Below are positions 1 to 64,000 of a stretch of DNA of 64,000 nucleotides, piece by piece (within the stretch, counting starts at the first letter, position 1; the number at the start of each line of letters is the position of its first letter). Position numbers and translations under genes: made by a program. The stretch covers positions 1,509,501-1,573,500 of the forward strand of contig NZ_AP022847.1 of the NCBI RefSeq assembly GCF_015100395.1. Reading direction: 5' to 3'. Below the pieces are notes generated by a model. It made no database searches, was not told the DNA's origin, and saw nothing but the letters and a program-made list of their open reading frames with translations. Source of the stretch: Nitrosophilus alvini. GTDB taxonomy: Bacteria > Campylobacterota > Campylobacteria > Campylobacterales > Nitratiruptoraceae.

Positions 1-39
1 TTCTTTGCTGAAATCTCTCAGCGTCAAAAAGTGTTTCAA
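1..39 (-). CDS. argF: Ornithine carbamoyltransferase, 5' end only (runs off the window)
   Basis: Only the first 13 codons are present; the gene continues past the left edge. Read on the minus strand from a TTG at 39-37 they give MKHFLTLRDFSKE, which matches the conserved N-terminus of catabolic/anabolic ornithine carbamoyltransferases (arginine biosynthesis, ornithine to citrulline). A GTG at 42-40 is in frame, but the AAAGGA ribosome-binding site at about 48-53 is better spaced for the TTG. A TATAAT box lies upstream. The order argF-hemB-ribA-rsmG is one I recall from Campylobacter jejuni, which supports the call despite the short fragment. Confidence 0.78.
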   Translation of the reverse strand, partial: MKHFLTLRDFSKE

Positions 40-68
40 CACATATCCTTTGCAAAAAATAAAAGGTA

Positions 69-80
69 ATTATATCAAAA
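69..80 (-). promoter_or_regulatory. Extended -10 promoter core for argF
   Basis: On the minus strand this reads TTTTGATATAAT, that is a TGnTATAAT extended -10 element, about 27 bases before the argF start. The identical 12-mer occurs at four other intergenic sites in the window (near 1151, 24663, 41114 and 59106). Promoter function is inferred. Confidence 0.6.
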
Positions 81-81
81 C

Positions 82-173
82 GTAGAATAAGGTAGAAGGT
101 TGGGAGATAAAGGCAGAAGGTAGGATTTAACTTATCTTTTTATCCTTCTGCCCTGACCCTTCTATCCTTCTGA
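82..173. repeat. Degenerate heptamer array in two complementary halves, overlapping the hemB stop
   Basis: Purine-rich 7-base units run in register from 89 to 123 (consensus AAGGTAG; 89-95, 96-102, 110-116 and 117-123 are near-identical). A spacer of about 17 bases follows, then pyrimidine-rich units (consensus CCTTCTG) to 173. The halves pair: GGCAGAAGG at 112-120 is the exact complement of 144-152. The second half covers the last codons and stop of hemB (162-173). Transcribed from hemB it would form a hairpin and could act as a terminator, although the following T-run is weak. Confidence 0.7.
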
Positions 174-1139
174 CAAAATCTTGGCAACCTCTTTTGCGTG
201 ATAGCTGATGATAATATCGGCTCCAGCTCTTTTGAAACTGATCATTGTCTCCATCATAACTTTGTCATAATCGATAACACCTGCTTTTGCAGCCATTTTA
301 AGCATTGAGTATTCGCCGCTCACATTATATACGGCAAGTGGAAGAAGGGTATTCTCTTTTATCGTCTTTACAATATCCAGATACGCAAGAGCCGGTTTGA
401 CCATAAGGATATCTGCGCCTTCTCTTTCATCTTCTAGGCTCTCCAGCAGAGCTTCTCTTGAGTTTGCAGGGTTCATCTGATAACTTCTTCTGTCACCGAA
501 GCTGGGAGCAGACTCTGCAACGTCCCTGAATGGACCGTAATAACTGCTTGCAAATTTGGTCGAATAACTCATAATAGGAATATTGATAAATCCGTTACTA
601 TCTAACGCTTCCCTGATAGCTGTTATCATTCCGTCCATCATACCACTGGGCGCTATCATATCCGCACCGGCTTTGGCGTGTATAACCGCCTGTTCGCCAA
701 GGATCTCCAGAGTAGCATCATTATCCACAGTCTGACTTTTCGGATCGAGTATACCGCAATGTCCATGATCTGTATATTCACAGAAACAGAGATCCGTCAC
801 TACACACATATCGGGATGCTCCTCTTTTACAGCTCTTATAGCTTTGGCGATAATGCCGTGTTCACAAAGAGCATCGCTGCCTATACTATCTTTTACATCG
901 GGAATACCGAAAAGTATTATTGAGTTTATTCCAAGAGCTTTAAGCTCTTCGCACTCTTTTAAAACTTCGTCGATACTCAGCTGAAAAACTCCCGGCATAG
1001 ATTCTATCTCTTTTTTTATTCCGTTCCCGCTTCTTACAAAAAGAGGATATATGAAATCATTCATATCAAGCTTTGTCTCTTCTACAAGTTTTCTTAAAGC
1101 AGGATTAATTCTGAGTCTTCTAAATCTCTTAAAATACAT
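162..1139 (-). CDS. hemB: Delta-aminolevulinic acid dehydratase (porphobilinogen synthase)
   Basis: Condenses two 5-aminolevulinate molecules to porphobilinogen in haem synthesis (cytoplasmic). The 325-residue protein has full family length. The zinc-type metal cluster is visible as Cys118, Cys120 and Cys128 in a CFCEY..HGHCG context. The two active-site lysines are Lys195 (YSTKFAS) and Lys248 (MVKPALAY). An in-frame GTG two codons upstream (1145) is possible, but the AAGGAAG ribosome-binding site overlaps it, so the ATG at 1139 is preferred. The gene is divergent from ribA. The last codons and stop lie inside a heptamer repeat array. Confidence 0.97.
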
Positions 1140-1150
1140 TTGCACTTCCT

Positions 1151-1162
1151 TTTTGATATAAT
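1151..1162 (+). promoter_or_regulatory. Extended -10 promoter core in the hemB/ribA divergent region
   Basis: TTTTGATATAAT on the plus strand, identical to four other intergenic sites in the window. If used for ribA it would leave a leader of about 100 bases. The leader shows no FMN-riboswitch core that I can recognise, only a small CGCT/AGCG hairpin near 1220-1232. Confidence 0.5.
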
Positions 1163-1271
1163 CACTGTAAAAGTTTTAAAACATAAGTGCCGTTTATTAC
1201 ATAGATAATCGCGCACTATCGCTAGAAGCGAGAGATGTTTTTCTTTCACATTTTACCAAAAGAAGAGAAAA

Positions 1272-1835
1272 ATGAAGGTAAAAATTTCACAAATCGCAAA
1301 TCTTCCGACAAAATTCGGTAATTTTAAAATACAGGCTTTCAAAGAGGGACATAAAGAACATCTGGTCATCTTTACCGATCCTATGCCAGACATACCTACT
1401 GTACGCGTTCATTCGGAATGCTTGACAGGAGATACTCTTGGCAGCAAAAAATGCGACTGCGGAGAACAGCTGAAATTTGCTCTGGACACTATATCAAATA
1501 GCGGCGGAATGGTAATTTATCTCAGACAGGAAGGCAGAAACATAGGACTGCTTAACAAAGTAAACGCATATGCTCTTCAAGACAGCGGTTATGACACAAT
1601 AACTGCAAATCATCAGCTGGGCTTTTCGGCAGATGAGAGAACTTATGAGATAGTAGAATTTATACTAGAACATTTCGGAATAAAAAAGATAAAGCTTCTT
1701 ACAAACAATCCCAAAAAGATAGAGAGTCTTAAAAATGTTGAAATTGTACAAAGACTTCCGGTAAAAGTCGAACCAAACCCATATAATGAAGAGTATCTAA
1801 AAATTAAAAGAGAAAAACTGGGACATCTGTTATAA
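1272..1835 (+). CDS. ribA: GTP cyclohydrolase II
   Basis: Opens GTP to 2,5-diamino-6-ribosylamino-4-pyrimidinone 5'-phosphate, the first step of riboflavin synthesis. The 187-residue length is that of a stand-alone RibA, not a RibBA fusion. The zinc site is Cys50, Cys61 and Cys63 (SEC...KKCDC). The catalytic segment RQEGRNIGL starts at residue 85. ATG start preceded by an AGAAGAG purine stretch. It is followed after 31 bases by rsmG on the same strand, the order I recall from C. jejuni. Confidence 0.97.
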   Translation: MKVKISQIANLPTKFGNFKIQAFKEGHKEHLVIFTDPMPDIPTVRVHSECLTGDTLGSKKCDCGEQLKFALDTISNSGGMVIYLRQEGRNIGLLNKVNAYALQDSGYDTITANHQLGFSADERTYEIVEFILEHFGIKKIKLLTNNPKKIESLKNVEIVQRLPVKVEPNPYNEEYLKIKREKLGHLL

Positions 1836-1866
1836 AAATCAAAAAGTTGCGACTTAAGGAAAAATT

Positions 1867-2439
1867 TTGACCAAAACCAAAATAGATGATCTGAATCTGC
1901 CGGAAGATTTCTTTAAAAAGGCTGATGAGTTTGCCGATATTCTTCTTGAATGGAACAAAATACACAATCTAACAGGCGCGAAAGATATCAAGGAGATAGA
2001 AAAAAATATAATAGACTCTATAAAACCTGTCAAGTTTCTGCCAAAAGTAAAAACAGCTATGGATATAGGCTCAGGAGCCGGATTTCCCGGAATTATACTT
2101 GCGATGGCTATGCCTGATACAGAGTTTACGCTGGTTGAACCGAGAAACAAAAGAGCCTCTTTTTTGAATTATATAAAAACAAAGTTGGCACTCAAAAATG
2201 TAAAAGTGGAAAAAAAGAGGGTCGAAGAGCTTACGCCCAGGAAATTTGATCTGATAACATCAAGAGCAGTAGCGGCAAGCGACAAACTTTTAGAACTTGC
2301 CAAACCTTTTGCAAAAAATGATACAATATTTGTTTTTTATAAAGGCGACGAGGCCGTAAAAGAGGCCAAGGAGATCAAAAACGCCCAAATCATAAATGAA
2401 GGCAGAAGAAAATATCTGATTATCAAAGGTTTGAAATGA
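1867..2439 (+). CDS. rsmG: 16S rRNA (guanine527-N7)-methyltransferase RsmG
   Basis: SAM-dependent methyltransferase that makes m7G527 in 16S rRNA. The SAM-binding loop DIGSGAGFPG is at residues 66-75, with the usual acidic loop VEPRNKR after it. It starts at TTG (1867-1869) behind AAGGA at 1857-1860 with good spacing. At 190 residues it is slightly short but normal for this phylum. Its stop overlaps the start of the next gene by four bases (ATGA), so the two are translationally coupled. Confidence 0.95.
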   Translation: MTKTKIDDLNLPEDFFKKADEFADILLEWNKIHNLTGAKDIKEIEKNIIDSIKPVKFLPKVKTAMDIGSGAGFPGIILAMAMPDTEFTLVEPRNKRASFLNYIKTKLALKNVKVEKKRVEELTPRKFDLITSRAVAASDKLLELAKPFAKNDTIFVFYKGDEAVKEAKEIKNAQIINEGRRKYLIIKGLK

Positions 2440-2663
2440 TTATGAAAATATTGCTTTTACTCGTAGTTTTAGCGGCTGTATATTTTATATTTTTCAAAAA
2501 GAAAACTCCCCAGACGCAAAATATGTCAAAAGAGAAAAAAAGAAACGTTGACGAAGAGATTATGATAGAGTGCAGCAAATGCGGCACATATGTAAGTAGC
2601 AAAGAAGCAGTGATAAAAGACGGCAGGTTTTTCTGTTCGAAAGAGTGTGCGGGAGTTGGATAA
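2436..2663 (+). CDS. PP0621-type small membrane-anchored zinc-ribbon protein
   Basis: 75 residues. An N-terminal hydrophobic segment (about 3-20) is followed by a charged linker and a C-terminal four-cysteine knuckle: Cys46, Cys49, Cys67 and Cys71 (CSKCG...FFCSKEC). This matches the PP0621 family of small proteins of unknown function that often follow cell-maintenance genes. The ATGA overlap with rsmG indicates cotranslation. A second ATG at 2442 is an alternative start. Function unknown; the cysteines suggest metal binding. Confidence 0.8.
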   Translation: MIMKILLLLVVLAAVYFIFFKKKTPQTQNMSKEKKRNVDEEIMIECSKCGTYVSSKEAVIKDGRFFCSKECAGVG

Positions 2664-2670
2664 AAAATAT

Positions 2671-2712
2671 ACCTTACCACCTATTACACATTACGAATCA
2701 CTAACCAATCGG
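2671..2712. repeat. Degenerate heptamer array (YACNNAT type)
   Basis: Six 7-base units in register between the PP0621-type gene and the next gene. The clearest are CACCTAT (2678), TACACAT (2685) and TACGAAT (2692). It is a rotation of the AATCACC/AATTACG array at 4038-4079. The last unit runs into the GGAGAAA ribosome-binding site of the downstream gene. Confidence 0.55.
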
Positions 2713-2720
2713 AGAAAAAA

Positions 2721-3083
2721 ATGATAATAATAGGACATAAAGATATATCTGCCGATACTCTTTATAGAATAAAATCGTTCGAAGATATAGAGAAAACTCC
2801 TCCGAACACGACTGTGTTTTTTGATTTCGACATAGATTTGATGAAAAGGTGTATTGAAAATTCCGTAGAATTTGCAGTTTTTGTAAAGGATATAAAAGAG
2901 GCCCTCTTTGCAAACAGCATGTCGGCCAAATATGCCGTATGTGATAAATCAAAGGCAAAAGAGATACAGGAAATCGCAGAAAACTATCTTTTTGATACTA
3001 AAATCATCGCAAAAATATCTCTCGAATATGAAATAGAAAAATATGCTAAACTATCTATCGACGGAGTTCTTTTTGAGAGGTGA
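2721..3083 (+). CDS. Conserved hypothetical protein, 120 residues
   Basis: I do not recognise this family. It is a soluble acidic alpha/beta protein without signal peptide or membrane segment. Residues 44-100 alternate hydrophobic strands (FAVFVKDIK, YAVCDKS) with helices, which could be a small receiver-like or Rossmann-like fold. It has a clear GGAGAAAA ribosome-binding site and coding-like composition. It sits between the PP0621-type gene and htpX, each separated by about 60 bases of repeat-like spacer, so it may share transcription with them. Confidence 0.75.
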   Translation: MIIIGHKDISADTLYRIKSFEDIEKTPPNTTVFFDFDIDLMKRCIENSVEFAVFVKDIKEALFANSMSAKYAVCDKSKAKEIQEIAENYLFDTKIIAKISLEYEIEKYAKLSIDGVLFER

Positions 3084-3133
3084 CTGACAACCGATAAATT
3101 ATCCATTTTCGAATTATGAGTGACCTATCACGG
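3083..3133. repeat. Weak degenerate heptamer-like spacer
   Basis: The spacer before htpX has the composition of the neighbouring arrays (TATCCAT, GAATTAT, GAGTGAC, CTATCAC) with an approximate 7-base rhythm, starting at the stop codon of the upstream gene. Register is poorer than in the other arrays, so the assignment is tentative. Confidence 0.3.
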
Positions 3134-3151
3134 CTTTAAAGGGGGAAATTT

Positions 3152-4009
3152 ATGGAAGCAGTAAAAACAGTTTTTCTTATGGCTCTTTTAACCATACTAC
3201 TTGTATGGGTGGGAGGAATCTTTGGCGGAAAAACCGGTATGATAATAGCGCTTCTCTTTGCGGGCGTTATGAATTTCGTAAGTTATTTCTATTCCGACAA
3301 ACTTGTTTTAAGACACTATCACGCTGTTGAAGTAGGTCCGAAAGAGGCCCCTGGACTTTATGCAATTGTGGAAAGGCTTTCCAAAAAAGCGGGTATTCCC
3401 ATGCCGAAAGTCTATATAATTCCTGAAGAAGTACCAAACGCATTTGCAACTGGAAGAAATCCAGAACATGCTGCTGTAGCCGTCACCGAAGGGCTTTTGA
3501 ATCTATTGAACGAAGAAGAGGTTGAAGCTGTTCTGGCGCATGAACTCAGCCACGTAAAACATTACGATATTCTTATAGGTACAGTTGCCGCCACAATAGC
3601 CGGGGCTATTGCAATGCTGGCAAATATGATGCAGTTTGCGGCATTTTTCGGCGGTGGAAGAGATGACAACAGACCAAATCCTATAATAATGCTTATTATG
3701 TCCATTCTGCTTCCGATTGCCGCTGCCATCATCCAAATGGCGGTAAGCAGAAGCAGAGAATATATGGCAGACGAAGGTGCGGCAAAAATCACAGGACATC
3801 CCGAATGGCTTCAAAGCGCTCTTATAAAACTGGAAGAGTATAACCGAAGAGGTATGCTCCCCGAAGCGACGCCCGAAACAGCACATATGTTCATTATAAA
3901 TCCCTTTACAGGCAAAAATATAAATTTTGCTACACTTTTTAGTACCCACCCTTCTACTGAAGATAGAGTAAGAAGACTTGAAGAGCTTAAAAAAGAGATG
4001 TTTGTGTGA
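3152..4009 (+). CDS. htpX: Membrane zinc metalloprotease HtpX (M48)
   Basis: Inner-membrane protease that degrades damaged membrane proteins. 285 residues. Two N-terminal membrane helices (about 5-22 and 28-46), then the M48 domain with HELSH at 130-134 (zinc ligands His130 and His134, catalytic Glu131) and a third ligand Glu203 in [11 protein letters not shown] second hydrophobic pair (about 141-165 and 176-196) precedes it, as in the family. Strong ribosome-binding site AAAGGGGGAAA. The final codons lie in a GTG-phased hexamer array. Confidence 0.96.
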
Positions 4010-4079
4010 GTGTTAGTGCGGGTGTAGGTGAAAGCTCAATCACCGATCACCAATCACAAGTCACGAATTACGAATTTAG
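4004..4079. repeat. Composite array: GTG-phased hexamers followed by AATCACC/AATTACG heptamers
   Basis: Five 6-base units beginning GTG run from 4004 to 4033 (GTGTGA, GTGTTA, GTGCGG, GTGTAG). They start inside the last two codons and stop of htpX. Six heptamers follow in perfect register from 4038 to 4079, drifting from AATCACC through AATCACA to AATTACG. It lies between the convergent htpX and alr genes. The heptamer part resembles short tandemly repeated repetitive sequences described in cyanobacteria. Confidence 0.75.
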
Positions 4080-4092
4080 TACAAGTAACAGG

Positions 4093-5124
4093 CTACATTT
4101 GCCTGTTTACCACTCTTTTTAAAAAAGGCGAGAGTTTTACTAGGATTTCGTAACTTATCGTGTTGAAAAATCTTGCACATTTTTTTGCATCATCAATTAT
4201 ACAAATTTCTTGCTTTTGGCTATCGATACTCATACTGTCCATAGATACTCTGCCGAGTATCTTCTCTCCTCCCGGCAAAATATATTCCCTTGAGCCGTCG
4301 AGTCTAAAAAATCCGTCCGCATATCCTATATCGTATGTGGAAACAACTATATCCCTATCAGCTTCAAAAACGCCTCCATATCCTAATCTCTGGCCTTTTT
4401 TGAGTCTTTTTGAAGCTATCTTTTCACCCCACAGCGAAAGAACCGGCTTTAGTTCCGGCATATCAAATACCTCATCGCTTTCCAGGTAGCCATATGCAGC
4501 GATTCCCACTCTTGCAAAATCCTCATCAAAACTCTCACTTCTAAAGAGCGCTGCAGAGTTGCAGGAGTGAAAAAGAGGTCTTTCAAATCCAAACTCATAA
4601 CACAGTTCCAAAACTCTTTTCTTCGCTTTCTCAAATCTCTTTTTCTGCCAGAAAAGTTCCGTACTGAGCTCATCCGCGCTTCTGAAGTGGGTAAAAACAC
4701 CTCTTAAAACCAGTCCTCTTTTTTTAATCAGATCAAAAGCTTCTTTTGTCTCTGATAGCTCTATACCGTTTCTGTGCATACCGGTATCAATTTTCAGTTC
4801 AACTGTTGAAAAGGGAGGGATTTTTTTCAGATCCTCTATACAATTTACGGTTATTCCGATATTTGGTATCGGTTTTTCTTGCGGTATTTCGGATAGAACA
4901 AGTATGTAACCGAAAAGTTTTTCTATTTTCAAAGCTTCCGCCATATTTCTGACAACCGCTTTTTCTATCCCAAACTCATATGCCAAAGCGGCCATCTCCT
5001 CAAGTCCATGACCGTATGCGTTGTCTTTAAGGACAAGGGCTACTCTTTTTTTTGAACCGGCTTTTTTTGAGACAATCTCAAGGTTTTCAAAAAAATTTTT
5101 TGCGTCTATTTTTATATATCCCAT
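4093..5124 (-). CDS. alr: Alanine racemase
   Basis: PLP enzyme that interconverts L- and D-alanine for peptidoglycan. 343 residues, somewhat shorter than the typical 360-370. The PLP lysine is Lys33 in VLKDNAYGHG, and the second catalytic base is Tyr249 in RLGYGG. The substrate-loop motif reads DTGMHRNG instead of the more usual DTGMGRLG. ATG start at 5124; the divergent aguA begins about 50 bases away, so both promoters must be compact. Confidence 0.95.
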   Translation of the reverse strand: MGYIKIDAKNFFENLEIVSKKAGSKKRVALVLKDNAYGHGLEEMAALAYEFGIEKAVVRNMAEALKIEKLFGYILVLSEIPQEKPIPNIGITVNCIEDLKKIPPFSTVELKIDTGMHRNGIELSETKEAFDLIKKRGLVLRGVFTHFRSADELSTELFWQKKRFEKAKKRVLELCYEFGFERPLFHSCNSAALFRSESFDEDFARVGIAAYGYLESDEVFDMPELKPVLSLWGEKIASKRLKKGQRLGYGGVFEADRDIVVSTYDIGYADGFFRLDGSREYILPGGEKILGRVSMDSMSIDSQKQEICIIDDAKKCARFFNTISYEILVKLSPFLKRVVNRQM

Positions 5125-5175
5125 GATAAAATGGTATCGATTTTTCTATTTGAAATCACTGAACAAAGGAAAATT

Positions 5176-6168
5176 TTGAAAAGATTGCCGGCGGAATGGG
5201 AAAGACAAAGAGAGACGCTTCTGGTTTTCCCTCATGATGAGAGCGACTGGAACGAATATCTGAGCGATATTAGAAAAACATACATAGATATAGTCAAAGC
5301 TATTACAAAATATCAAAAATGCACCCTTCTTTGCAAAGATATAGAAGAGGCAAAAGACTGGTTCGCCGGTTTTGAAAATATCAACTTCATACAGATGGAT
5401 ACTAACGACACATGGATAAGAGACTACGGACCAATAACCATAAAAGCCGGCTCAAAAGCCAAATATCTTGATTTCTTTTTTAACGGCTGGGGACTCAAAT
5501 ATCCTGCAAATTTCGACAATCTCGTAAACAGAAAACTTTATGCTGAAAAATTTCTTGACAACCTGGAAACAATCGGGTTCGTTCTTGAAGGCGGCAGCAT
5601 AGAGTCAAACGGCGAGGGCATAATCCTAACCACAAAAGAGTGCCTTTTGGAAGCCAACCGAAATCCCCATCTGTCGCAAAAAGAGATTGAGAACTCTTTG
5701 AAAAATTTTCTGGGTGCAAAAAAGATTTTATGGCTCAATCACGGATTTTTGGCAGGAGACGATACAGATTCGCATATAGATACACTGGCAAGATTTATCA
5801 AAAAAGATACTATAGTATACGTAAAGTGCGATGACCCTGAAGATGAGCATTTTGAAGAGCTCTTAAAGATGGAAAAAGAGCTGAAAAGCTTCAAAGATTT
5901 GAACAAAAAATCTTTCACTCTTGTTCCTCTGCCCTGGATATCTCCAAAATTTTATAAGAATGAGAGACTTCCGGCAACATATGCAAACTTCCTTTTCATC
6001 AACGATGCCATTTTGGTTCCGGTATACGGCGATAAAAATGATAAAAAAGCAGTTGAACTGTTTAAAAATCTTCTTCCTGACAGAGAAGTCATACCTGTCG
6101 ACTCATCCGTTCTTATAAGGCAGCACGGCTCGATACACTGCGCATCAATGCAGATACCGATGTTATAG
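5176..6168 (+). CDS. aguA: Agmatine deiminase (agmatine iminohydrolase)
   Basis: Hydrolyses agmatine to N-carbamoylputrescine and ammonia; guanidine-modifying enzyme superfamily. 330 residues from a TTG at 5176 behind AAGGA (5166-5170), giving MKRLPAEWERQ, the usual family start. The frame is open further upstream to an ATG at 5131, but that codon lacks a ribosome-binding site and would add 15 unrelated residues. Active-site elements: WIRDYGP (80-86), GGS-E (139-143), DTDSHID (196-202) and catalytic Cys322 in GSIHCAS. The partner aguB lies 2.4 kb downstream beyond znuABC. Together they give putrescine without ornithine decarboxylase. Confidence 0.93.
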   Translation: MKRLPAEWERQRETLLVFPHDESDWNEYLSDIRKTYIDIVKAITKYQKCTLLCKDIEEAKDWFAGFENINFIQMDTNDTWIRDYGPITIKAGSKAKYLDFFFNGWGLKYPANFDNLVNRKLYAEKFLDNLETIGFVLEGGSIESNGEGIILTTKECLLEANRNPHLSQKEIENSLKNFLGAKKILWLNHGFLAGDDTDSHIDTLARFIKKDTIVYVKCDDPEDEHFEELLKMEKELKSFKDLNKKSFTLVPLPWISPKFYKNERLPATYANFLFINDAILVPVYGDKNDKKAVELFKNLLPDREVIPVDSSVLIRQHGSIHCASMQIPML

Positions 6169-6189
6169 TTTTAAAAGCACTTATTGGAT

Positions 6190-6196
6190 ATAATTG
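6190..6196 (+). promoter_or_regulatory. Putative -10 box before znuA
   Basis: A TATAAT-type box (GGATATAAT) lies about 25 bases before the znuA start. I could not recognise a Zur- or Fur-type palindrome around it, so metal regulation is not shown by the sequence. Confidence 0.4.
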
Positions 6197-6218
6197 CATA
6201 AATTTTATAAGGAATAGA

Positions 6219-7082
6219 ATGAAAAGATTTATCTTTTATATCGTTTTTTTCTCAACCTTTATTTATGCCGAAATAAACGTTGCAGTATCGATAATGCCGC
6301 AAAAGTTTTTTGTCGAAAAAATTGCCGGAGATTTGGCCAATATAGAGGTAATGGTGCCTCCTGGAAGCTCTCCGGCCACCTATTCGGTAAAACCGGGGCA
6401 GCTTAAAGATTTGAAAAAGGCATCTGTATATTTTTCAGTCGGTGTACCTTTCGAAAAAGCTTGGCTGAAAAGATTTCACTCGGTAAACAAAAAACTTATC
6501 ATAGCCGATACATCAAAATATATAAAAAAGATTCCCATGGAAACGGATCATCATCATGAGGAAGAACATGAGCATAATCACGAACACGGCTCCCTCGATC
6601 CGCACATCTGGCTGGCGCCGCCTCTTGCCATTTTGCAGGCACGTGTAATTTTGGAAAATCTAGTCAAATTGGATCCAAAAAACAGTGCTGTATATTTCAA
6701 AAACTATAACGATTTTGTCAAAGAGTGTGCCTATCTCGATACCAGAATTTTTCAAGCAATAAGAAAGATACCAAAAAAAGAGTTCATCGTCTATCACCCC
6801 TCATTTGGATATTTTGCCAAACTTTACGGACTCAAACAGATAGCAATTGAGAAAGAGGGCAAAGAACCCGGCATGAAACATCTCAAAGAAATTATAGATT
6901 TTGCAAAGAAAAAAGATATAAAAGTGATCTTCGCAGAGCCTCAGTTTCCCAAAAAAAGTGCCGATTTCATAGCAAAAAAAATAGGCGGTATTGTTCTTTT
7001 GGTAGACCCGCTTGCATATGAGTGGGATAAAAATCTTTTAAAGGTGGTGGAGGCGTTTGAAAAAGCCGGCAATAAGCGTTAA
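6219..7082 (+). CDS. znuA: Periplasmic zinc/manganese-binding protein of an ABC importer (ZnuA/TroA family)
   Basis: Captures metal for the ZnuBC importer. 287 residues with a signal peptide (residues 1-17, cleavage near FIYA/E). A histidine- and glutamate-rich loop at 110-124 is followed by DPHIWLAP (127-134), as in ZnuA-type zinc receptors. Further ligand regions are YHPSFGYF and the C-terminal VDPLAYEW. No lipobox cysteine, so it is a soluble periplasmic protein. ATG start with AAGGAA. Its end overlaps znuC by 26 bases. Confidence 0.92.
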   Translation: MKRFIFYIVFFSTFIYAEINVAVSIMPQKFFVEKIAGDLANIEVMVPPGSSPATYSVKPGQLKDLKKASVYFSVGVPFEKAWLKRFHSVNKKLIIADTSKYIKKIPMETDHHHEEEHEHNHEHGSLDPHIWLAPPLAILQARVILENLVKLDPKNSAVYFKNYNDFVKECAYLDTRIFQAIRKIPKKEFIVYHPSFGYFAKLYGLKQIAIEKEGKEPGMKHLKEIIDFAKKKDIKVIFAEPQFPKKSADFIAKKIGGIVLLVDPLAYEWDKNLLKVVEAFEKAGNKR

Positions 7083-7788
7083 AAATCTTTATTTCAAATA
7101 TGATAAAGAATTTGTGCTTCAGGATATAAGCGTTGATATTTATGAAAACGACTATATTGCCGTCATTGGACCAAACGGTGGCGGCAAATCTACATTTGTC
7201 AAAATTTTGCTGGGTCTTTTGAAACCCGATAGAGGGGAAGTAAAAATATATGGGAAAAAACCCGAATATGCAAGAGAGCTCATTGGATATCTTCCGCAAA
7301 TGATAAATTTCAACTTGGATCTTCCCATATCTGTGGAAGAGGTGGTACTCCAAGGAAGGCTTAAAAAAGGAAAACTCTTTTACAGCAAAGATGACCGAAA
7401 AAAAACAGATGAGACTTTGTCAAAAATGGGACTGACAGGTCTTAAAAAAAGAAAAATTGAGGAGCTCTCGGGAGGCCAGAGGCAAAAAGTACTTATTGCA
7501 AGAGCCCTATGTTCAGAGCCTAAAATTTTGATTTTCGATGAGCCGACTGCATCGATAGATATAGAAGGACAAAAAGAGATATATAAAATTTTAAAAGAGC
7601 TTGACTTAACCAAAATCGTTATAAGTCATGATATAAACATTCTGTTTGAAGGGGTAAACAGAGTAGCTTATATCAACAGAAAAATATATATGCATGAAGA
7701 AGTTGATATCAATCTCAAAAGAGAGGGGCATTTTTGTGAAATGGAACTTCTAAATCACTTTAAGAGCTGCAATGCTGGAACTGTTTGA
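7057..7788 (+). CDS. znuC: Zinc ABC transporter ATP-binding protein
   Basis: ATPase that drives the metal importer. 243 residues. Walker A GPNGGGKST at 38-46, signature LSGGQRQK at 137-144, Walker B ILIFDEP at 157-163, and the switch histidine in ISHD. It starts at TTG (7057) behind GGTGGTGGAGG, inside the end of znuA. The 26-base overlap and the 17-base overlap with znuB show a tightly coupled operon. Confidence 0.93.
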   Translation: MKKPAISVKNLYFKYDKEFVLQDISVDIYENDYIAVIGPNGGGKSTFVKILLGLLKPDRGEVKIYGKKPEYARELIGYLPQMINFNLDLPISVEEVVLQGRLKKGKLFYSKDDRKKTDETLSKMGLTGLKKRKIEELSGGQRQKVLIARALCSEPKILIFDEPTASIDIEGQKEIYKILKELDLTKIVISHDINILFEGVNRVAYINRKIYMHEEVDINLKREGHFCEMELLNHFKSCNAGTV

Positions 7789-8566
7789 AAACTCTATATA
7801 TGCATCGCTGCTTTTATCTGTGGCAATAGGAATTATCGGATCGTTGATGCTTATAAATAGATACGGGTTTCTAGCCGCATCTATTGCACACGGAAGCTAC
7901 GGCGGTGTCGGGATGGCCATATATTTTGGTTTTTCGATACTTTTGGGAGCCACTCTTTTTTCTATAGCACTTGCACTGCTTTTATCGTATATCACATATA
8001 AAAATCCTCATAGAAGCGATACGCTTATAGGCGTTATATGGGCAGTCGGCATGAGTATAGGTATTATATTTACAAATCTGGCTCCGGGATACAATGTGGA
8101 CCTGATGAGCTTTCTTTTTGGCGATATTTTGATGGTACCTGAAACCGACCTCTACTATATGGCCGTGGTTGATATTGTTCTCATCGTGTCGGCGGTAATA
8201 TTTTATAATCATCTTTTGGCTCTTTCCTACGACAGGGACTTTGCTCTTTTAAGAGGGGTAAACGTAAAAGCGCTGCATACATTTGTACTTGTGCTTATAG
8301 CACTCACAGTCGTTATGAGTATCCGTTCGGTAGGGCTTATACTTGTTATCGCACTTTTCAGTATACCGCCGTATATTGCCGAAAAATTTACAAAAAACCT
8401 GAAAGAGATGATGGTACTTTCAGCCTCTCTTTCTGCCATTTTCTGCCTTCTTGGACTTTACGTAGCATATGTTCTTGATATTCCGGCAACTGCATCTATT
8501 ATACTTACTGCAGCTCTTTTTTTTGCTCTGGTTTTTTTTAAAAATATGAACAGCTATAAAACATAA
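7772..8566 (+). CDS. znuB: Zinc ABC transporter permease
   Basis: Inner-membrane permease of the ABC-3 family, 264 residues with eight or so hydrophobic helices beginning at about residue 11. The conserved SIAHGSYGGVG segment (residues 38-48) and the R-G-V coupling region near 165 (FALLRGVNVKAL) fit ZnuB/MntB-type permeases. Third gene of znuABC; aguB follows after 12 bases, so the polyamine gene is probably on the same transcript. Confidence 0.93.
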   Translation: MLELFENSIYASLLLSVAIGIIGSLMLINRYGFLAASIAHGSYGGVGMAIYFGFSILLGATLFSIALALLLSYITYKNPHRSDTLIGVIWAVGMSIGIIFTNLAPGYNVDLMSFLFGDILMVPETDLYYMAVVDIVLIVSAVIFYNHLLALSYDRDFALLRGVNVKALHTFVLVLIALTVVMSIRSVGLILVIALFSIPPYIAEKFTKNLKEMMVLSASLSAIFCLLGLYVAYVLDIPATASIILTAALFFALVFFKNMNSYKT

Positions 8567-8578
8567 AAAGGATCGGAT

Positions 8579-9451
8579 ATGAAAACCGCTCTTATACAGC
8601 AAAAATATCACGTCACCAAAGAGGCGACAATACAAAAAAGCGTGCAGATGATAAATGAGGCGAAAGAAAAAGGGGCTGAACTGGTTGTTTTACAGGAACT
8701 CCACCAGGGCCCCTATTTTTGCCAATATGAGAACACCGCCTTTTTCGATATGTCCGATGATTTTAAAAAAGATACCAAATTTTGGAGCGAGATAGCAAAA
8801 GAGTACTCTGTTGTACTCGTGGCTTCACTGTTTGAAAAAAGAGCACCGGGAATTTACCATAACACTGCGGTTGTTTTTGATAATGACGGCACAGTCAGAG
8901 GCAAATACAGAAAAATGCATATTCCGGATGATCCCGGATTTTATGAAAAATTCTATTTTACTCCCGGAGATACAGGATTTGAGCCCATTGAGACCAGTAT
9001 AGGAAAATTAGGTGTTTTGGTATGCTGGGACCAGTGGTATCCAGAGGCCGCGAGAATAATGGCTCTCAAAGGAGCCGAGATACTCATATATCCCACTGCA
9101 ATCGGATGGTTTGATGAAGATAGCGAAGATGAGAAAAAAAGACAGCTTGAAGCATGGATAACTATACAAAGAGGCCATGCTGTTGCAAACGGCCTTCCGG
9201 TGGTATGCGTAAACAGGGTGGGATTTGAAGATGATGAAAGCGGCTGTTTAAGCGGTATCAGATTTTGGGGCAACTCATTTGCGGCAGGACCGCAAGGAGA
9301 GATATTAGTTTTGGCTTCAAACGACAAAGAGGAGGTTTTAATAGTTGACATCAATAAAAAAAGAACGGAAGATGTCAGACGTATATGGCCCTTTTTCAGA
9401 GACAGACGTATTGATGCCTACAGTGATATACTAAAAAGATACTGTGACTGA
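8579..9451 (+). CDS. aguB: N-carbamoylputrescine amidohydrolase
   Basis: Carbon-nitrogen hydrolase that converts N-carbamoylputrescine to putrescine, CO2 and ammonia, the step after agmatine deiminase. 290 residues. The Glu-Lys-Cys triad is visible: Glu40 (VVLQEL), Lys112 (KYRKMHIPDDPG) and Cys149 (VLVCWDQWYPE). The sequence DDPGFYEKFYFTPGD is typical of AguB within the nitrilase superfamily. Its partner aguA is 2.4 kb upstream, separated by znuABC. The stop overlaps the start of the next gene (TGATG). Confidence 0.94.
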   Translation: MKTALIQQKYHVTKEATIQKSVQMINEAKEKGAELVVLQELHQGPYFCQYENTAFFDMSDDFKKDTKFWSEIAKEYSVVLVASLFEKRAPGIYHNTAVVFDNDGTVRGKYRKMHIPDDPGFYEKFYFTPGDTGFEPIETSIGKLGVLVCWDQWYPEAARIMALKGAEILIYPTAIGWFDEDSEDEKKRQLEAWITIQRGHAVANGLPVVCVNRVGFEDDESGCLSGIRFWGNSFAAGPQGEILVLASNDKEEVLIVDINKKRTEDVRRIWPFFRDRRIDAYSDILKRYCD

Positions 9452-10353
9452 TGCTTCAGAATATCGCAGCTCTTCTTCTGTTTTTTTCCCTGGGATTTCT
9501 TCTTAAAAACCGCTTTGGCGAAAATGGAATAAAAGCTCTTATAGATTTTGTAATATATGTGGCATTGCCGGCTGCAGTAGTTTACAACATCTACTATCTT
9601 AACTTCAGCTTCGACCTTCTAGGTATCATTATTCTTGGCTGGACAGCTGTTTTGGCCTCCATTGGCCTTTCATATATTTTTGGCAGGATTTTGAAACTTG
9701 ATAAAAAGACGCTTATAGTGTTTATAATCATGGCCACATTTGGAAATACCGCTTTTATGGGCTATCCTTTTACAGAGGCTCTTCTTGGAAAAGAGGGACT
9801 GGGATATACGATACTTTTTGATAATTTTGCCTCATTTGTACCTGTTATGACTCTCGGCATTCTTCTTCTATCGTTTGCATCATCCAAAAAAAGAAGAGGA
9901 ATGGATTTTACAAAGATTTTGACCTTTCCTCCGTTTATAGCCATATTTACAGCAATTTTTCTAAAATTTTTCAATATTCCTGACTTCTTGCTAAGTGCTC
10001 TGGATGTTTTGGGAAGCAGCGTTACACCGCTGGCTCTTTTTGCAGTTGGAGCAAGTATAGATATAAAAGGGATTTTCAAAAAAAGTTCACTGATAACTGC
10101 CATTCTTGCGGTAAAAATGGTGATTATACCGATTTTTGCCCTGCTGATACTCTATATTTTACAAATCACCCTATCAACAGCATATAAAGCAGCGATAATC
10201 GAACTTTCCATGCCTCCGATGGTGCTCGCTTCAATACTTGTAATAGACGAAGGACTTGATAAAGACCTTGCAGTAGGAAGTGTTGCTTTGGGAATTATCA
10301 TATCCTTTGTAACCGTACCGGCAATTTTTTATCTAAGCGGTATTTTGTTTTAA
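9451..10353 (+). CDS. AEC family transporter (auxin-efflux-carrier type permease)
   Basis: 300-residue membrane protein with about ten hydrophobic helices in two five-helix halves, and the AEC hallmarks GNTAFMGYPF (about 98-107) and SMPPMVLASI near residue 255. The family moves organic anions or amino-acid derivatives; substrate not deducible. It is coupled to aguB by a TGATG overlap, so it may handle a polyamine-pathway metabolite (inference only). Its 3' end overlaps the convergent CBS-GGDEF gene by 21 bases. Confidence 0.85.
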   Translation: MLQNIAALLLFFSLGFLLKNRFGENGIKALIDFVIYVALPAAVVYNIYYLNFSFDLLGIIILGWTAVLASIGLSYIFGRILKLDKKTLIVFIIMATFGNTAFMGYPFTEALLGKEGLGYTILFDNFASFVPVMTLGILLLSFASSKKRRGMDFTKILTFPPFIAIFTAIFLKFFNIPDFLLSALDVLGSSVTPLALFAVGASIDIKGIFKKSSLITAILAVKMVIIPIFALLILYILQITLSTAYKAAIIELSMPPMVLASILVIDEGLDKDLAVGSVALGIIISFVTVPAIFYLSGILF

Positions 10354-11232
10354 TCCGGTTTTCTCTCTCCATAAAACAACTCTGTCTTTGCCTTGTTTTT
10401 TTGCTTCATAGACTGCTATATCCGCTTTTTCTATACAGTTATCCAGATCAATGCACTCTTTCTTTGTGCAGCATAGCGCAACACCGATACTTACCGTGAT
10501 TTTTAGTTCAGGATGCTCTTCGAAACTGATTTTTTTTATAATTTTTCTCAGCTTTTCTGCTATTTTTTCCGCCTTGTCCAATTCCAGTCTAAATAGAATT
10601 ATAAGAAACTCTTCTCCACCATATCTTATAACCTCATCTGTTACTCTTATATTATCAACCAGTACCGCAGCAATTTTTTTCAAAACTTTATCTCCAAACT
10701 GATGACCGTACTGATCATTTACTCTCTTAAAATTGTCAATATCTAAAAACAAAACGGCATATTTTATATTGTCTCTTTTCTGTATTTTCATACATATCGA
10801 ACTTAGGTAGTTTCTGTTTCCTACATTTGTCAAAGGATCAAAAAAAGCAAGAGGAGAAACTTTTCTTATTATATCACCGGCAGAGATTATACCTTTGAGA
10901 TTTCTATTCTCATCCACAACAGGTAGATGTTTTATACCCATTTGAGAAAAAATTTTCATAGTTTTCAGAATATTTTCATTCTCTTCTATAGTTATAAGAC
11001 TTTTTTTATCACTGAAGAGTTTAAGGATCTTTCCAATAGGCATATCGATATATCCTGCTACAAGCATCTTTATGATGTCTCTTTCGGTAATAATATCAAC
11101 TGCCCGAAAATTTTTATCGACTACTATGACACTTCCGATGTTTTTACTCCCCATCATATCTATGACTTTTTCAGCTCTCTCTTTTGTATTGACTGTAACC
11201 GGATCTTTTGTCATAAAATCTTTGACTTTCAT
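10333..11232 (-). CDS. Diguanylate cyclase with two N-terminal CBS domains
   Basis: 299 residues from an ATG at 11232 with GGAGAAATAAA upstream; an open frame extends 12 codons further but lacks such a site. Residues 1-125 form a CBS pair (TVNTKE... and GIISAGDIIR). The GGDEF domain starts at FDPLTNVGNR (131-140) and has the active GGEEF at 205-209. An RVTD motif at 196-199, five residues before it, is a product-inhibition I-site. No membrane segment. CBS pairs bind adenine nucleotides, so c-di-GMP synthesis could respond to energy state or, given mgtE upstream, to Mg-ATP (inference). Confidence 0.92.
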   Translation of the reverse strand: MKVKDFMTKDPVTVNTKERAEKVIDMMGSKNIGSVIVVDKNFRAVDIITERDIIKMLVAGYIDMPIGKILKLFSDKKSLITIEENENILKTMKIFSQMGIKHLPVVDENRNLKGIISAGDIIRKVSPLAFFDPLTNVGNRNYLSSICMKIQKRDNIKYAVLFLDIDNFKRVNDQYGHQFGDKVLKKIAAVLVDNIRVTDEVIRYGGEEFLIILFRLELDKAEKIAEKLRKIIKKISFEEHPELKITVSIGVALCCTKKECIDLDNCIEKADIAVYEAKKQGKDRVVLWREKTGLKQNTA

Positions 11233-11264
11233 TTTATTTCTCCATAGCTTCGATACAACTGATT

Positions 11265-12632
11265 TCAACTGTCAATCAACATTATTTTTGCCAAACCCAA
11301 AAATGCAAAAAAACCTACTACATCGGTAACAGTTGTAAGCAAAACACTGCTACCGACAGCAGGATCTGAACCTATCTTTTTAAGAAGAAGCGGTATAACT
11401 GCACCGAAAAATCCGGCTGCCAGAAGATTTATTATCATTGCAAGAGCTATAACAACACCCAGCATATAATTATTGAACCATACATAAGCTATGGCTCCCA
11501 TTACCAACGCAAAAATCATACCGTTCAAAAGTGCAACAATTATCTCTCTTTTTAATGCCTCTTTGGCATTTTCAAAATCTATTTCCCCCAGTGCAAGTTT
11601 ACGCACTACAACAGTCAGCGTCTGTGTACCAGCATTTCCTCCCATTGATGCTACAATAGGCATCAACACCGCAAGCGCTACATATTTACTTATAGTCTCA
11701 TCAAAAAGTCCTATTACAAAAGAGGCGAGAATTGCGGTCCATAAATTTAAAAAAAGCCATAAAGCTCTTTTTTTTGTAATGATCTTAATATCATCTTCCT
11801 CTTCTGCTTCATCTTGAACACCTGCCAGATTATATATCTGTTCCGTCGCCTGATCTTCAATAAGATCGATAACATCATCTGAGGTGATACGTCCCAAAAG
11901 TCTTCCCAAATCATCAACAACAGCTATAACAGGAAGATCATAATCCTCAAATTTTTTAATTACCTCAGCAATCGGATCAGTAGCTTTTACAAATATCGGT
12001 TCATATTCTTTGTTTTTTATAATATCTTTAAATTCTCTATTAAAATCAAAAACAATCAAATCTTCAAGAGGAATAACAGCTTTTAGATGGTTGTCGTCAT
12101 CTACAACATATACCTGATGGATATTTTCAAGCTCTCCTTGCTCCTTTTTTTCTCTGAGTCTTTTGATGGCTTCTTCTATAGTCTCTTCAAGCTTTGCATC
12201 AAAAACCTCTGTCTGCATATAAGCACCGGCCTGGTTCTCTTCATAGGAGCTGAGTTTTTCAATCTCCTCTTTATCCTCTTCGCTAAGGTTTGCATGAACC
12301 TGACGCTCTTTTGCAACATCGACCTCTTCGATATCTTTCATCAGGTCGGTTGCATCATCCGATTCGAGCTCTTCAACGGCCTGTGCCAGTTTTTCAACAG
12401 AAAGATGCTTTATCGCATCCTCTTTCATAGATTCGGGAAGTTCCAAAAGAACATCACCCAAAACATCTTTCGGAAGTTTTTTTAGGTAATTGTAATAAGC
12501 CTTTTCATCCTGTTTTTTCAGTTTTTTTAGATAATTTGCAATTTCGGAAGGATGCAAAAACTCGTTAAACTCTTTGTTTTTAAGAAGATTCTTTATCTTT
12601 TTGCCGACTTCGGTAAATTTCAGTTTATCCAT
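11265..12632 (-). CDS. mgtE: Magnesium channel/transporter MgtE
   Basis: 455 residues: N-terminal superhelical domain (about 1-130), CBS pair (about 135-260), linking plug helix, and five membrane helices from about 293 with the family motifs MPIVASMGGNAGTQ and a C-terminal LTTVTDVVGFFAFL. MgtE admits Mg2+ and is closed by Mg2+ bound to the CBS/N domains. It overlaps the upstream peptidase gene by eight bases and is followed 32 bases later by the CBS-GGDEF gene, so the three form one operon. Confidence 0.96.
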   Translation of the reverse strand: MDKLKFTEVGKKIKNLLKNKEFNEFLHPSEIANYLKKLKKQDEKAYYNYLKKLPKDVLGDVLLELPESMKEDAIKHLSVEKLAQAVEELESDDATDLMKDIEEVDVAKERQVHANLSEEDKEEIEKLSSYEENQAGAYMQTEVFDAKLEETIEEAIKRLREKKEQGELENIHQVYVVDDDNHLKAVIPLEDLIVFDFNREFKDIIKNKEYEPIFVKATDPIAEVIKKFEDYDLPVIAVVDDLGRLLGRITSDDVIDLIEDQATEQIYNLAGVQDEAEEEDDIKIITKKRALWLFLNLWTAILASFVIGLFDETISKYVALAVLMPIVASMGGNAGTQTLTVVVRKLALGEIDFENAKEALKREIIVALLNGMIFALVMGAIAYVWFNNYMLGVVIALAMIINLLAAGFFGAVIPLLLKKIGSDPAVGSSVLLTTVTDVVGFFAFLGLAKIMLIDS

Positions 12633-13827
12633 TAGTACCCTCCATCGGCTTGTCAGATATATCAGCAGAACCGTTTAGATAGACAAACCTGTCAATTTTT
12701 TCCTGTTTTATCGGCCGAGCTACTCTGATTATAGCCTCTTCGATCTCTTTTTTATAACTCGCTTTTCTTTTCATAAACTCTTTTCTTTTCTTTCCGGCAA
12801 GATAACTTTTTGTAACTTTTACTACCCTTAGAGGATTTATCGGCCTGTTGTATTTATAAAGACCAAAATGCAGATGTGGTCCGGTACTAAGACCCGTACT
12901 GCCTACATATCCGATAACCTGACCTTGTTTGACCCACTTACCTCTTTTTATACCTCCTCTGAATTTTGACAGATGAGCATATAGAGTTTTGTATCCATCC
13001 TGATGTCTTATAATAACAGTATTTCCATATCCTCCTTTGCGTCCCGCAAATATTACTCTACCGCTTCCGGCCGCTCTTACAGGCGTTCCTCTCCTTGCTC
13101 CGAAATCCACTCCCAGATGTGCCCTATATTTTTTAAGAACAGGATGAAATCTCCTTAGAGTAAATTTTGAAGTTATCCTTGCATGCCTAACTGGCCTTTT
13201 TAGCAAAAATCCCTCGACCTCCCGTCCTTTTTCATCATAATATCTACCGTCAAAAAGATATATAAAGTGCTTTTTACCTCTAGTTTCCACCATAGCAGCT
13301 TCTATGACAGGGGTTCCAAAAGGCTTTCCAAGTCTCTGTTTTTGATTGTAAACCACTACAACTTTGTCGCCTTTTCTGAGAGATCTTTTAAAATCGATAC
13401 TATTTTTGAAAGCTGATATAAATTCATTTGCAAGTTTTATGTTTTTTGTATTTTCCACAATATCCTGATATGGGGAATGCTCAATAGAGATAACAAATCT
13501 GTGTCTCTGTTTTTGATAGACAATAGGCAAAAGTTCAAGCACATATTTTCCGTCTCTTTGAGCAATATGAAGCTGAAGCTCTTCACTTATAGGGATAAGT
13601 ACCTGGGTAATTTTTCCCTTTTCTCTTAAAACATAGTAATCGACTCCTGCTCTTATCTCGTCTGCCAACTCTTTTTCTTCACGATCAAGATCATAATATA
13701 TTTTTGCCGGAAGAGAATTTTTTTCCAAAAAGGTTATCAGTGTCTCACCGCTCTCCCACTGTTTTTCTTCCAGTACGGCAGCAGTAAGAAAAACAGATAA
13801 AAGCAGTATCGCATACAATACACGCAT
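12625..13827 (-). CDS. M23 peptidoglycan endopeptidase, Csd3/HdpA-like
   Basis: 400-residue exported protein: signal peptide (1-17), N-terminal inhibitory region, then a LytM/M23 domain. Zinc ligands are His237 and Asp241 (HLGVDFG) and His320 (PHLHFG), with catalytic His285 (YAHLS) and His318. Length and N-terminal region (DLDREEKELADEIRAG) resemble H. pylori Csd3/HdpA (HP0506), which trims peptidoglycan and affects cell shape. The neighbouring PGBA-type gene and glcD follow the same order as HP0506-HP0509, as I recall it. Orthology to Csd3 is likely, not proven. Confidence 0.88.
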   Translation of the reverse strand: MRVLYAILLLSVFLTAAVLEEKQWESGETLITFLEKNSLPAKIYYDLDREEKELADEIRAGVDYYVLREKGKITQVLIPISEELQLHIAQRDGKYVLELLPIVYQKQRHRFVISIEHSPYQDIVENTKNIKLANEFISAFKNSIDFKRSLRKGDKVVVVYNQKQRLGKPFGTPVIEAAMVETRGKKHFIYLFDGRYYDEKGREVEGFLLKRPVRHARITSKFTLRRFHPVLKKYRAHLGVDFGARRGTPVRAAGSGRVIFAGRKGGYGNTVIIRHQDGYKTLYAHLSKFRGGIKRGKWVKQGQVIGYVGSTGLSTGPHLHFGLYKYNRPINPLRVVKVTKSYLAGKKRKEFMKRKASYKKEIEEAIIRVARPIKQEKIDRFVYLNGSADISDKPMEGTNG

Positions 13828-13942
13828 TATTTTTCAGCTCCAAAATCCAAAAATTGGTAAATTTGTAGTATTTTATTCAAAAGGGGCTTAAAAGGCGGTT
13901 ACTTAAAAACACAGAAGCCTCTAAACACCTTTTTAAACAAAT

Positions 13943-13951
13943 TTGAGTATA
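13943..13951 (+). promoter_or_regulatory. Putative -10 box before the PGBA-type gene
   Basis: A TATAAT box in the context TTTGAGTATAATC, about 30 bases before the GTG start at 13980. The rest of the 13828-13979 divergent spacer holds no further feature I can support. Confidence 0.45.
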
Positions 13952-13979
13952 ATCTGAAAAATCGGTTTAGGAGAAAATA

Positions 13980-14699
13980 GTGAAAAAATTGTTGGCTTTT
14001 TTTGCATTTATACCACTGCTTTTTGCACAAGCACAAACCATTAATATAACAAGTGAAATTTTAAATGAGGGCAAAGAGATAGCAGAGATAAAAAAAACAG
14101 CTGCACCTGTAGGTAGCAGCGGAATAGTAATACACAAATTCGATGACAAACATTCCACAATTGTTGCACATGCAACTATCATTGAAAAAAAAGCGGATAG
14201 AGATATAGTAAAATTTTCTGTTTTCAAGGCTCTTGCCCAGGAGGCTCTTCCCGTCCCAAATCTCAAACCGGAAAAGGGAGATAAAGTAATACTCAAATAT
14301 CTTTATGACAGAGGCCTTATAATATCCCCCAACAAACAGACATACGATGCTATAAAAAAGAGATATAAAGATATCGAATGGATACATCCCGACCTTTTTG
14401 CAGCCGAACTTTCCAAAAGCGGTACGGCAGCACCTACAAAAGAAGATTTTCAAAAATTTTGCGAAGAGTACTCTTTGGGAATTGTATATTTTGCTGTTGA
14501 AGATATAGGCTATACAGTAGATTGTGTAAGTTTCAAACCAGTTTATAAAGAGAAAAATGCAATATTGTCAAAAGAGAATTTCAAACTCCCTTTCTATTCG
14601 AGAGTGGAAGAGATTCAGACAAGCTGGTTCAGTTTTTATAAAACAACCGAGATAAAAGACTATACAAACTATTACAAAAATCTTTTGGAGACAAAATGA
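13980..14699 (+). CDS. Exported protein with PGBA_N-type (plasminogen-binding) domain
   Basis: 239 residues with a signal peptide (1-19, cleavage after AQA). The mature part resembles the PGBA N-terminal domain family named after H. pylori PgbA (HP0508); the gene lies immediately upstream of glcD, as HP0508 does. It lacks the long lysine-rich C-terminal region that carries host plasminogen binding, so a surface or periplasmic housekeeping role is more likely. GTG start behind AGGAGA. It overlaps glcD by four bases (ATGA). Confidence 0.75.
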   Translation: MKKLLAFFAFIPLLFAQAQTINITSEILNEGKEIAEIKKTAAPVGSSGIVIHKFDDKHSTIVAHATIIEKKADRDIVKFSVFKALAQEALPVPNLKPEKGDKVILKYLYDRGLIISPNKQTYDAIKKRYKDIEWIHPDLFAAELSKSGTAAPTKEDFQKFCEEYSLGIVYFAVEDIGYTVDCVSFKPVYKEKNAILSKENFKLPFYSRVEEIQTSWFSFYKTTEIKDYTNYYKNLLETK

Positions 14700-16078
14700 T
14701 TGATAAAACCCATATAAAAAATCTGAAAAAACTCATAGGTGAAGAGAATGTAAAAGATGATAAAGCCCATCAGATAGCATACTCTTATGACGCTACAAGA
14801 GAGCATTACGAGCCCGATGCGGTTCTTTTCCCAAGAGACGAAAATGATGTAAGCAAAATTTTAAAATATTGCAACGAACATAAAATCCCAGTAGTTCCAA
14901 GAGGTGCCGGCAGTGGCTTTACCGGCGGCGCTCTTCCAAAAGAGGGAGGAATAGTACTTGCCGTTGAAAAATATATGAACAAAATCCTAGAAATCGATAT
15001 GGAAAATATGGTGGCAAGGGTTCAGCCAGGCGTTATAAATAAGGATTTACAGCGTGCAGTCGAAGATGTGGGACTCTTTTATCCGCCTGACCCTGCAAGC
15101 CAGGAATATTCAACCATAGGCGGAAATGTAGCAGAAAACGCCGGCGGTATGCGAGCAGCAAAATACGGAATTACAAAAGATTATGTGATGGCCCTTCGAG
15201 CCGTACTCCCAAACGGCGATATCATAAGGGCAGGGAAAAAGACGATAAAAGATGTGGCAGGTTATAATATTACAGGCATATTAGTAGGCAGCGAAGGCAC
15301 ACTCGCCGTAATAACGGAGATTACACTCAAACTCATATCCAAACCAAAACTTACAAAAACTGTAATGGGGATATTTCCGAGTGTGGATGCAGCTATGCAG
15401 GCTGTCTACAAATCTCTAGCAGGCGGAGCCAATCCGGTAGCTATGGAGTTTCTTGACAACCTGACCATAAAAGCGGTGGAGGAGAAATATAGCAAAGGGC
15501 TTCCTACAGATGCCGGAGCAATACTGATAAGCGATATAGACGGAAATGTGGAAGAAGAGATCGACTATCAGATAAAACTGCTTGAAAAATTTTTCACACA
15601 AAACGGCTGTCTTGATTTCAAAATAGCAAAAGACGAAAAAGAGGCTGCCGATATCTGGTTCGCAAGAAGAAACGCCAGTCAGTCGATAACTATATACGGC
15701 AGCAAAAAGATAAATGAAGATATAACTGTACCTAGAAGCAAACTACCCGAGCTTTTGAAAGAGATAGAAAAAGTCGGTAAAAAATATGGCCTGAAAATCC
15801 CCTGTTTCGGACATACAGGAGACGGAAACGTACATACAAACGTAATGGTTGACAAAGATGACCCACAGGAAGTTAAAAAGGGATACGAAGCCATAGAAGA
15901 GATATTTAAAATAACAGTCAAACTCGGAGGTACTCTAAGCGGGGAACATGGTATAGGTCTTAGCAAAGCACCATATATGAAAATAGCTTTCAGCGAAGAG
16001 GAACTCAATCTTTTCAGACAGATAAAAAAGGCATTTGACCCGAACAATATACTCAACCCCGGAAAAATGGGACTGTAA
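14696..16078 (+). CDS. glcD: FAD-linked oxidase, GlcD family (glycolate/D-lactate oxidase subunit)
   Basis: 460 residues. N-terminal FAD-binding PCMH domain with VPRGAGSGFTGGALP (about 68-82) and PPDPASQEYSTIGGNVAENAGG, and a C-terminal cap domain ending in the conserved HGIGLSKAPYM and DPNNILNPGKM. Oxidises a 2-hydroxyacid and passes electrons to the quinone pool or to an iron-sulfur partner. No glcE or glcF is adjacent, so it may act as a single-subunit D-lactate type enzyme. Coupled to the PGBA-type gene by ATGA. Confidence 0.9.
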   Translation: MIDKTHIKNLKKLIGEENVKDDKAHQIAYSYDATREHYEPDAVLFPRDENDVSKILKYCNEHKIPVVPRGAGSGFTGGALPKEGGIVLAVEKYMNKILEIDMENMVARVQPGVINKDLQRAVEDVGLFYPPDPASQEYSTIGGNVAENAGGMRAAKYGITKDYVMALRAVLPNGDIIRAGKKTIKDVAGYNITGILVGSEGTLAVITEITLKLISKPKLTKTVMGIFPSVDAAMQAVYKSLAGGANPVAMEFLDNLTIKAVEEKYSKGLPTDAGAILISDIDGNVEEEIDYQIKLLEKFFTQNGCLDFKIAKDEKEAADIWFARRNASQSITIYGSKKINEDITVPRSKLPELLKEIEKVGKKYGLKIPCFGHTGDGNVHTNVMVDKDDPQEVKKGYEAIEEIFKITVKLGGTLSGEHGIGLSKAPYMKIAFSEEELNLFRQIKKAFDPNNILNPGKMGL

Positions 16079-16090
16079 AACTTATAGTCA

Positions 16091-16124
16091 TCAGCAAAAA
16101 CAAAAGCTGAAAAGTGACGACCAA
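16091..16124 (+). terminator. Weak hairpin after glcD
   Basis: GTCATCAGC and GCTGA..GTGAC can pair around an A-rich loop of about ten bases in the spacer between glcD and the YihY gene. There is no good T-run, so termination is uncertain. Confidence 0.3.
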
Positions 16125-16142
16125 TAATATAAAAGGCATACT

Positions 16143-16970
16143 TTGAAGCACTATTTTTTGAAAGTAAAAGAGTTATACAGAAAAATTTACGATACTGAGA
16201 TAACTCTTTATGCTTCATCTCTCAGTTTTCATACAATATTTTCCATAATACCTCTGCTTCTTATCTCTTTTTCCATCTTTACAAGACTTCCGAGCTTTCA
16301 GGACTATTATGAGAAAATAAAAGATTTTATCTTCTCAAACCTTATGCCCACACATCAGGAAATTGTAACAAAATATCTTGAAAATTTCTTGCAAAACAGC
16401 TCAAAACTCGGAATTATCGGTTTTGTTTTTGTGATATTTGCTTCTATTATGTTTTTCCAAAACTACGAACATATAGTCAATAAAATTTTCAAAAGCAGAC
16501 AGAGAAGATTTTGGGACTCTCTTGCTACTTACTGGACTCTTATGACGCTTGGCCCTATTGCGCTTGCCCTTTCATTTTATCTCTCAAACTTTATACAAAA
16601 TCTACTTGACAGATTTGAATATACAAACTGGATAAATTTCCTTTCAATATTTCCATACCTCATAATTTGGGGACTTTTTTTTGTTACATACATCATATCG
16701 GCAAATACGAAAATAGACCCTAAAGCTGCCGGGATATCCTCTTTTATCGCTTCAATAGTATGGTATATAGGTAAATCGCTTTTTGTATATTATGTGCTTT
16801 ACAGCAAAACATATCTGACCATCTACGGCTCTTCAAGTGTAATACTTTTCTTCTTTCTTTGGATATATCTATCTTGGATAATCTTTCTTTATGGACTAAA
16901 AATCTGCTACGTTATAAATCAAAAAGAGAGTATTAAAAAGGAAAAGAAGATAGAAAAAACCTCTGTTTAA
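16143..16970 (+). CDS. YihY/virulence factor BrkB family membrane protein
   Basis: 275 residues with six membrane helices and the family features YASSLSFHTIFSIIPLLL (residues 22-39), the PKAAGISSFIASIVW region near 195, and YGSSSVILFFFLWIYLSW near 225. The family was once misnamed RNase BN; its role is unknown. TTG start at 16143 behind AAAGG. The last 75 bases, coding the charged tail after residue 250, overlap the convergent comEC gene. Confidence 0.88.
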   Translation: MKHYFLKVKELYRKIYDTEITLYASSLSFHTIFSIIPLLLISFSIFTRLPSFQDYYEKIKDFIFSNLMPTHQEIVTKYLENFLQNSSKLGIIGFVFVIFASIMFFQNYEHIVNKIFKSRQRRFWDSLATYWTLMTLGPIALALSFYLSNFIQNLLDRFEYTNWINFLSIFPYLIIWGLFFVTYIISANTKIDPKAAGISSFIASIVWYIGKSLFVYYVLYSKTYLTIYGSSSVILFFFLWIYLSWIIFLYGLKICYVINQKESIKKEKKIEKTSV

Positions 16971-18152
16971 AATCGATAGCAAGGATAAAAAAATATAAAA
17001 AATAAAAATCTCCAAAGGTGTGCCAAACCTAAAAGTTTCAAAATCCAATGAAAAAAGAGCTTCTATCAGAAAATCCAGAATATCTGCTAATCCGGAAATA
17101 TGAAGTATTATCTCTATCGGATAAAAAACGGAAAAGAGCATAGTTGCAAAGGGTGAAAGAAACTGGTACCAGCTGAAACTCTCGAACCAAAAATGAACAA
17201 TAGGTATCATAGCAAAAAATACCCAGAAATTGAGAGCCATAAAAATCTGCCATTTTTTGAGATGAGAAAAGTAGTGCACAAAAAGATATATATAAAATAT
17301 TCCGGCAACAGAAAGCCAAAATCCGACTGAAAATATAAATCTTGGGAAAAGAGCTAGTATCAGCATAACTGCAAAAAAGAGTGTGGTAAAAGAGAAAATT
17401 TTAATATGTCTGTCATACAGATAAAAGGCTACAGCGCTCATAAAAAATGCTCTCACCAAAGAGGGAATAAAATCGAGAAATAAAAGATAAATTCCGCACA
17501 CAAACAAAACTGCGATCATTATATCTTTTGTTCTGTTTCGATATGGAAAATATCTGTTTTGAAAAGGTTTGTACAAAATACCGAATATCATAAAAACAAT
17601 AGCAGAAATAATACCCAGATGAAAACCGCTTATGGCTACAAGGTGACTAAGCCCCAGGGCGGAAAGTTTATCTCTAAACTCTTTAGATACAGCGGAAGCT
17701 ACTGCAAGGGCAGGAAAAAGCTCTTTAGAATATCTTCCTTCATGCATGGAAGAGATATATTCAGCGATACGTTTTTTGAAGCTTTCCCCCGGATATACAC
17801 CTGCAATATAAGAAGGAGCATAGAAGTTTTTGAGATACTCGAAAAAGGAGAGCCTCTTTCTTTTTAAAAAAAGCATTATATCCACATCTCTTCCGATAAG
17901 ATTTTTCAATTTTTCTCTTGAAGTGGTATAAAAAACAAAGCCCTCTTTTGATTTGAGTTTCAGAACAAGATAATCTTTTTTCGGATACTGATTCAAAACT
18001 TCTGCAGTTGTAAAAAATTTTTCGGACTCTGAAAGCTTCAGAAATGTACGGTATTCCAAAAGAAGTGACAGGGAAAATATAAAAAACAGGAAAAGAGATA
18101 TAAAAGATATCTCTTTGAAACTTTCGGCAAAACTCAGCTCAATCTTTTCCAC
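16896..18152 (-). CDS. comEC: ComEC/Rec2 family DNA-uptake channel (short form)
   Basis: 418 residues, the short form found in Campylobacterota and lacking the C-terminal metallo-beta-lactamase domain of Bacillus ComEC. An N-terminal pair of helices, an OB-like region (about 40-90) and the Competence domain with HLVAISGFHLGII near 170 are visible, followed by a series of hydrophobic helices. It moves single-stranded DNA across the inner membrane during transformation. GTG start at 18152, 13 bases after dnaB, as in the HP1361-HP1362 arrangement I recall. The 3' end overlaps the YihY gene by 75 bases. Confidence 0.9.
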   Translation of the reverse strand: MEKIELSFAESFKEISFISLFLFFIFSLSLLLEYRTFLKLSESEKFFTTAEVLNQYPKKDYLVLKLKSKEGFVFYTTSREKLKNLIGRDVDIMLFLKRKRLSFFEYLKNFYAPSYIAGVYPGESFKKRIAEYISSMHEGRYSKELFPALAVASAVSKEFRDKLSALGLSHLVAISGFHLGIISAIVFMIFGILYKPFQNRYFPYRNRTKDIMIAVLFVCGIYLLFLDFIPSLVRAFFMSAVAFYLYDRHIKIFSFTTLFFAVMLILALFPRFIFSVGFWLSVAGIFYIYLFVHYFSHLKKWQIFMALNFWVFFAMIPIVHFWFESFSWYQFLSPFATMLFSVFYPIEIILHISGLADILDFLIEALFSLDFETFRFGTPLEIFIFYIFLSLLSILNRGFFYLLFLFNTLFLIYNVADF

Positions 18153-18165
18153 GAAACGGCTTTAT

Positions 18166-19578
18166 TTATATCTGCGGAAGATCCAGTTTTGTCTCTCTCA
18201 TCTCAAATTCTCTGACTGTCTCTGTAGCCTCTTCGGCAAATTTTACATAATCTTTGTGAAAATAGAGTCTTACTATCCCGGTTGGACCGTTTCTCTGTTT
18301 TCCTATAATTATCTCTGCCTCTTCGACTCTTTTTTCCTGAAAATCTATATCGACTTTTTCACCTTTCTTGGCTGCCTCTTTCGCTTTTTCACGTGCCTCT
18401 TTGAGTTTGTATACATCATCTCTGTAGACAAAGAGTATCACATCCGCATCCTGTTCTATCGCGCCTGATTCGCGCAGGTCGCTAAGCATAGGACGTTTGT
18501 CGGGTCTGCTCTCAAGCGATCTGTTGAGCTGGGACAGAGCAATGATGGGAATTTCAAGCTCACGGGCAAGAAGCTTCAGACTCCTGCTTATTTCGCTTAT
18601 CTCAAGATGTCTCTCTTTGTTGCCAGCTGCGTTCATAAGCTGAAGATAGTCGATAACAGCAAGAGAGACTTCGGGATGCTGAGATTTGAGCTTTCTCAGT
18701 TTTGCCCTCAGTTGATGGATATTTATAAGACCTTCATCATCTATAAAAAACTTCTTTTGCGCAAAGTCGTCGCATACCCGACTCACTTCAGCCCACTCCT
18801 GATCGTTTAGATTTCCTACCCTCAGGCGCTGAAGAGGAATGGAAGCTTTTGCACTCAGCATCCTCAGCATAAGCTGCTCCGCCGGCATCTCCAGAGAAAA
18901 TATAGCTACTCCTCTGTTTGAATCAAGTACCTTTTGGGCAAGATTTAGGCTGAAAGCAGTTTTCCCCATCGACGGTCTTGCGGCTATGATTATCAGATCA
19001 CCAGGAGAAAAACCGGCGGTTTTTACATTCAGATCGTGAAAGCCGGTATCGAGGCCTACTAGAATGGAATTTCCTCTCTCTTTCATCTTCAGCATATGAC
19101 TTAACGTATCTTTTACAACTTCTTCGGACTCTTTGAAATCCCTCGCACTGCTCTCCTGGGTTATTTTATATAGTTTGGACTGTACAAGATCGACAACATC
19201 TGCTGCAGGAAGATCCTCTTCAACTGTGACTTTTTTAATCTCCGTCGTAAGATGGACCAGATCTCTTTTAACAGCTTTTTCCTTTATCTCTTTTATATAA
19301 GCAGCGGTATTAGACAGAGGGTTTGCCGACAAGACTTCCAAAAACTCATTTTCATCAAACTGGTTTTTATATATGAGTTTTTCTTTCAAAAACTCTTCAT
19401 CTATAGGCTGGTCTTCTCTTTGGAGCTCTTCCATTGCGGCAAACAGATTTTTATGAAAGGGATGGTAAAAGTCCTGCGGTTTCAAAACAGCCGCAACATC
19501 TTCATAAACCGAAGGATCAAAAATAATAGAGCTTAGAACCGCTCTTTCTATGTTCAGATTGTATAGATGAGATTCCAA
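18166..19578 (-). CDS. dnaB: Replicative DNA helicase DnaB
   Basis: Hexameric 5'-3' helicase of the replication fork, 470 residues. N-terminal DnaB domain (1-105), linker helix, RecA-like domain with Walker A ARPSMGKT at 200-207, Walker B SLAVIDYLQLM and the SQLNRSLE/RPMLSDLRESGAIEQDAD segment. It starts at TTG (19578) behind AGGAGTAG. ispG lies four bases upstream. No intein or insertion. Confidence 0.97.
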   Translation of the reverse strand: MESHLYNLNIERAVLSSIIFDPSVYEDVAAVLKPQDFYHPFHKNLFAAMEELQREDQPIDEEFLKEKLIYKNQFDENEFLEVLSANPLSNTAAYIKEIKEKAVKRDLVHLTTEIKKVTVEEDLPAADVVDLVQSKLYKITQESSARDFKESEEVVKDTLSHMLKMKERGNSILVGLDTGFHDLNVKTAGFSPGDLIIIAARPSMGKTAFSLNLAQKVLDSNRGVAIFSLEMPAEQLMLRMLSAKASIPLQRLRVGNLNDQEWAEVSRVCDDFAQKKFFIDDEGLINIHQLRAKLRKLKSQHPEVSLAVIDYLQLMNAAGNKERHLEISEISRSLKLLARELEIPIIALSQLNRSLESRPDKRPMLSDLRESGAIEQDADVILFVYRDDVYKLKEAREKAKEAAKKGEKVDIDFQEKRVEEAEIIIGKQRNGPTGIVRLYFHKDYVKFAEEATETVREFEMRETKLDLPQI

Positions 19579-19582
19579 TGAA

Positions 19583-20653
19583 CTACTCCTGAGTCAACTG
19601 TTCTTTTGCAAGTTTTTCAACTTCTTCCATAAACTTTTCTACAAGTTTCTCTTCCGGAAGTTTTGCAACTACTTCGCCTTTTACCATAACAAGGCCTGTT
19701 CCTTTGCCATATGCTATGGCAACATCGGCATGCTGGGCTTCACCGATGGCATTTACTACACATCCCATGACAGATATTGTTAGAGGAGTTTTTATATGTT
19801 TGGTTTTTTCTTCCACCTCTCTTACCGCACTTACAAGGTCAGCCTCAATTCTACCGCAGGTGGGACATGAAACGATATTCACACCCTCTTTTGCCACACC
19901 GCTGTCTTTTAGTATCGCACGCCCGACTTCTATCTCTTTTTCAAGCTCTCCTGTTATAGATACCCTGATGGTATCTCCTATACCTTCAAGTAGCAGAGTT
20001 CCTATACCTATAGAAGACTTTACCGTAGCGTGGAAAATAGTCCCGGCTTCGGTCACACCCAGATGAAAAGGATATTCCACAAGTGGTCTGAGCATCCTGT
20101 TCGCTTCCACAGTAGTCTGAACATCACTGGCTTTCAAAGAGACTTTGATATCTGTAAATCCAAGATCTTCAAGATATTTTATATTGTAAAGAGCCGATTC
20201 AACCATAGCTTTTGCGCCATGGCCGTATCTGTCTTCAAACTGCTTCTCAAGACTTCCGGCATTTACCCCTATTCTGATAGGTATTCCCCTTTCCTGGCAG
20301 GCTTTTACTACCTCTTTTACTCTTTTTTTATCTCCTATATTTCCAGGATTTATCCTGATTGCATCTACTACTTCGGCCGCAATAAGAGCCAGTCTGTAAT
20401 TGAAATGGATATCGGCCACAAGCGGCAGAGAAATACGCTTTTTTATCTCTTTCAAGGCATGGGCATCCTCATAATCAGGCACCGCGACTCTAACTATATC
20501 GCAACCGGCGAAATGAAGCCTTTTTATCTGTTCTACAGTAGCTTCCACATCCGCAGTTCTTGAAAATGTCATAGACTGTACAGAAATCAGAGCATCTCCG
20601 CCGACTGCAACATCACCGATATATATCTTTTTTGTAGGATATCTTTTTATCAT
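19583..20653 (-). CDS. ispG: 4-hydroxy-3-methylbut-2-enyl diphosphate synthase (flavodoxin)
   Basis: 4Fe-4S enzyme of the MEP isoprenoid pathway. 356 residues from the ATG at 20653; the open frame reaches a TTG at 20707, but that has no ribosome-binding site and would add 18 lysine/glutamine-rich residues not typical of the family. Cluster ligands are seen in CPTCGR and CVVNAIGE near the C-terminus, with the TIM-barrel part in front. Short gap to dnaB. Confidence 0.96.
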
Positions 20654-20731
20654 TTTCTCTTTCTGGTTTGGTTTTCTCTTATTATACTCTTGTTGACTTA
20701 ATTTCAAAATAGTATAAATAATTACAAAAAT

Positions 20732-22585
20732 CTAAACGATATTCACCGGATCCATATCCACTTCGCAAAATGGTGTCTTAACTGCAGATATGGCTTTTAT
20801 AAGATCTTTTGCGGAGGTTGAACGCAGAAGTATATTGTATCTGTATCTGTTCGCTATCCTCTCCAAAGGAGCGGGACCGCTGCCTATAATCTCAACTTCT
20901 TTGAAATTTTTCAATTTATCAAGGACATCCTGCATATTTTTTCTGGCTGTCTCTTCTTTTTTGTCAGAAAAGAGTAGCAATGCAAGCCTTTTGAAAGGGG
21001 GATAGAGATCTTTTCTACATTTAATTTCTTCTTTCAAAAATTTTTCATAATCTAGATAGTTTTTGAAAAACTCTTCATTCAAAGACTGAACTATCACCTC
21101 ACCCTTCTCTTTTCTTCCACTTCTGCCGGCAATCTGTACAAGCAAAGAGACAGCCTTTTCCCTGGCCCTGTAGTCAGCCATATTCAGAATATAGTCTATC
21201 CCTAGGACCACGGAAAGTCCCACATCAGGATAGTCATGACCTTTGCTAAGCATCTGAGTTCCTACAAGTATATCTATCTGGCCTTTTGAAAACTCTTTTA
21301 AAATTTTTTTCAGCTTATTGTGCGTAGTTATCTCGTCCCTGTCAAATTTTGCCACATTCGTATGCGGAAAAATTTCTCTAAGTTCCTGAACTACTTCGGC
21401 AGTTCCTGGTCTGTTCGCCTGTAAAGAGCTACTTTTGCAATTGGGACACTCTTTTGGTATCGCCTGCGCATAGTCGCAGTAGTGGCACTTCAGTGCATTT
21501 TTGTCAAAATGGATACTCATTCCGACCGAACAGTAGGGACATTTTACAGCCTCACCGCACTCTTTGCAGATGAGATATTTGAAATTTGCCCTCGTAGGAA
21601 GAAAAACGATGGTCTGCTTTTTTTTCTCCAAAACTTTTTTGAGTCCATCTACCACTATCGGGGACAACGGTTCTGTTGACCTGTCGAAAATAAAACTTTT
21701 ATTGGATGCGTAGAAGCCTCCTTTGAGTCTGAAAACAGGATATTTCTCCCAGCTTGATGCACAAGGAGTAGCACTTCCCAAAAGTACCGGAATATCAAGC
21801 TTTTTACCAAAATATACCGCTAGGTCTCTTGCATGGTATCTGGGGCGATTATGCGCTTTGTAACTGTCGTCGTGCTCTTCGTCTACCACTATCAAACCAA
21901 GATCAGTTATTGGCAAAAAAAGAGCAGATCTGGGACCAGCTACTATCTTTGTTTTGCCACAATAGATTCCGTCAAGTATCTCGTTTTTTCTTTTTTTTGT
22001 AAGCCTGCTGTGCCACACGGCTACACTGTCACCGAAAAACCTTTTGAGTCTCTCTTCCATCTGAGGTGTCAAAGAGATTTCTGGCATCAAAAATATGGCT
22101 CTTTTGTTCTCTTTTAAAAGATCTTCAAAATATTTCATATAAATTTCAGTTTTTCCACTCCCGGTATCACCGAAAAGAAGAGAGATTCGATGAGACTTTA
22201 TAAAATTTAACGCCTCTGTCTGTTTAGGTGAAAGGGTGATGGAGGAAGAATTGAACATTTCGCTTTTTGTTTCTTCAACCTTTAGCCTTCTACCTTCTTC
22301 CTTCATAAATGGCACAAAAAGTCCCAATGCCTCACCAATTGAGCAAAAATAGTAGGTAGAGATAAATTTTGCAATTTCAAGATAGTTTCGGGGCAGATAA
22401 AACTCTGTAGTTTTTTCTACTCTTTTACACTCAAATTCCGGTTTTTCAACCTCTTCTAGAACATAACCTTTATAGATTTTTGATTTTATTTCTACTTCTA
22501 CCAAGGCGCCGATATCGATTTTTTCCTCATACGAGTATGTCAAGATCAGAGGTTTGGAAGTTATTGCAACAAGAAAATATCTCAT
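20732..22585 (-). CDS. priA: Primosomal helicase PriA (replication restart)
   Basis: 617 residues. 3'-DNA-binding domain (1-90), helicase Walker A GDTGSGKT at 139-146, DEEH box in VVDEEHDDSYK, eight zinc-binding cysteines in four CxxC pairs (CKECGEAVKCPYC, CHYCDYA, CPNC) and helicase motifs to LVQIAGRSGRKEKGE. Shorter than E. coli PriA but normal for this phylum. Residues about 95-118, the linker before the helicase core, are encoded by a degenerate heptamer array with complementary halves (22226-22303). Coupled by ATGA to the anchored protein upstream. Confidence 0.95.
   Translation of the reverse strand: MRYFLVAITSKPLILTYSYEEKIDIGALVEVEIKSKIYKGYVLEEVEKPEFECKRVEKTTEFYLPRNYLEIAKFISTYYFCSIGEALGLFVPFMKEEGRRLKVEETKSEMFNSSSITLSPKQTEALNFIKSHRISLLFGDTGSGKTEIYMKYFEDLLKENKRAIFLMPEISLTPQMEERLKRFFGDSVAVWHSRLTKKRKNEILDGIYCGKTKIVAGPRSALFLPITDLGLIVVDEEHDDSYKAHNRPRYHARDLAVYFGKKLDIPVLLGSATPCASSWEKYPVFRLKGGFYASNKSFIFDRSTEPLSPIVVDGLKKVLEKKKQTIVFLPTRANFKYLICKECGEAVKCPYCSVGMSIHFDKNALKCHYCDYAQAIPKECPNCKSSSLQANRPGTAEVVQELREIFPHTNVAKFDRDEITTHNKLKKILKEFSKGQIDILVGTQMLSKGHDYPDVGLSVVLGIDYILNMADYRAREKAVSLLVQIAGRSGRKEKGEVIVQSLNEEFFKNYLDYEKFLKEEIKCRKDLYPPFKRLALLLFSDKKEETARKNMQDVLDKLKNFKEVEIIGSGPAPLERIANRYRYNILLRSTSAKDLIKAISAVKTPFCEVDMDPVNIV
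22226..22303. repeat. Heptamer array in two complementary halves inside priA
   Basis: Purine-rich 7-base units run from 22226 to 22253 (AGGTGAA, AGGGTGA, TGGAGGA). After a spacer of about 22 bases, four pyrimidine-rich units run in exact register from 22276 to 22303, each ending CCTT (for example TAGCCTT at 22283 and CTACCTT at 22290). On the coding strand these give the charged segment KEEGRRLKVEETK of PriA. The unit and the arm-spacer-arm layout match the array at the hemB end (82-173). Confidence 0.65.
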
Positions 22586-23265
22586 CTACTCATCAACTCT
22601 TTAAGTTTTTTTTCAATCTCTTTTTTCTTTGTTGGATTTTTCGTGTTTTTTAAAAGCCATTTCAGGTCTTCTATGGCCTGCTCTTTTTTTCCCTTCTGAT
22701 TTCTCGCATATATCAGCAGCTCCTCCACCCACTCACTCAAAAGAATTCTGCCGAGTATTTTCTGACTATCGGGCAAAAGAGCCGCTTTTTTTGCAAGTTC
22801 GGCGATATAATTATCATCTATTTTATCCGGTTTTTCGTATGTCAAAATAAGTATTATCTCCAAAAAGTAGAGTTTAAAATCGTTCGGGTTGAACATCCTT
22901 GCCGTTTTTATAAGATCCGTTGCCAAATCGAGCCGGTTTTTTATGGATGCCAGATATGTGGCCGCATAGCTGACAGCAGGATAGAAGTAAGGGTCCATAT
23001 ATATGATGGTTTTAAAAGCGGTGTAGACCTCGTTTTCATCTGCTTTGAAACTGTCTCCTACCGCGGTTTCTCCCACCGTATTTGAAAGAAGCCATAGTTT
23101 GTCGGCAGTAAAAGTATGGGTATACCCGGTCAACGCCCTGAAAAAAAGAGGTTTTGCAAAAAGTATCTCATTTACGACAACTTTCTCTTTTTCGGGTCTG
23201 GGCAAAATAGCGACAAAAATAACAAAAAGGAGCAACAGCCCGAAAAGAGTCTTTTTATTCCCCAA
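22582..23265 (-). CDS. Membrane-anchored hypothetical protein with TPR-like helices
   Basis: 227 residues: an N-terminal hydrophobic anchor (about 6-21), then helical hairpins with a TPR-like rhythm (YFYPAVSYAATYLAS, AELAKKAALLPDSQ) and a lysine-rich coiled C-terminus. I do not recognise a named family. TTG start at 23265. It overlaps the upstream permease gene by 11 bases and priA by four (ATGA), so it is the middle gene of one transcript. Probably an inner-membrane scaffold facing the periplasm; function unknown. Confidence 0.7.
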   Translation of the reverse strand: MGNKKTLFGLLLLFVIFVAILPRPEKEKVVVNEILFAKPLFFRALTGYTHTFTADKLWLLSNTVGETAVGDSFKADENEVYTAFKTIIYMDPYFYPAVSYAATYLASIKNRLDLATDLIKTARMFNPNDFKLYFLEIILILTYEKPDKIDDNYIAELAKKAALLPDSQKILGRILLSEWVEELLIYARNQKGKKEQAIEDLKWLLKNTKNPTKKKEIEKKLKELMSR

Positions 23266-24037
23266 AACGAAGCACCCTTTTTTGATATTTTAAAAGTGCT
23301 ATGACAAAGAACAGCAAAGAGAGTATCACAAAATAGACAGTAGGATATAGAAAAAACTCTTTTGCATCTATAAGCGCCCTGTTTACAACTATACCCTGTT
23401 TGTCAAAAAGAGAAAAATTCGGAACTGTAAAATAGAGTATTTCAGATATTTTTTCCAGGAAAGGCGATTTTTTTATATAGTGGGCATATACATAAAATTC
23501 ATCCAGCCCGTTTCCCACAAAAAAGAGCGCCACACTGTATATTACGGAATTCATCAAGGAGACGAAATTTGAAAACATCACGATTGAAAAGCTCAGAATC
23601 ACTGCCGAGAGTGTATACAAAAAGAGCTGCCACAAAACCTCGTATGCAAAAGCCCCCTCCAAAACCCAGAGCAAAACAGCATCGATCAGGAAAAAAGAGA
23701 CAAATATGGTAAATATCATCAAAAGGAGTGTCAAAAATACTGAAAAAAGATATCTCTGGCGACTAAGCCCCGTTGAGAGTGGCAGGACAAAAAGCCCTAA
23801 GGCTTTCTCTTTTTGCAAAAAATCAAACGTATAAAAAAGCGCTGCGATATGAATCAGAAACATCTGTGAAGTTAGCAGTACATCTTCGAGAAGTTTATAT
23901 TTCCTGGCTATATCTATATCGCTTATCCCCAAAGCTATCACGATCATAATAACTGCCAAAAGCACAAAAAGTATGGTGGCTTTCTCTTTTAGGAGCGATT
24001 TTGAAAAAAAAGATGTGAGACTGAAAATCTTTTTCAC
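23255..24037 (-). CDS. ABC-2 type transporter permease
   Basis: 260 residues from a GTG at 24037. The frame is open upstream, but this GTG overlaps the ATPase stop (GTGA) and has GGAGAAG at the right distance. Six hydrophobic segments (about 17-38, 55-75, 93-116, 127-155, 160-185, 228-250) fit an ABC-2 permease such as NosY- or Ccm-like exporters. Substrate unknown. It pairs with the short ATPase directly upstream. Confidence 0.82.
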   Translation of the reverse strand: MKKIFSLTSFFSKSLLKEKATILFVLLAVIMIVIALGISDIDIARKYKLLEDVLLTSQMFLIHIAALFYTFDFLQKEKALGLFVLPLSTGLSRQRYLFSVFLTLLLMIFTIFVSFFLIDAVLLWVLEGAFAYEVLWQLFLYTLSAVILSFSIVMFSNFVSLMNSVIYSVALFFVGNGLDEFYVYAHYIKKSPFLEKISEILYFTVPNFSLFDKQGIVVNRALIDAKEFFLYPTVYFVILSLLFFVIALLKYQKRVLRFGE

Positions 24038-24636
24038 TGTATCTTCTCCGGTCTGTGCTGAAGCAGCAGAGATTTTAGTTCCTCTATACTTTTTGGATAT
24101 CCTCTGTACTCTATTTTTCCCTCTTTGAGTATCCATATCTCATCTTCCATCGCCATAGCCAGCTCCAAAGAGTGGGTTGATATGATGAAGTCGTGATCGC
24201 TTTTCAAACCTATAAGCAATTTTTCTATCTCCAGCCTGCCAAATGGATCGAGTCCACTTGTAGGCTCATCCAGCACGAGAGTCTTTGGATTTCCAAGAAG
24301 GGCAAGTGAGAGCAAAAAGCGCTGCTTCATACCTTTGGAGTATTTTTTTATAGGCATATTCGTATCCACATCCAGAGCAACTTTTTTCAAAAGAGTATCC
24401 GCATCATATCTTTTCACCCCTCTTAAAGTAGCTATCATGTCAAAATAATCTCTCGCGCTCATATTCAGATCCAAAAGAGCGGCTTCTGGAGCATATCCAA
24501 GATCTTTTTTGTTCAGTTTTGGCAAAAACTTCTTGAAATGAGGCAAAAAAGGATGATCGGAAAGTCTGACATAAAATCCGAGCAGAAAATTTATAAAAGT
24601 ACTTTTTCCAGCTCCGTTATGGCCAAGAAGTATCAT
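24034..24636 (-). CDS. ABC transporter ATPase, N-terminally short
   Basis: 200 residues starting MILLGHNGAGKST, so Walker A is at residues 5-13. The usual 25-30 residues before it, which carry the A-loop aromatic residue, are absent. The frame continues only nine codons upstream to a TAA at 24664-24666 and contains no further ATG, GTG or TTG. Signature YSKGMKQR, Walker B TLVLDEPTSGLDP and switch STHS are intact. AGGAAAAAG precedes the ATG. The intact coding sequence and coupled permease suggest a functional gene, but ATP binding may differ. Confidence 0.82.
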   Translation of the reverse strand: MILLGHNGAGKSTFINFLLGFYVRLSDHPFLPHFKKFLPKLNKKDLGYAPEAALLDLNMSARDYFDMIATLRGVKRYDADTLLKKVALDVDTNMPIKKYSKGMKQRFLLSLALLGNPKTLVLDEPTSGLDPFGRLEIEKLLIGLKSDHDFIISTHSLELAMAMEDEIWILKEGKIEYRGYPKSIEELKSLLLQHRPEKIQ

Positions 24637-24662
24637 CTTTTTCCTATAGATTTTTAGAGAGT

Positions 24663-24675
24663 ATTATATCAAAAA
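24663..24675 (-). promoter_or_regulatory. Extended -10 promoter core before the ABC ATPase/permease genes
   Basis: Minus-strand TTTTTGATATAAT, 27 bases before the ATPase ATG and 15 bases after the pilin stop. It shares the exact core seen at 69, 1151, 41114 and 59106. It implies the ABC genes have their own transcript, and that the ATPase really starts at 24636, because the in-frame sequence upstream overlaps this promoter. Confidence 0.6.
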
Positions 24676-24689
24676 CGGTGAAGTTTGAT

Positions 24690-25226
24690 CTATTTTCTAA
24701 TAGAGAGGATTCCTGACTCATTATCGTACTGCCAGTACATTCCCTGGTGAATCTCTGCACCAGATCCACTTATAAAATTGGACGCGGGACCATTGAGGCG
24801 TTCATACTTGGTGTCGACTCTCGATGCGTTCCAGTCTCTTATGGTAGCGGGATCGAGCATCATAGGAGCAAGCGCTCTATATTCGCCTATCTTGGCTGGA
24901 GTTGTATAGTTATTGTCCGTATCGGTTCCAGGATTTTTAGCTGTAAGGGTTATCGGATATCTGTTTGGAGAAAATAGGATAGTACACCTGTAGATATTGT
25001 TATTTTTATCGGCAACATTTACTGTTGTATTGTTCTCTCCAGAATGTATGAGCGCCCATCCGTGAAAAGAGAGAAGTGAAGCTCTTGCAGCTCCTGCAGC
25101 CGACTTTTCAACTGCTACTCTGGCATCGTTTTGAACACCTTCAAACCTGGGAATAGCAATAGCAGCCAGAATACCTATAATGACTATAACGAAAATCAGT
25201 TCTATAAGCGTAAAAGATTTTTGCAT
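24690..25226 (-). CDS. Type IV pilin-like / type II pseudopilin protein (second copy)
   Basis: 178 residues. Class III signal MQKS then FTLIELIFVIVIIGILAAIAIPRF, with Glu5 of the mature protein present; the residue before the cleavage site is Ser rather than Gly. The first 60 residues are clearly paralogous to the pilin just upstream (GVQNDARVAVEKSAAGAARA), while the C-terminal parts differ. No recognisable ribosome-binding site lies before the ATG, and a terminator sits 14 bases upstream, so expression is probably low: a minor pilin or pseudopilin. Confidence 0.88.
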   Translation of the reverse strand: MQKSFTLIELIFVIVIIGILAAIAIPRFEGVQNDARVAVEKSAAGAARASLLSFHGWALIHSGENNTTVNVADKNNNIYRCTILFSPNRYPITLTAKNPGTDTDNNYTTPAKIGEYRALAPMMLDPATIRDWNASRVDTKYERLNGPASNFISGSGAEIHQGMYWQYDNESGILSIRK

Positions 25227-25239
25227 AAAAGTTTTTTAC

Positions 25240-25273
25240 AAAAAAAGAGGCGAAGGGAGCCAGGCCCCTTCGC
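25240..25273 (-). terminator. Rho-independent terminator between the two pilin genes
   Basis: Eight-base perfect stem, GCGAAGGG (25266-25273 on the minus strand) with CCCTTCGC (25250-25257), eight-base loop, then CTC and seven T on the minus strand (25240-25246). It follows the first pilin stop by five bases and precedes the second pilin start by 14. Confidence 0.85.
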
Positions 25274-25278
25274 AACTA

Positions 25279-25887
25279 TCAATACGCAGTACCTTTCTCC
25301 AGTGTAAATATTCCTGTAGCAGGATCATACGCCCAACTATCTTTCGTTGTTATCTCTGCAGCAGGATCAGATACTGCCAAAGATGCAGGACCTGCTATTC
25401 TTGTTTTGTTCCCGTCGGTAGGATCAGTTTTTGTTTTGAATCTCTCTCTACCGTCCGGCTCAAGAACTATAGCTAGGGCCAAGCCGTCAAGATCTTCTGC
25501 AGTCTGTTCACTGTTTACACTACTAGGAGCTGCTGCAGTACCAGTAGGTGCTGCATCAATACTCAAATGTACAGGATATTTCGCCGTAGAAACAGGACAA
25601 GGACCTGCACTGCCTACTGATGCACCACTGTTGTTATCATAGTCAATCAAAACATTTCCGACATTTCCCTTTTTATCAACAACAGAAACGTTAAAATCCG
25701 TTCCTCTCGCCAACGCTCTACCTCTTATCGCTATTACAGCACTTCTAGCACTTCCCATTGCGCTCTTTTCACTTGAAATAAGCGCGTCATCCTGAACGCC
25801 TGCCAGTCTTGGCAAAGCAACTGCGGCCAATATACCTATGATCACGATCACGAAGATCAGTTCGATCATTGTAAATGCCTTCTTCAT
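25279..25887 (-). CDS. Type IV pilin-like / type II pseudopilin protein (probable major copy)
   Basis: 202 residues from the ATG at 25887, which has a strong AAAGGAGATG site; the open frame to 25932 adds 15 residues that would bury the prepilin signal. The signal is MKKA followed by FTMIELIFVIVIIGILAAVA, with Glu5 present and Ala instead of Gly before the cleavage site. The mature part has a Gly/Ala-rich variable region and a single disulfide candidate is not evident. Good ribosome-binding site and a strong terminator suggest high expression. It probably belongs with the PilM/N- and PilO-like proteins at 55-57 kb. Confidence 0.9.
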   Translation of the reverse strand: MKKAFTMIELIFVIVIIGILAAVALPRLAGVQDDALISSEKSAMGSARSAVIAIRGRALARGTDFNVSVVDKKGNVGNVLIDYDNNSGASVGSAGPCPVSTAKYPVHLSIDAAPTGTAAAPSSVNSEQTAEDLDGLALAIVLEPDGRERFKTKTDPTDGNKTRIAGPASLAVSDPAAEITTKDSWAYDPATGIFTLEKGTAY

Positions 25888-25974
25888 CGCATCTCCTTTT
25901 GGATAGAATTTCAGGGCAAGTCTTCTTGCCATTTACAATGATAGAACAGTTTTTTTAAAAGTTGGCTTAAAAAT

Positions 25975-26190
25975 TCAGATATTAATTTTTTTTATAAGTT
26001 CTTGTAGCTTTTTTTCTGACTGGAAGCATTCGTAGTTTTTTTTGAGATAGGCTTCAAGAAGAGTTTTTACACTATTATTTCCTTCCAAATTGAACTCTTT
26101 TTCGAGCTCTTCCAGAAGTTTGCCGGCAAATGCATCATCAAGATTTATATCATATGTTTTACCGGCTATCGTCAAAGATATCTTTTTCAT
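25975..26190 (-). CDS. Small protein, possibly ZapA-like
   Basis: 71 residues. The start KKISLTIAGKTYDINLDD resembles the N-terminal strand-turn of ZapA-type FtsZ-associated proteins (I-x-G-K-x-Y), followed by helices. It overlaps the coiled-coil gene upstream by four bases (ATGA). In other proteobacteria a small coiled-coil gene precedes zapA, which supports but does not prove the call. No toxin-antitoxin motif was found. Confidence 0.55.
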   Translation of the reverse strand: MKKISLTIAGKTYDINLDDAFAGKLLEELEKEFNLEGNNSVKTLLEAYLKKNYECFQSEKKLQELIKKINI

Positions 26191-26417
26191 TGTCCGAGTA
26201 TCTGCTCTACTTTCGTTATTATCTCTTCAAGTTCGAGGTCTTTCATCGCAATCTCATCCTGAAGTTTCTGTATCTGCGCATCTTTTGCCTCATTTGAAGC
26301 TTTGCAAGTAACAAGCTCCTTTCTGAGCTGTTCATTTTCCTCTTTCAGACTCTCAAACTTTTTCAAAAGAGTATCTATTTTTTCGTTCAGTTTTTCAAGT
26401 ACACTGATATTTTCCAA
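26187..26417 (-). CDS. Small coiled-coil protein, ZapB-like
   Basis: 76 residues, almost entirely heptad coiled coil (residues 5-72: LEKLNEKIDTLLKK...LRKEL...IQKLQDEI), with one cysteine in the middle. No membrane segment. Size and composition fit ZapB/TIGR02449-type cell-division proteins. First gene of a two-gene unit with the ZapA-like protein and divergent from uvrB. Confidence 0.6.
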   Translation of the reverse strand: MENISVLEKLNEKIDTLLKKFESLKEENEQLRKELVTCKASNEAKDAQIQKLQDEIAMKDLELEEIITKVEQILGQ

Positions 26418-26520
26418 CTTCTAGCCTTTCTCGAAAATTTAGTTAAAAGATTGGAAGATTTTATTTCACCTCTTCACATCTTGGTTTTTAAGTTTCAAAT
26501 CTACTTCTAGTTTATAGATT

Positions 26521-26529
26521 CTGTTATAA
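26521..26529 (+). promoter_or_regulatory. Extended -10 box before uvrB
   Basis: CTGTTATAAT, a TGnTATAAT element, 32 bases before the uvrB TTG start. The rest of 26418-26520 is AT-rich and shows no further feature I can support. Confidence 0.5.
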
Positions 26530-26560
26530 TTCTATCAACTTTTTTATTAAAAGGCAAAGA

Positions 26561-28591
26561 TTGGCAAAGTTTGAACTTATCAGTGATTTCAGGCCTTCAG
26601 GCGACCAGCCCCAAGCTATAGAAAAGCTGACTCTGTCTATAAGGCAGGGGAACAGATATCAGACTCTTTTGGGGGTAACAGGCAGCGGAAAAACCTATAC
26701 GATGGCTAAAATCATAGAAAATCTTCAGATGCCAACCCTCATAATGACACATAACAAAACTCTTGCAGCTCAGCTATACAGTGAATTTAAATCATTTTTC
26801 CCAAAAAACCATGTTGAGTATTTCATAAGTTATTATGACTATTATCAACCCGAGGCCTATCTTCCAAGACAAGACCTCTTCATAGAAAAAGACAGCTCTA
26901 TAAACGAAGAGCTGGAGCGCCTCAGACTCAGTGCAACGGCAAGTCTTCTTGAATTCGACGACGTGATAGTTGTAGCTTCCGTATCCGCAAACTACGGTCT
27001 GGGAAACCCGACCGAATACAAAAAGATGGTGCAAAAATTTGAAGTAGGACACGAAATAAACCAAAGAGAGCTATTGCTAAGACTTGTAAGCATGGGTTAC
27101 AAAAGAAATGACGCATTTTTCGACAGGGGCGATTTCAGAGTAAGCGGCGATGTGGTTGATATCTATCCTGCATACAGCGAAGAAGAGGCAGTCAGGATAG
27201 AGTTTTTTGGCGACGAAATAGAGTCCATATACACATTTGACGTTCTTACAAACAAAAAAATAAAAGATCTCAAAAGTATCACCATATATGCCGCAAATCA
27301 GTTTATCGTTGGACAGGAGAGGCTTAGCGAAGCTATAAAATCGATAGAAAAAGAGCTTGAAAGCAGACTCGAAGAGTTTAAAAGAGAAGGGAAGCTTGTC
27401 GAATACCAAAGGCTTAAGCAAAGGACTGAATTCGACCTTGAAATGATGGAGACCACCGGAACCTGCAAAGGAATAGAGAACTACTCCAGACACCTAACCG
27501 GCAAAAAACCTGGTGAGACTCCCTACTCTTTGATAGACTATTTCGAGCAGATGGGCAGAGAGTACCTCATCATAGTAGATGAATCACATGTAAGCCTTCC
27601 GCAATTTAGAGGAATGTATGCAGGAGACAGAAGCAGAAAAGAGGTGCTGGTCGAATACGGTTTCAGACTGCCCAGTGCCCTTGACAACAGACCTCTGAAA
27701 TTTGAAGAGTTCATAAACAAAGCACCACATTATCTATTCGTATCGGCCACGCCAGCCCAGACGGAACTTGAACTGAGCAGCACAGTAGCTGAACAGATAA
27801 TTAGACCAACCGGTCTTCTCGATCCTGTCGTAGAGCTTTTACCTTCAAAATATCAGGTAGAGACTCTATATGATGAGATTAAAAAAGTGATAGAAAAAGA
27901 TGAAAAGGTGCTTGTTACAACACTTACAAAAAAGATGGCCGAAGAGCTTACGAAATACTACAGCGATCTAGGGCTAAAGGTAAGATATCTTCACTCCGAT
28001 ATAGACGCCATTGAGAGAAACCAGCTCATAAGAGGTCTTAGAACAGGAGAGTTTGACATACTAATAGGCATAAATCTCTTAAGGGAGGGCCTCGACCTGC
28101 CGGAAGTGAGTCTGATTGCAATACTAGATGCAGACAAAGAGGGATTTTTAAGAAGCGAAACGAGCCTTATACAGACAATGGGACGTGCTGCAAGAAATGT
28201 AAACGGAAGAGTTTTGATGTTTGCCGAAAAAATAGAAAAAAGAACGGTTGTAGAAGATCTTAAAATACTGGAAAAGGTAAAACCCTACATCACCGATTCG
28301 ATGTACAAAGCGATAAAAACCACTGTAAAAAGAAGAATAAAACAGAAAATATACAACGAAAAACACGGCATAACCCCAAAAACCGTCAAAAGAAGACTCG
28401 ATGAAAATCTAAAAACCGAAGATTTGGGTGTTCTTTACGAAAAAAGAAAAAAACTTGAAAAACTCCCCCGTGCCGAAAAAGAGAAAATCATAAAAGAACT
28501 AACAAAATTGATGCATGAAGCTGCCAAAAGATTAGAATTCGAAGAAGCGGCTAGACTAAGAGATGAGATAGCCAAAATCAGAAACATTTAA
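26561..28591 (+). CDS. uvrB: Excinuclease ABC subunit B
   Basis: Damage-verifying helicase-like subunit of nucleotide excision repair. 676 residues with Walker [11 protein letters not shown] near 40-49, the beta-hairpin region [12 protein letters not shown], the helicase motif [18 protein letters not shown], the RAARN motif and a C-terminal UVR domain ([21 protein letters not shown]) that binds UvrC. TTG start behind AAAGG. Full length. It is convergent with the Na/Pi transporter gene, with a 22-base gap. Confidence 0.98.
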
Positions 28592-28613
28592 CAAAATTTA
28601 GAAAATCTCTGTA

Positions 28614-30278
28614 TCACTCTTCAATTTCTTTTGCGGATATTGACATGAACAGTTGTTCTGCTGCTTCAATGAGAGCTTTTGATGAGAGATATATCGCTCT
28701 GTTTGCATTTAAAATGGTAGCCGCATCAGTTTCTGACAGAGAATATAGCTTGATATTTTGAGCGATTGTGTGCAGTGTTGTCTCATTATCACGGGCTATG
28801 CTTTGATATATTTTTCTGATTTTGTACTCTTTTTCGGCTTCGCCCTCCAAAACTCTGATAAAATTTCTAAATAATCTGATTATACGTTTTCTAAATTGGA
28901 TATACACCTCATATTCATATTCATTCAAGCTCATTGCAAACTCGTCTATATCGTATTTTATGTCTTTTAATGTTTTAGCTGCAAGCATTGTCTTTTCTAC
29001 CGCCAAGACAATTTTGTTCAACTTTTCCACTTCATCTGAAGCAAGTTCTTTGGCTTTAACCATATTTGCATATGAAAAAATTTTAATCTCTAGTTTTTTT
29101 AGATTTTTATAAAGCTTATAATAATCGATATCCAGAATATTTCTATTTGACTCAAGCACCTCTTTTGTATGTTTTTTGTGTATAAGTACGTCTGCAGGCC
29201 GAATATTTAGAAGGAAAAGACCAAATTCCAAAACATTTTTGAAAAGATGAAGAGATTCGTTTTTCAAAGCTTCAAGAGCAGCTTCAGGTATATCGGGTGG
29301 TACTTTATCTATATATTTTGTTACAGGCGACTCTCTTTTTGTAAACATTTTACCAAGCATAACAGCCAGCAAAGATGCAAAAGGAGCAAAAACCAGCACA
29401 CCCAATACGTTAAAAATGGTATGAAAAAGTGCTAAAGCAATTACAAGATCATTTTTCAGTCCCAAAACTTCGAGTATAAAATACCCCATTTTTCCAAGAA
29501 TCGCATAGGCAATTATTCCGGTTACCGCATTGAATATAAAATGAGCCGCCGCAACTCTTTTTTTATCTGCAGTTCCTCCGATACTTCCCAAAAGTGCCGT
29601 TACCGTAGTTCCAACATTGGCACCAATTACAAGAGATGCCGCCATCTCAAAAGTTATTATCCCAGAATACAAAGCGGTCAAAGCGATAGCTGTTGTTGCA
29701 GAACTTGACTGTATTAAAGCTGTAACTACAAAACCTATCAGTAAAAATATATAATTGCCGTAATGTATATAATCTTTAAGGTCGATATTTTCGGCAAGAG
29801 TCTGCATACTCTCTTTCATAAACCCCAGCCCCAGAAAAAGAACCCCAAGCCCAATGAGAACTTTGGCAAAAGCTGCTGTTTTTCTTTTGTCGCTGAAAAA
29901 TATCAACAAAAATCCGCCGGCTCCCGCCATCGGAAGAGCAAAAGAGGCAATATCTATCTTGAATCCGAAAAGCGCAACAAGCCATGCAGTTACCGTTGTA
30001 CCTATATTCGCCCCGAAAATTACTCCGATAGCGCTTTTCAGCGACATAAATCCGGCACCTACAAAAGAGAGAACTATAAGAGAGACAAGTGAGCTGCTTT
30101 GAAGAATGGCCGTAGCGGCAAAACCTGTAAATATCGACTTTGGCAATGTATCTGTAAAACTTCTTATAAATTTTTTGAAACTCCTGCCTGCAAGCTCTCT
30201 TAACCCTTCTTCAAGATAAAATACAGCAAAAAGAAATATCCCAAGCCCTGAAACAGCAGTTACGATACTGTTTGTCAA
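28614..30278 (-). CDS. Na/Pi-cotransporter II family protein with PhoU-like C-terminus
   Basis: 554 residues. The membrane part (1-310) contains the inverted-repeat QSSS motifs characteristic of NptA/YjbB transporters: ILQSSSLVSLI and LIQSSSATTAI. Residues about 340-550 are a helical PhoU-like cytoplasmic domain. Moves phosphate with sodium. TTG start at 30278, overlapping the carbonic anhydrase stop by four bases (TTGA). Polyphosphate kinase lies on the opposite strand beyond the carbonic anhydrase, so phosphate handling and polyphosphate storage are clustered. Confidence 0.92.
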   Translation of the reverse strand: MTNSIVTAVSGLGIFLFAVFYLEEGLRELAGRSFKKFIRSFTDTLPKSIFTGFAATAILQSSSLVSLIVLSFVGAGFMSLKSAIGVIFGANIGTTVTAWLVALFGFKIDIASFALPMAGAGGFLLIFFSDKRKTAAFAKVLIGLGVLFLGLGFMKESMQTLAENIDLKDYIHYGNYIFLLIGFVVTALIQSSSATTAIALTALYSGIITFEMAASLVIGANVGTTVTALLGSIGGTADKKRVAAAHFIFNAVTGIIAYAILGKMGYFILEVLGLKNDLVIALALFHTIFNVLGVLVFAPFASLLAVMLGKMFTKRESPVTKYIDKVPPDIPEAALEALKNESLHLFKNVLEFGLFLLNIRPADVLIHKKHTKEVLESNRNILDIDYYKLYKNLKKLEIKIFSYANMVKAKELASDEVEKLNKIVLAVEKTMLAAKTLKDIKYDIDEFAMSLNEYEYEVYIQFRKRIIRLFRNFIRVLEGEAEKEYKIRKIYQSIARDNETTLHTIAQNIKLYSLSETDAATILNANRAIYLSSKALIEAAEQLFMSISAKEIEE

Positions 30279-30931
30279 CTTTTTCCTTTTATCGCTTTCT
30301 CTATCGGCAGAAAATCTTTTGCCTCAATATCATAAAATTCTATATCGCCGCTCTCTATTTTATAATACCAGCCGTGAAGAAAAAGTTCTTCATTTTCAAC
30401 TCTTTTTTTCACACCAGGATATGTTAAAAGATTTTCAAGTTGTACAATGATAGAAAGTTTCTCAGTAAGCCTTAACAGTTCGTTTACATCGGAAATGGTA
30501 TCCACTGAAGAGAGAGCAGCATCTTTTGCCTTTTTGCCTATTTCAAGCCACTTTTTCGTATGTATAAGTTCAATATCATCTCCGATATCTTTGTAAAGAC
30601 TTTCACAAGCCCCACAATAGGAGTGACCGCACACAATAATATCTTCCACGTTCAATACACTTACAGCATACTCTATCGCAGACGCTGTAGCGTGATATTC
30701 AAAATCGGGTTTAAAAGGGGGGACAAAATTGCCGACATTTCTGACAACAAAAAGATCTCCCGGTTTTGAACCGGTTATAAGACTGGGTATAACTCTTGAA
30801 TCACTACATCCTATAAAAAGAATTTTCGGACTCTGGCCTTTCTTTACAAGCTCCATAAACATATCTTCATGTTTTTTGAAATAGAGTTTTTTAAAATCCT
30901 TGTGGTTCTTTATCAGTTTTGAAATATTCAT
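30275..30931 (-). CDS. Beta-class carbonic anhydrase
   Basis: 218 residues from the ATG at 30931, chosen because GGAGGTGATA, almost a perfect anti-16S match, lies just before it; the frame reaches 30994 without such a site. Zinc and active-site residues: Cys42 and Asp44 with Arg46 (CSDSR), His103 and Cys106 (CGHSYCGA). No signal peptide, so it is cytoplasmic, supplying bicarbonate or CO2 to carboxylating enzymes. Coupled to the Na/Pi transporter gene. Confidence 0.95.
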   Translation of the reverse strand: MNISKLIKNHKDFKKLYFKKHEDMFMELVKKGQSPKILFIGCSDSRVIPSLITGSKPGDLFVVRNVGNFVPPFKPDFEYHATASAIEYAVSVLNVEDIIVCGHSYCGACESLYKDIGDDIELIHTKKWLEIGKKAKDAALSSVDTISDVNELLRLTEKLSIIVQLENLLTYPGVKKRVENEELFLHGWYYKIESGDIEFYDIEAKDFLPIEKAIKGKS

Positions 30932-31048
30932 TATCACCTCCAAACTCTTTATTTGGTATATATCCCTAACCGATAGATATAAATGTTGCTTCATTTTAGC
31001 CTTATTTTGCTAAAATTTAAAAAATTTATGTTACAGCAGGGGTAAAAA

Positions 31049-33142
31049 ATGGTAAATCTTAAAGACCCGAAACTTTTTATAAACAGAGAACTTTCATGGC
31101 TGAGATTCAATACTAGAGTTTTGGAAGAGGCTCAAAACAGAAAAAATCCTCTTCTAGAGAGACTGAAATTTATCGCAATTTACGGAACAAACCTTGATGA
31201 ATTTTATATGATAAGAGTGGCGGGACTGAAAGAACTTTTCAAATCGAGAGTTATTGTAACGGGTCCTGACAAAATGTCGCCATTAAATCAGCTGAAAGCT
31301 ATAAGAAACTATCTGCATAAAGAGAAAATCACTGTACAGAACACTTTTTTTGAAATTGTACAGTCTCTTGAAAAAGAGGGTCTTAAACTGAAAAAATATG
31401 ACGAACTGGACGATAAAACAAAAAAAGAGGTAGATGAGTATTTCTATACAAATCTTTATCCTGTCATAATCCCCATTGCTGTTGACGCCACACATCCCTT
31501 TCCACACTTGAACAATCTCAGCTTCGCACTTGTAATCAAGCTTGCGGACCTTCAAAATGAAAACGAGATAAAATACGGTCTTGTAAGAATTCCTAGAGTT
31601 TTGCCCCGATTTATCGAAATAAAAAGTACCTACGTACCTATAGAGTCAGTTGTTCAAAAGCATATAGAAGATCTTTTCCCCGGATATAAGCTTATCTCAT
31701 CGGCACCCTTCAGGGTCACAAGAAATGCCGATATAACTATTGAAGAGGAAGAAGCAGACGACTTTATGGAGATATTGGAAGAGGGGCTAAGACTTAGGAG
31801 AAAAGGAGAGATAGTCAGACTTGAAATCGGAGCTGATGTGGACCAGGATCTTTTAAATTTTTTAAACTCTCACATCAAAGTATACAAAGATGACATATAC
31901 AGGTTTGACATGCCTCTTAATATGGGTAGCTTCTGGCAAATAGTATCAAACAAAGATTTTGCACATCTTCTTTTCGAACCATATACGCCCAAAATCCTGC
32001 CTCCTCTCGACAGCAAAGAGCCGATATTCAGCATAATCGAATCACAGGATATCCTTCTTTACCATCCATATGAAAGTTTTGATCCCGTGGTAAGATTTAT
32101 TGAAGAGGCTTCAAACGATCCCGACGTCCTGGCTATAAGAATGACACTATATAGAGTGGGTAAAGACTCTCCTGTGGTAAAAGCTCTTATAGAAGCTGCC
32201 GAAGCCGGTAAACAGGTGACGGCTATGGTAGAACTAAAAGCCAGATTTGACGAAGAGAACAATCTCATATGGGCAAAAGCTCTTGAAGATGCAGGAGCAC
32301 ATGTAATTTACGGGATACCCGGTTTCAAAGTTCATGCAAAGATCGCACAGGTCATAAAAAAAGAGAATGGCATAATAAAACAGTATTCCCATATAGCCAC
32401 AGGAAACTATAACCCTTCGACAGCTAGAATTTATACAGATGTGAGCTACTTTACAACAAGAAGAGATATTACAGATGATGCTACACGTTTTTTTCACTTT
32501 CTTACCGGATTTTCCAAAAAAGGAAAACTAAATACCCTTTATATGTCACCAACACAGATAAAACAGAAACTACTTAGCTTGATAGATGCGGAAACCAAGA
32601 AAAAAAGTGAAGGCCGCATAATCGCAAAAATGAACTCTCTTGTTGATCCCGATATCATAGTTGCTCTTTATAAAGCCTCAAGAGCGGGAGTCAAGATAGA
32701 CTTGATAGTAAGAGGCATATGCTGCCTCAGACCTAAAGTAAAAGATATAAGCCAAAATATCCGTGTAATATCTATAGTAGGAAAATATCTAGAACATGCC
32801 AGGATTTTCTACTTTAAACATTCGTCCCCAAAAATTTTTATTTCCAGTGCAGACTGGATGCCTAGGAATCTTGAAAGAAGAATAGAGTTAATGACACCGA
32901 TATATGAAAAAGAGCTCTCGGAAAAGCTCTATGAAATACTTAATCTTCAAATAAACGACAATGTTCTGGCCCGTGAACTACAGGAAAACGGTGAATATAT
33001 AAGATTAGATTCAAAAGGTCGTACACCTGTTAACTCTCAGCTTGTTATGGAAGAGTACACAAATATGCTTTATACATCAAATAAAAAAAGCAGTGTATCA
33101 AGAGCAAAGAAACTGGCAAGAAGACTTTTGAAGGAGAGCTGA
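31049..33142 (+). CDS. ppk1: Polyphosphate kinase
   Basis: Reversible synthesis of polyphosphate from ATP. 697 residues: N domain ([12 protein letters not shown] at 10-21), head domain, and two phospholipase-D-like catalytic domains. The phospho-acceptor histidine lies in KVHAKIAQV and the second catalytic histidine in [19 protein letters not shown] -10-like box lies about 35 bases upstream. Divergent from the beta-carbonic anhydrase. Followed by a hexamer repeat array and the gamma-carbonic anhydrase-like gene. Confidence 0.97.
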
Positions 33143-33147
33143 TAGTA

Positions 33148-33231
33148 GTGTGGGTTGTTAATGTGAGTGTGGGTAAAAGATAAAATAGATATATAACACT
33201 CACACCCATACTAACACTAACACCCACACCA
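33148..33231. repeat. Hexamer array in two complementary halves between ppk1 and the gamma-carbonic anhydrase gene
   Basis: Left arm of GTGNNN-type units (33148-33174, for example GTGTGG, GTGAGT, GTGGGT), a spacer of about 21 bases, then six hexamers in perfect register on the right (33196-33231: ACACTC, ACACCC, ATACTA, ACACTA, ACACCC, ACACCA). The arms are imperfect complements and could form a long hairpin after ppk1. The left-arm unit is the same type as at the htpX end (4004-4033). Confidence 0.75.
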
Positions 33232-33243
33232 AAAAGGAAAAAC

Positions 33244-33780
33244 ATGCTTTTGCAATACAAAAACTGGTTTCCAAAAATTCAAAAAGATGTCTGGATAGCG
33301 CCCAACGCGACAATTGTCGGAAATGTAGAGATAGGCAAAGACTCTTCAGTATGGTTCGGTTGCGTAGTTAGAGGAGATGTCCACTATATAAAAATTGGAG
33401 AAAGAACAAATATTCAGGATCTCTCCATGATACATGTAACCCATTATAAAAAGCCTGATATGTGTGATGGAAATCCTACTATTATAGGAGATGACGTTAC
33501 AATTGGACACAGAGTCATGCTGCATGGATGCACTATTGAAAATGCCTGTCTTATAGGTATGAGCGTAACTATTCTTGACGGAGCGGTTATAGGAAAAGAG
33601 TCTATTGTAGGTGCGGGGAGCCTTGTTACCAGAAATAAAAAATTCCCCCCAAGAAGCCTTATCATGGGTAGCCCCGCAAAAGTAGTCAGAGAACTTACGG
33701 ACGAAGAGGTTGCCGAACTTTACAAATCTTCCCACAGATACGTTGAATTTAAAAACAACTATATAAATTTTATCAGATGA
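33244..33780 (+). CDS. Gamma-carbonic anhydrase family protein (left-handed beta-helix, YrdA/PaaY type)
   Basis: 178 residues with hexapeptide-repeat signature through residues 15-145 (IGKDSSVWFGCVVRGD, IGDDVTIGHRVMLHGC, IGMSVTILDGAVIGK). The three histidine zinc ligands of the family fit His61 region (MIHVTH), His84 (GHRVM) and His89 (LHGC). A short C-terminal helix closes the fold. Could be an active carbonic anhydrase or an acyltransferase-like maintenance protein; activity cannot be told from sequence. Confidence 0.88.
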   Translation: MLLQYKNWFPKIQKDVWIAPNATIVGNVEIGKDSSVWFGCVVRGDVHYIKIGERTNIQDLSMIHVTHYKKPDMCDGNPTIIGDDVTIGHRVMLHGCTIENACLIGMSVTILDGAVIGKESIVGAGSLVTRNKKFPPRSLIMGSPAKVVRELTDEEVAELYKSSHRYVEFKNNYINFIR

Positions 33781-33849
33781 TGATATTTTTCATAGAATAA
33801 CTTTTTTGCTAGAATATTAATATTTTTTATATCTTATTTTTATTTCAGT

Positions 33850-33862
33850 TTACGTTTTATAA
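33850..33862 (+). promoter_or_regulatory. Putative -10 box before the SQR-type gene
   Basis: TTTTATAATATTAC about 65 bases before the start at 33922 in a very AT-rich spacer (33781-33921). A second TATAAT-like stretch (GGAATATAATT) at about 33882-33892 is an alternative. Confidence 0.4.
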
Positions 33863-33921
33863 TATTACTTTAAAGATAAAAGGAATATAATTTTTTGATA
33901 TCAAAATAAAAAGGGGTATTA

Positions 33922-35388
33922 ATGGGTAGATTAGTAGTATTGGGTGCAGGTATCGCCGGACATACTGCTGCAACCTTCGCCAAAAAATGGCTTGGAGACC
34001 AGCATGAAGTTGTCGTTATCTCTCCAAACAGCAAATGGAACTGGATTCCTTCAAACATATGGGTAGGGGTGGGTTATATGAAACCCGACGATGTCATATT
34101 CGAACTGGCACCTGTATATGAAAAAGCAGGTATAGTGTTCAAACAGGCAAAAGCCCTTTCCATACATCCCGAAGGCGGAGAAGGTGAAGAAAAACCGTAT
34201 GTTACTATCGAATATACAGACCCTTCCAAAAAAGGGCAGAATGAAAAAGTTACATACGATTATCTTATTAATGCTACAGGACCGAAACTAAATTTTGCAG
34301 CAACAGAGGGACTCGGGCCTGACGGCGGAAATTCAGTATCTGTCTGTACATATCTGCATGCTGCAGAAGCGGCAAATGCCCTCAATATAGCAATCGAAAA
34401 GATGAAAAAGGGAGAGAAACAGAAGTTTCTAATAGGCGTGGGACACGGCATGTGTACATGCCAGGGAGCTGCATTTGAGTATATTTTCAATGTGGAACAC
34501 ACCCTCAGAGAAAAAGGTGTAAGAGACAAAGCTGAAATTACCTACATATCAAACGAATACGAGTTGGGTGACTTCGGTGTCGGCGGAATGCATATAAAAA
34601 GAGGCGGCTACATCACCAGCGGAAAGGTTTTTGCAGAATCACTTTTTACCGAAAGAGGCGTTCACTGGATAAAAAGGGCACATGTAAACAAAGTGGAAAA
34701 GGATAGAGTACATTATGAGACACTAGATGGCACTTTCCACGAAAAAGAGTTCGATTTTGCAATGCTAATTCCTCCTTTTGCTGGAGCCGGTCTGAAAGCG
34801 TATGACAAAGAGGGAAACGATATCACATCTGAAATGTTCAATCCCGGAGGCTTTATGTTTGTCGATGCAGACTATTCCAGTGCATCAAAACCGTATGAAG
34901 AGTGGAGTGTAAAAGACTGGCCAAAAACATACCAGACTCCAAAATACAAAAACATTTTTGCAGCAGGGATTGCCTTCGCACCTCCGCATCTGATAAGCAA
35001 ACCTATGAAAAGCCCGAACGGAACACCTATCAACCCCACACCTCCGAGAACAGGAATGCCATCGGGTATAATAGGAAAAGCTGTTGCGGCAAGCGTGGTT
35101 GATATGATGACAGGCAAAAGCGACAAACCTACCCACAAAGCATCAATGGGCGAGATGGGGGCAGCTTGTGTGGCAAGTGCGGGAGCAGGGTTTTTCAAAG
35201 GTACAGCTGCAGCAATGACAATGTACCCTGTAATTCCAGATTATGAAAAATATCCAAACTTCGGAAGAGACCTCAACTATACTTTCGGCGAATTGGGTCT
35301 AGCAGGGCACTGGATAAAACATATCCTGCATTACATGTTTATATACAAAGCAAAACTTAAACCGGGCTGGACACTCATACCGGAATAA
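33922..35388 (+). CDS. Sulfide:quinone oxidoreductase-type flavoprotein
   Basis: 488 residues. N-terminal FAD Rossmann motif VVLGAGIAGHTAA (5-17), the second flavin motif YLINATGPKL (114-123) and a GGFMFVDADY/NIFAAGIAFA segment that closes the FAD site. Candidate redox cysteines: Cys142 (SVCTY), Cys178 and Cys180 (MCTC), and Cys416 (AACVASAG). The C-terminus (about 450-480) carries an amphipathic, aromatic membrane-association helix pair. This is the architecture of SQR enzymes, which oxidise sulfide and reduce quinone; the SQR subtype is not assigned. Strong AAAAGGGG ribosome-binding site. A 48-codon gene follows 12 bases later. Confidence 0.88.
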   Translation: MGRLVVLGAGIAGHTAATFAKKWLGDQHEVVVISPNSKWNWIPSNIWVGVGYMKPDDVIFELAPVYEKAGIVFKQAKALSIHPEGGEGEEKPYVTIEYTDPSKKGQNEKVTYDYLINATGPKLNFAATEGLGPDGGNSVSVCTYLHAAEAANALNIAIEKMKKGEKQKFLIGVGHGMCTCQGAAFEYIFNVEHTLREKGVRDKAEITYISNEYELGDFGVGGMHIKRGGYITSGKVFAESLFTERGVHWIKRAHVNKVEKDRVHYETLDGTFHEKEFDFAMLIPPFAGAGLKAYDKEGNDITSEMFNPGGFMFVDADYSSASKPYEEWSVKDWPKTYQTPKYKNIFAAGIAFAPPHLISKPMKSPNGTPINPTPPRTGMPSGIIGKAVAASVVDMMTGKSDKPTHKASMGEMGAACVASAGAGFFKGTAAAMTMYPVIPDYEKYPNFGRDLNYTFGELGLAGHWIKHILHYMFIYKAKLKPGWTLIPE

Positions 35389-35400
35389 AAAGGAGAAAAG

Positions 35401-35547
35401 ATGAAAATAAAACCGTATACTCAATGGGACTATACCCCCGTACCCACTCCGATGACAAGATTTTTCAGAACGTGTGTTTTATGGCAGATAGTAAGATTTG
35501 CCGTTATAAATCTCAAAATGCTTGTTGTCGTCTCAAAAAGCCACTGA
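35401..35547 (+). CDS. 48-residue small protein downstream of the SQR-type gene
   Basis: ATG at 35401 preceded by AAAAGGAGAAAAG, the best ribosome-binding site in the region, and TGA at 35545-35547. The product starts MKIKPYTQWDYTPVPTP and has a hydrophobic helix in its second half (residues 24-45: CVLWQIVRFAVINLKMLVVV). It looks like a single-span or membrane-lying partner of the flavoprotein. It is followed by a GC-rich hairpin, so it is the last gene of the unit. Function unknown; I infer a role in anchoring or assembling the SQR-type enzyme. Confidence 0.8.
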   Translation: MKIKPYTQWDYTPVPTPMTRFFRTCVLWQIVRFAVINLKMLVVVSKSH

Positions 35548-35554
35548 AAAAAGC

Positions 35555-35578
35555 CGGCCGGGGAAAACTCCCCTGCCG
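35555..35578 (+). terminator. GC-rich hairpin after the SQR unit
   Basis: CGGC-C-GGGG pairs with CCCC-T-GCCG around AAAACT, with one internal mismatch. No T-run follows, so it may stabilise the 3' end or need Rho. Confidence 0.6.
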
Positions 35579-35645
35579 AACCGTAAACTTCAAAATACTC
35601 AATTTTCGGTACAATTCCGTTCCGAATCCAATTTCAAAAAAATTT

Positions 35646-35655
35646 CTGTTATAAT
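35646..35655 (+). promoter_or_regulatory. Extended -10 box before htrA
   Basis: CTGTTATAATC, a TGnTATAAT element about 33 bases before the htrA ATG, nearly identical to the one before uvrB. Confidence 0.5.
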
Positions 35656-35685
35656 CACAAAAACTGCACTCTAAGGGCGGAGATC

Positions 35686-37119
35686 ATGAAAAAATCCTTA
35701 TTGCTTATATTTGTAGCATGTTCTATTTTTTTATCAGCAGGCGTACTCGATTCTCTGTTCGGAAATAAAACAACAAAATTTTCAGAATTCACAGGCGAAA
35801 CAAAAAGGATTATGCCAGGCGGCCAAAATGTAATACTTTCATATTATGAGGCCTTAAAAGATGCTAGAGAGAGTGTAGTAAATATTTCTGCAATCAAAGT
35901 TGTAAAAACAGCCGTTCCGGCCGCCCCATTTATTGAGGATCCATTTTTAAGAGAATTTTTCGGGCAGTTCTTCGGTATAGTTCCTCAAGAGAGGATAGAG
36001 AGTTCACTTGGGTCAGGAGTAATTATAACCAAAAAGGGCTATATACTGACAAACAATCATGTTATAGAAAATGCTGAGAAAATCGCAGTATCCATTCCTG
36101 GCAAAAGCAGACTATATGAAGCAAAAATCATAGGAACAGATCCAAAATCCGATATTGCTGTTATAAAAATAGATGCCAAAAACCTAAAACCTATCAAGTT
36201 TGGAGATTCTTCAAAACTAAAAGTTGGCGATATCGTTTTTGCTATAGGAAATCCTTTCGGTGTAGGTGAAACTGTAACACAGGGAATAATTTCCGCACTA
36301 AATAAAAGCGGTGTAGGCATAAACGAATATGAAAACTTCATTCAGACAGATGCCGCTATCAATCCCGGAAATTCAGGAGGTGCACTCATAGATACAAGAG
36401 GTGCGCTTATCGGTATAAATACGGCTATCATATCCAGAACAGGAGGCAACATAGGCATAGGTTTTGCAATTCCTTCAAATATGGCAAAAAAAGTTGCCAA
36501 ACAGCTAATAGAAACAGGATATGTGGAAAGAGGTTATCTCGGCATTACGATAAGAGATCTCACTGATGATCTCTATGCTTTTTACAATACAAAAGAGGGA
36601 TGCGTTATTCTTGGCGTAGAAAAAAACTCTCCGGCCTGGAAAGCCGGCCTTAAAAGAGGAGATCTAATAGTTGAGATCAACGGTAACAAGATCAGAAATT
36701 CCATCGATCTCAAAAATACACTGGGAGTTTTAAAACCGGGTTCAAATATCACTATAAAATATATCAGAGATAAATCGATCCATACGGCAAGTGCAGAGCT
36801 GGCACCGTATCCTGGAGAAGAAAATATCTATCTGCAAAACATGGAATTAAGCGGCCTGAAAATCGAAGATCTTACAGATGAAATCAAAAGGGCATACGGT
36901 ATACCCCAAAATATATATGGTGTTTTGGTAACAGGAGTAAAAAGAGGCTCTGATGCATGGAGGGCCGGATTTATGCCGGGAGATATTATCATCCAGGTTG
37001 AAGATGAAATAGTAAAAAACAGAAAAGATCTGTTAAATGCCTGGAGAAAATATCGTAACGATAAAAAAAGAGTCTATATTCATAGAAACGGTTATCCCAT
37101 GATGCTGGTAATAAGATGA
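35686..37119 (+). CDS. htrA: Periplasmic serine protease Do (HtrA/DegP)
   Basis: 477 residues: signal peptide (1-18), trypsin-like domain with the triad His125 (NNHVIENA), Asp156 (SDIAVIK) and Ser230 (NPGNSGGALID), and two PDZ domains (about 285-370 and 385-470). Degrades or refolds misfolded envelope proteins. ATG start with GGGCGGAG. It overlaps the EI24 gene by four bases. Confidence 0.96.
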   Translation: MKKSLLLIFVACSIFLSAGVLDSLFGNKTTKFSEFTGETKRIMPGGQNVILSYYEALKDARESVVNISAIKVVKTAVPAAPFIEDPFLREFFGQFFGIVPQERIESSLGSGVIITKKGYILTNNHVIENAEKIAVSIPGKSRLYEAKIIGTDPKSDIAVIKIDAKNLKPIKFGDSSKLKVGDIVFAIGNPFGVGETVTQGIISALNKSGVGINEYENFIQTDAAINPGNSGGALIDTRGALIGINTAIISRTGGNIGIGFAIPSNMAKKVAKQLIETGYVERGYLGITIRDLTDDLYAFYNTKEGCVILGVEKNSPAWKAGLKRGDLIVEINGNKIRNSIDLKNTLGVLKPGSNITIKYIRDKSIHTASAELAPYPGEENIYLQNMELSGLKIEDLTDEIKRAYGIPQNIYGVLVTGVKRGSDAWRAGFMPGDIIIQVEDEIVKNRKDLLNAWRKYRNDKKRVYIHRNGYPMMLVIR

Positions 37120-37817
37120 GATACATAACTTATGCATTGACAAAAAGTTTTAAAGATTTTTTGAGCAAATGGTTCTGGATAAGTACATTTGTTATCACAG
37201 CTGTACCGATAATATTATGGGGGATCCTGTTTTTCTTTTTTTCCGACTCAATTTCACTTTTGATAAGCTCCGTAATAGGATATATCCCTTTTCTAGAAAG
37301 TGAAAGCGTTAAAGATACACTGATTTTTATCATAAAAATTCTTCTCTATTTGCAAACTGTTCTAATCACTGTAATAATATTCCTTGCCTTTGCTACCGAA
37401 AAGATAGTCAGGATTTTACACAAAAAGTATTATCAAAATATCAGTCTTGCTGGATTTGGCTCTTTTTTGGAGATGGCGAAGGTAAATATTAAATCGATAG
37501 CTCTTTTTATATTTCTCGCTATTATCCTAATGCCTTTCCTTTTTGTTCCCGGGCTGAATATTTTTCTGCAGCTTTTTTTATGGTCTATTTTGATAAAAGA
37601 TCCTTTCTTGTATGATACCGCTTCAATCGCAGCAACAAAAGAAGAGTATGAAAAAATGAAAAAAGCAAAAATTGAACTTCTTCTTTTATCCGTTATTGCA
37701 GCACTTTTCAACTTCATACCTATACTGAATTTTTTTGCGCCCCTTTTTCAGATAGTGATTTTTTCTCACTACACTTTTGCCAAAATCAAAGACTTCAGAG
37801 AAGGTCTTCATAGATGA
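37116..37817 (+). CDS. EI24 domain-containing membrane protein (CysZ-like)
   Basis: 233 residues with four or five membrane segments (about 25-55, 65-95, 120-150, 185-225), matching the EI24/CysZ family. Some CysZ proteins import sulfate; no cys genes are nearby, so the substrate is not assigned. ATGA overlaps on both sides put it in an operon with htrA and the symporter. Confidence 0.78.
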   Translation: MRYITYALTKSFKDFLSKWFWISTFVITAVPIILWGILFFFFSDSISLLISSVIGYIPFLESESVKDTLIFIIKILLYLQTVLITVIIFLAFATEKIVRILHKKYYQNISLAGFGSFLEMAKVNIKSIALFIFLAIILMPFLFVPGLNIFLQLFLWSILIKDPFLYDTASIAATKEEYEKMKKAKIELLLLSVIAALFNFIPILNFFAPLFQIVIFSHYTFAKIKDFREGLHR

Positions 37818-39010
37818 AAAAATTTATGAAAATAGAGAATATAACATTTGCGGCAATACTTTTGGGAATCCCTTTCGGATACTTTTTTCAGGATTTAGCT
37901 CTGAGCTTGAAAGTAATAGGCGATATTTACATATCACTTTTGAAAATGCTTATCATCCCACTGGTTTTTGCTTCTATATACATTGCCATTGCTGGACTTG
38001 GCTCGGCGGATGAACTGAAAAGCATAGGAGCGAAAGCATTTGCATACTATATTACTACAACAGCAATGGCTGTAATGCTTGGAATCATTGTTGTAAATAT
38101 ATTCGATCCCGGTTTAGGGATGCAGATACCTCAGGCTGTAAACGGTACTATTGAAACAAAAGAGGTTTCTGTCAGTGATTTTGTTTTGTCATTTATCCCT
38201 TCAAATATATTTCAAGCTCTCTCAAACGGCCATATACTTCCCATAATATTTTTCGCCATACTTTTTGCAGCGGGCTCGATATATATCCATAACGATAAAA
38301 AAGTTTTCCTTTACAACTTTTTCGATTCTGTCAATGATACAATGATGGTGCTTGCCAAATGGATAATAAATTTGACTCCTATAGGAGTTTTTTTTCTTAT
38401 CGGATACACAGTTGCAAAAAACGGTTTTGAACCGATTTTAAATCTGTGGAGCTATGCAGTAACCGTTTTGACTGCACTTTTCATACACGCATTTGTAACT
38501 CTTTCCATCATTGCCGTAGTTATAGGCAGATTCAACCCCTTCACCTACTTTACGCAAGTCAAGGAAGCCTTGATGATCGCTCTTTCAACCGCTTCAAGTT
38601 CAGCCACACTTCCCGTATCGATAGAGGTAGCGGAAAAAAACGCAAACATTGACAAAAAAGTCGCCGGTTTTGTTCTGCCGCTGGGTGCCACTGTAAATAT
38701 GGACGGAACGGCTCTGTACGAATCCATAGCCGTAATATTCATAGCAAACCTGTGCGGAGTGGAACTGACACTAGCTCAGCAACTCACCATATTTGTAACA
38801 GCTACCTTTGCTTCGATAGGAGCAGCCGGAATTCCGGGTGCGGGACTTGTCATGATGACTCTTATCCTTGACAGCGTCGGACTGCCTGTTGAATATATCG
38901 CAATCATTATTGCCGTAGATAGATTTCTGGATATGTTCAGGACAAGTATAAACGTGTGGGGTGATTTGCTGGGAGCGAAAATTATTGACAGGCTGCTTAT
39001 TAGTCGTTAG
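37814..39010 (+). CDS. Dicarboxylate/amino acid:cation symporter (DAACS family)
   Basis: 398 residues with eight membrane helices and two re-entrant loops. Family hallmarks: the serine-rich loop STASSSATLPVS (about 256-267), GATVNMDGTALYE (about 291-303) and GIPGAGLVMM near 340. Imports C4-dicarboxylates or glutamate/aspartate with Na+ or H+. Coupled to the EI24 gene (ATGA). The final codons and stop fall in a short TTAGTCG/TTAGTTA repeat. Confidence 0.92.
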   Translation: MKKFMKIENITFAAILLGIPFGYFFQDLALSLKVIGDIYISLLKMLIIPLVFASIYIAIAGLGSADELKSIGAKAFAYYITTTAMAVMLGIIVVNIFDPGLGMQIPQAVNGTIETKEVSVSDFVLSFIPSNIFQALSNGHILPIIFFAILFAAGSIYIHNDKKVFLYNFFDSVNDTMMVLAKWIINLTPIGVFFLIGYTVAKNGFEPILNLWSYAVTVLTALFIHAFVTLSIIAVVIGRFNPFTYFTQVKEALMIALSTASSSATLPVSIEVAEKNANIDKKVAGFVLPLGATVNMDGTALYESIAVIFIANLCGVELTLAQQLTIFVTATFASIGAAGIPGAGLVMMTLILDSVGLPVEYIAIIIAVDRFLDMFRTSINVWGDLLGAKIIDRLLISR

Positions 39011-39027
39011 TTATTCGGGATATAGTG
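39000..39027. repeat. Short heptamer-like repeat at the symporter stop codon
   Basis: TTAGTCG (39000), TTAGTTA (39007) and TTCGGGA (39014) in register across the last codons and stop. The reverse complement (CTAACGA type) reappears before the DppB-like gene at 60414-60427. Only two to three units, so weak. Confidence 0.35.
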
Positions 39028-39046
39028 AGCAGCCGGGTGAAGCTTT

Positions 39047-39817
39047 TTACTCCGTCTTGACATTTGATTTGTTCGATTTGCTGAATGTTATCAAATCTTC
39101 TGTGGTTTTAATCGATTTTGGAATATTTTTTAGACTCAATTCCAAAACTTTTAGCGCCGTAAGAGCATCTGCATATGCTCTGTGACTGACCAAAGTATTG
39201 ATTCCAAGACTTTCATTTAGAAACTCTAGGCCGTATCGTTCACTTTTTATCGTTCTTCTGGCAAGATCTATCGTACAAAGTTTTCTGTTGGCAAGTTTTC
39301 CCAAACCTACCTCATTGAGTTTATCCGATAAGAAGTTATAGTCGAAAGTTACATTATGAGCTACAAAAACAGCATCTCCCAGAAATTCTTTAAACTGTCT
39401 GAGTATCTCTTTTTGCTGCGGCGCATACATCAAATCTTCGATAGTTATCCCGGTAAGTTTGGTTATGTAGTCAGGCAACTCTTTTGTGTAGACAAAACTC
39501 TCAAACCTATCCGTAATTTTACCGTTTTTATATTTTATTGCCCCTATCTCAATCACCTGTGAATTGTGCGATTTGCTCCCGTTTGTCTCGATATCGACTA
39601 TGCAAAACTCCTGCTCGTTGTAATGAGTGGATGCTGTTTTTAAATACACAAACCCCTCTTTTTCATAAATAGGCATTCCTCTTGCAACAATAGTCTGATA
39701 AAGAAGTTCGCTGTCTTCAAACATACCGTAAAGAGCATTTAAAATATGTAGAAAATCATCACGTTTAACAGGACCGTTTTTCAGTTTCTGTACAATTTTT
39801 TCCAATTTTTTCATCAA
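39047..39817 (-). CDS. dnaQ: DNA polymerase III epsilon-type 3'-5' exonuclease
   Basis: 256 residues. A short N-terminal extension (1-65), then the DEDDh exonuclease domain: motif I VDIETNGSK (Asp72 and Glu74), motif II HNVTFDYNFL, motif III HRAYADALTALKVL. Proofreading exonuclease or a stand-alone epsilon-like nuclease. It overlaps trpF by four bases; rpe lies beyond, as in the rpe-dnaQ pair I recall from C. jejuni and H. pylori, with trpF inserted here. Confidence 0.88.
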   Translation of the reverse strand: MMKKLEKIVQKLKNGPVKRDDFLHILNALYGMFEDSELLYQTIVARGMPIYEKEGFVYLKTASTHYNEQEFCIVDIETNGSKSHNSQVIEIGAIKYKNGKITDRFESFVYTKELPDYITKLTGITIEDLMYAPQQKEILRQFKEFLGDAVFVAHNVTFDYNFLSDKLNEVGLGKLANRKLCTIDLARRTIKSERYGLEFLNESLGINTLVSHRAYADALTALKVLELSLKNIPKSIKTTEDLITFSKSNKSNVKTE

Positions 39818-40413
39818 TATCTATAAAGTCCTTTCGCTTTTTCGATAAACTCTTTTACTTTTTTTATATCTTTTTTCCCTTTTTGCATCTCTACTCCACT
39901 GCTCACATCTACACCGTAAAAGCCATACTTTTTTACTTCTTCAATATTTTCTGGAGTCAAGCCTCCCGCGAGAATTATTTTGGAACAGTCCAAATTCTCA
40001 AACCACTCCAGATTTAGCCTTTTACCGCTTCCTCCGTACTGCTCGCAATATGCATCTACTAGTCGGTATTCCTCACTAAACCTCAATAAATCCTCTTTTG
40101 CTTTTGCTCTGATTACTCTTATATATTTGGTTTCCAGAGAGCGGTAGAGATCTTCGGAAGCGTCAAAATGTATCTGTGCAAGAGACATTTTTGTATACCT
40201 GCAGACAGTATCTATATGAACGGCATCACAATTTACGAAAAGACCCACTCTTTCTATAAAAGGGGGAAGCATTGATACAATCTCAAGAGCTTTTTGGGGC
40301 TCTATAAAACGAGGTGATTTTTTGTAAAAAACAAAACCGAGTGCGTCTGCTCCGGCTTTTACAGCAGCCAAAGCATCTTCAATGTTTGTAATTCCGCAGA
40401 TTTTTACTCTCAA
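39814..40413 (-). CDS. trpF: Phosphoribosylanthranilate isomerase
   Basis: Third step of tryptophan synthesis from anthranilate. 199-residue TIM barrel with catalytic Cys7 (VKICGITN), Asp125-region (LVDAY) and the phosphate-binding C-terminal loops LAGGLTPENI and GVDVSSGVE. TTG start at 40413 behind AGAGAAG. No other trp gene is in the window, so it is displaced from the trp operon. Confidence 0.96.
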   Translation of the reverse strand: MRVKICGITNIEDALAAVKAGADALGFVFYKKSPRFIEPQKALEIVSMLPPFIERVGLFVNCDAVHIDTVCRYTKMSLAQIHFDASEDLYRSLETKYIRVIRAKAKEDLLRFSEEYRLVDAYCEQYGGSGKRLNLEWFENLDCSKIILAGGLTPENIEEVKKYGFYGVDVSSGVEMQKGKKDIKKVKEFIEKAKGLYRY

Positions 40414-40423
40414 AACTTCTCTT

Positions 40424-41065
40424 TCAGACTCTAAGTGATTCTATTGCCGCTTTTCTGTCGCTGTGTTTAAAAATATAGCTTCCGGCAACAACAATATCAA
40501 TTCCGGCATCTTTGAGGTCTTTGACATTTTTGTCGTTCACACCCCCATCCACTTCTATCAGACACTTCGGATTTCTTTTTTCACAAAGCTCTTTGAGTTC
40601 TTTTGCCTTTTCCAAAACATTCGGTATAAACTTCTGTCCGCCAAAACCCGGATTTACACTCATAAGCAAAACCATATCAACATCTTCTATAAGATACTCT
40701 ATAAGCTTCGGGGTAGTTCCAGGATTTAGAACAAGTGCCGGTCTGATACCGCTGTTTCTTATTTTTTGTATAAGTCTATGTGGATGTTTCTCTTCTTCTA
40801 TATGAAAAGAGATAAATTCCGGCTTAAAAGGTGCAAACAGATCCACAAAAAATGTATTGTTTTCTACCATAAGATGGATATCAAGAGGTTTTGTGGCACT
40901 CTTGGCAACAGACTCCACAACCACCGGCCCGATCGTGAGATTTGGAACAAAATGGCCATCCATCACATCAACATGAACATAATCACACCCTAAGACGCAG
41001 ATATCTTCAACCTCTTTGGCAAGATTTCCGAAATCCGCAGACAATATACTTGGGGCTACAAGCAT
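40424..41065 (-). CDS. rpe: Ribulose-phosphate 3-epimerase
   Basis: Interconverts ribulose-5-P and xylulose-5-P. 213-residue TIM barrel with VAPSILSADFGNL (3-15), the metal/catalytic residues in VDVMDGHFVPN (33-43), HLMVE and the phosphate site VDGGVN...VAGSYIF. ATG start with AAGGAT. Ten bases before trpF. Confidence 0.97.
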   Translation of the reverse strand: MLVAPSILSADFGNLAKEVEDICVLGCDYVHVDVMDGHFVPNLTIGPVVVESVAKSATKPLDIHLMVENNTFFVDLFAPFKPEFISFHIEEEKHPHRLIQKIRNSGIRPALVLNPGTTPKLIEYLIEDVDMVLLMSVNPGFGGQKFIPNVLEKAKELKELCEKRNPKCLIEVDGGVNDKNVKDLKDAGIDIVVAGSYIFKHSDRKAAIESLRV

Positions 41066-41113
41066 AAACAGATCCTTCGGTATCTTATAGATACATATAA
41101 AATAAATTATGTT

Positions 41114-41126
41114 ATTATATCAAAAA
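41114..41126 (-). promoter_or_regulatory. Extended -10 promoter core for the rpe-trpF-dnaQ operon
   Basis: Minus-strand TTTTTGATATAAT about 50 bases before rpe, same core as at four other sites. It overlaps the left arm of a 9-base inverted repeat (AAAACCTGA at 41123-41131, TCAGGTTTT at 41155-41163). Confidence 0.6.
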
Positions 41127-41163
41127 CCTGAGTGCCCTTATATATTGTTATCAATCAGGTTTT
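41123..41163. promoter_or_regulatory. Nine-base perfect inverted repeat in the rpe/rpmB divergent region
   Basis: AAAACCTGA and TCAGGTTTT are perfect complements separated by 23 bases, lying between the divergent promoters of rpe and rpmB. Could be an operator for a dimeric regulator or a hairpin; no regulator is suggested by context. Confidence 0.4.
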
Positions 41164-41187
41164 AATCGATTTTAAGCTTTGTTTTAT

Positions 41188-41193
41188 TATAAT
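41188..41193 (+). promoter_or_regulatory. -10 box for rpmB
   Basis: TATAAT in the context TTTTATTATAATTC, 33 bases before the rpmB ATG. Confidence 0.55.
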
Positions 41194-41225
41194 TCAGGGC
41201 TAAATTAAAAGAGAAGGTGAAAAAA

Positions 41226-41414
41226 ATGGCTAGAAAATGTGCTGTAACCGGAAAAGGTCCTATGAGTGGAAATAATGTAAGCCATGCAAATAATAAAACC
41301 AAAAGAAGATTTCTCCCGAACCTGAGAACCGTAAGAATCACACTTCCTGACGGTACAAGAAAAAAGATAAAAGTTGCTGCTTCTACGCTTAGAACCATGA
41401 AGAAAAAATCGTAA
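41226..41414 (+). CDS. rpmB: 50S ribosomal protein L28
   Basis: 62 residues starting [12 protein letters not shown], full length for bacterial L28. It carries only one cysteine in the first knuckle, so it is not the four-cysteine zinc form. GAAGG ribosome-binding site before ATG at 41226. A GTG three codons upstream is in frame but lies inside that site. Confidence 0.97.
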
Positions 41415-41430
41415 CCCCTCTATGGGGGTT
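41413..41430 (+). terminator. Hairpin between rpmB and the K+ channel gene
   Basis: AACCCC-TCTATG-GGGGTT starts at the rpmB stop codon and ends six bases before the TTG start of the channel gene. There is no T-run. The G-run that could serve as the channel gene's ribosome-binding site is inside the stem, so it may limit its translation. Confidence 0.5.
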
Positions 41431-41435
41431 ATCCC

Positions 41436-42566
41436 TTGAAACTCATAAAAAAACTTCAAAAACTTCTCCACTGGGAACGAGCTACAAAACCCGAAATAGA
41501 CCTGAGTGCTGAACTATATGAACATTTAAAACCTTTCAGACTGCCTGTAATACTACTGATACTGACTATGCTGATAGGTTCTATGGGCTACATGCTTATA
41601 GACGACTTCTCGTTGATGGATGCAATATATCAGACAGGCATTACATTTACGACAGTGGGTTTTGGCGAAATATCTCCCATATCAGGACCCGGAAGAATAT
41701 TTACAATCAATCTGATTATTGCCGGATTTGTCATATTTACTTTTTCCGTAGGTATACTTGTAAACGAAATAGACAAAGGGGAACTGTTTAAAATAATCAA
41801 GGAGCGAAGGATGCTATATAAAATCGCAACACTTAAAAAACATCTGGTTATCTGTTATCATAACGAGTATACAATACAACTCTCAAGAGTGCTTAGAGAG
41901 AGCAATATCCCCTTTGTTGTCATAGATCCCCGTCCTGATCTGGAAAAAATTGCCAAAAAACACAAATACCCCTATTTTGTCCAGGAAGAGCCCCACACTG
42001 AAGTCGCTCTTTTGAAATCCCATCTCTCAAGCGCAAAAGGAGTCATCAGTCTTTCAAAAAATATAGCAGACAATATCGCTCAAATTGCTTCCGTCAGACT
42101 CTTTGAAAAAGAGATAGGAAGAAGGAGCCCCTACCTCATCATATGTAATGCCGAAACCCTTTCCGATATGGAAAAACTTAAAAAACTTGGAGCCGACAAC
42201 GTAGTGGCTCCCGCAAAACTTACAGCCCAAAGAATAAGCGCTATGGCTATAAGACCCGATATGGAAAATATCCTGGAAGAGTTTTTGTATAAAAAAGATA
42301 CGCCGCTGGACCTTGAAGAGATATATGTACCCAAATACAGCTGGATGGTTCTTAAAAAACTCAAAGACACTCATTTGAGAGATATAGCAAATGTAAGTGT
42401 GGTAGGTATAAGAGAAAAAGACGGCAAATTTATACCTATGCCAAAAGGCGATACCATTATAAACAGTGAGAGCAAACTTCTGGTAATAGGGACTTCAAAA
42501 GGTATCTCTTTGACAAAGAGACTTGCCAGACTAGCCGTAAAACCGGAAGAGCTCAAATACGTATAG
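41436..42566 (+). CDS. Potassium channel protein with cytoplasmic TrkA-N/C (RCK) domain
   Basis: 376 residues: two membrane helices (about 35-57 and 83-106) flanking a pore helix and the selectivity filter TTVGFGE (72-78), then a Rossmann RCK domain from LKKHLVICYHNE (about 134) and a C-terminal TrkA-C-like domain. TTG start at 41436. Placement behind rpmB is the same as H. pylori HP0490-HP0491, as I recall it. Conducts K+; ligand not assigned. Confidence 0.92.
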   Translation: MKLIKKLQKLLHWERATKPEIDLSAELYEHLKPFRLPVILLILTMLIGSMGYMLIDDFSLMDAIYQTGITFTTVGFGEISPISGPGRIFTINLIIAGFVIFTFSVGILVNEIDKGELFKIIKERRMLYKIATLKKHLVICYHNEYTIQLSRVLRESNIPFVVIDPRPDLEKIAKKHKYPYFVQEEPHTEVALLKSHLSSAKGVISLSKNIADNIAQIASVRLFEKEIGRRSPYLIICNAETLSDMEKLKKLGADNVVAPAKLTAQRISAMAIRPDMENILEEFLYKKDTPLDLEEIYVPKYSWMVLKKLKDTHLRDIANVSVVGIREKDGKFIPMPKGDTIINSESKLLVIGTSKGISLTKRLARLAVKPEELKYV

Positions 42567-42576
42567 AAGGATTTAT

Positions 42577-43764
42577 ATGTTTGAAATATATCCGGTCAAT
42601 GGAGGGATATCAGCCGTAAACGGATTTTATTGCGACGGAGTCAGCGCCGGACTTAAACCTGAAGGAGAACTTGATATCGGTTTTATCTACTCTGACAGAC
42701 TCTGCAGTATCAGTACGGTTTTTACACAAAACAGATTTCAGGCTGCTCCGATAAAACATTTTCTACAAAATAGTATAAAAAAAACAAATTTTATACTTGT
42801 CAATTCTAAAAACGCCAATGCAATGACAGGCGAAGTAGGAATATCTGATATTGAAGAGATTCTAGCCTTTGCAAAAGATAACTTTCCTGATATTCAAAAT
42901 CCGGTAATGAGTTCAACCGGTGTCATAGGCGTAAGACTACCCAAAGCGAAGATAAAGAACAGCATCTCAAAATTTGATATAAAAAATCGTAACGGTGAAA
43001 ATTTTGCAAAAGCCATTATGACAACTGACACATTTCCAAAAAGTCTGGCATTCAAAATTGTTCTGGAGGACAACAGAAGTTTCACTATTGCAGGCGCCGC
43101 CAAAGGAGCAGGAATGATAAACCCTTCTTTGGCAACAATGCTCTGTTTTATAGTAACTGATGCAAACATACCCAAAGCCGATATGGACGATCTGCTCAAA
43201 AAAAATCTCGACTATTCATTCAATGCCATAAGTGTGGACGGAGATACATCAACTAACGATACTGTAATGCTTTTGTCAAACCAAAAAAGTGACGCATATG
43301 ATAAAGAGGCTTTTGGTGAAGCATTGAGGTTATTGATGCACAATCTTGCTTTGATGATAGTAAAAGATGGTGAAGGTGCAAAAAAGGTTGCAGGCTTTTT
43401 GGTAACCGGCGCAAAAAACGATACGGAGGCAAAAATAGCGGCAAAGGCTCTGAGTAACTCTTTGTTGGTAAAGACAGCACTATTCGGAGAAGACCCGAAT
43501 TGGGGCAGAATCGCCTCTACAATAGGAGCAAGCGGCGTAGAGTGTGATGAAAAAAGACTCGTGATATCTTTCGAAGATATTACCGTTTATGACAAAGGAG
43601 ATATTCTTTTTACTCCTGAAATTGAAGAAAAAGCTCATAAAATAATGAAAAAAGAGCAGTTTACCATCAAATGTGACCTGGGTTTAGGAAATGGCAGCTT
43701 TAAATCGTATGGATGCGATCTTGGGTATGAATATGTAAAGATAAATGCAGAGTACAGAACATAA
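42577..43764 (+). CDS. argJ: Glutamate N-acetyltransferase / amino-acid acetyltransferase
   Basis: Transfers acetyl from N-acetylornithine to glutamate (arginine cycle). 395-residue precursor that self-cleaves before Thr187 in MINPSLATMLCF to give alpha and beta chains; KGAGM and the oxyanion SSTGVIG segment (112-118) are present. Whether it is bifunctional cannot be told from sequence. ATG start with AGAAGGA. Confidence 0.95.
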   Translation: MFEIYPVNGGISAVNGFYCDGVSAGLKPEGELDIGFIYSDRLCSISTVFTQNRFQAAPIKHFLQNSIKKTNFILVNSKNANAMTGEVGISDIEEILAFAKDNFPDIQNPVMSSTGVIGVRLPKAKIKNSISKFDIKNRNGENFAKAIMTTDTFPKSLAFKIVLEDNRSFTIAGAAKGAGMINPSLATMLCFIVTDANIPKADMDDLLKKNLDYSFNAISVDGDTSTNDTVMLLSNQKSDAYDKEAFGEALRLLMHNLALMIVKDGEGAKKVAGFLVTGAKNDTEAKIAAKALSNSLLVKTALFGEDPNWGRIASTIGASGVECDEKRLVISFEDITVYDKGDILFTPEIEEKAHKIMKKEQFTIKCDLGLGNGSFKSYGCDLGYEYVKINAEYRT

Positions 43765-43840
43765 GTGCTTTGAAAGTGGTTTTTGCCTATAATTAGATTG
43801 TGACAACTAATGGATATAAAAAAATTAAAAGGAGAATGAA

Positions 43841-44068
43841 ATGTTGGAAGAATACAAAGATATAGTTGAAAAACTTATGGCTGAGAATCCTCATTTTGCG
43901 GCAGTTGTCGAGAAGCATGACGAACTTGATAAACTGATTACAGAAGTTGAAGAAGGCAGAGAGCATATGGAAGATTTAGAGTTGGAAAAACTGAAAAAAG
44001 AGAAACTAAGACTCAAAGATGAAGCCTATGCAATGATACTGGAGTATAAAAAGAAAATGACTCAATAA
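43841..44068 (+). CDS. YdcH family protein (DUF465)
   Basis: 75 residues, all helical, with the family pattern ENPHFAAVVEKHDELDKLI followed by a lysine-rich LKKEKLRLKDEAYAMI. Function unknown. Own promoter likely (TATAATTAG at about 43790) and strong AAAAGGAG site. A neighbour of rpmB in C. jejuni as I recall, here separated by two genes. Confidence 0.9.
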   Translation: MLEEYKDIVEKLMAENPHFAAVVEKHDELDKLITEVEEGREHMEDLELEKLKKEKLRLKDEAYAMILEYKKKMTQ

Positions 44069-44077
44069 AATCCATAC

Positions 44078-44099
44078 AGCAGGGTTGCCCCCTGCTTTT
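44078..44099. terminator. Bidirectional terminator between YdcH and accA
   Basis: Seven-base perfect stem AGCAGGG/CCCTGCT with a TTGCC loop, followed on the plus strand by TTTT and preceded by an A-containing stretch. It serves the two convergent genes. Confidence 0.75.
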
Positions 44100-45040
44100 C
44101 AGCCCTCTTCGGCAAATCTACCTCTGCTCATAAGTTTTTCATATCTTAAATCCAGACGCTCTTTTGAAGAGAGTTTCGATAACTCTTGAACATTTTTAAG
44201 AAAATACTCTTTCAAAGCTTTTGCGGCTCCGATTTTATCCCTGTGAGCACCTATTAGAGGCTCATCTACAATATCATCAATAAGTCCCAGTTTGAGCAGG
44301 TCTTCCGAGGTAATTTTAAGTGCTTTTGTTGCCTGTTCAACTTTTGAAGGATCGTTCCAGAGTATTGCTGCACACCCTTCTGGCGATATTACACTAAATA
44401 CGGAATATCGCATCATTGCCAGCTTGTCTGCAACGCCTATGGCCAATGCGCCACCGCTTCCACCTTCACCTATAACAACTGAGACAGTTACCGTATCAAG
44501 TTGGCTCAGTTCAAAAAGATTTCTCGCTATCGCCTCACTCTGCCCTCTCTCTTCTGCACCGATGCCAGGATAAGCTCCAGGAGTGTCTATCAGCATAAGA
44601 ACAGGGATTTTGAACTTCTCTGCAAGCTTGGCCGCACGCAATGCTTTTCTATATCCTTCCGGATGAGGCATACCGAAATTTCTTTTGAGTTTATTTTTAG
44701 TTCCTCTGCCTTTCTGCTCTCCGATAAGCAGAGTTCTTTGCCCATCTATGTATCCAAGATAGCAGATAATGGCAGGATCGTCACGATAGCACCGGTCCCC
44801 GTGTATCTCATATGCATTTTCCATCAGAAGTTTCACATAGTCGAGTGCATATGGCCTGTCCGGATGTCTGGCAAGCTGGAGTTTCTGATAATCGGAAAGG
44901 TTTTTATACGTTTTGGAAACCTCTTTCTCAAGCTCTTTTTTCAATATCTGGACAGCATGCAAATCGCCTCTAGCTCTGGCTGCTTCAATCTGTTCTTCAA
45001 TCTGTTTGATTTTTTGCTCAAACTCCAAATAGGTTGCCAA
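44099..45040 (-). CDS. accA: Acetyl-CoA carboxylase carboxyltransferase subunit alpha
   Basis: 313 residues, full length. The crotonase-type carboxyltransferase core carries [11 protein letters not shown] (about 123-133), [16 protein letters not shown] (about 152-167) and [12 protein letters not shown]. Makes malonyl-CoA with AccBCD. TTG start at 45040 behind AAGGCG, nine bases after fabF. Last gene of the fabG-acpP-fabF-accA cluster. Confidence 0.97.
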
Positions 45041-45049
45041 ATTTACGCC

Positions 45050-46273
45050 TTACACTTTTTTAAATATTACAACACCGTTCGTGCCGCCAAAACCAAATGA
45101 GTTACTCATAACGATATCGAGTTTCGTTTCCCTGGCAACATTCGGAACATAATCAAGATCACAGTCTGGATCCGGAGTTTCATAGTTAATTGTTGGAGGT
45201 ATGATACCTTTTTGCATCGCCATAATTGAGATAACAGCTTCAATTGCACCTGCCGCTCCAAGGCAATGGGCAACCTGTCCTTTTGTAGAACTGACAGGAG
45301 GACAGTTCTCTTTTCCTCCGAAAAGTTTTTTCAAAGCCATCGTTTCATACATATCATTATACTTTGTGCTTGTCCCATGTGCGTTTACATAATCGATTTT
45401 AGGCCTACCAGCCATATCAAATGCCGCTTTCATTGCTCTGTATGCACCTTCGCCTTCTGGAGCCGGCGTTGTTATATGGTTCGCATCGCCACTTTCGCCA
45501 AAACCTATGAGTTCCGCATATATTTTCGCCCCTCTTTTTTTGGCACTCTCATACTCTTCAAGCACCAAAGCACCGGAACCTTCTCCCATAACAAAACCGT
45601 TTCTGTCTGCATCAAAAGGTCTGGAGGCTTTTTTTGGATCCTCATTTCTGGTCGAAAGTGCTTTCATTGCTGCAAAACCCCCTATGCCTATCGGACAGAT
45701 TGCCGCTTCGGCACCTACAACAAGCATTCTGTCGGCACCTCCGAGTATAATCGTTTTGGCTGCTTCCGTTATCGCATGAGTTCCTGCCGCACAAGCGGTT
45801 ACGGAAGATAAGTTCGGACCCTTAAGGTCATGCTCAATCGATACAAAACCGCCAAGCATATTAACAAGTGCGGAAGGGATAAAAAAAGGACTTATTCTTC
45901 TTGGGCCTCTTTCGTGACAAATAACAGCATTTCTTTCTATATTCGCCAGTCCGCCGATACCGGAAGCTGAACTGATACCGAACTTTTCTCTCTCCACATT
46001 TTCATCAATCCCGGCATCTTCCATGGCCTCTTGTGCCGCCTTGATGCCAAGCTGGATAAATCTATCAGCTTTTTTCACTTCTTTGGGATCCATAAAAGTT
46101 TTAGGGTCAAAATTCTTTACCTCGGCAGCAATCTTAACAGTCTGATCGGATGGATCAAAAAGAGAAATTCTTTCGATGCCACATTTTCCCTCAATGATAG
46201 CCTCAAAAGAATTTTCTTTGTCATGGCCAAGAGAGTTTATCATACCAAGTCCAGTTACAACAACCCTTCTCAC
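45050..46273 (-). CDS. fabF: 3-oxoacyl-[acyl-carrier-protein] synthase II
   Basis: 407 residues. Cys-His-His active site: Cys161 (VTACAAGTH), His in VNAHGTSTKYND (about 301) and His in QVAHCLGAAGA (about 338). Elongates acyl-ACP. GTG start at 46273 behind AAGGAGAAAG. A terminator-like hairpin separates it from acpP. Confidence 0.97.
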   Translation of the reverse strand: MRRVVVTGLGMINSLGHDKENSFEAIIEGKCGIERISLFDPSDQTVKIAAEVKNFDPKTFMDPKEVKKADRFIQLGIKAAQEAMEDAGIDENVEREKFGISSASGIGGLANIERNAVICHERGPRRISPFFIPSALVNMLGGFVSIEHDLKGPNLSSVTACAAGTHAITEAAKTIILGGADRMLVVGAEAAICPIGIGGFAAMKALSTRNEDPKKASRPFDADRNGFVMGEGSGALVLEEYESAKKRGAKIYAELIGFGESGDANHITTPAPEGEGAYRAMKAAFDMAGRPKIDYVNAHGTSTKYNDMYETMALKKLFGGKENCPPVSSTKGQVAHCLGAAGAIEAVISIMAMQKGIIPPTINYETPDPDCDLDYVPNVARETKLDIVMSNSFGFGGTNGVVIFKKV

Positions 46274-46296
46274 ACTTTCTCCTTAAGATTTTTTTA

Positions 46297-46322
46297 CAAA
46301 AGCGGCACAGAATGTACCGCTT
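46297..46322 (-). terminator. Terminator/attenuator after acpP
   Basis: Minus strand: AAGCGGTAC-ATTCT-GTGCCGCTT, nine pairs including one G-T, followed by a short T-run. It lies between acpP and fabF, so it probably lowers fabF-accA transcription relative to abundant acyl carrier protein. Confidence 0.65.
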
Positions 46323-46332
46323 GAGAATATTT

Positions 46333-46563
46333 TTATTTATGCTCTTCTATATATTTGATAGCATCGCCAACAGTTTGAATTTTTTCAGCATCTTCATCAG
46401 GAATTTCAATACCGAATTTTTCTTCAAGTGCCATTACAAGCTCAACAACATCAAGGCTGTCTGCACCCAAATCTTCAACAAACTTGGAATCTTCTTTTAC
46501 TTCATCCGGGTTGGCGTTGAGCTGCTCTACCACAACCTCTTTAACTTCATCGAAAAGTGCCAT
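46333..46563 (-). CDS. acpP: Acyl carrier protein
   Basis: 76 residues from the ATG at 46563 with AAAGGAGACAGAG; the frame is open to 46605 but that start would add 14 residues foreign to the family. Acidic four-helix protein with the phosphopantetheine serine Ser36 in [10 protein letters not shown]. Confidence 0.98.
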
Positions 46564-46646
46564 CTCTGTCTCCTTTAAAAATTTTAAATCAAGCAATTTT
46601 ATCAAAAAAAGATTAAATAATAAGTAAAAAGCCCAATAGCCTTTTC

Positions 46647-47390
46647 TTACATATACATTCCGCCATTTACTTTTATAGTTTCGCCAGTTATATAATTTGC
46701 TCCGTCGCTTAGCAAAAATGCTACAGTCTGAGCCACCTCTTCAGGCTTTCCGAATCTTTTGAGGGGAATTTTTGAAATATAAGCCTCTTTTATCTCATCT
46801 TTCAGTTCTTCTGTCATATCTGTCTGTATAAACCCAGGTGTAATAGCATTAAATCTCACACCTCTTGGAGCCCCTTCAAGGGCAAAACTTTTTGTCATAG
46901 AAAGCATTCCCCCTTTACTCGCACTGTAGTTTACCTGACCGGCATTTCCTGTTTCCGCAACGATGGAAGAGATATTTACAACCGAGCCGAATCTTTTTTT
47001 GCTCATTACTTTCAGTGCTTCTCTGCACCCTATAAATGCAGAAGTTAGATTTGCTCTGATTACATTTTCAAAATCTTCTACTTTCATTCTTATAGCAAGT
47101 TTGTCGTTTGTAATTCCTGCATTGTTAACAAGATATGAAAGTTCACCGTCACTCTCTATTATCGTTTTTACCGCATCAACAAACGCTTTTTCATCACTTG
47201 CGTCAAATCCTATTACAGCCGCCAAGCCGCCCTTTTCTTCTATCTCGGCTTTCAGTTCGTCAGCCTTGGCAGCACTGCTTTTGTAATTTATCCAGACTTT
47301 AAGGCCGTAGGCAGCAAGAACTCTTGCGATATCAGCACCTATCCCTCTACTCGCTCCGGTAATCAAAACATTTTTTCCGCTAAATGTCAT
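46647..47390 (-). CDS. fabG: 3-oxoacyl-[acyl-carrier-protein] reductase
   Basis: 247-residue short-chain dehydrogenase. NADP(H) motif TGASRGIG (11-18), NNAG, and the catalytic Ser-Tyr-Lys with YSASK in the middle of the chain; C-terminal [13 protein letters not shown]. First gene of the fatty-acid cluster; acpP follows after 83 bases. Confidence 0.97.
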
Positions 47391-47430
47391 AATGCTCCCT
47401 TTTTAAAGTGATATAGTTTCAAAATTAACA

Positions 47431-47498
47431 GTGACAAATTGATGGCTGAGCAAGAAAAAATTCTATCTTCTCTTCACTTTGTCACTCTGTCACATCTC
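47431..47498. repeat. Octamer-type repeat with complementary arm at the gpmI 3' end
   Basis: CACTTTGT (47475), CACTCTGT (47483) and CACATCTC (47491) are 8-base units that run into the stop codon of gpmI. The left arm contains GTGACAAA (47431-47438), exact complement of TTTGTCAC (47478-47485). Same arm-spacer-arm layout as other arrays but with period 8. Confidence 0.5.
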
Positions 47499-48978
47499 AA
47501 ACCAACGGTTCGTCCATTTCGCTCGGAATTTCGAGTCCCATAAGTTTCAAAACAGTAGGTGCGATATTGCTAAGCCCGCCATCTTTTACTTTTTTGACAC
47601 CCGGGGCCATAACAAAACACCATACTTCACCTACGGTATGATTTGTAAGTATATTTCCCTCTTCATCTCTCATCTTTTCACAGTTGCCGTGATCACTCGT
47701 AAGAACGAGTCTGTAATCTTTCTCTTTTGCTTTGTCTATTATCCCCCAAAGCTCCTTATCGACCGCTTCAACCGCTTTTACAGCAGCCTCAAAATCTCCG
47801 GTATGCCCTACCATATCTCCGTTTGCAAAATTTACCACTATAAACTCATACTCCTCATCCATTGCTTTTCTGACAACCTCGCCTACTTCGGGAGCACTCA
47901 TTTCAGGTTTCATATCATATGTCCTTACCCGTGGGCTGGGTATCAGCACTCTCGTCTCATTTTCATACGGCTCTTCGGTTCCTCCGTTGAAAAAGAAAGT
48001 TACGTGCGCATACTTCTCAGTCTCGGCTGTATGAAACTGATTTAACCCCGCTTTGCTGATAACTTCTGATAGTGTATTTTTGGGCACCTCTTTTCTGAAC
48101 ATAACAGGATAAGGAAAAGTTTCATCATATTCGACTATTGTTGCGATATTGATTTTGACAGGTTTTCTTTCAAACTCTTTAAAATCAGGACTGCCTATCG
48201 CGGTTACAATCTCTCTCATTCTATCACTTCTGAAATTTATAAACAGTACGCCGTCTCCGTCTTCAAAACCGTTATACCATTCAAATGCGACAGGCTCTAT
48301 AAATTCGTCGGTTACTCCTTTTTCATACTGACTGTCTATATACTCTAAAGGTGAAAGCGACGTTTTGGGCAGAGCTTCGGCAATTGCTCTGTAGCCTTTT
48401 TCAACTCTCTCCCATCTTTTATCCCTGTCCATCGTATAAAATCTGCCGCTTACGGTTGCAATTTTTACATTTTTAGATTTTTGGGATTCTAATTGTTCGA
48501 TATATTTTTTTGCAGAAGTTGGACTTACATCTCTTCCATCCGTAATCGTATGCAAAACCACCTCGTCTTTATATTTTGCCGCTAAATTTGAAATACCTAT
48601 CATATGCTCTATATGAGAGTGAACCCCTCCGTCGCTCATAAGGCCTATTATATGCACTCGTTTAGACTTTTTAAGCAGATTTTGAAACACTTCGTTTTTT
48701 TCAAGCGTTCCCTCTTTCAAAGCCAAAGATATCTTTACAAGGTCCTGGTACAAAATCCTGCCGCTGCCTATCGTCATATGGCCAACTTCGCTGTTTCCCA
48801 TCTGTCCTTCCGGGAGTCCCACACTCATTCCATATGTTTTGACAAGCGAATAGGGAACATTGTCAAAAAGATATTTATAAGCCTTTTTCTCAGCTGTTGC
48901 AAATGCATTGTATCTTTTGTCGGGGTTATAGCCTATTCCGTCGGTTATCACCAAAATTGCTTTATTTATACCTTTCAT
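47497..48978 (-). CDS. gpmI: 2,3-bisphosphoglycerate-independent phosphoglycerate mutase
   Basis: 493 residues, alkaline-phosphatase superfamily. N-terminal metal site ITDGIGYN (residues 12-19), phospho-acceptor Ser in GNSEVGHMTIGSGR (61-74), and C-terminal metal ligands in FANGDMVGHTGD and LTSDHGNCE. Converts 3- and 2-phosphoglycerate; needs Mn2+. Divergent from mraY; gpmI-mraY-murD is an order I recall from C. jejuni. Confidence 0.97.
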   Translation of the reverse strand: MKGINKAILVITDGIGYNPDKRYNAFATAEKKAYKYLFDNVPYSLVKTYGMSVGLPEGQMGNSEVGHMTIGSGRILYQDLVKISLALKEGTLEKNEVFQNLLKKSKRVHIIGLMSDGGVHSHIEHMIGISNLAAKYKDEVVLHTITDGRDVSPTSAKKYIEQLESQKSKNVKIATVSGRFYTMDRDKRWERVEKGYRAIAEALPKTSLSPLEYIDSQYEKGVTDEFIEPVAFEWYNGFEDGDGVLFINFRSDRMREIVTAIGSPDFKEFERKPVKINIATIVEYDETFPYPVMFRKEVPKNTLSEVISKAGLNQFHTAETEKYAHVTFFFNGGTEEPYENETRVLIPSPRVRTYDMKPEMSAPEVGEVVRKAMDEEYEFIVVNFANGDMVGHTGDFEAAVKAVEAVDKELWGIIDKAKEKDYRLVLTSDHGNCEKMRDEEGNILTNHTVGEVWCFVMAPGVKKVKDGGLSNIAPTVLKLMGLEIPSEMDEPLV

Positions 48979-49072
48979 AATTATCCCCTCTTGTTAACAA
49001 AAAAATCAGTGAAATTTTAGTATCATTTCTCTTTTATTAATATATATTAACACAATTAGATACGGGAGATTT

Positions 49073-50137
49073 ATGCTTTACTGGCTATATGAAATTTTTG
49101 GGATAAATCTTTTTCAATATATCACGGTCAGAGCAGGCATAGGTTTTTTTATAGCCTTTTTTCTGACGATTTTTCTTATGCCCCGTTTTATAAAATGGGC
49201 AAAGCAAAAAAAAGCTAGCCAGCCTATCTATTCTCTCGCTCCAAAAAATCATCAGCAAAAAGCAGACACCCCTACAATGGGGGGACTTGTATTTTTGACC
49301 TCAACTATCATAGCAACTTTTATAGCAGCAAAACTTGACAATCTTTTCGTGATAATAGGACTTGCCACTATTGTACTGTTCGGTCTTATAGGTATCAAAG
49401 ACGATATGTCCAAAATTATCAAAAGAGAGAACAGATCCGGCCTCAGCGCAAAAGCAAAAATAATGTTGCAGATTATAGTGGCATTTGCCATTTCCTGGTT
49501 TCTTTTTGCAGTTACCAATCTAGACAGTTATCTCTACATTCCTTTTTACAAATACCCTCTACTGGATATGGGATATTTTTCTATATTTTTTTGGATGCTA
49601 GTCATCGTATCCGCAACCAACGCTGTGAACCTTACTGACGGTCTTGACGGTCTTGCCACAGTCCCTTCCATCTTTGCTCTTGCATCTTTGTCTATCATAG
49701 TTTACATTACGGGACACGCCGTTTTGAGCGAATATCTACTTTTGCCAAAGGTCAGCGGTACAGGAGAAGTTACCATCATAAGCGCATCTTTGGCGGGAGC
49801 TCTTATAGGTTTTTTATGGTACAACTGCCATCCTGCAGAAGTTTTCATGGGAGACAGCGGAAGTCTCTCTATAGGGGCTTTCATAGGATATATGGCAATA
49901 ATTTCAAAAAGTGAGATACTGCTGATTCTGATAGGATTGGTATTTGTTATAGAGGCTCTGTCAGTTATCATCCAGGTAGCAAGTTTCAAAATGAGAGGAA
50001 AAAGAGTATTTCTTATGGCTCCGATACATCACCATTTTGAAGAGAAAAATTGGAAAGAGAGTAAAATAATAGTCAGGTTTTGGATAATAGCACTGATTTC
50101 AAATATAATAGCACTGATTACGTTGAAAATCAGGTAG
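49073..50137 (+). CDS. mraY: Phospho-N-acetylmuramoyl-pentapeptide transferase
   Basis: 354-residue membrane enzyme with ten helices that makes lipid I. Signature [27 protein letters not shown] begins near residue 44; catalytic aspartates are in [20 protein letters not shown] and [20 protein letters not shown] lies near the end. The TAG stop is the first codon of a heptamer array that leads into murD. Confidence 0.97.
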
Positions 50138-50235
50138 CGGGAAGGTAGAAGGTGAAGCAAAAAGGCAAAAAAGAGAAAAAAACGAAGAAAATCGGCTCAA
50201 CTTTACAACCTTTTTACCTTCACAACTCTCTCCCC
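50133..50235. repeat. Heptamer array spanning the mraY stop and the start region of murD
   Basis: Purine-rich 7-base units from the mraY stop (GGAAGGT at 50140 and AGAAGGT at 50147, then more degenerate units to about 50174), a spacer, then pyrimidine-rich CCTT-containing stretches at 50205-50220 and beyond. The AAGG in the first units is the only ribosome-binding site available to murD, and the GTG start (50152) is inside the array. Same unit family as at 82-173 and 22226-22303. Confidence 0.6.
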
Positions 50236-51447
50236 TTAACTCTTTTCGGCCACGGAAAGACCACAAAAGCGATCGCCGAAAGGATTGCAAAAGCTATTTT
50301 TTTTGACGACAGCGCCGAAAAACCTTATGTAGACGAAAACGGATTTGAAGTATACCCTGCAAATTTATTTGACCCTGACAAATCTTCTTTGGAGATACCA
50401 AGTCCAGGAATCCCTCCTTCAAATCCATTGATAAAAAAAGCAAAAAACCTGATCAGCGAATACGATCTATTTCTCGCTCCGCCCTTCGCCCTTCATCCTT
50501 CACCATTAACCGTCTGGATAAGCGGAACAAACGGGAAAACAACAACAACCGCAATGACAGAGCACCTTTTAAGTTCATACGGTGCCCAAAGCGGAGGAAA
50601 TATAGGCACTCCTCTTGCAAAACTTGATACCCGCTCAAAAATCTGGATTCTTGAGACAAGCTCTTTTACCCTCCACTATACAAAATTTGCAAAACCGGAC
50701 ATATACATACTTCTTCCCGTAAAACCGGACCATATCTCATGGCACGGAAGTTTTGAAAATTATGAGCGATCCAAACTCAAACCGCTTTCAATGATGAAAG
50801 AGGGAGATATCTGCATCATCCCATCGAAATACTCCTCCGTAAAAACAGACGCATTAAAAATAACATACGACTCGGCAGAATCTTTGGCAAAAAAAATGGA
50901 TATCGACACTTCGAAAATCGGCTTCAAGGGTGCTTTTTTGCTTGACGCTCTGCTGGCTCTGTCGGTTTCCAAAATACTTTTCGATAAAACAGATTATGAA
51001 AAAATAAACAAATTTTCCATCGGGGCACACAGGCAGGAAATTTTTACCGATAAAAGGGGCAGGATTTGGTTAGATGACTCAAAAGCGACCAATCCCGATG
51101 CCACCATCGAGGCTCTTAAAGTATATAGCGACAAAAAAATACACCTCATCCTAGGTGGAGATGCAAAAGGAGCCGATCCGGGAGAGCTTTTCAAATATAT
51201 GAAAAATCTTGATATAAAAATCTATCTGATAGGTGCTAGTACAGATGAGTTTTATGGTCTATGCAAGCGATATAAAATCGAATGTATAAAATGCGAAATT
51301 TTGGATATAGCCGTACAGGAAATTGATAAAAAACATACAGAAAAAAGTGTCGCTCTTCTATCTCCTGCCGCTGCAAGCCTTGATCAGTTTTCTTCATATA
51401 AAGAAAGAGGCGAAAAATTTAAAAAATTAGTTTTGAATTTAAGCTGA
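50152..51447 (+). CDS. murD: UDP-N-acetylmuramoylalanine--D-glutamate ligase
   Basis: 431 residues. Adds D-Glu to UDP-MurNAc-L-Ala. N-terminal Rossmann start LFGHGKTTKAIAERI begins only at residue 31, ATP site SGTNGKTTT at 124-132, Mg/carbamyl-lysine region and LDDSKATNPDAT near 306. GTG start at 50152 is the only start codon between the mraY stop and the Rossmann fold. The first 25-30 residues (lysine-rich, then STLQPFYLHNSLP) are encoded by a heptamer array. A second array (50474-50515) encodes APPFALHPSPLT just before the P-loop. The core looks intact. Confidence 0.93.
   Translation: MKQKGKKEKKTKKIGSTLQPFYLHNSLPLTLFGHGKTTKAIAERIAKAIFFDDSAEKPYVDENGFEVYPANLFDPDKSSLEIPSPGIPPSNPLIKKAKNLISEYDLFLAPPFALHPSPLTVWISGTNGKTTTTAMTEHLLSSYGAQSGGNIGTPLAKLDTRSKIWILETSSFTLHYTKFAKPDIYILLPVKPDHISWHGSFENYERSKLKPLSMMKEGDICIIPSKYSSVKTDALKITYDSAESLAKKMDIDTSKIGFKGAFLLDALLALSVSKILFDKTDYEKINKFSIGAHRQEIFTDKRGRIWLDDSKATNPDATIEALKVYSDKKIHLILGGDAKGADPGELFKYMKNLDIKIYLIGASTDEFYGLCKRYKIECIKCEILDIAVQEIDKKHTEKSVALLSPAAASLDQFSSYKERGEKFKKLVLNLS
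50474..50515. repeat. Second heptamer array inside murD
   Basis: Six 7-base units in register: TCGCTCC (50474), two identical GCCCTTC (50481, 50488), ATCCTTC (50495), ACCATTA (50502) and ACCGTCT (50509). They encode murD residues about 108-121, between the N-terminal domain and the ATP-binding P-loop. No complementary arm was found close by. Confidence 0.6.
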
Positions 51448-51488
51448 AATTTAAGCATTATCATCTATAATTTCAACTCAACTTCCCC

Positions 51489-51567
<79 letters not shown>

Positions 51568-51696
51568 CCAAAAAAGCACAGCAGTTTCTGCATAATATTT
51601 TATCTTTTTTTTATAAATCCGTACTATAATACGTAAATGCGTACACAAACATAGCATAAACATAGCACAACCAAAATCCAAGCAGGGGCTGAAATT

Positions 51697-52758
51697 ATGA
51701 CAAAGCCGGAATGCAATATACAAAAAAAGCTTCAAAACAATATAAAGTTTACAAACGATGAAATAAAAACCATTATGAATATTGTTCGTAACGAAATGAA
51801 TTTTATGATTAGAAATAACATTATAATTACTCCAAAAAACTATGAAAGATGGTTTTATGTATTTTGCTATATTTTGGAAAAGAAAAAAGATCTGAGCGAT
51901 TTTGAAATATTGGGTCTTTATAAAGAGTTTTATGAAGACCCTTTTGACGAGGTGAAAGAAAATACCGAAGAGCCGTATGAGACAAAACCAAAAGGTTTTA
52001 TTAAAAAACTGAACAACATAGCTGAAGCAATAGATAAAAAACTTCTTGAAATAATAAATACGGTAGACAATCATCAAGACAACATAGGAACACATGCCGC
52101 ATATATTGAAGAAGCCCAAAACGACATCTCTCCTCAGGAACTGCGCGAAAGCATTTCGAAAATATTGTCGGAACTTACTAAATTACGAACTGAAAATGAA
52201 AAAATGACAAAAGAGCTGAAAAAATACCATCAGGATGTAATTGCACTTCAGGATGAACTAAAGGTTGCCCGAAGCGAAGCTGAAGTAGATTTTCTTACCG
52301 GACTTTTAAACAGAAGAAGATTTGAAAGAGCGATTCTTGAGCTTTTGAATGATCTTCAAACCAGAAACTACCCTTTCTCCCTCGTTATCATAGATCTTGA
52401 TGATTTCAAACAGATAAACGACACATACGGCCACCCTGTAGGAGACACTGTTTTAAAAGAGATGGCTATGATACTAAAAACCTTCCTTAGAGCAAACGCC
52501 ATCGCTGCAAGAATCGGAGGAGAAGAGTTTGCGGTCATACTTCCCGGTTCTGAGCTTGAACAGGCCGTTCATATAGCCGAAAGACTCAGACGTGCAGTTG
52601 AAAACAGAACTTTTCAAGGACTCGAATTAAAAACTACTGCCAGTTTCGGCGTAACCGAAGCCAAAAAAAGCGATACTCTCGAAGAGATTTTCGAAAGAGC
52701 CGACAAAGCACTTTACGAAGCAAAAAAAACCGGTAAAAACAGAGTTGTTGCTTACTGA
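51697..52758 (+). CDS. Diguanylate cyclase (GGDEF) with helical N-terminal region
   Basis: 353 residues. N-terminal part (1-150) is helical and unlike a known sensor; a coiled coil (about 150-190) leads into the GGDEF domain (VDFLTGLLNRRRFERA from about 197). Active-site GGEEF at 274-278. The I-site position five residues before it reads RANA instead of RxxD, so product inhibition is probably lost. No membrane segment. Followed by rimO after a promoter-like TGCTAAAAT. Confidence 0.9.
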   Translation: MTKPECNIQKKLQNNIKFTNDEIKTIMNIVRNEMNFMIRNNIIITPKNYERWFYVFCYILEKKKDLSDFEILGLYKEFYEDPFDEVKENTEEPYETKPKGFIKKLNNIAEAIDKKLLEIINTVDNHQDNIGTHAAYIEEAQNDISPQELRESISKILSELTKLRTENEKMTKELKKYHQDVIALQDELKVARSEAEVDFLTGLLNRRRFERAILELLNDLQTRNYPFSLVIIDLDDFKQINDTYGHPVGDTVLKEMAMILKTFLRANAIAARIGGEEFAVILPGSELEQAVHIAERLRRAVENRTFQGLELKTTASFGVTEAKKSDTLEEIFERADKALYEAKKTGKNRVVAY

Positions 52759-52827
52759 TTCGCCAAAGAGTGATTGAGCCCTCTGAACTTTTTATGCTAA
52801 AATAGCGGCAAAAAATCTGGGACAAAA

Positions 52828-54144
52828 ATGGAAAAAAAGCTATATGTCATATCTTTGGGCTGCACAAAAAACCTCGTAGATACCGAGGTTATGCTGGGAC
52901 GTCTTCAAAATTTCTCTATGTGTGATACTCCCGAAGATGCTGATGTGATCATTGTTAATACATGTGGATTTATCGATGCTGCAAAAGAAGAGAGCATCCA
53001 GACTGTTTTAAACCTTCATCAGACAAGAAAAAAAGAGTCTCTGCTAGTTATGGCAGGATGCCTTAGCGAAAGATATAAAGAAGAGCTTCAAAAAGAGCTT
53101 ATTGAGGTTGATATTTTTACCGGTGTAGGCGACTATAACAAAATAGACAGACTCATTGCCGAAAAAAAGAGCAGCTTTTCTTCAAAACCTTATCTTATCA
53201 AAGAGGAAAAAAGAGTCGTTACAGGCTCAAGCTGGCATGCCTTTGTAAAACTCAGTGAAGGGTGCAATCAGACCTGCAGCTTCTGTGCAATTCCTTCTTT
53301 CAAAGGAAAACTTCAATCAAGAGACGTGAATCTTGTAAAAAAAGAGGTTGAAAGGCTGACAAACGAAGATTTTTATGATTTCAGTTTCATTTCGCAGGAC
53401 AGCAGCTCCTATCTTAGAGATTTTGGTATCAAAGAGGGCCTTATCACTCTTATAGACAAAATAGAAGAGATAGAAGGTGTCAAAAGCGCAAGGATACTCT
53501 ATCTTTACCCCTCAACAACATCTTTAAAACTGATAGAAAAAATATCTTCTTCAAAAATTTTTCACAACTATTTTGAGATGCCGATACAGCATATAAGCGA
53601 AAAAATGCTTAAAATCATGAAGCGCGGAGTCGGAGCCGAAAAAACGAAAGAGCTACTGTACGCTATGAAAGATCTGCCCGGCTCCTTTATAAGAACAGGG
53701 GTTATAGTAGGACACCCCTCAGAGAGCGAGAAGGATTTCGAAGAGCTGTGTATTTTTCTGGAGGAGTTCGGATTTGACAGGGTAAACGTATTTGCTTACT
53801 CAGATGAAGAGGGAACACAATCTTTTGAAATGAGCGAAAAAATACCGCCTGAAACTATAGAAAAAAGAGTTGAAATCATAGAAGATATTGTGGCAAAAAC
53901 CACTCTTGAAAGCCTGAAAAAAGAGGTAGGGAAAAGAGTAAAAGTTATCGTTGAAGGACCAAGCGAAGAGAGTGAAATGCTTATAGGTGCAAGAAAGCTT
54001 GAATGGGCACCAGATATTGACGGAGAGATACTGATAAATGAAAGCGAAATAGAAGGTCTTGAAGCCGGAAAAATATACACTGCCGAAATAACAGAGGTTG
54101 CGGCGGATAAACTGCTTGGAAAAATCATAGATGTTAAACAGTGA
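52828..54144 (+). CDS. rimO: Ribosomal protein S12 methylthiotransferase
   Basis: Radical-SAM enzyme that adds methylthio to Asp89 of S12. 438 residues: UPF0004 domain with cluster cysteines 12, 46 and 78, radical-SAM CxxxCxxC at 146-153 (CNQTCSFC), and a C-terminal TRAM domain. Weak ribosome-binding site (TGGGAC). It overlaps tilS by 14 bases, the rimO-tilS pairing I recall from C. jejuni. Confidence 0.95.
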
Positions 54145-55123
54145 TGCTCTGAATTTTTTAAAAAACAGAAAAAATCTGCTCGCCTTTTCAGGGGGAGTAG
54201 ATTCGACTGCTCTCTTTTTTCTTCTTATGAAAGAGGAGGTTGAGTTTGATATAGCCACCGTAAACTATCGCTTAAGAGCGGCATCTGACAAAGAAGCGGA
54301 ATATGCAAAAACGCTTGCCGAAAAATATGGCAAAAAAATTTTTCTCAAAATCGCGCCCCTATCGCCGCCGTCCATAGAAAAGAAAGCAAGAGACATAAGA
54401 TATACTTTTTTTGAAGAGATTATCGAAAAAGAGGGATACGACAATCTTATTACCGCCCATCAGCTAAATGACCAACTCGAGTGGTTTTTGATGCAGCTCT
54501 CAAGAGGAGCGGGTCTTGTAGAGATGGTAGGACTGGATACTGTGAGCAAAAGAGATAGCTATACAGTAGTCCGTCCCCTTCTTTATACATCTAAAGATGA
54601 ACTGCTCTGTTATCTGAAAGAAAACAAAATCCATTATTTCATTGACGAGTCAAACCTCTCTTTGGAATATAGAAGAAACTATTTCAGACACAGATTCTCA
54701 GACCCTCTTGTCAAAGAGTTTCAAAAAGGGATAAAAAGAAGCTTTGAGTTCCTTCATGTGGATAAAGAACTTCTTTTGAAAGAAAAAGCGATCCTGAAAA
54801 TAAACAATCTCTATATTTTCAAAAATCCCAAAGATGATACAACAGCCATTCGGCTTATTGACAAAGCACTTAAAGAGATGGGATATGTAATGAGCCATGC
54901 CCAGAAAAAAGAGGTTTTGAAGCAAAGAGAGTGCGTAATTGCAGGACGTTTCGCCATCTCTTTAACTGAAGATTTTATATACGTATCACCTTTTGCAAAA
55001 ACAAAAATGGACAAAGAGTTCAAAGAAGAGTGCAGAAAACTGGGCATCCCTCCGAACATCAGAGGATATATCTATAAAGAGAAAATAGATATTAAACAGA
55101 TAGTGAGTATACTTTCAATATAA
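54131..55123 (+). CDS. tilS: tRNA(Ile)-lysidine synthase
   Basis: Makes lysidine at C34 of tRNA-Ile(CAU). 330 residues with the N-type PP-loop FSGGVDSTA at 19-27 and [19 protein letters not shown] (about 109-127). Length is that of the short TilS form without the large C-terminal domains. Start is inside rimO; the 3' end overlaps the convergent PilO-like gene by 32 bases. Confidence 0.94.
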
Positions 55124-55607
55124 ATTCCACTCTTATTTCATCATCTTTCTTTTCAAATTTTACGGGATAATCTATCTGCAACGGAAGTTTTCTGTTTTTT
55201 ATATCTTCTATGAGTTCATAAAACTTTACCGGCGTCTCGATATTCATAGATATTTTGTATAAAACTATGTAAAGATTATCTTTTTTGACACTATTTTGCG
55301 GTTTTATATCGATATTTTTTCCATATTTTTTTATAATTTTTTCAATATCTTTTTCTGATATCGTATTTTTTGCCAACATCAGATTCTTTTCAAAACCGGC
55401 GAAGTCGCCCATGCTTTTACTAAGGTCTGTCTTCTTTTGTAAAATATCATCTATCTCTCTTTTAAGTAGTTCGATTTTGGTTTTAGTTTCACTGTATTGC
55501 TTCATATCCGGGATTATTATGAAAGAAATCAGTATATACAAAAAAGCGAGAAATAAAATTCCCAGACCAAGCCATTTGATTTTTGTACTGTAGAATTTTT
55601 GTATCAT
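55092..55607 (-). CDS. PilO/GspM-like inner-membrane protein
   Basis: 171 residues: membrane helix at 11-34, a coiled coil (35-75) and a ferredoxin-like periplasmic domain ending in [10 protein letters not shown]. This is the PilO/GspM layout of the type IV pilus or type II secretion inner-membrane platform. It follows the PilM/N-like gene by three bases. Assignment rests on architecture and context, not on a strong motif. Confidence 0.65.
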   Translation of the reverse strand: MIQKFYSTKIKWLGLGILFLAFLYILISFIIIPDMKQYSETKTKIELLKREIDDILQKKTDLSKSMGDFAGFEKNLMLAKNTISEKDIEKIIKKYGKNIDIKPQNSVKKDNLYIVLYKISMNIETPVKFYELIEDIKNRKLPLQIDYPVKFEKKDDEIRVEFILKVYSLSV

Positions 55608-55610
55608 ATT

Positions 55611-56819
55611 TTACTGCCTTTTCCCGATAGAAACAAATCTGTAGATTTTTCCACTTTTTTCTAATCTTGTCGTAAACTCAGGATAGACTCCCTTCAATGA
55701 TTTTTGAATAAACTGTTCAAACTCCTCTTTTGAAAGTGATTCACCCTCAAGTAAAATATCATTTTTTCCAAACTCTGCTCTGGTTAATACTACAGAGTCA
55801 GGGATAAGATCAAAAATGTTTTTTATATTTTCTTTAAGAAGCGAATTTGTACTTAGAATATCTTGCATAGAAGTTTTCACAGTATTTAAATCTTTTAACA
55901 GTTTCTCTGTTTCATGAACTTCCAAAACCGTTTTATCTTTTTCGGTTTTCATTATCGATACTCTCTTCGCAAGAGAGTTTTCCTCAAATTTTATATAGAC
56001 ATCAATTGCTCCCAAAAAAAGAGCAATAACCAAAATCGCAGCAGTAAAAACTTTTATATAGAGTTTCTCTTTTTTTGAAGGTTTTGTGAAGCTAAACTTT
56101 TCAAACTCCTCTTTTTGCAAAAGAGCGGGCAGAACTTTTAAAATGTCAGTTTTTTCATACTTTAACGGAAGTAAAAGGGTCTCTTCTATTTTTTTAATAT
56201 CGCCATATTTCCCAGCTGTTGCATCAAAAACGGCTATCTCTTCGATAAAATAGCAGCACTCCTCTTTGTAGAAGTTATGCAGAAAATCTTTTATAAACTC
56301 TTCGATGGAAAAGTTCTTTTTCAGTTTCTCATGAATACCGAAAATCGGCCTGTTTTCTTTAAATACTACTGCCGTAATAAACTCATCCTGCAAAAGCAGC
56401 CACAACCTGTTGGATATTTCATTTTGTTTGTAAAAGTAATATAGTATAAAAAATGGTGAAAAAAGATAGTCTATTTCATTAAATTTTTTTTTGAACTCTT
56501 CTACTGATACTTTTTGGGTCTTAACAAACCAACCATCCTCTGCCGTTTTGCTTTTTATAAAATCCCTGCCTATCTCCTTTGTCTTTTTTATACACTCTAT
56601 CGATTGGGAAGACTCATTTAAAAGTGAAACAATTGTAACATTTTGACCAAAACTTTTTATGTATTTTTTAAACTCATCAGATTTTTCACCAAGCAGATTT
56701 ACGGAAAATTTTCGTCTTTGTTCATTTAGAATCAGACCGTTTTTTATTTCGGTAAAAATAGAAAAAATAGTATTACCGCTTTGATAAAAAGAGAGAATTT
56801 TATCCCGTCCGCTTAGCAC
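55611..56819 (-). CDS. PilM/PilN-like (GspL-like) platform protein
   Basis: 402 residues: cytoplasmic region 1-250, one membrane helix at about 254-275, a coiled coil (276-330) and a small periplasmic domain (340-400). The order equals GspL, or PilM fused to PilN. With the PilO-like gene next to it, it forms a minimal assembly platform for the prepilins at 24.7-25.9 kb. GTG start at 56819 behind AAAAAGG. No ATPase, secretin or prepilin peptidase gene is nearby. Confidence 0.6.
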   Translation of the reverse strand: MLSGRDKILSFYQSGNTIFSIFTEIKNGLILNEQRRKFSVNLLGEKSDEFKKYIKSFGQNVTIVSLLNESSQSIECIKKTKEIGRDFIKSKTAEDGWFVKTQKVSVEEFKKKFNEIDYLFSPFFILYYFYKQNEISNRLWLLLQDEFITAVVFKENRPIFGIHEKLKKNFSIEEFIKDFLHNFYKEECCYFIEEIAVFDATAGKYGDIKKIEETLLLPLKYEKTDILKVLPALLQKEEFEKFSFTKPSKKEKLYIKVFTAAILVIALFLGAIDVYIKFEENSLAKRVSIMKTEKDKTVLEVHETEKLLKDLNTVKTSMQDILSTNSLLKENIKNIFDLIPDSVVLTRAEFGKNDILLEGESLSKEEFEQFIQKSLKGVYPEFTTRLEKSGKIYRFVSIGKRQ

Positions 56820-56856
56820 ATAAAGACCTTTTTATTTTTATTTTATCAATTTTAAC

Positions 56857-57477
56857 TCAAAAAGGCTCTGAAAGTCTTTTTTTTATATACTCTTTTGCTT
56901 CTTTACTCTCCATATCGGTCACTTTGAAAGGCTCCGAGGCCATGAAGGTCAGTTTTGAAAAAGGTTTCGGAATAATAAACCTGTCCCAGCTTTTCAACTG
57001 CCAGTAAGAGGAGGCTTTGTATCTGAAGGGCACTATATAAGCATCTGCTTTTTTGGATATAGCAATAATGCCATCGGCTACAGAGTGTCTAGGCCCTTTC
57101 GGACCATCAGGCGTTATGGCTATGTCATAACCCTCTCGCATCTTTTTTATTGCTTTTAGGAGAACTTTTACAGAGCCCCTGGTACTAGAACCTCTGATAG
57201 ACTCGAACCCAAAGTATCTTATAATGCCCGCTATTATCTCTCCGTCAAAATGTTCACTTATCATACATGCGATTTTAGGCTTTTTCCTGACTTTTTTGTA
57301 TAGATAAGGCTGCATAAGAAGCTCACCATGCCATAAAGCCGCTATGAAAGGCTCATTTGGCATATCACCCTTGATAACATACTCTTTTTTACATGTTAGA
57401 TAAATCCCTTTTATTATAAGATAACCGAGTGATGGAAAGATTTTTGAAAGAAATCTTCTTTTTAAATCTTTATGCAA
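56857..57477 (-). CDS. DUF374 lysophospholipid acyltransferase-type protein
   Basis: 206 residues. Acyltransferase-like motifs: [13 protein letters not shown] (about 47-59) and [16 protein letters not shown] (about 121-136). DUF374 members are predicted lipid A or phospholipid acyltransferases; activity unproven. TTG start at 57477, overlapping miaB by eight bases. Confidence 0.85.
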
Positions 57478-58771
57478 TAACCTCTCCCTCTAAAGAGAGC
57501 CTACCGGGTTTTGTTATCTTTACATCTCTAAACTCGCCCAAAAGTTCCTCGGAACCTTTTACCTTGATGATAAAATTGTTGTCACTCCTTCCGGCCACAT
57601 ATCCGCCCGGTTTTAGTTCCTCAAAATATACATTGAACACTTTGCCTTTTTGTTTCTTTGCTATATCATCAAGCATCTCTTTATGCATCTCCTGCAGCAG
57701 GGACAGTCTTTCACTTGCAATTTCCTGCGGCACCTGATCTTCATAATCTTTTGCGGGCGTTAAAGGTCTTGGCGAGTATTTGAAGCTGAAAATCTGCTCA
57801 AACTTCACCTTTTTTACAACATCTAGTGTATCTTCGAAATCCTTATCATTCTCTCCTGGAAATCCGACTATTATATCTGTGGAGATATGGACATCAGGCA
57901 CCATTTCTCTAAGCTTGAAAGCTCTGTTCAAAAACCACTCTTTTGTGTATCCTCTTTTCATGCGCCTGAGTATCTCAGTTGAACCGCTTTGCAAAGGCAT
58001 ATGCATAGATTTACATATCTTCGGATTTGAGGCAAACTCTTCCAAAAACTCATCATCCATATGCAGAGGATGCGGAGATGTAAAACGAATCCTCTCTATT
58101 CCTTCTATTTGGCTTACACGTCTTAAAAGTTCTGTGAAGTTTATCTTTTCATCGCCGGAACTAAATCTTCTGCCGTAATTGTTCACATTCTGCCCGAGTA
58201 GAAATATCTCTTTGGCTCCACTCTGAGCCGCTCTTCTGGCTTCATTTATAATAAGCTCGGAGGGGATAGATATCTCTTCTCCCCTGGTACTTGGAACTAT
58301 GCAGAATGTACACTGTTTATCACACCCTATCGAAATATTTATATATGCTTTATACGGAGAACTTCTGAAATCACTGAAAGCGTAGGTACTCTCATCATAA
58401 TCTATATCTATCTCCACCGCTTTTTCTTTATGGAGTACCTCTGTTATTTTGGATACGTTTCTGGCTCCCAAAACAAAACTAACATAAGGAGCCCTTTTTA
58501 TTATCTCTTCTCCGAGATGACTGGCCGTACAGCCGCATACTCCTATTTTTGCATCTTTTTTTTTGATTTTATTAAAATGTCCAATTTCTGAAAAAAGCTT
58601 GTGTACCGGTTTTTCCCTAACACTACAGGTATTTATAAGAATGAGATCGGCTTCATTGATATCTTCTGTTAGATCGTAGCTCTCTTTTGTTTTAAGTTCT
58701 GCAATGATATGTTCGCTATCTCTTACATTCATCGCACAGCCGAGAGTCTCAATATATAACTTTTTGCCCAA
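57470..58771 (-). CDS. miaB: tRNA-2-methylthio-N6-dimethylallyladenosine synthase
   Basis: Radical-SAM methylthiotransferase acting on A37 of tRNAs. 433 residues: N-terminal cluster cysteines 12, 49 and 81, radical-SAM CxxxCxxC at 150-157 (CDKQCTFC), TRAM domain at the end. TTG start at 58771 behind GAGGTAG. It sits between DUF374 and the HP0268 homologue, the same order as HP0268-HP0270. Confidence 0.96.
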
Positions 58772-58793
58772 ATTACTACCTCTTTTATATTTT

Positions 58794-59039
58794 TTATTTT
58801 AGAATATGCACTTCATAAAGATATTCGTTTTCATCAAGACCGTATTTTACCTCTCTTAGATACACACTGTACCCTTTGTTTTCAAAATATTCAACAAGTT
58901 CTACGAGATCTTTATGAGCATTTTCTCTATCAAAATAGAAGATTTTTTGTCCCTCTTTTTCAAGCTCCTCTTCGATCTTTTCCAGTTTTATAGATTTTGG
59001 TTTTGACTTAAGTTCATTTCTTGCCAGTTTCAATTCCAT
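58794..59039 (-). CDS. HP0268-type small protein (putative nicking nuclease)
   Basis: 81 residues; the pattern ELKLARNE...[32 protein letters not shown]...[10 protein letters not shown] matches H. pylori HP0268, for which DNA-nicking and RNase activity has been reported. Adjacent to miaB and divergent from nusA as in its relatives. ATG start with AAAAGG. Biological role unknown. Confidence 0.85.
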
Positions 59040-59105
59040 TTATAGCCTTTTTCATGTTTTTTTCTACTCTTTCGGGTTTCAAACGCCCCTTAAAGTAATT
59101 ATGAT

Positions 59106-59118
59106 ATTATATCAAAAA
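59106..59118 (-). promoter_or_regulatory. Extended -10 promoter core before the HP0268-type gene
   Basis: Minus-strand TTTTTGATATAAT about 67 bases before the gene start; fifth copy of the shared core. Confidence 0.6.
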
Positions 59119-59259
59119 AGTCACCTTTTATTGATTTTATACTAAAGTTAAAATTAAACTTAATAAAAGCCAAAATCAAGTATAATTATAACTACCTCCA
59201 AAGAATCTGCAAGGTCAAATATAATCCAATAAAATATTACAAACAACAAAAGGAAAGAA

Positions 59260-60375
59260 GTGGAAAAGATAGTAGATATTATAGACTCTATTGCACATGA
59301 AAAAGGTTTAAAAGTTGAAGATGTAACAGAAGCTATAAAAAATGCCATAGCAAGAACTGCAAAAAGAGTATTGGGCGAAAATCTGGAATTTGAAGTAGAA
59401 ATAGACAAACAGAGCAAAAAAGCCGATGTGTTTCAAAAAATACTAGTTGTAGAAGATGATGACGAAAGAGCAAAAGAAGAGCCGGACAGATATATAACAC
59501 TTAGTGATGCTAAAGAGATCAATAAAGATGTAGAACCGGGCGACGAGCTTAGATATCCCGTCGATTTTGAAAGTCTGGGACGAACAGCCGCCGTAACACT
59601 GCAAAAAGAGATCGAATACCATATCCAAAGACTCATCGAACAGGAACTTTTTAAAAAATACCAGAATAAAGTGGGAAAAATTATTAGCGGAACGGTTACT
59701 AGAATAGACTCAAATCAAAATACATATGTTGAAATCGATGAAGTCAGAGCAATACTGCCCATGAGATACCGCATAAAAGGCGAGTATTTCAAACCCGGAG
59801 ATGTAGTAAAGGCTATTTTGAAAAAAGTTGTCATAGACAAAGTTCACGGCATCTACCTGGAGCTCTCCAGAACTACTCCCAAATTCCTGGAAGAGCTTTT
59901 GAAACTCGAAGTACCTGAGATCAAAGACGGTCTTGTAACTATAGAAAAAGTGGCAAGAATACCGGGTGAAAGAGCGAAAGTGGCGGTAAGTTCCATCAGT
60001 CCGAAAATCGATCCCGTAGGTGCCTGCGTCGGAGTCAGGGGCGTAAGAATAAATGCGGTCAGCAAAGAACTAAACGGTGAAAGTATAGACTGTATCGAAT
60101 ACTCAAGCATCCCAGAAATATTTGTTGCCAGAAGCCTCAGTCCTGCAATTATAACCAGTGTTAAAATTGAGGGTGACAAAGCGATAGTGACTCTTCCTAG
60201 CGACCAAAAATCTAAAGCTATAGGAAAAAGCGGTATCAATATCCGTCTTGCGTCCATGCTTACGGGATATGAGATTGAACTCATCGAAAAAGAGGGCGGT
60301 ATCCAAACAGCCGAAGAGACACCAAAAGAGGAAGGTAAACCGAAAATTACTCTCGAGGATCTTTTTAAAGAATAA
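59260..60375 (+). CDS. nusA: Transcription termination/antitermination protein NusA
   Basis: 371 residues: N-terminal RNA-polymerase-binding domain (1-125), S1 domain (about 130-200), two KH domains (about 205-345; SKAIGKSGINIRLASMLTGYEIEL) and a short acidic tail. It lacks the C-terminal acidic repeats of E. coli NusA. GTG start at 59260 behind AGGAAAG. Confidence 0.97.
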   Translation: MEKIVDIIDSIAHEKGLKVEDVTEAIKNAIARTAKRVLGENLEFEVEIDKQSKKADVFQKILVVEDDDERAKEEPDRYITLSDAKEINKDVEPGDELRYPVDFESLGRTAAVTLQKEIEYHIQRLIEQELFKKYQNKVGKIISGTVTRIDSNQNTYVEIDEVRAILPMRYRIKGEYFKPGDVVKAILKKVVIDKVHGIYLELSRTTPKFLEELLKLEVPEIKDGLVTIEKVARIPGERAKVAVSSISPKIDPVGACVGVRGVRINAVSKELNGESIDCIEYSSIPEIFVARSLSPAIITSVKIEGDKAIVTLPSDQKSKAIGKSGINIRLASMLTGYEIELIEKEGGIQTAEETPKEEGKPKITLEDLFKE

Positions 60376-60413
60376 AAGAGGCAAATAAAAAAGTGTTCGC
60401 AGGTTTTTAAAAA

Positions 60414-60427
60414 ATAACGACTAACGG
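60414..60427. repeat. Two-unit heptamer-like repeat before the DppB-type gene
   Basis: ATAACGA and CTAACGG in register, the reverse complement of the repeat at the symporter end (39000-39013). Too short to be sure. Confidence 0.25.
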
Positions 60428-60436
60428 GACAGATTA

Positions 60437-61396
60437 ATGAAAATTATATTGAAGAAACTGGTCTATATAACACTTATGCTGTTTATCATATCTCTCATCT
60501 CTTTTCTTGCCATACACGCAGCCCCAAACAGTTTCTTCAGTGCCGGAGAACTAAACCCAAATATCACAAAAGAGTCCCTTGAGCATCTAAAATCCATATA
60601 TGGCCTCGACAAGCCTCTTTGGGAACAGTATCTATCTTGGATATGGGCTATGATCCATTTCGATTTCGGTGTATCTTTTGCTAGCGGGAAAAATGTAACT
60701 TCTGAGATTCTTGCTAGGCTTCCCGTAACACTGGGTATAAATATTGTAAGTATGGCTATCGTTTTTACTCTCTCTCTTTACCTTGGTGTAAAATCGGCTC
60801 TTAGACAAAACGGAAAACTCGATAAAGTCATTAAACAACTTTCACTGTTGAGTTTTTCCATGCCTTCTTTTTATCTAGCCCTTCTGCTTATCATAATATT
60901 TGCGGTAGAACTGAATCTTTTCCCTATCGGCGGGCTTCACTCTCTTGAGCTAAAAACCGGGATCGCGTATTATTTAGATATTGCCTGGCATCTAGTTTTA
61001 CCTATATTTGTCATCGTTTTTGTAAGCTTTGGCTCTATGGCCATGTATGTAAGATCCCTTACAACAGATATAATAAAGAGTGACTATATATACTTTGCAA
61101 AGGCGAGAGGTGCCGATGAGAAGACGATAGTAAAAAAGTTTATTCTACCGAACCTTTCACCACCTCTCATTACAATACTGGGGCTCTCCTTACCCGGACT
61201 GATAGGAGGAAGCGTAATATTAGAATCCATATTTTCGATAAACGGTATGGGTCTTCTTTTTTACCAGTCCGCTTTAAGCCGCGATTATCCGGTAATAATG
61301 GGTATACTTATTATAACCGCATTTCTAACGCTGCTTGGAAATATACTTGCCGATCTTATACTCTTAAAATTGAATCCCTATTTCAAAAGAGAATAA
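60437..61396 (+). CDS. Oligopeptide-type ABC transporter permease (DppB/OppB family)
   Basis: 319 residues with six membrane helices; N-terminal GLDKPLWEQYLSWIWAMIHFDFG (about 56-78), the EAA coupling loop YFAKARGADEKTIVKKFILPN (about 219-239) and PGLIGGSVILESIFSINGMG near 255. Imports or exports peptides or nickel-type ligands. No second permease, ATPase or binding protein is adjacent, so its partners must be elsewhere, or it begins an operon cut in this lineage. Confidence 0.88.
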   Translation: MKIILKKLVYITLMLFIISLISFLAIHAAPNSFFSAGELNPNITKESLEHLKSIYGLDKPLWEQYLSWIWAMIHFDFGVSFASGKNVTSEILARLPVTLGINIVSMAIVFTLSLYLGVKSALRQNGKLDKVIKQLSLLSFSMPSFYLALLLIIIFAVELNLFPIGGLHSLELKTGIAYYLDIAWHLVLPIFVIVFVSFGSMAMYVRSLTTDIIKSDYIYFAKARGADEKTIVKKFILPNLSPPLITILGLSLPGLIGGSVILESIFSINGMGLLFYQSALSRDYPVIMGILIITAFLTLLGNILADLILLKLNPYFKRE

Positions 61397-61408
61397 TAGT
61401 ATTTATTT

Positions 61409-61963
61409 TTATCTGACTCTGTGAAGCTTCACATCAACCATCTTTTCCATCTTTTCACTCTCATCATAAAGAGTATTCATATCCGGTGAAAATCTAAGAT
61501 TTCTCGATATACCACCAAAAGAGATAAAACCCAGCCTAGCTCCTTCACCAATATTTACTATAACTTTACCGCTCTTTTCATCAAGATACTCTACCGACCA
61601 CTTCCCTTCAACTGTCTCTTTATCTCTTTTGAAAATAGCTTTATCTTTATCAAAGATATATTTTACAGAGCCGTCATCTGACTCCCACTCTCCCAAAAGA
61701 GCTTTGGCAAATCTGCTGTCTTTGTATTTTTCACTCGTTTTGTTTGTCAAAGTATTTGCCGTTTCGATATCTTTTGCCGCAACCTCTTCCCATGTGCCGT
61801 CTTTTTTGAGAGCTATGGTTTTATTGCCCTTTTTAATAACGGTCACCTCTTCCCAGGTACCGTCATCTTTTAGAAGAACAGTTTTTCCATTTTCGAGAGT
61901 TATGTACTCAGCCGCATAAGCAAACATAAAAGCTGCCATGATAAAAGAAAGTTTTTTCAGCAT
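61409..61963 (-). CDS. Exported protein with duplicated GTWEEV motif
   Basis: 184 residues from the ATG at 61963 behind AAGGAGT; the frame extends to 62077 but that part lacks a ribosome-binding site and would bury the signal peptide (1-17). Mature N-terminus carries a repeated unit: LENGKTVLLKDDGTWEEV then KGNKTIALKKDGTWEEV. The C-terminal half (about 75-180) is a beta-rich lipocalin-like domain (LLGEWESDDGSVKYIFDKDKA). Function unknown. Confidence 0.75.
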   Translation of the reverse strand: MLKKLSFIMAAFMFAYAAEYITLENGKTVLLKDDGTWEEVTVIKKGNKTIALKKDGTWEEVAAKDIETANTLTNKTSEKYKDSRFAKALLGEWESDDGSVKYIFDKDKAIFKRDKETVEGKWSVEYLDEKSGKVIVNIGEGARLGFISFGGISRNLRFSPDMNTLYDESEKMEKMVDVKLHRVR

Positions 61964-62100
61964 TTTGACTCCTTGAATTTTTGAATCGTTTAGTGATAGA
62001 TAGCAATAAATCGTCTGTTGACGGTATCTGTAGATTCTACTCTTTTGCCAATAGTCAATTTTATAGGGGTTTTGCATAAAAAGGGGTTAAAAAAGTGCAT

Positions 62101-62127
62101 AAAAAAAGCCCGGACAAAAGTCCGGGC
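62101..62127 (-). terminator. Rho-independent terminator of the porin gene
   Basis: Perfect eight-base stem GCCCGGAC/GTCCGGGC around TTTT, then seven T on the minus strand (62101-62107). 23 bases after the porin stop. The remaining 61964-62100 spacer shows no other feature. Confidence 0.92.
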
Positions 62128-62149
62128 AGTAATTGCTTCTAAAGTTTTA

Positions 62150-63412
62150 TTAGAAGTTGTAAGTAAGATATACTTGAACAGTATTGTAGCTGTCTGCATT
62201 TCCGTTTGCATCAACATTTTGATTATCAGCATCTGTATATATGTATGCTAGAGTTGTATTAAGACTTCCATATGATTTAGTCGCAGTCAAAGTAAATTCA
62301 GTCATATCATACGGCATAGTAACATTTTTAGCTTTATCTTGATCAGTGGATGTATAGTAAGCACCGAACTCAGCAACATCTTTCATATCATATTTAACAG
62401 TTATGTTGTATGCATCTGTAGCAGGCGCACTAACATATCCGTAGTTCCACCATGCTTCAGTATACAGTTTTGACTGTGTTCCAGCTGTATTTGCGATATT
62501 CACAACACCATCATCATCGGTTGAAGAGTAAGAAACGCAAGCTTTGAGTCCAGGAACAGCATCTTTAAAGTCATATCCAACTTTCAACGCCCATGCAGAA
62601 CTCTCATCAGGTGTAATTTCGTTATCAGGATTTAAATTTGCATATTGCGCACCAAATATAAAATTAGGCACAGCATTTTTTACATCCGCTTCAAGCCAGT
62701 ATGCTCTTGCAATTTGCTGAACGTCATAATACCATGCCTGAAGTGTAACATTTTCTATAGAGTTGTTTATAGCACCTACTGCATATGCTCCATTAGTTCC
62801 AAAAGTAACAAATGGATCAGCTCCATTTGCAGCATTTCTAACTATGTTAGTATAAGTACCAGCACCAGTTCTACCTAAAACACCACTGGCATTATTTCCT
62901 CTACCTATCCATGCAGCTACCAAAGTGGTATTTGGAACATCGCTGTTTAAAACAACCGCCGCATCAAAAGTGTTTTGAGCTATAGACCAAGTTTCACTAA
63001 ATGCAAGAGGGGTGTCGATAGCCTGTCTACCTACTTTTATAGTAGTGTTCGCAATACTTTTCGCAAGCCAAGCTTCACTAACCCACCATTGATTGCCTAA
63101 TCCGCCTTCCCATACATTGCTTACAAGATTGTTTTCCAATCCAAGTGTATTCAATGCAGTAATCGCTACTTTACCCTTAGCGCTATCTGCCAAATCAGCT
63201 TCTACCGCCAAATCGAGAGCTGCCTGTCCCGCACTATTGTTTTTACTAAAAAGATCACCCGTTGCCGGTCTTATACCAATTTGATTATTGTCTCCATCCT
63301 GTGTTGCATAAAATAGTTTCGCATCACCGCTTACTTTTATATTATTTACATCAGCGAACGCAGAAACACCAAGCGCTAACAATGCTGCAAGACTCAGTTT
63401 TGCATACTTCAT
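62150..63412 (-). CDS. Outer-membrane porin (Opr/MOMP-like)
   Basis: 420 residues with signal peptide (1-20, cleavage after AFA) and a beta-strand pattern throughout, ending in aromatic phenylalanine (VYLTYNF), the outer-membrane insertion signal. Alternating hydrophobic strands and Asn/Asp/Gly-rich loops fit a 16- to 18-strand porin of the Campylobacterota Opr family. Strong AAGGAGTAAGG site, extended -10 promoter and strong terminator indicate high expression as a single gene. Confidence 0.9.
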   Translation of the reverse strand: MKYAKLSLAALLALGVSAFADVNNIKVSGDAKLFYATQDGDNNQIGIRPATGDLFSKNNSAGQAALDLAVEADLADSAKGKVAITALNTLGLENNLVSNVWEGGLGNQWWVSEAWLAKSIANTTIKVGRQAIDTPLAFSETWSIAQNTFDAAVVLNSDVPNTTLVAAWIGRGNNASGVLGRTGAGTYTNIVRNAANGADPFVTFGTNGAYAVGAINNSIENVTLQAWYYDVQQIARAYWLEADVKNAVPNFIFGAQYANLNPDNEITPDESSAWALKVGYDFKDAVPGLKACVSYSSTDDDGVVNIANTAGTQSKLYTEAWWNYGYVSAPATDAYNITVKYDMKDVAEFGAYYTSTDQDKAKNVTMPYDMTEFTLTATKSYGSLNTTLAYIYTDADNQNVDANGNADSYNTVQVYLTYNF

Positions 63413-63461
63413 TCCTTACTCCTTTGCTAATTAAAATTTGAAAATTAACTCCCACGGACAG

Positions 63462-63472
63462 AATTATAACAC
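63462..63472 (-). promoter_or_regulatory. Extended -10 box for the porin gene
   Basis: Minus strand GTGTTATAATTC, a TGnTATAAT element about 50 bases before the porin ATG. The rest of 63413-63562 is AT-rich with no further feature. Confidence 0.55.
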
Positions 63473-63562
63473 ACTTTTCTTAAAGTTTTGTTACAAATAT
63501 GTGAGATTTATTAAACTTTCCTTAAATTATATACTTTTTGGTATGTTTTCCGCTCTGCTATG

Positions 63563-64000
<438 letters not shown>

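Follow-up and report, generated by a model that had tools for sequence, protein, structure and literature searches.

In Nitrosophilus alvini, which we take to be a vent bacterium, the replication restart protein PriA has a linker from its 3' DNA-binding domain to its helicase that probably contains one copy of a degenerate heptamer repeat dispersed through the genome, AAGGNNG (CNNCCTT on the other strand). We propose that arrays of this unit arise or spread at the level of DNA, that within genes they would survive only at places that can accommodate a flexible insert, and that the PriA array would now act as an ordinary disordered tether of the DNA-binding domain to the helicase, and not as a switch. 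The window that we analysed is a stretch of 64,000 nucleotides of the N. alvini chromosome, and its relevant features are collected in Table 1.

Heptamer units in the PriA linker

The gene belongs to NCBIfam NF004069 (917 bits) and its product carries the Pfam domains 3'BD (residues 15-92) and DEAD (residues 120-274). In an AlphaFold2 model of mean pLDDT 84.8, successive blocks of 10 residues from residue 91 score 72, 49 and 73, versus 91-96 and 94 in the flanking domains, and the heptamer array falls in this low-confidence linker. PriA proteins of Campylobacterota have about 617 residues, and the model has no winged-helix domain between 3'BD and the helicase; sequence matches of known PriA structures begin only at residue 133.

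The purine arm reads AAGGAAGAAGGTAGAAGGCTAAAGGTTG on the coding strand (22303..22276), in phase 0 over codons 95-103. Its units are AAGGAAG, AAGGTAG, AAGGCTA and AAGGTTG, neighbours having 4-6 of 7 bases alike, and its core score is reached at 3 of 393,865 positions of background stretches that may themselves hold true arrays. The second arm, AATTCTTCCTCCATCACCCTT, consists of an exact pyrimidine unit (CACCCTT) and two imperfect ones, with one and two mismatches respectively, and it reaches into the conserved L-[ST]-x-x-Q motif; its score is reached at 17 of 394,159 background positions, and a chance origin of such a match in a 60-nt neighbourhood is unlikely but not impossible. The predicted hairpin of the two arms was no better than shuffles (z of -0.7 and -0.8). 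The first-pass annotation had described the linker as a purine arm plus a pyrimidine arm: the former stands, in frame and with 19/20 core positions, but the latter is a weak match (12/15) and its pairing is not significant.

In G003, a relative in the neighbouring genus, the linker is made of four CAACCTT units, and their product NLQPSTF takes the place of KEEGRRL in N. alvini, so that two related PriA linkers carry heptamer arrays of opposite strands. Since the relative's linker is built from the opposite strand, what the two share is DNA and not peptide, and, since the G003 array ends at the same codon, the second arm of N. alvini may be a decayed pyrimidine arm. PriA is shared at only 65-67% with the nearest relatives of N. 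alvini, and the N. alvini linker is no longer than that of the array-free G001.

A seven-base unit lends itself unusually well to coding, since 7 = 1 mod 3 and all frames of a strand therefore give the same cyclic heptapeptide. Frame enumeration gave seven codons for three units and the cyclic peptides NLQPSTF for CAACCTT and KEEGRRK for AAGGAAG; it also showed that the pyrimidine strand is stop-free for any NN, while the purine strand has stops only when NN is xT or TA.

Table 1. Coordinates of priA and of the heptamer arrays in the window
Feature	Position	Strand	Basis or remark
priA, replication restart helicase, 617 aa	20732..22585	-	ORF; Pfam/NCBIfam
PriA interdomain linker, residues about 91-119	22229..22315	-	AlphaFold2 pLDDT
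priA purine arm, four AAGGNNG units, 19/20 core, residues 95-103 KEEGRRLKV	22276..22303	-	sequence
priA possible decayed pyrimidine arm, 12/15 core, codes NSSSITL just before conserved LSPKQ	22232..22252	-	sequence
Purine arm beside hemB 3' end	89..123	+	sequence
Pyrimidine arm; hemB stop codon (162-164, minus strand) inside	143..172	+	sequence
Purine units at mraY-murD junction; murD GTG start inside array	50141..50155	+	N-terminal extension vs array-free relatives
Decayed pyrimidine units in MurD N-terminal extension	50206..50220	+	read by eye
Pyrimidine units coding MurD loop (PPFALHPSPL) before GTNGKTTTT	50480..50507	+	loop ~6 aa longer than in array-free genus

Distribution of the heptamer

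The AAGGNNG unit had also been noticed at hemB and murD, and we recovered it at hemB (89-172) and twice in murD (50141-50220 and 50480-50507). Genome-wide, AAGGNNGAAGGNNG gave 55 two-unit matches in N. alvini (G000, 1.81 Mb) versus 3 for a reversed-motif control, and 49 versus 3, 62 versus 4 and 26 versus 3 in G001, G003 and G007 of the neighbouring genus. The heptamer is near background in a Nitratiruptor-like genus (g3) and likewise in most other families, and the AAGGNNG/CNNCCTT family is typical of two neighbouring Nitratiruptoraceae lineages. Three-unit arrays occur in 12 of the 298 genomes sampled across the phylum, including distant carriers (G120, G273 and G157) with several arrays each, some of them in frame in polysaccharide genes; on contig 21 of G120 and contig 3 of G273 (L227, L228), the same heptamers cluster in frame in genes for NeuC-type epimerases and DegT aminotransferases. 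It is possible that the heptamers are carried along with polysaccharide loci in these distant Campylobacterota.

According to crude gene calls, arrays lie in 47 tandem, 8 divergent and 6 convergent gene spaces and 26 times inside genes (26 of the 88 sampled, about 30%). Both this preference for spaces between co-directional genes and the large number of loci, in excess of a composition control, are as in the heptamer repeats of Xanthomonas and Nostoc. The sites include the 16S-tRNA spacer, positions before tRNA-Trp and tRNA-Arg, and gene starts and stops (the hemB stop, the murD start). Three rRNA operons of N. alvini have a paired array in the 16S-tRNA-Ile spacer (G000:C1 at 619.7, 1448.4 and 1788.6 kb; L047, L054, L055), and others lie inside a longer repeat (..GACGCCAGTTCACCGAAT..GCAAACTGCTTTGCTTTTTCAGGCTCGCAC..) present in several copies (G000:C1 near 316, 365 and 1352 kb; L044, L046, L052). 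Eight of about 21 N. alvini array sites also hold an array in the sister genus (p = 4e-10 in a rough model with 1,850 slots taken as equal). Rfam searches at 14 array loci returned tRNA and rRNA alone, with no known RNA family for the repeat.

Arrays lie in frame in unrelated genes, as do MITE- or RPE-type elements, and they occupy termini, loops and linkers. In a heptosyltransferase they form the N-terminus and two loops, to differing extents in G000, G001, G003 and G007, the N. alvini N-terminus exceeding the others by exactly 7 residues (21 nt, three units); in UDP-glucose dehydrogenase, an array codes the same loop in G000 and G003. Further in-frame arrays were found in the lipoyl-catalytic linker of E2, a loop of a P-type ATPase, the N-termini of HldE and Sua5, and a loop of FliM.

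The unit is not unique to these lineages: at least 120 IMG/VR stretches hold four-unit AAGGNNG arrays, but two control heptamers gave 77 and 78. Inverted partners accompany 29 of 162 AAGGNNG arrays versus 5 of 84 and 13 of 90 for the control heptamers, and from these counts the class of arrays in IMG/VR is broader and not specific to AAGGNNG. The stretches include high-GC DNA and a phage-like contig (L302, IMG/VR contig 3300025313_001854), itself high-GC with phage-like structural ORFs, which has six AAGGNNG arrays within 6.7 kb; several of them overlap the start of a gene and code for HPSSFIL peptides.

Structure, constraint and orientation of the arrays

Paired intergenic arrays are predicted to fold as a ladder, in which 5-bp GAAGG/CCUUC rungs alternate with small internal loops at the unpaired NN; one such hairpin lies between rpmG and tRNA-Trp. 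Most of these hairpins have z values of -4 to -8.5 against dinucleotide shuffles; weaker ones are two in G000 (near -2.3), one in G001 (-3.1) and that of hemB (-1.7). Between orthologous loci of G001 and G007, a pair of about 92% DNA identity, differences affect 20/109 and 15/78 NN positions (0.18-0.19) but 15/271 and 4/199 core positions (0.02-0.055), according to whether the units are defined in one genome or the other (Fisher p of 2.6e-4 and 2.7e-6); calling units as exact underestimates core divergence, but the contrast is the same in both directions. Four-fold degenerate sites of this pair differ at 116/604 (0.192). The NN positions thus diverge at about the four-fold rate and the core well below it, so that NN is neutral and the core constrained.

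The purine strand is in the mRNA for 26 of 31 solo arrays between tandem genes (binomial p = 2e-4). A polarity set by the replication strand was considered and rejected, because transcription agrees better with the individual exceptions and with the GC skew of both G000 and G003; array orientation in G003 flips near 513 kb.

PriA linkers of Campylobacterota as probable landing sites

PriA linkers of Campylobacterota vary widely in length around a median of 19 aa. Of 93 distinct linkers, 17 contain a palindrome with z of -4 or below, whereas none was found in 279 control segments of matching length from the same genes (p = 2e-11); the 93 include some close relatives, so that events are fewer than counts. 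These palindromes are of several unrelated kinds, including GGAAGCGATGCTTTA.., GGATGTGAGGCTTTA.., and those coding peptides of the types ..RHSELDSES and ..VIASEAR.., which probably correspond to repeat-derived peptides known from other bacteria. G009 has a weaker one, which we rejected as a member of a large family (2 copies only). Among these linkers, those of many Sulfurimonas-like genomes hold unrelated palindromic or tandem repeats (L070, L067, L104, L094, L119, L129, L075, L125, L099, L064, L087, L136). The PriA hinge looks like a tolerant spot in which unrelated repeats land repeatedly.

Relation to known repeats

Dispersed heptamers in bacterial genomes are a known kind (PMC4692102, PMC4679880), and repeats that make protein segments have been described in Rickettsia (PMC10969869) and Borgs (PMC9879509). 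Like the GGGNATC-type repeats of Xanthomonas and Nostoc (PMC4692102), AAGGNNG is a dispersed seven-base unit with variable bases, found mostly between co-directional genes, with some inverted pairs and relatively conserved positions. It differs from them by its GAAGG core with two free positions and by the lack of G3-G4 runs, its arrays having only GG runs, 5 nt apart; in addition, about 30% of its sampled arrays are in genes, where they code linkers, and paired arrays form ladder hairpins. The TAACTGA direct repeats of Beggiatoaceae (PMC4679880) are likewise dispersed heptamers of patchy phylogenetic spread near gene starts, but they have a fixed sequence with stops in the sense orientation, whereas the AAGGNNG unit is degenerate and frequently codes for protein. 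Rickettsia palindromic elements (PMC10969869, citing Ogata et al. 2000, 2002) resemble our arrays in being palindromic and in frame inside unrelated housekeeping genes; they are of about 150 bp and code a conserved peptide, in contrast to variable heptamer arrays, often of one arm and in either strand. In Borgs, tandem repeats in ORFs also create disordered protein segments (PMC9879509), with near-perfect units of a length divisible by three, unlike the imperfect unit of seven described here. We found no earlier report of the AAGGNNG repeat in the open-access literature searched, which also appears not to describe a degenerate ladder of this design, a peptide that is independent of frame, or PriA as a hot spot.

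Alternative explanations

It had been suggested that the PriA linker is phase-variable, and a contingency locus, in which heptamer slippage switches PriA on and off or alters the length of its linker, would agree with the shift of reading frame caused by one unit, with the excess of 7 residues (three units) in the N. alvini heptosyltransferase, and with the changes of unit number in intergenic arrays. The priA units are few and unlike: the near-identical, slippable tandem units of phase-variable repeats are absent, with only 4-6 of 7 bases alike. Adding or removing one or two units leads to a stop at residue 98-100, truncating PriA at about 100 aa; removal of three keeps the frame (610 aa), and three added AAGGTAG copies still give a stop because NN = TA. 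Intergenic arrays of close orthologues gain or lose units, unlike the coding arrays of HldE and heptosyltransferase, which between G001 and G007 (about 92% identity; PriA is array-free in this pair) differ by substitutions with equal length and no unit gained or lost. PriA, moreover, is a housekeeping replication protein and not a surface protein. From one genome per species, on/off switching of PriA by unit number is unlikely, and we regard the contingency locus as a whole as highly improbable. A conserved linker of equal length and sequence in species lacking arrays elsewhere, proposed beforehand as evidence against phase variation, is not what we observed, the PriA linker being hypervariable everywhere; this hypervariability would reflect tolerance of insertions and does not imply switching.

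Neutral slippage alone, by which a microsatellite-like array grows from chance sequence under no constraint but the tolerance of the protein, is unlikely: homogeneous arrays such as the four CAACCTT units of the G003 PriA and some unit gains and losses agree with it, but not a core well below the neutral rate beside neutral NN positions, the occurrence of the unit at more than 20 loci, also as inverted pairs, or the occupancy of 8 of about 21 N. alvini sites in the sister genus. A palindromic mobile element (MITE, REP or RPE type) that a transposase mobilises and whose body is the heptamers would explain the inverted arms, the dispersal, the in-frame insertion as in Rickettsia palindromic elements and the use of the PriA site by other palindromes; we consider it quite unlikely, in view of arms of 2 to 6 units, variable loops and many single-arm arrays, with neither conserved terminal repeats nor a fixed length apparent. 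Convergent selection for a charged linker (KEEGRRLKVEE), the heptamer being a by-product of codon choice, is the least probable reading: linkers are often charged and one strand gives K-x-E-G-R-R, but it is contradicted by G003, where the opposite strand codes NLQPSTF at this position, and the unit also occurs in tRNA and rRNA spacers. Against our preferred reading of tolerated DNA-level repeats stand the array sites common to different genera, which would also fit a positive function, and the N. alvini PriA linker, which does not exceed the array-free one of G001 in length. A bolder proposal, which we hold to be distinctly doubtful, is that the core is a maintained recognition ladder for a putative RNA- or DNA-binding trans factor, with conserved rungs and free NN, and that in Campylobacterota the priA linker actively attracts short repeats, possibly because replication restart is close to their spread.

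Significance

Under the preferred reading of a dispersed repeat tolerated in a flexible hinge, a short DNA repeat repeatedly supplies disordered linkers of housekeeping enzymes from either strand and in any frame, because the seven-base unit gives the same cyclic heptapeptide in three frames. The combination of neutral NN positions and a constrained core suggests that such arrays have a function, or follow a copying rule, that has gone unrecognised. The PriA linker would be a natural landing pad for unrelated repeats of Campylobacterota and may offer a system in which to test how DNA repeats turn into protein.
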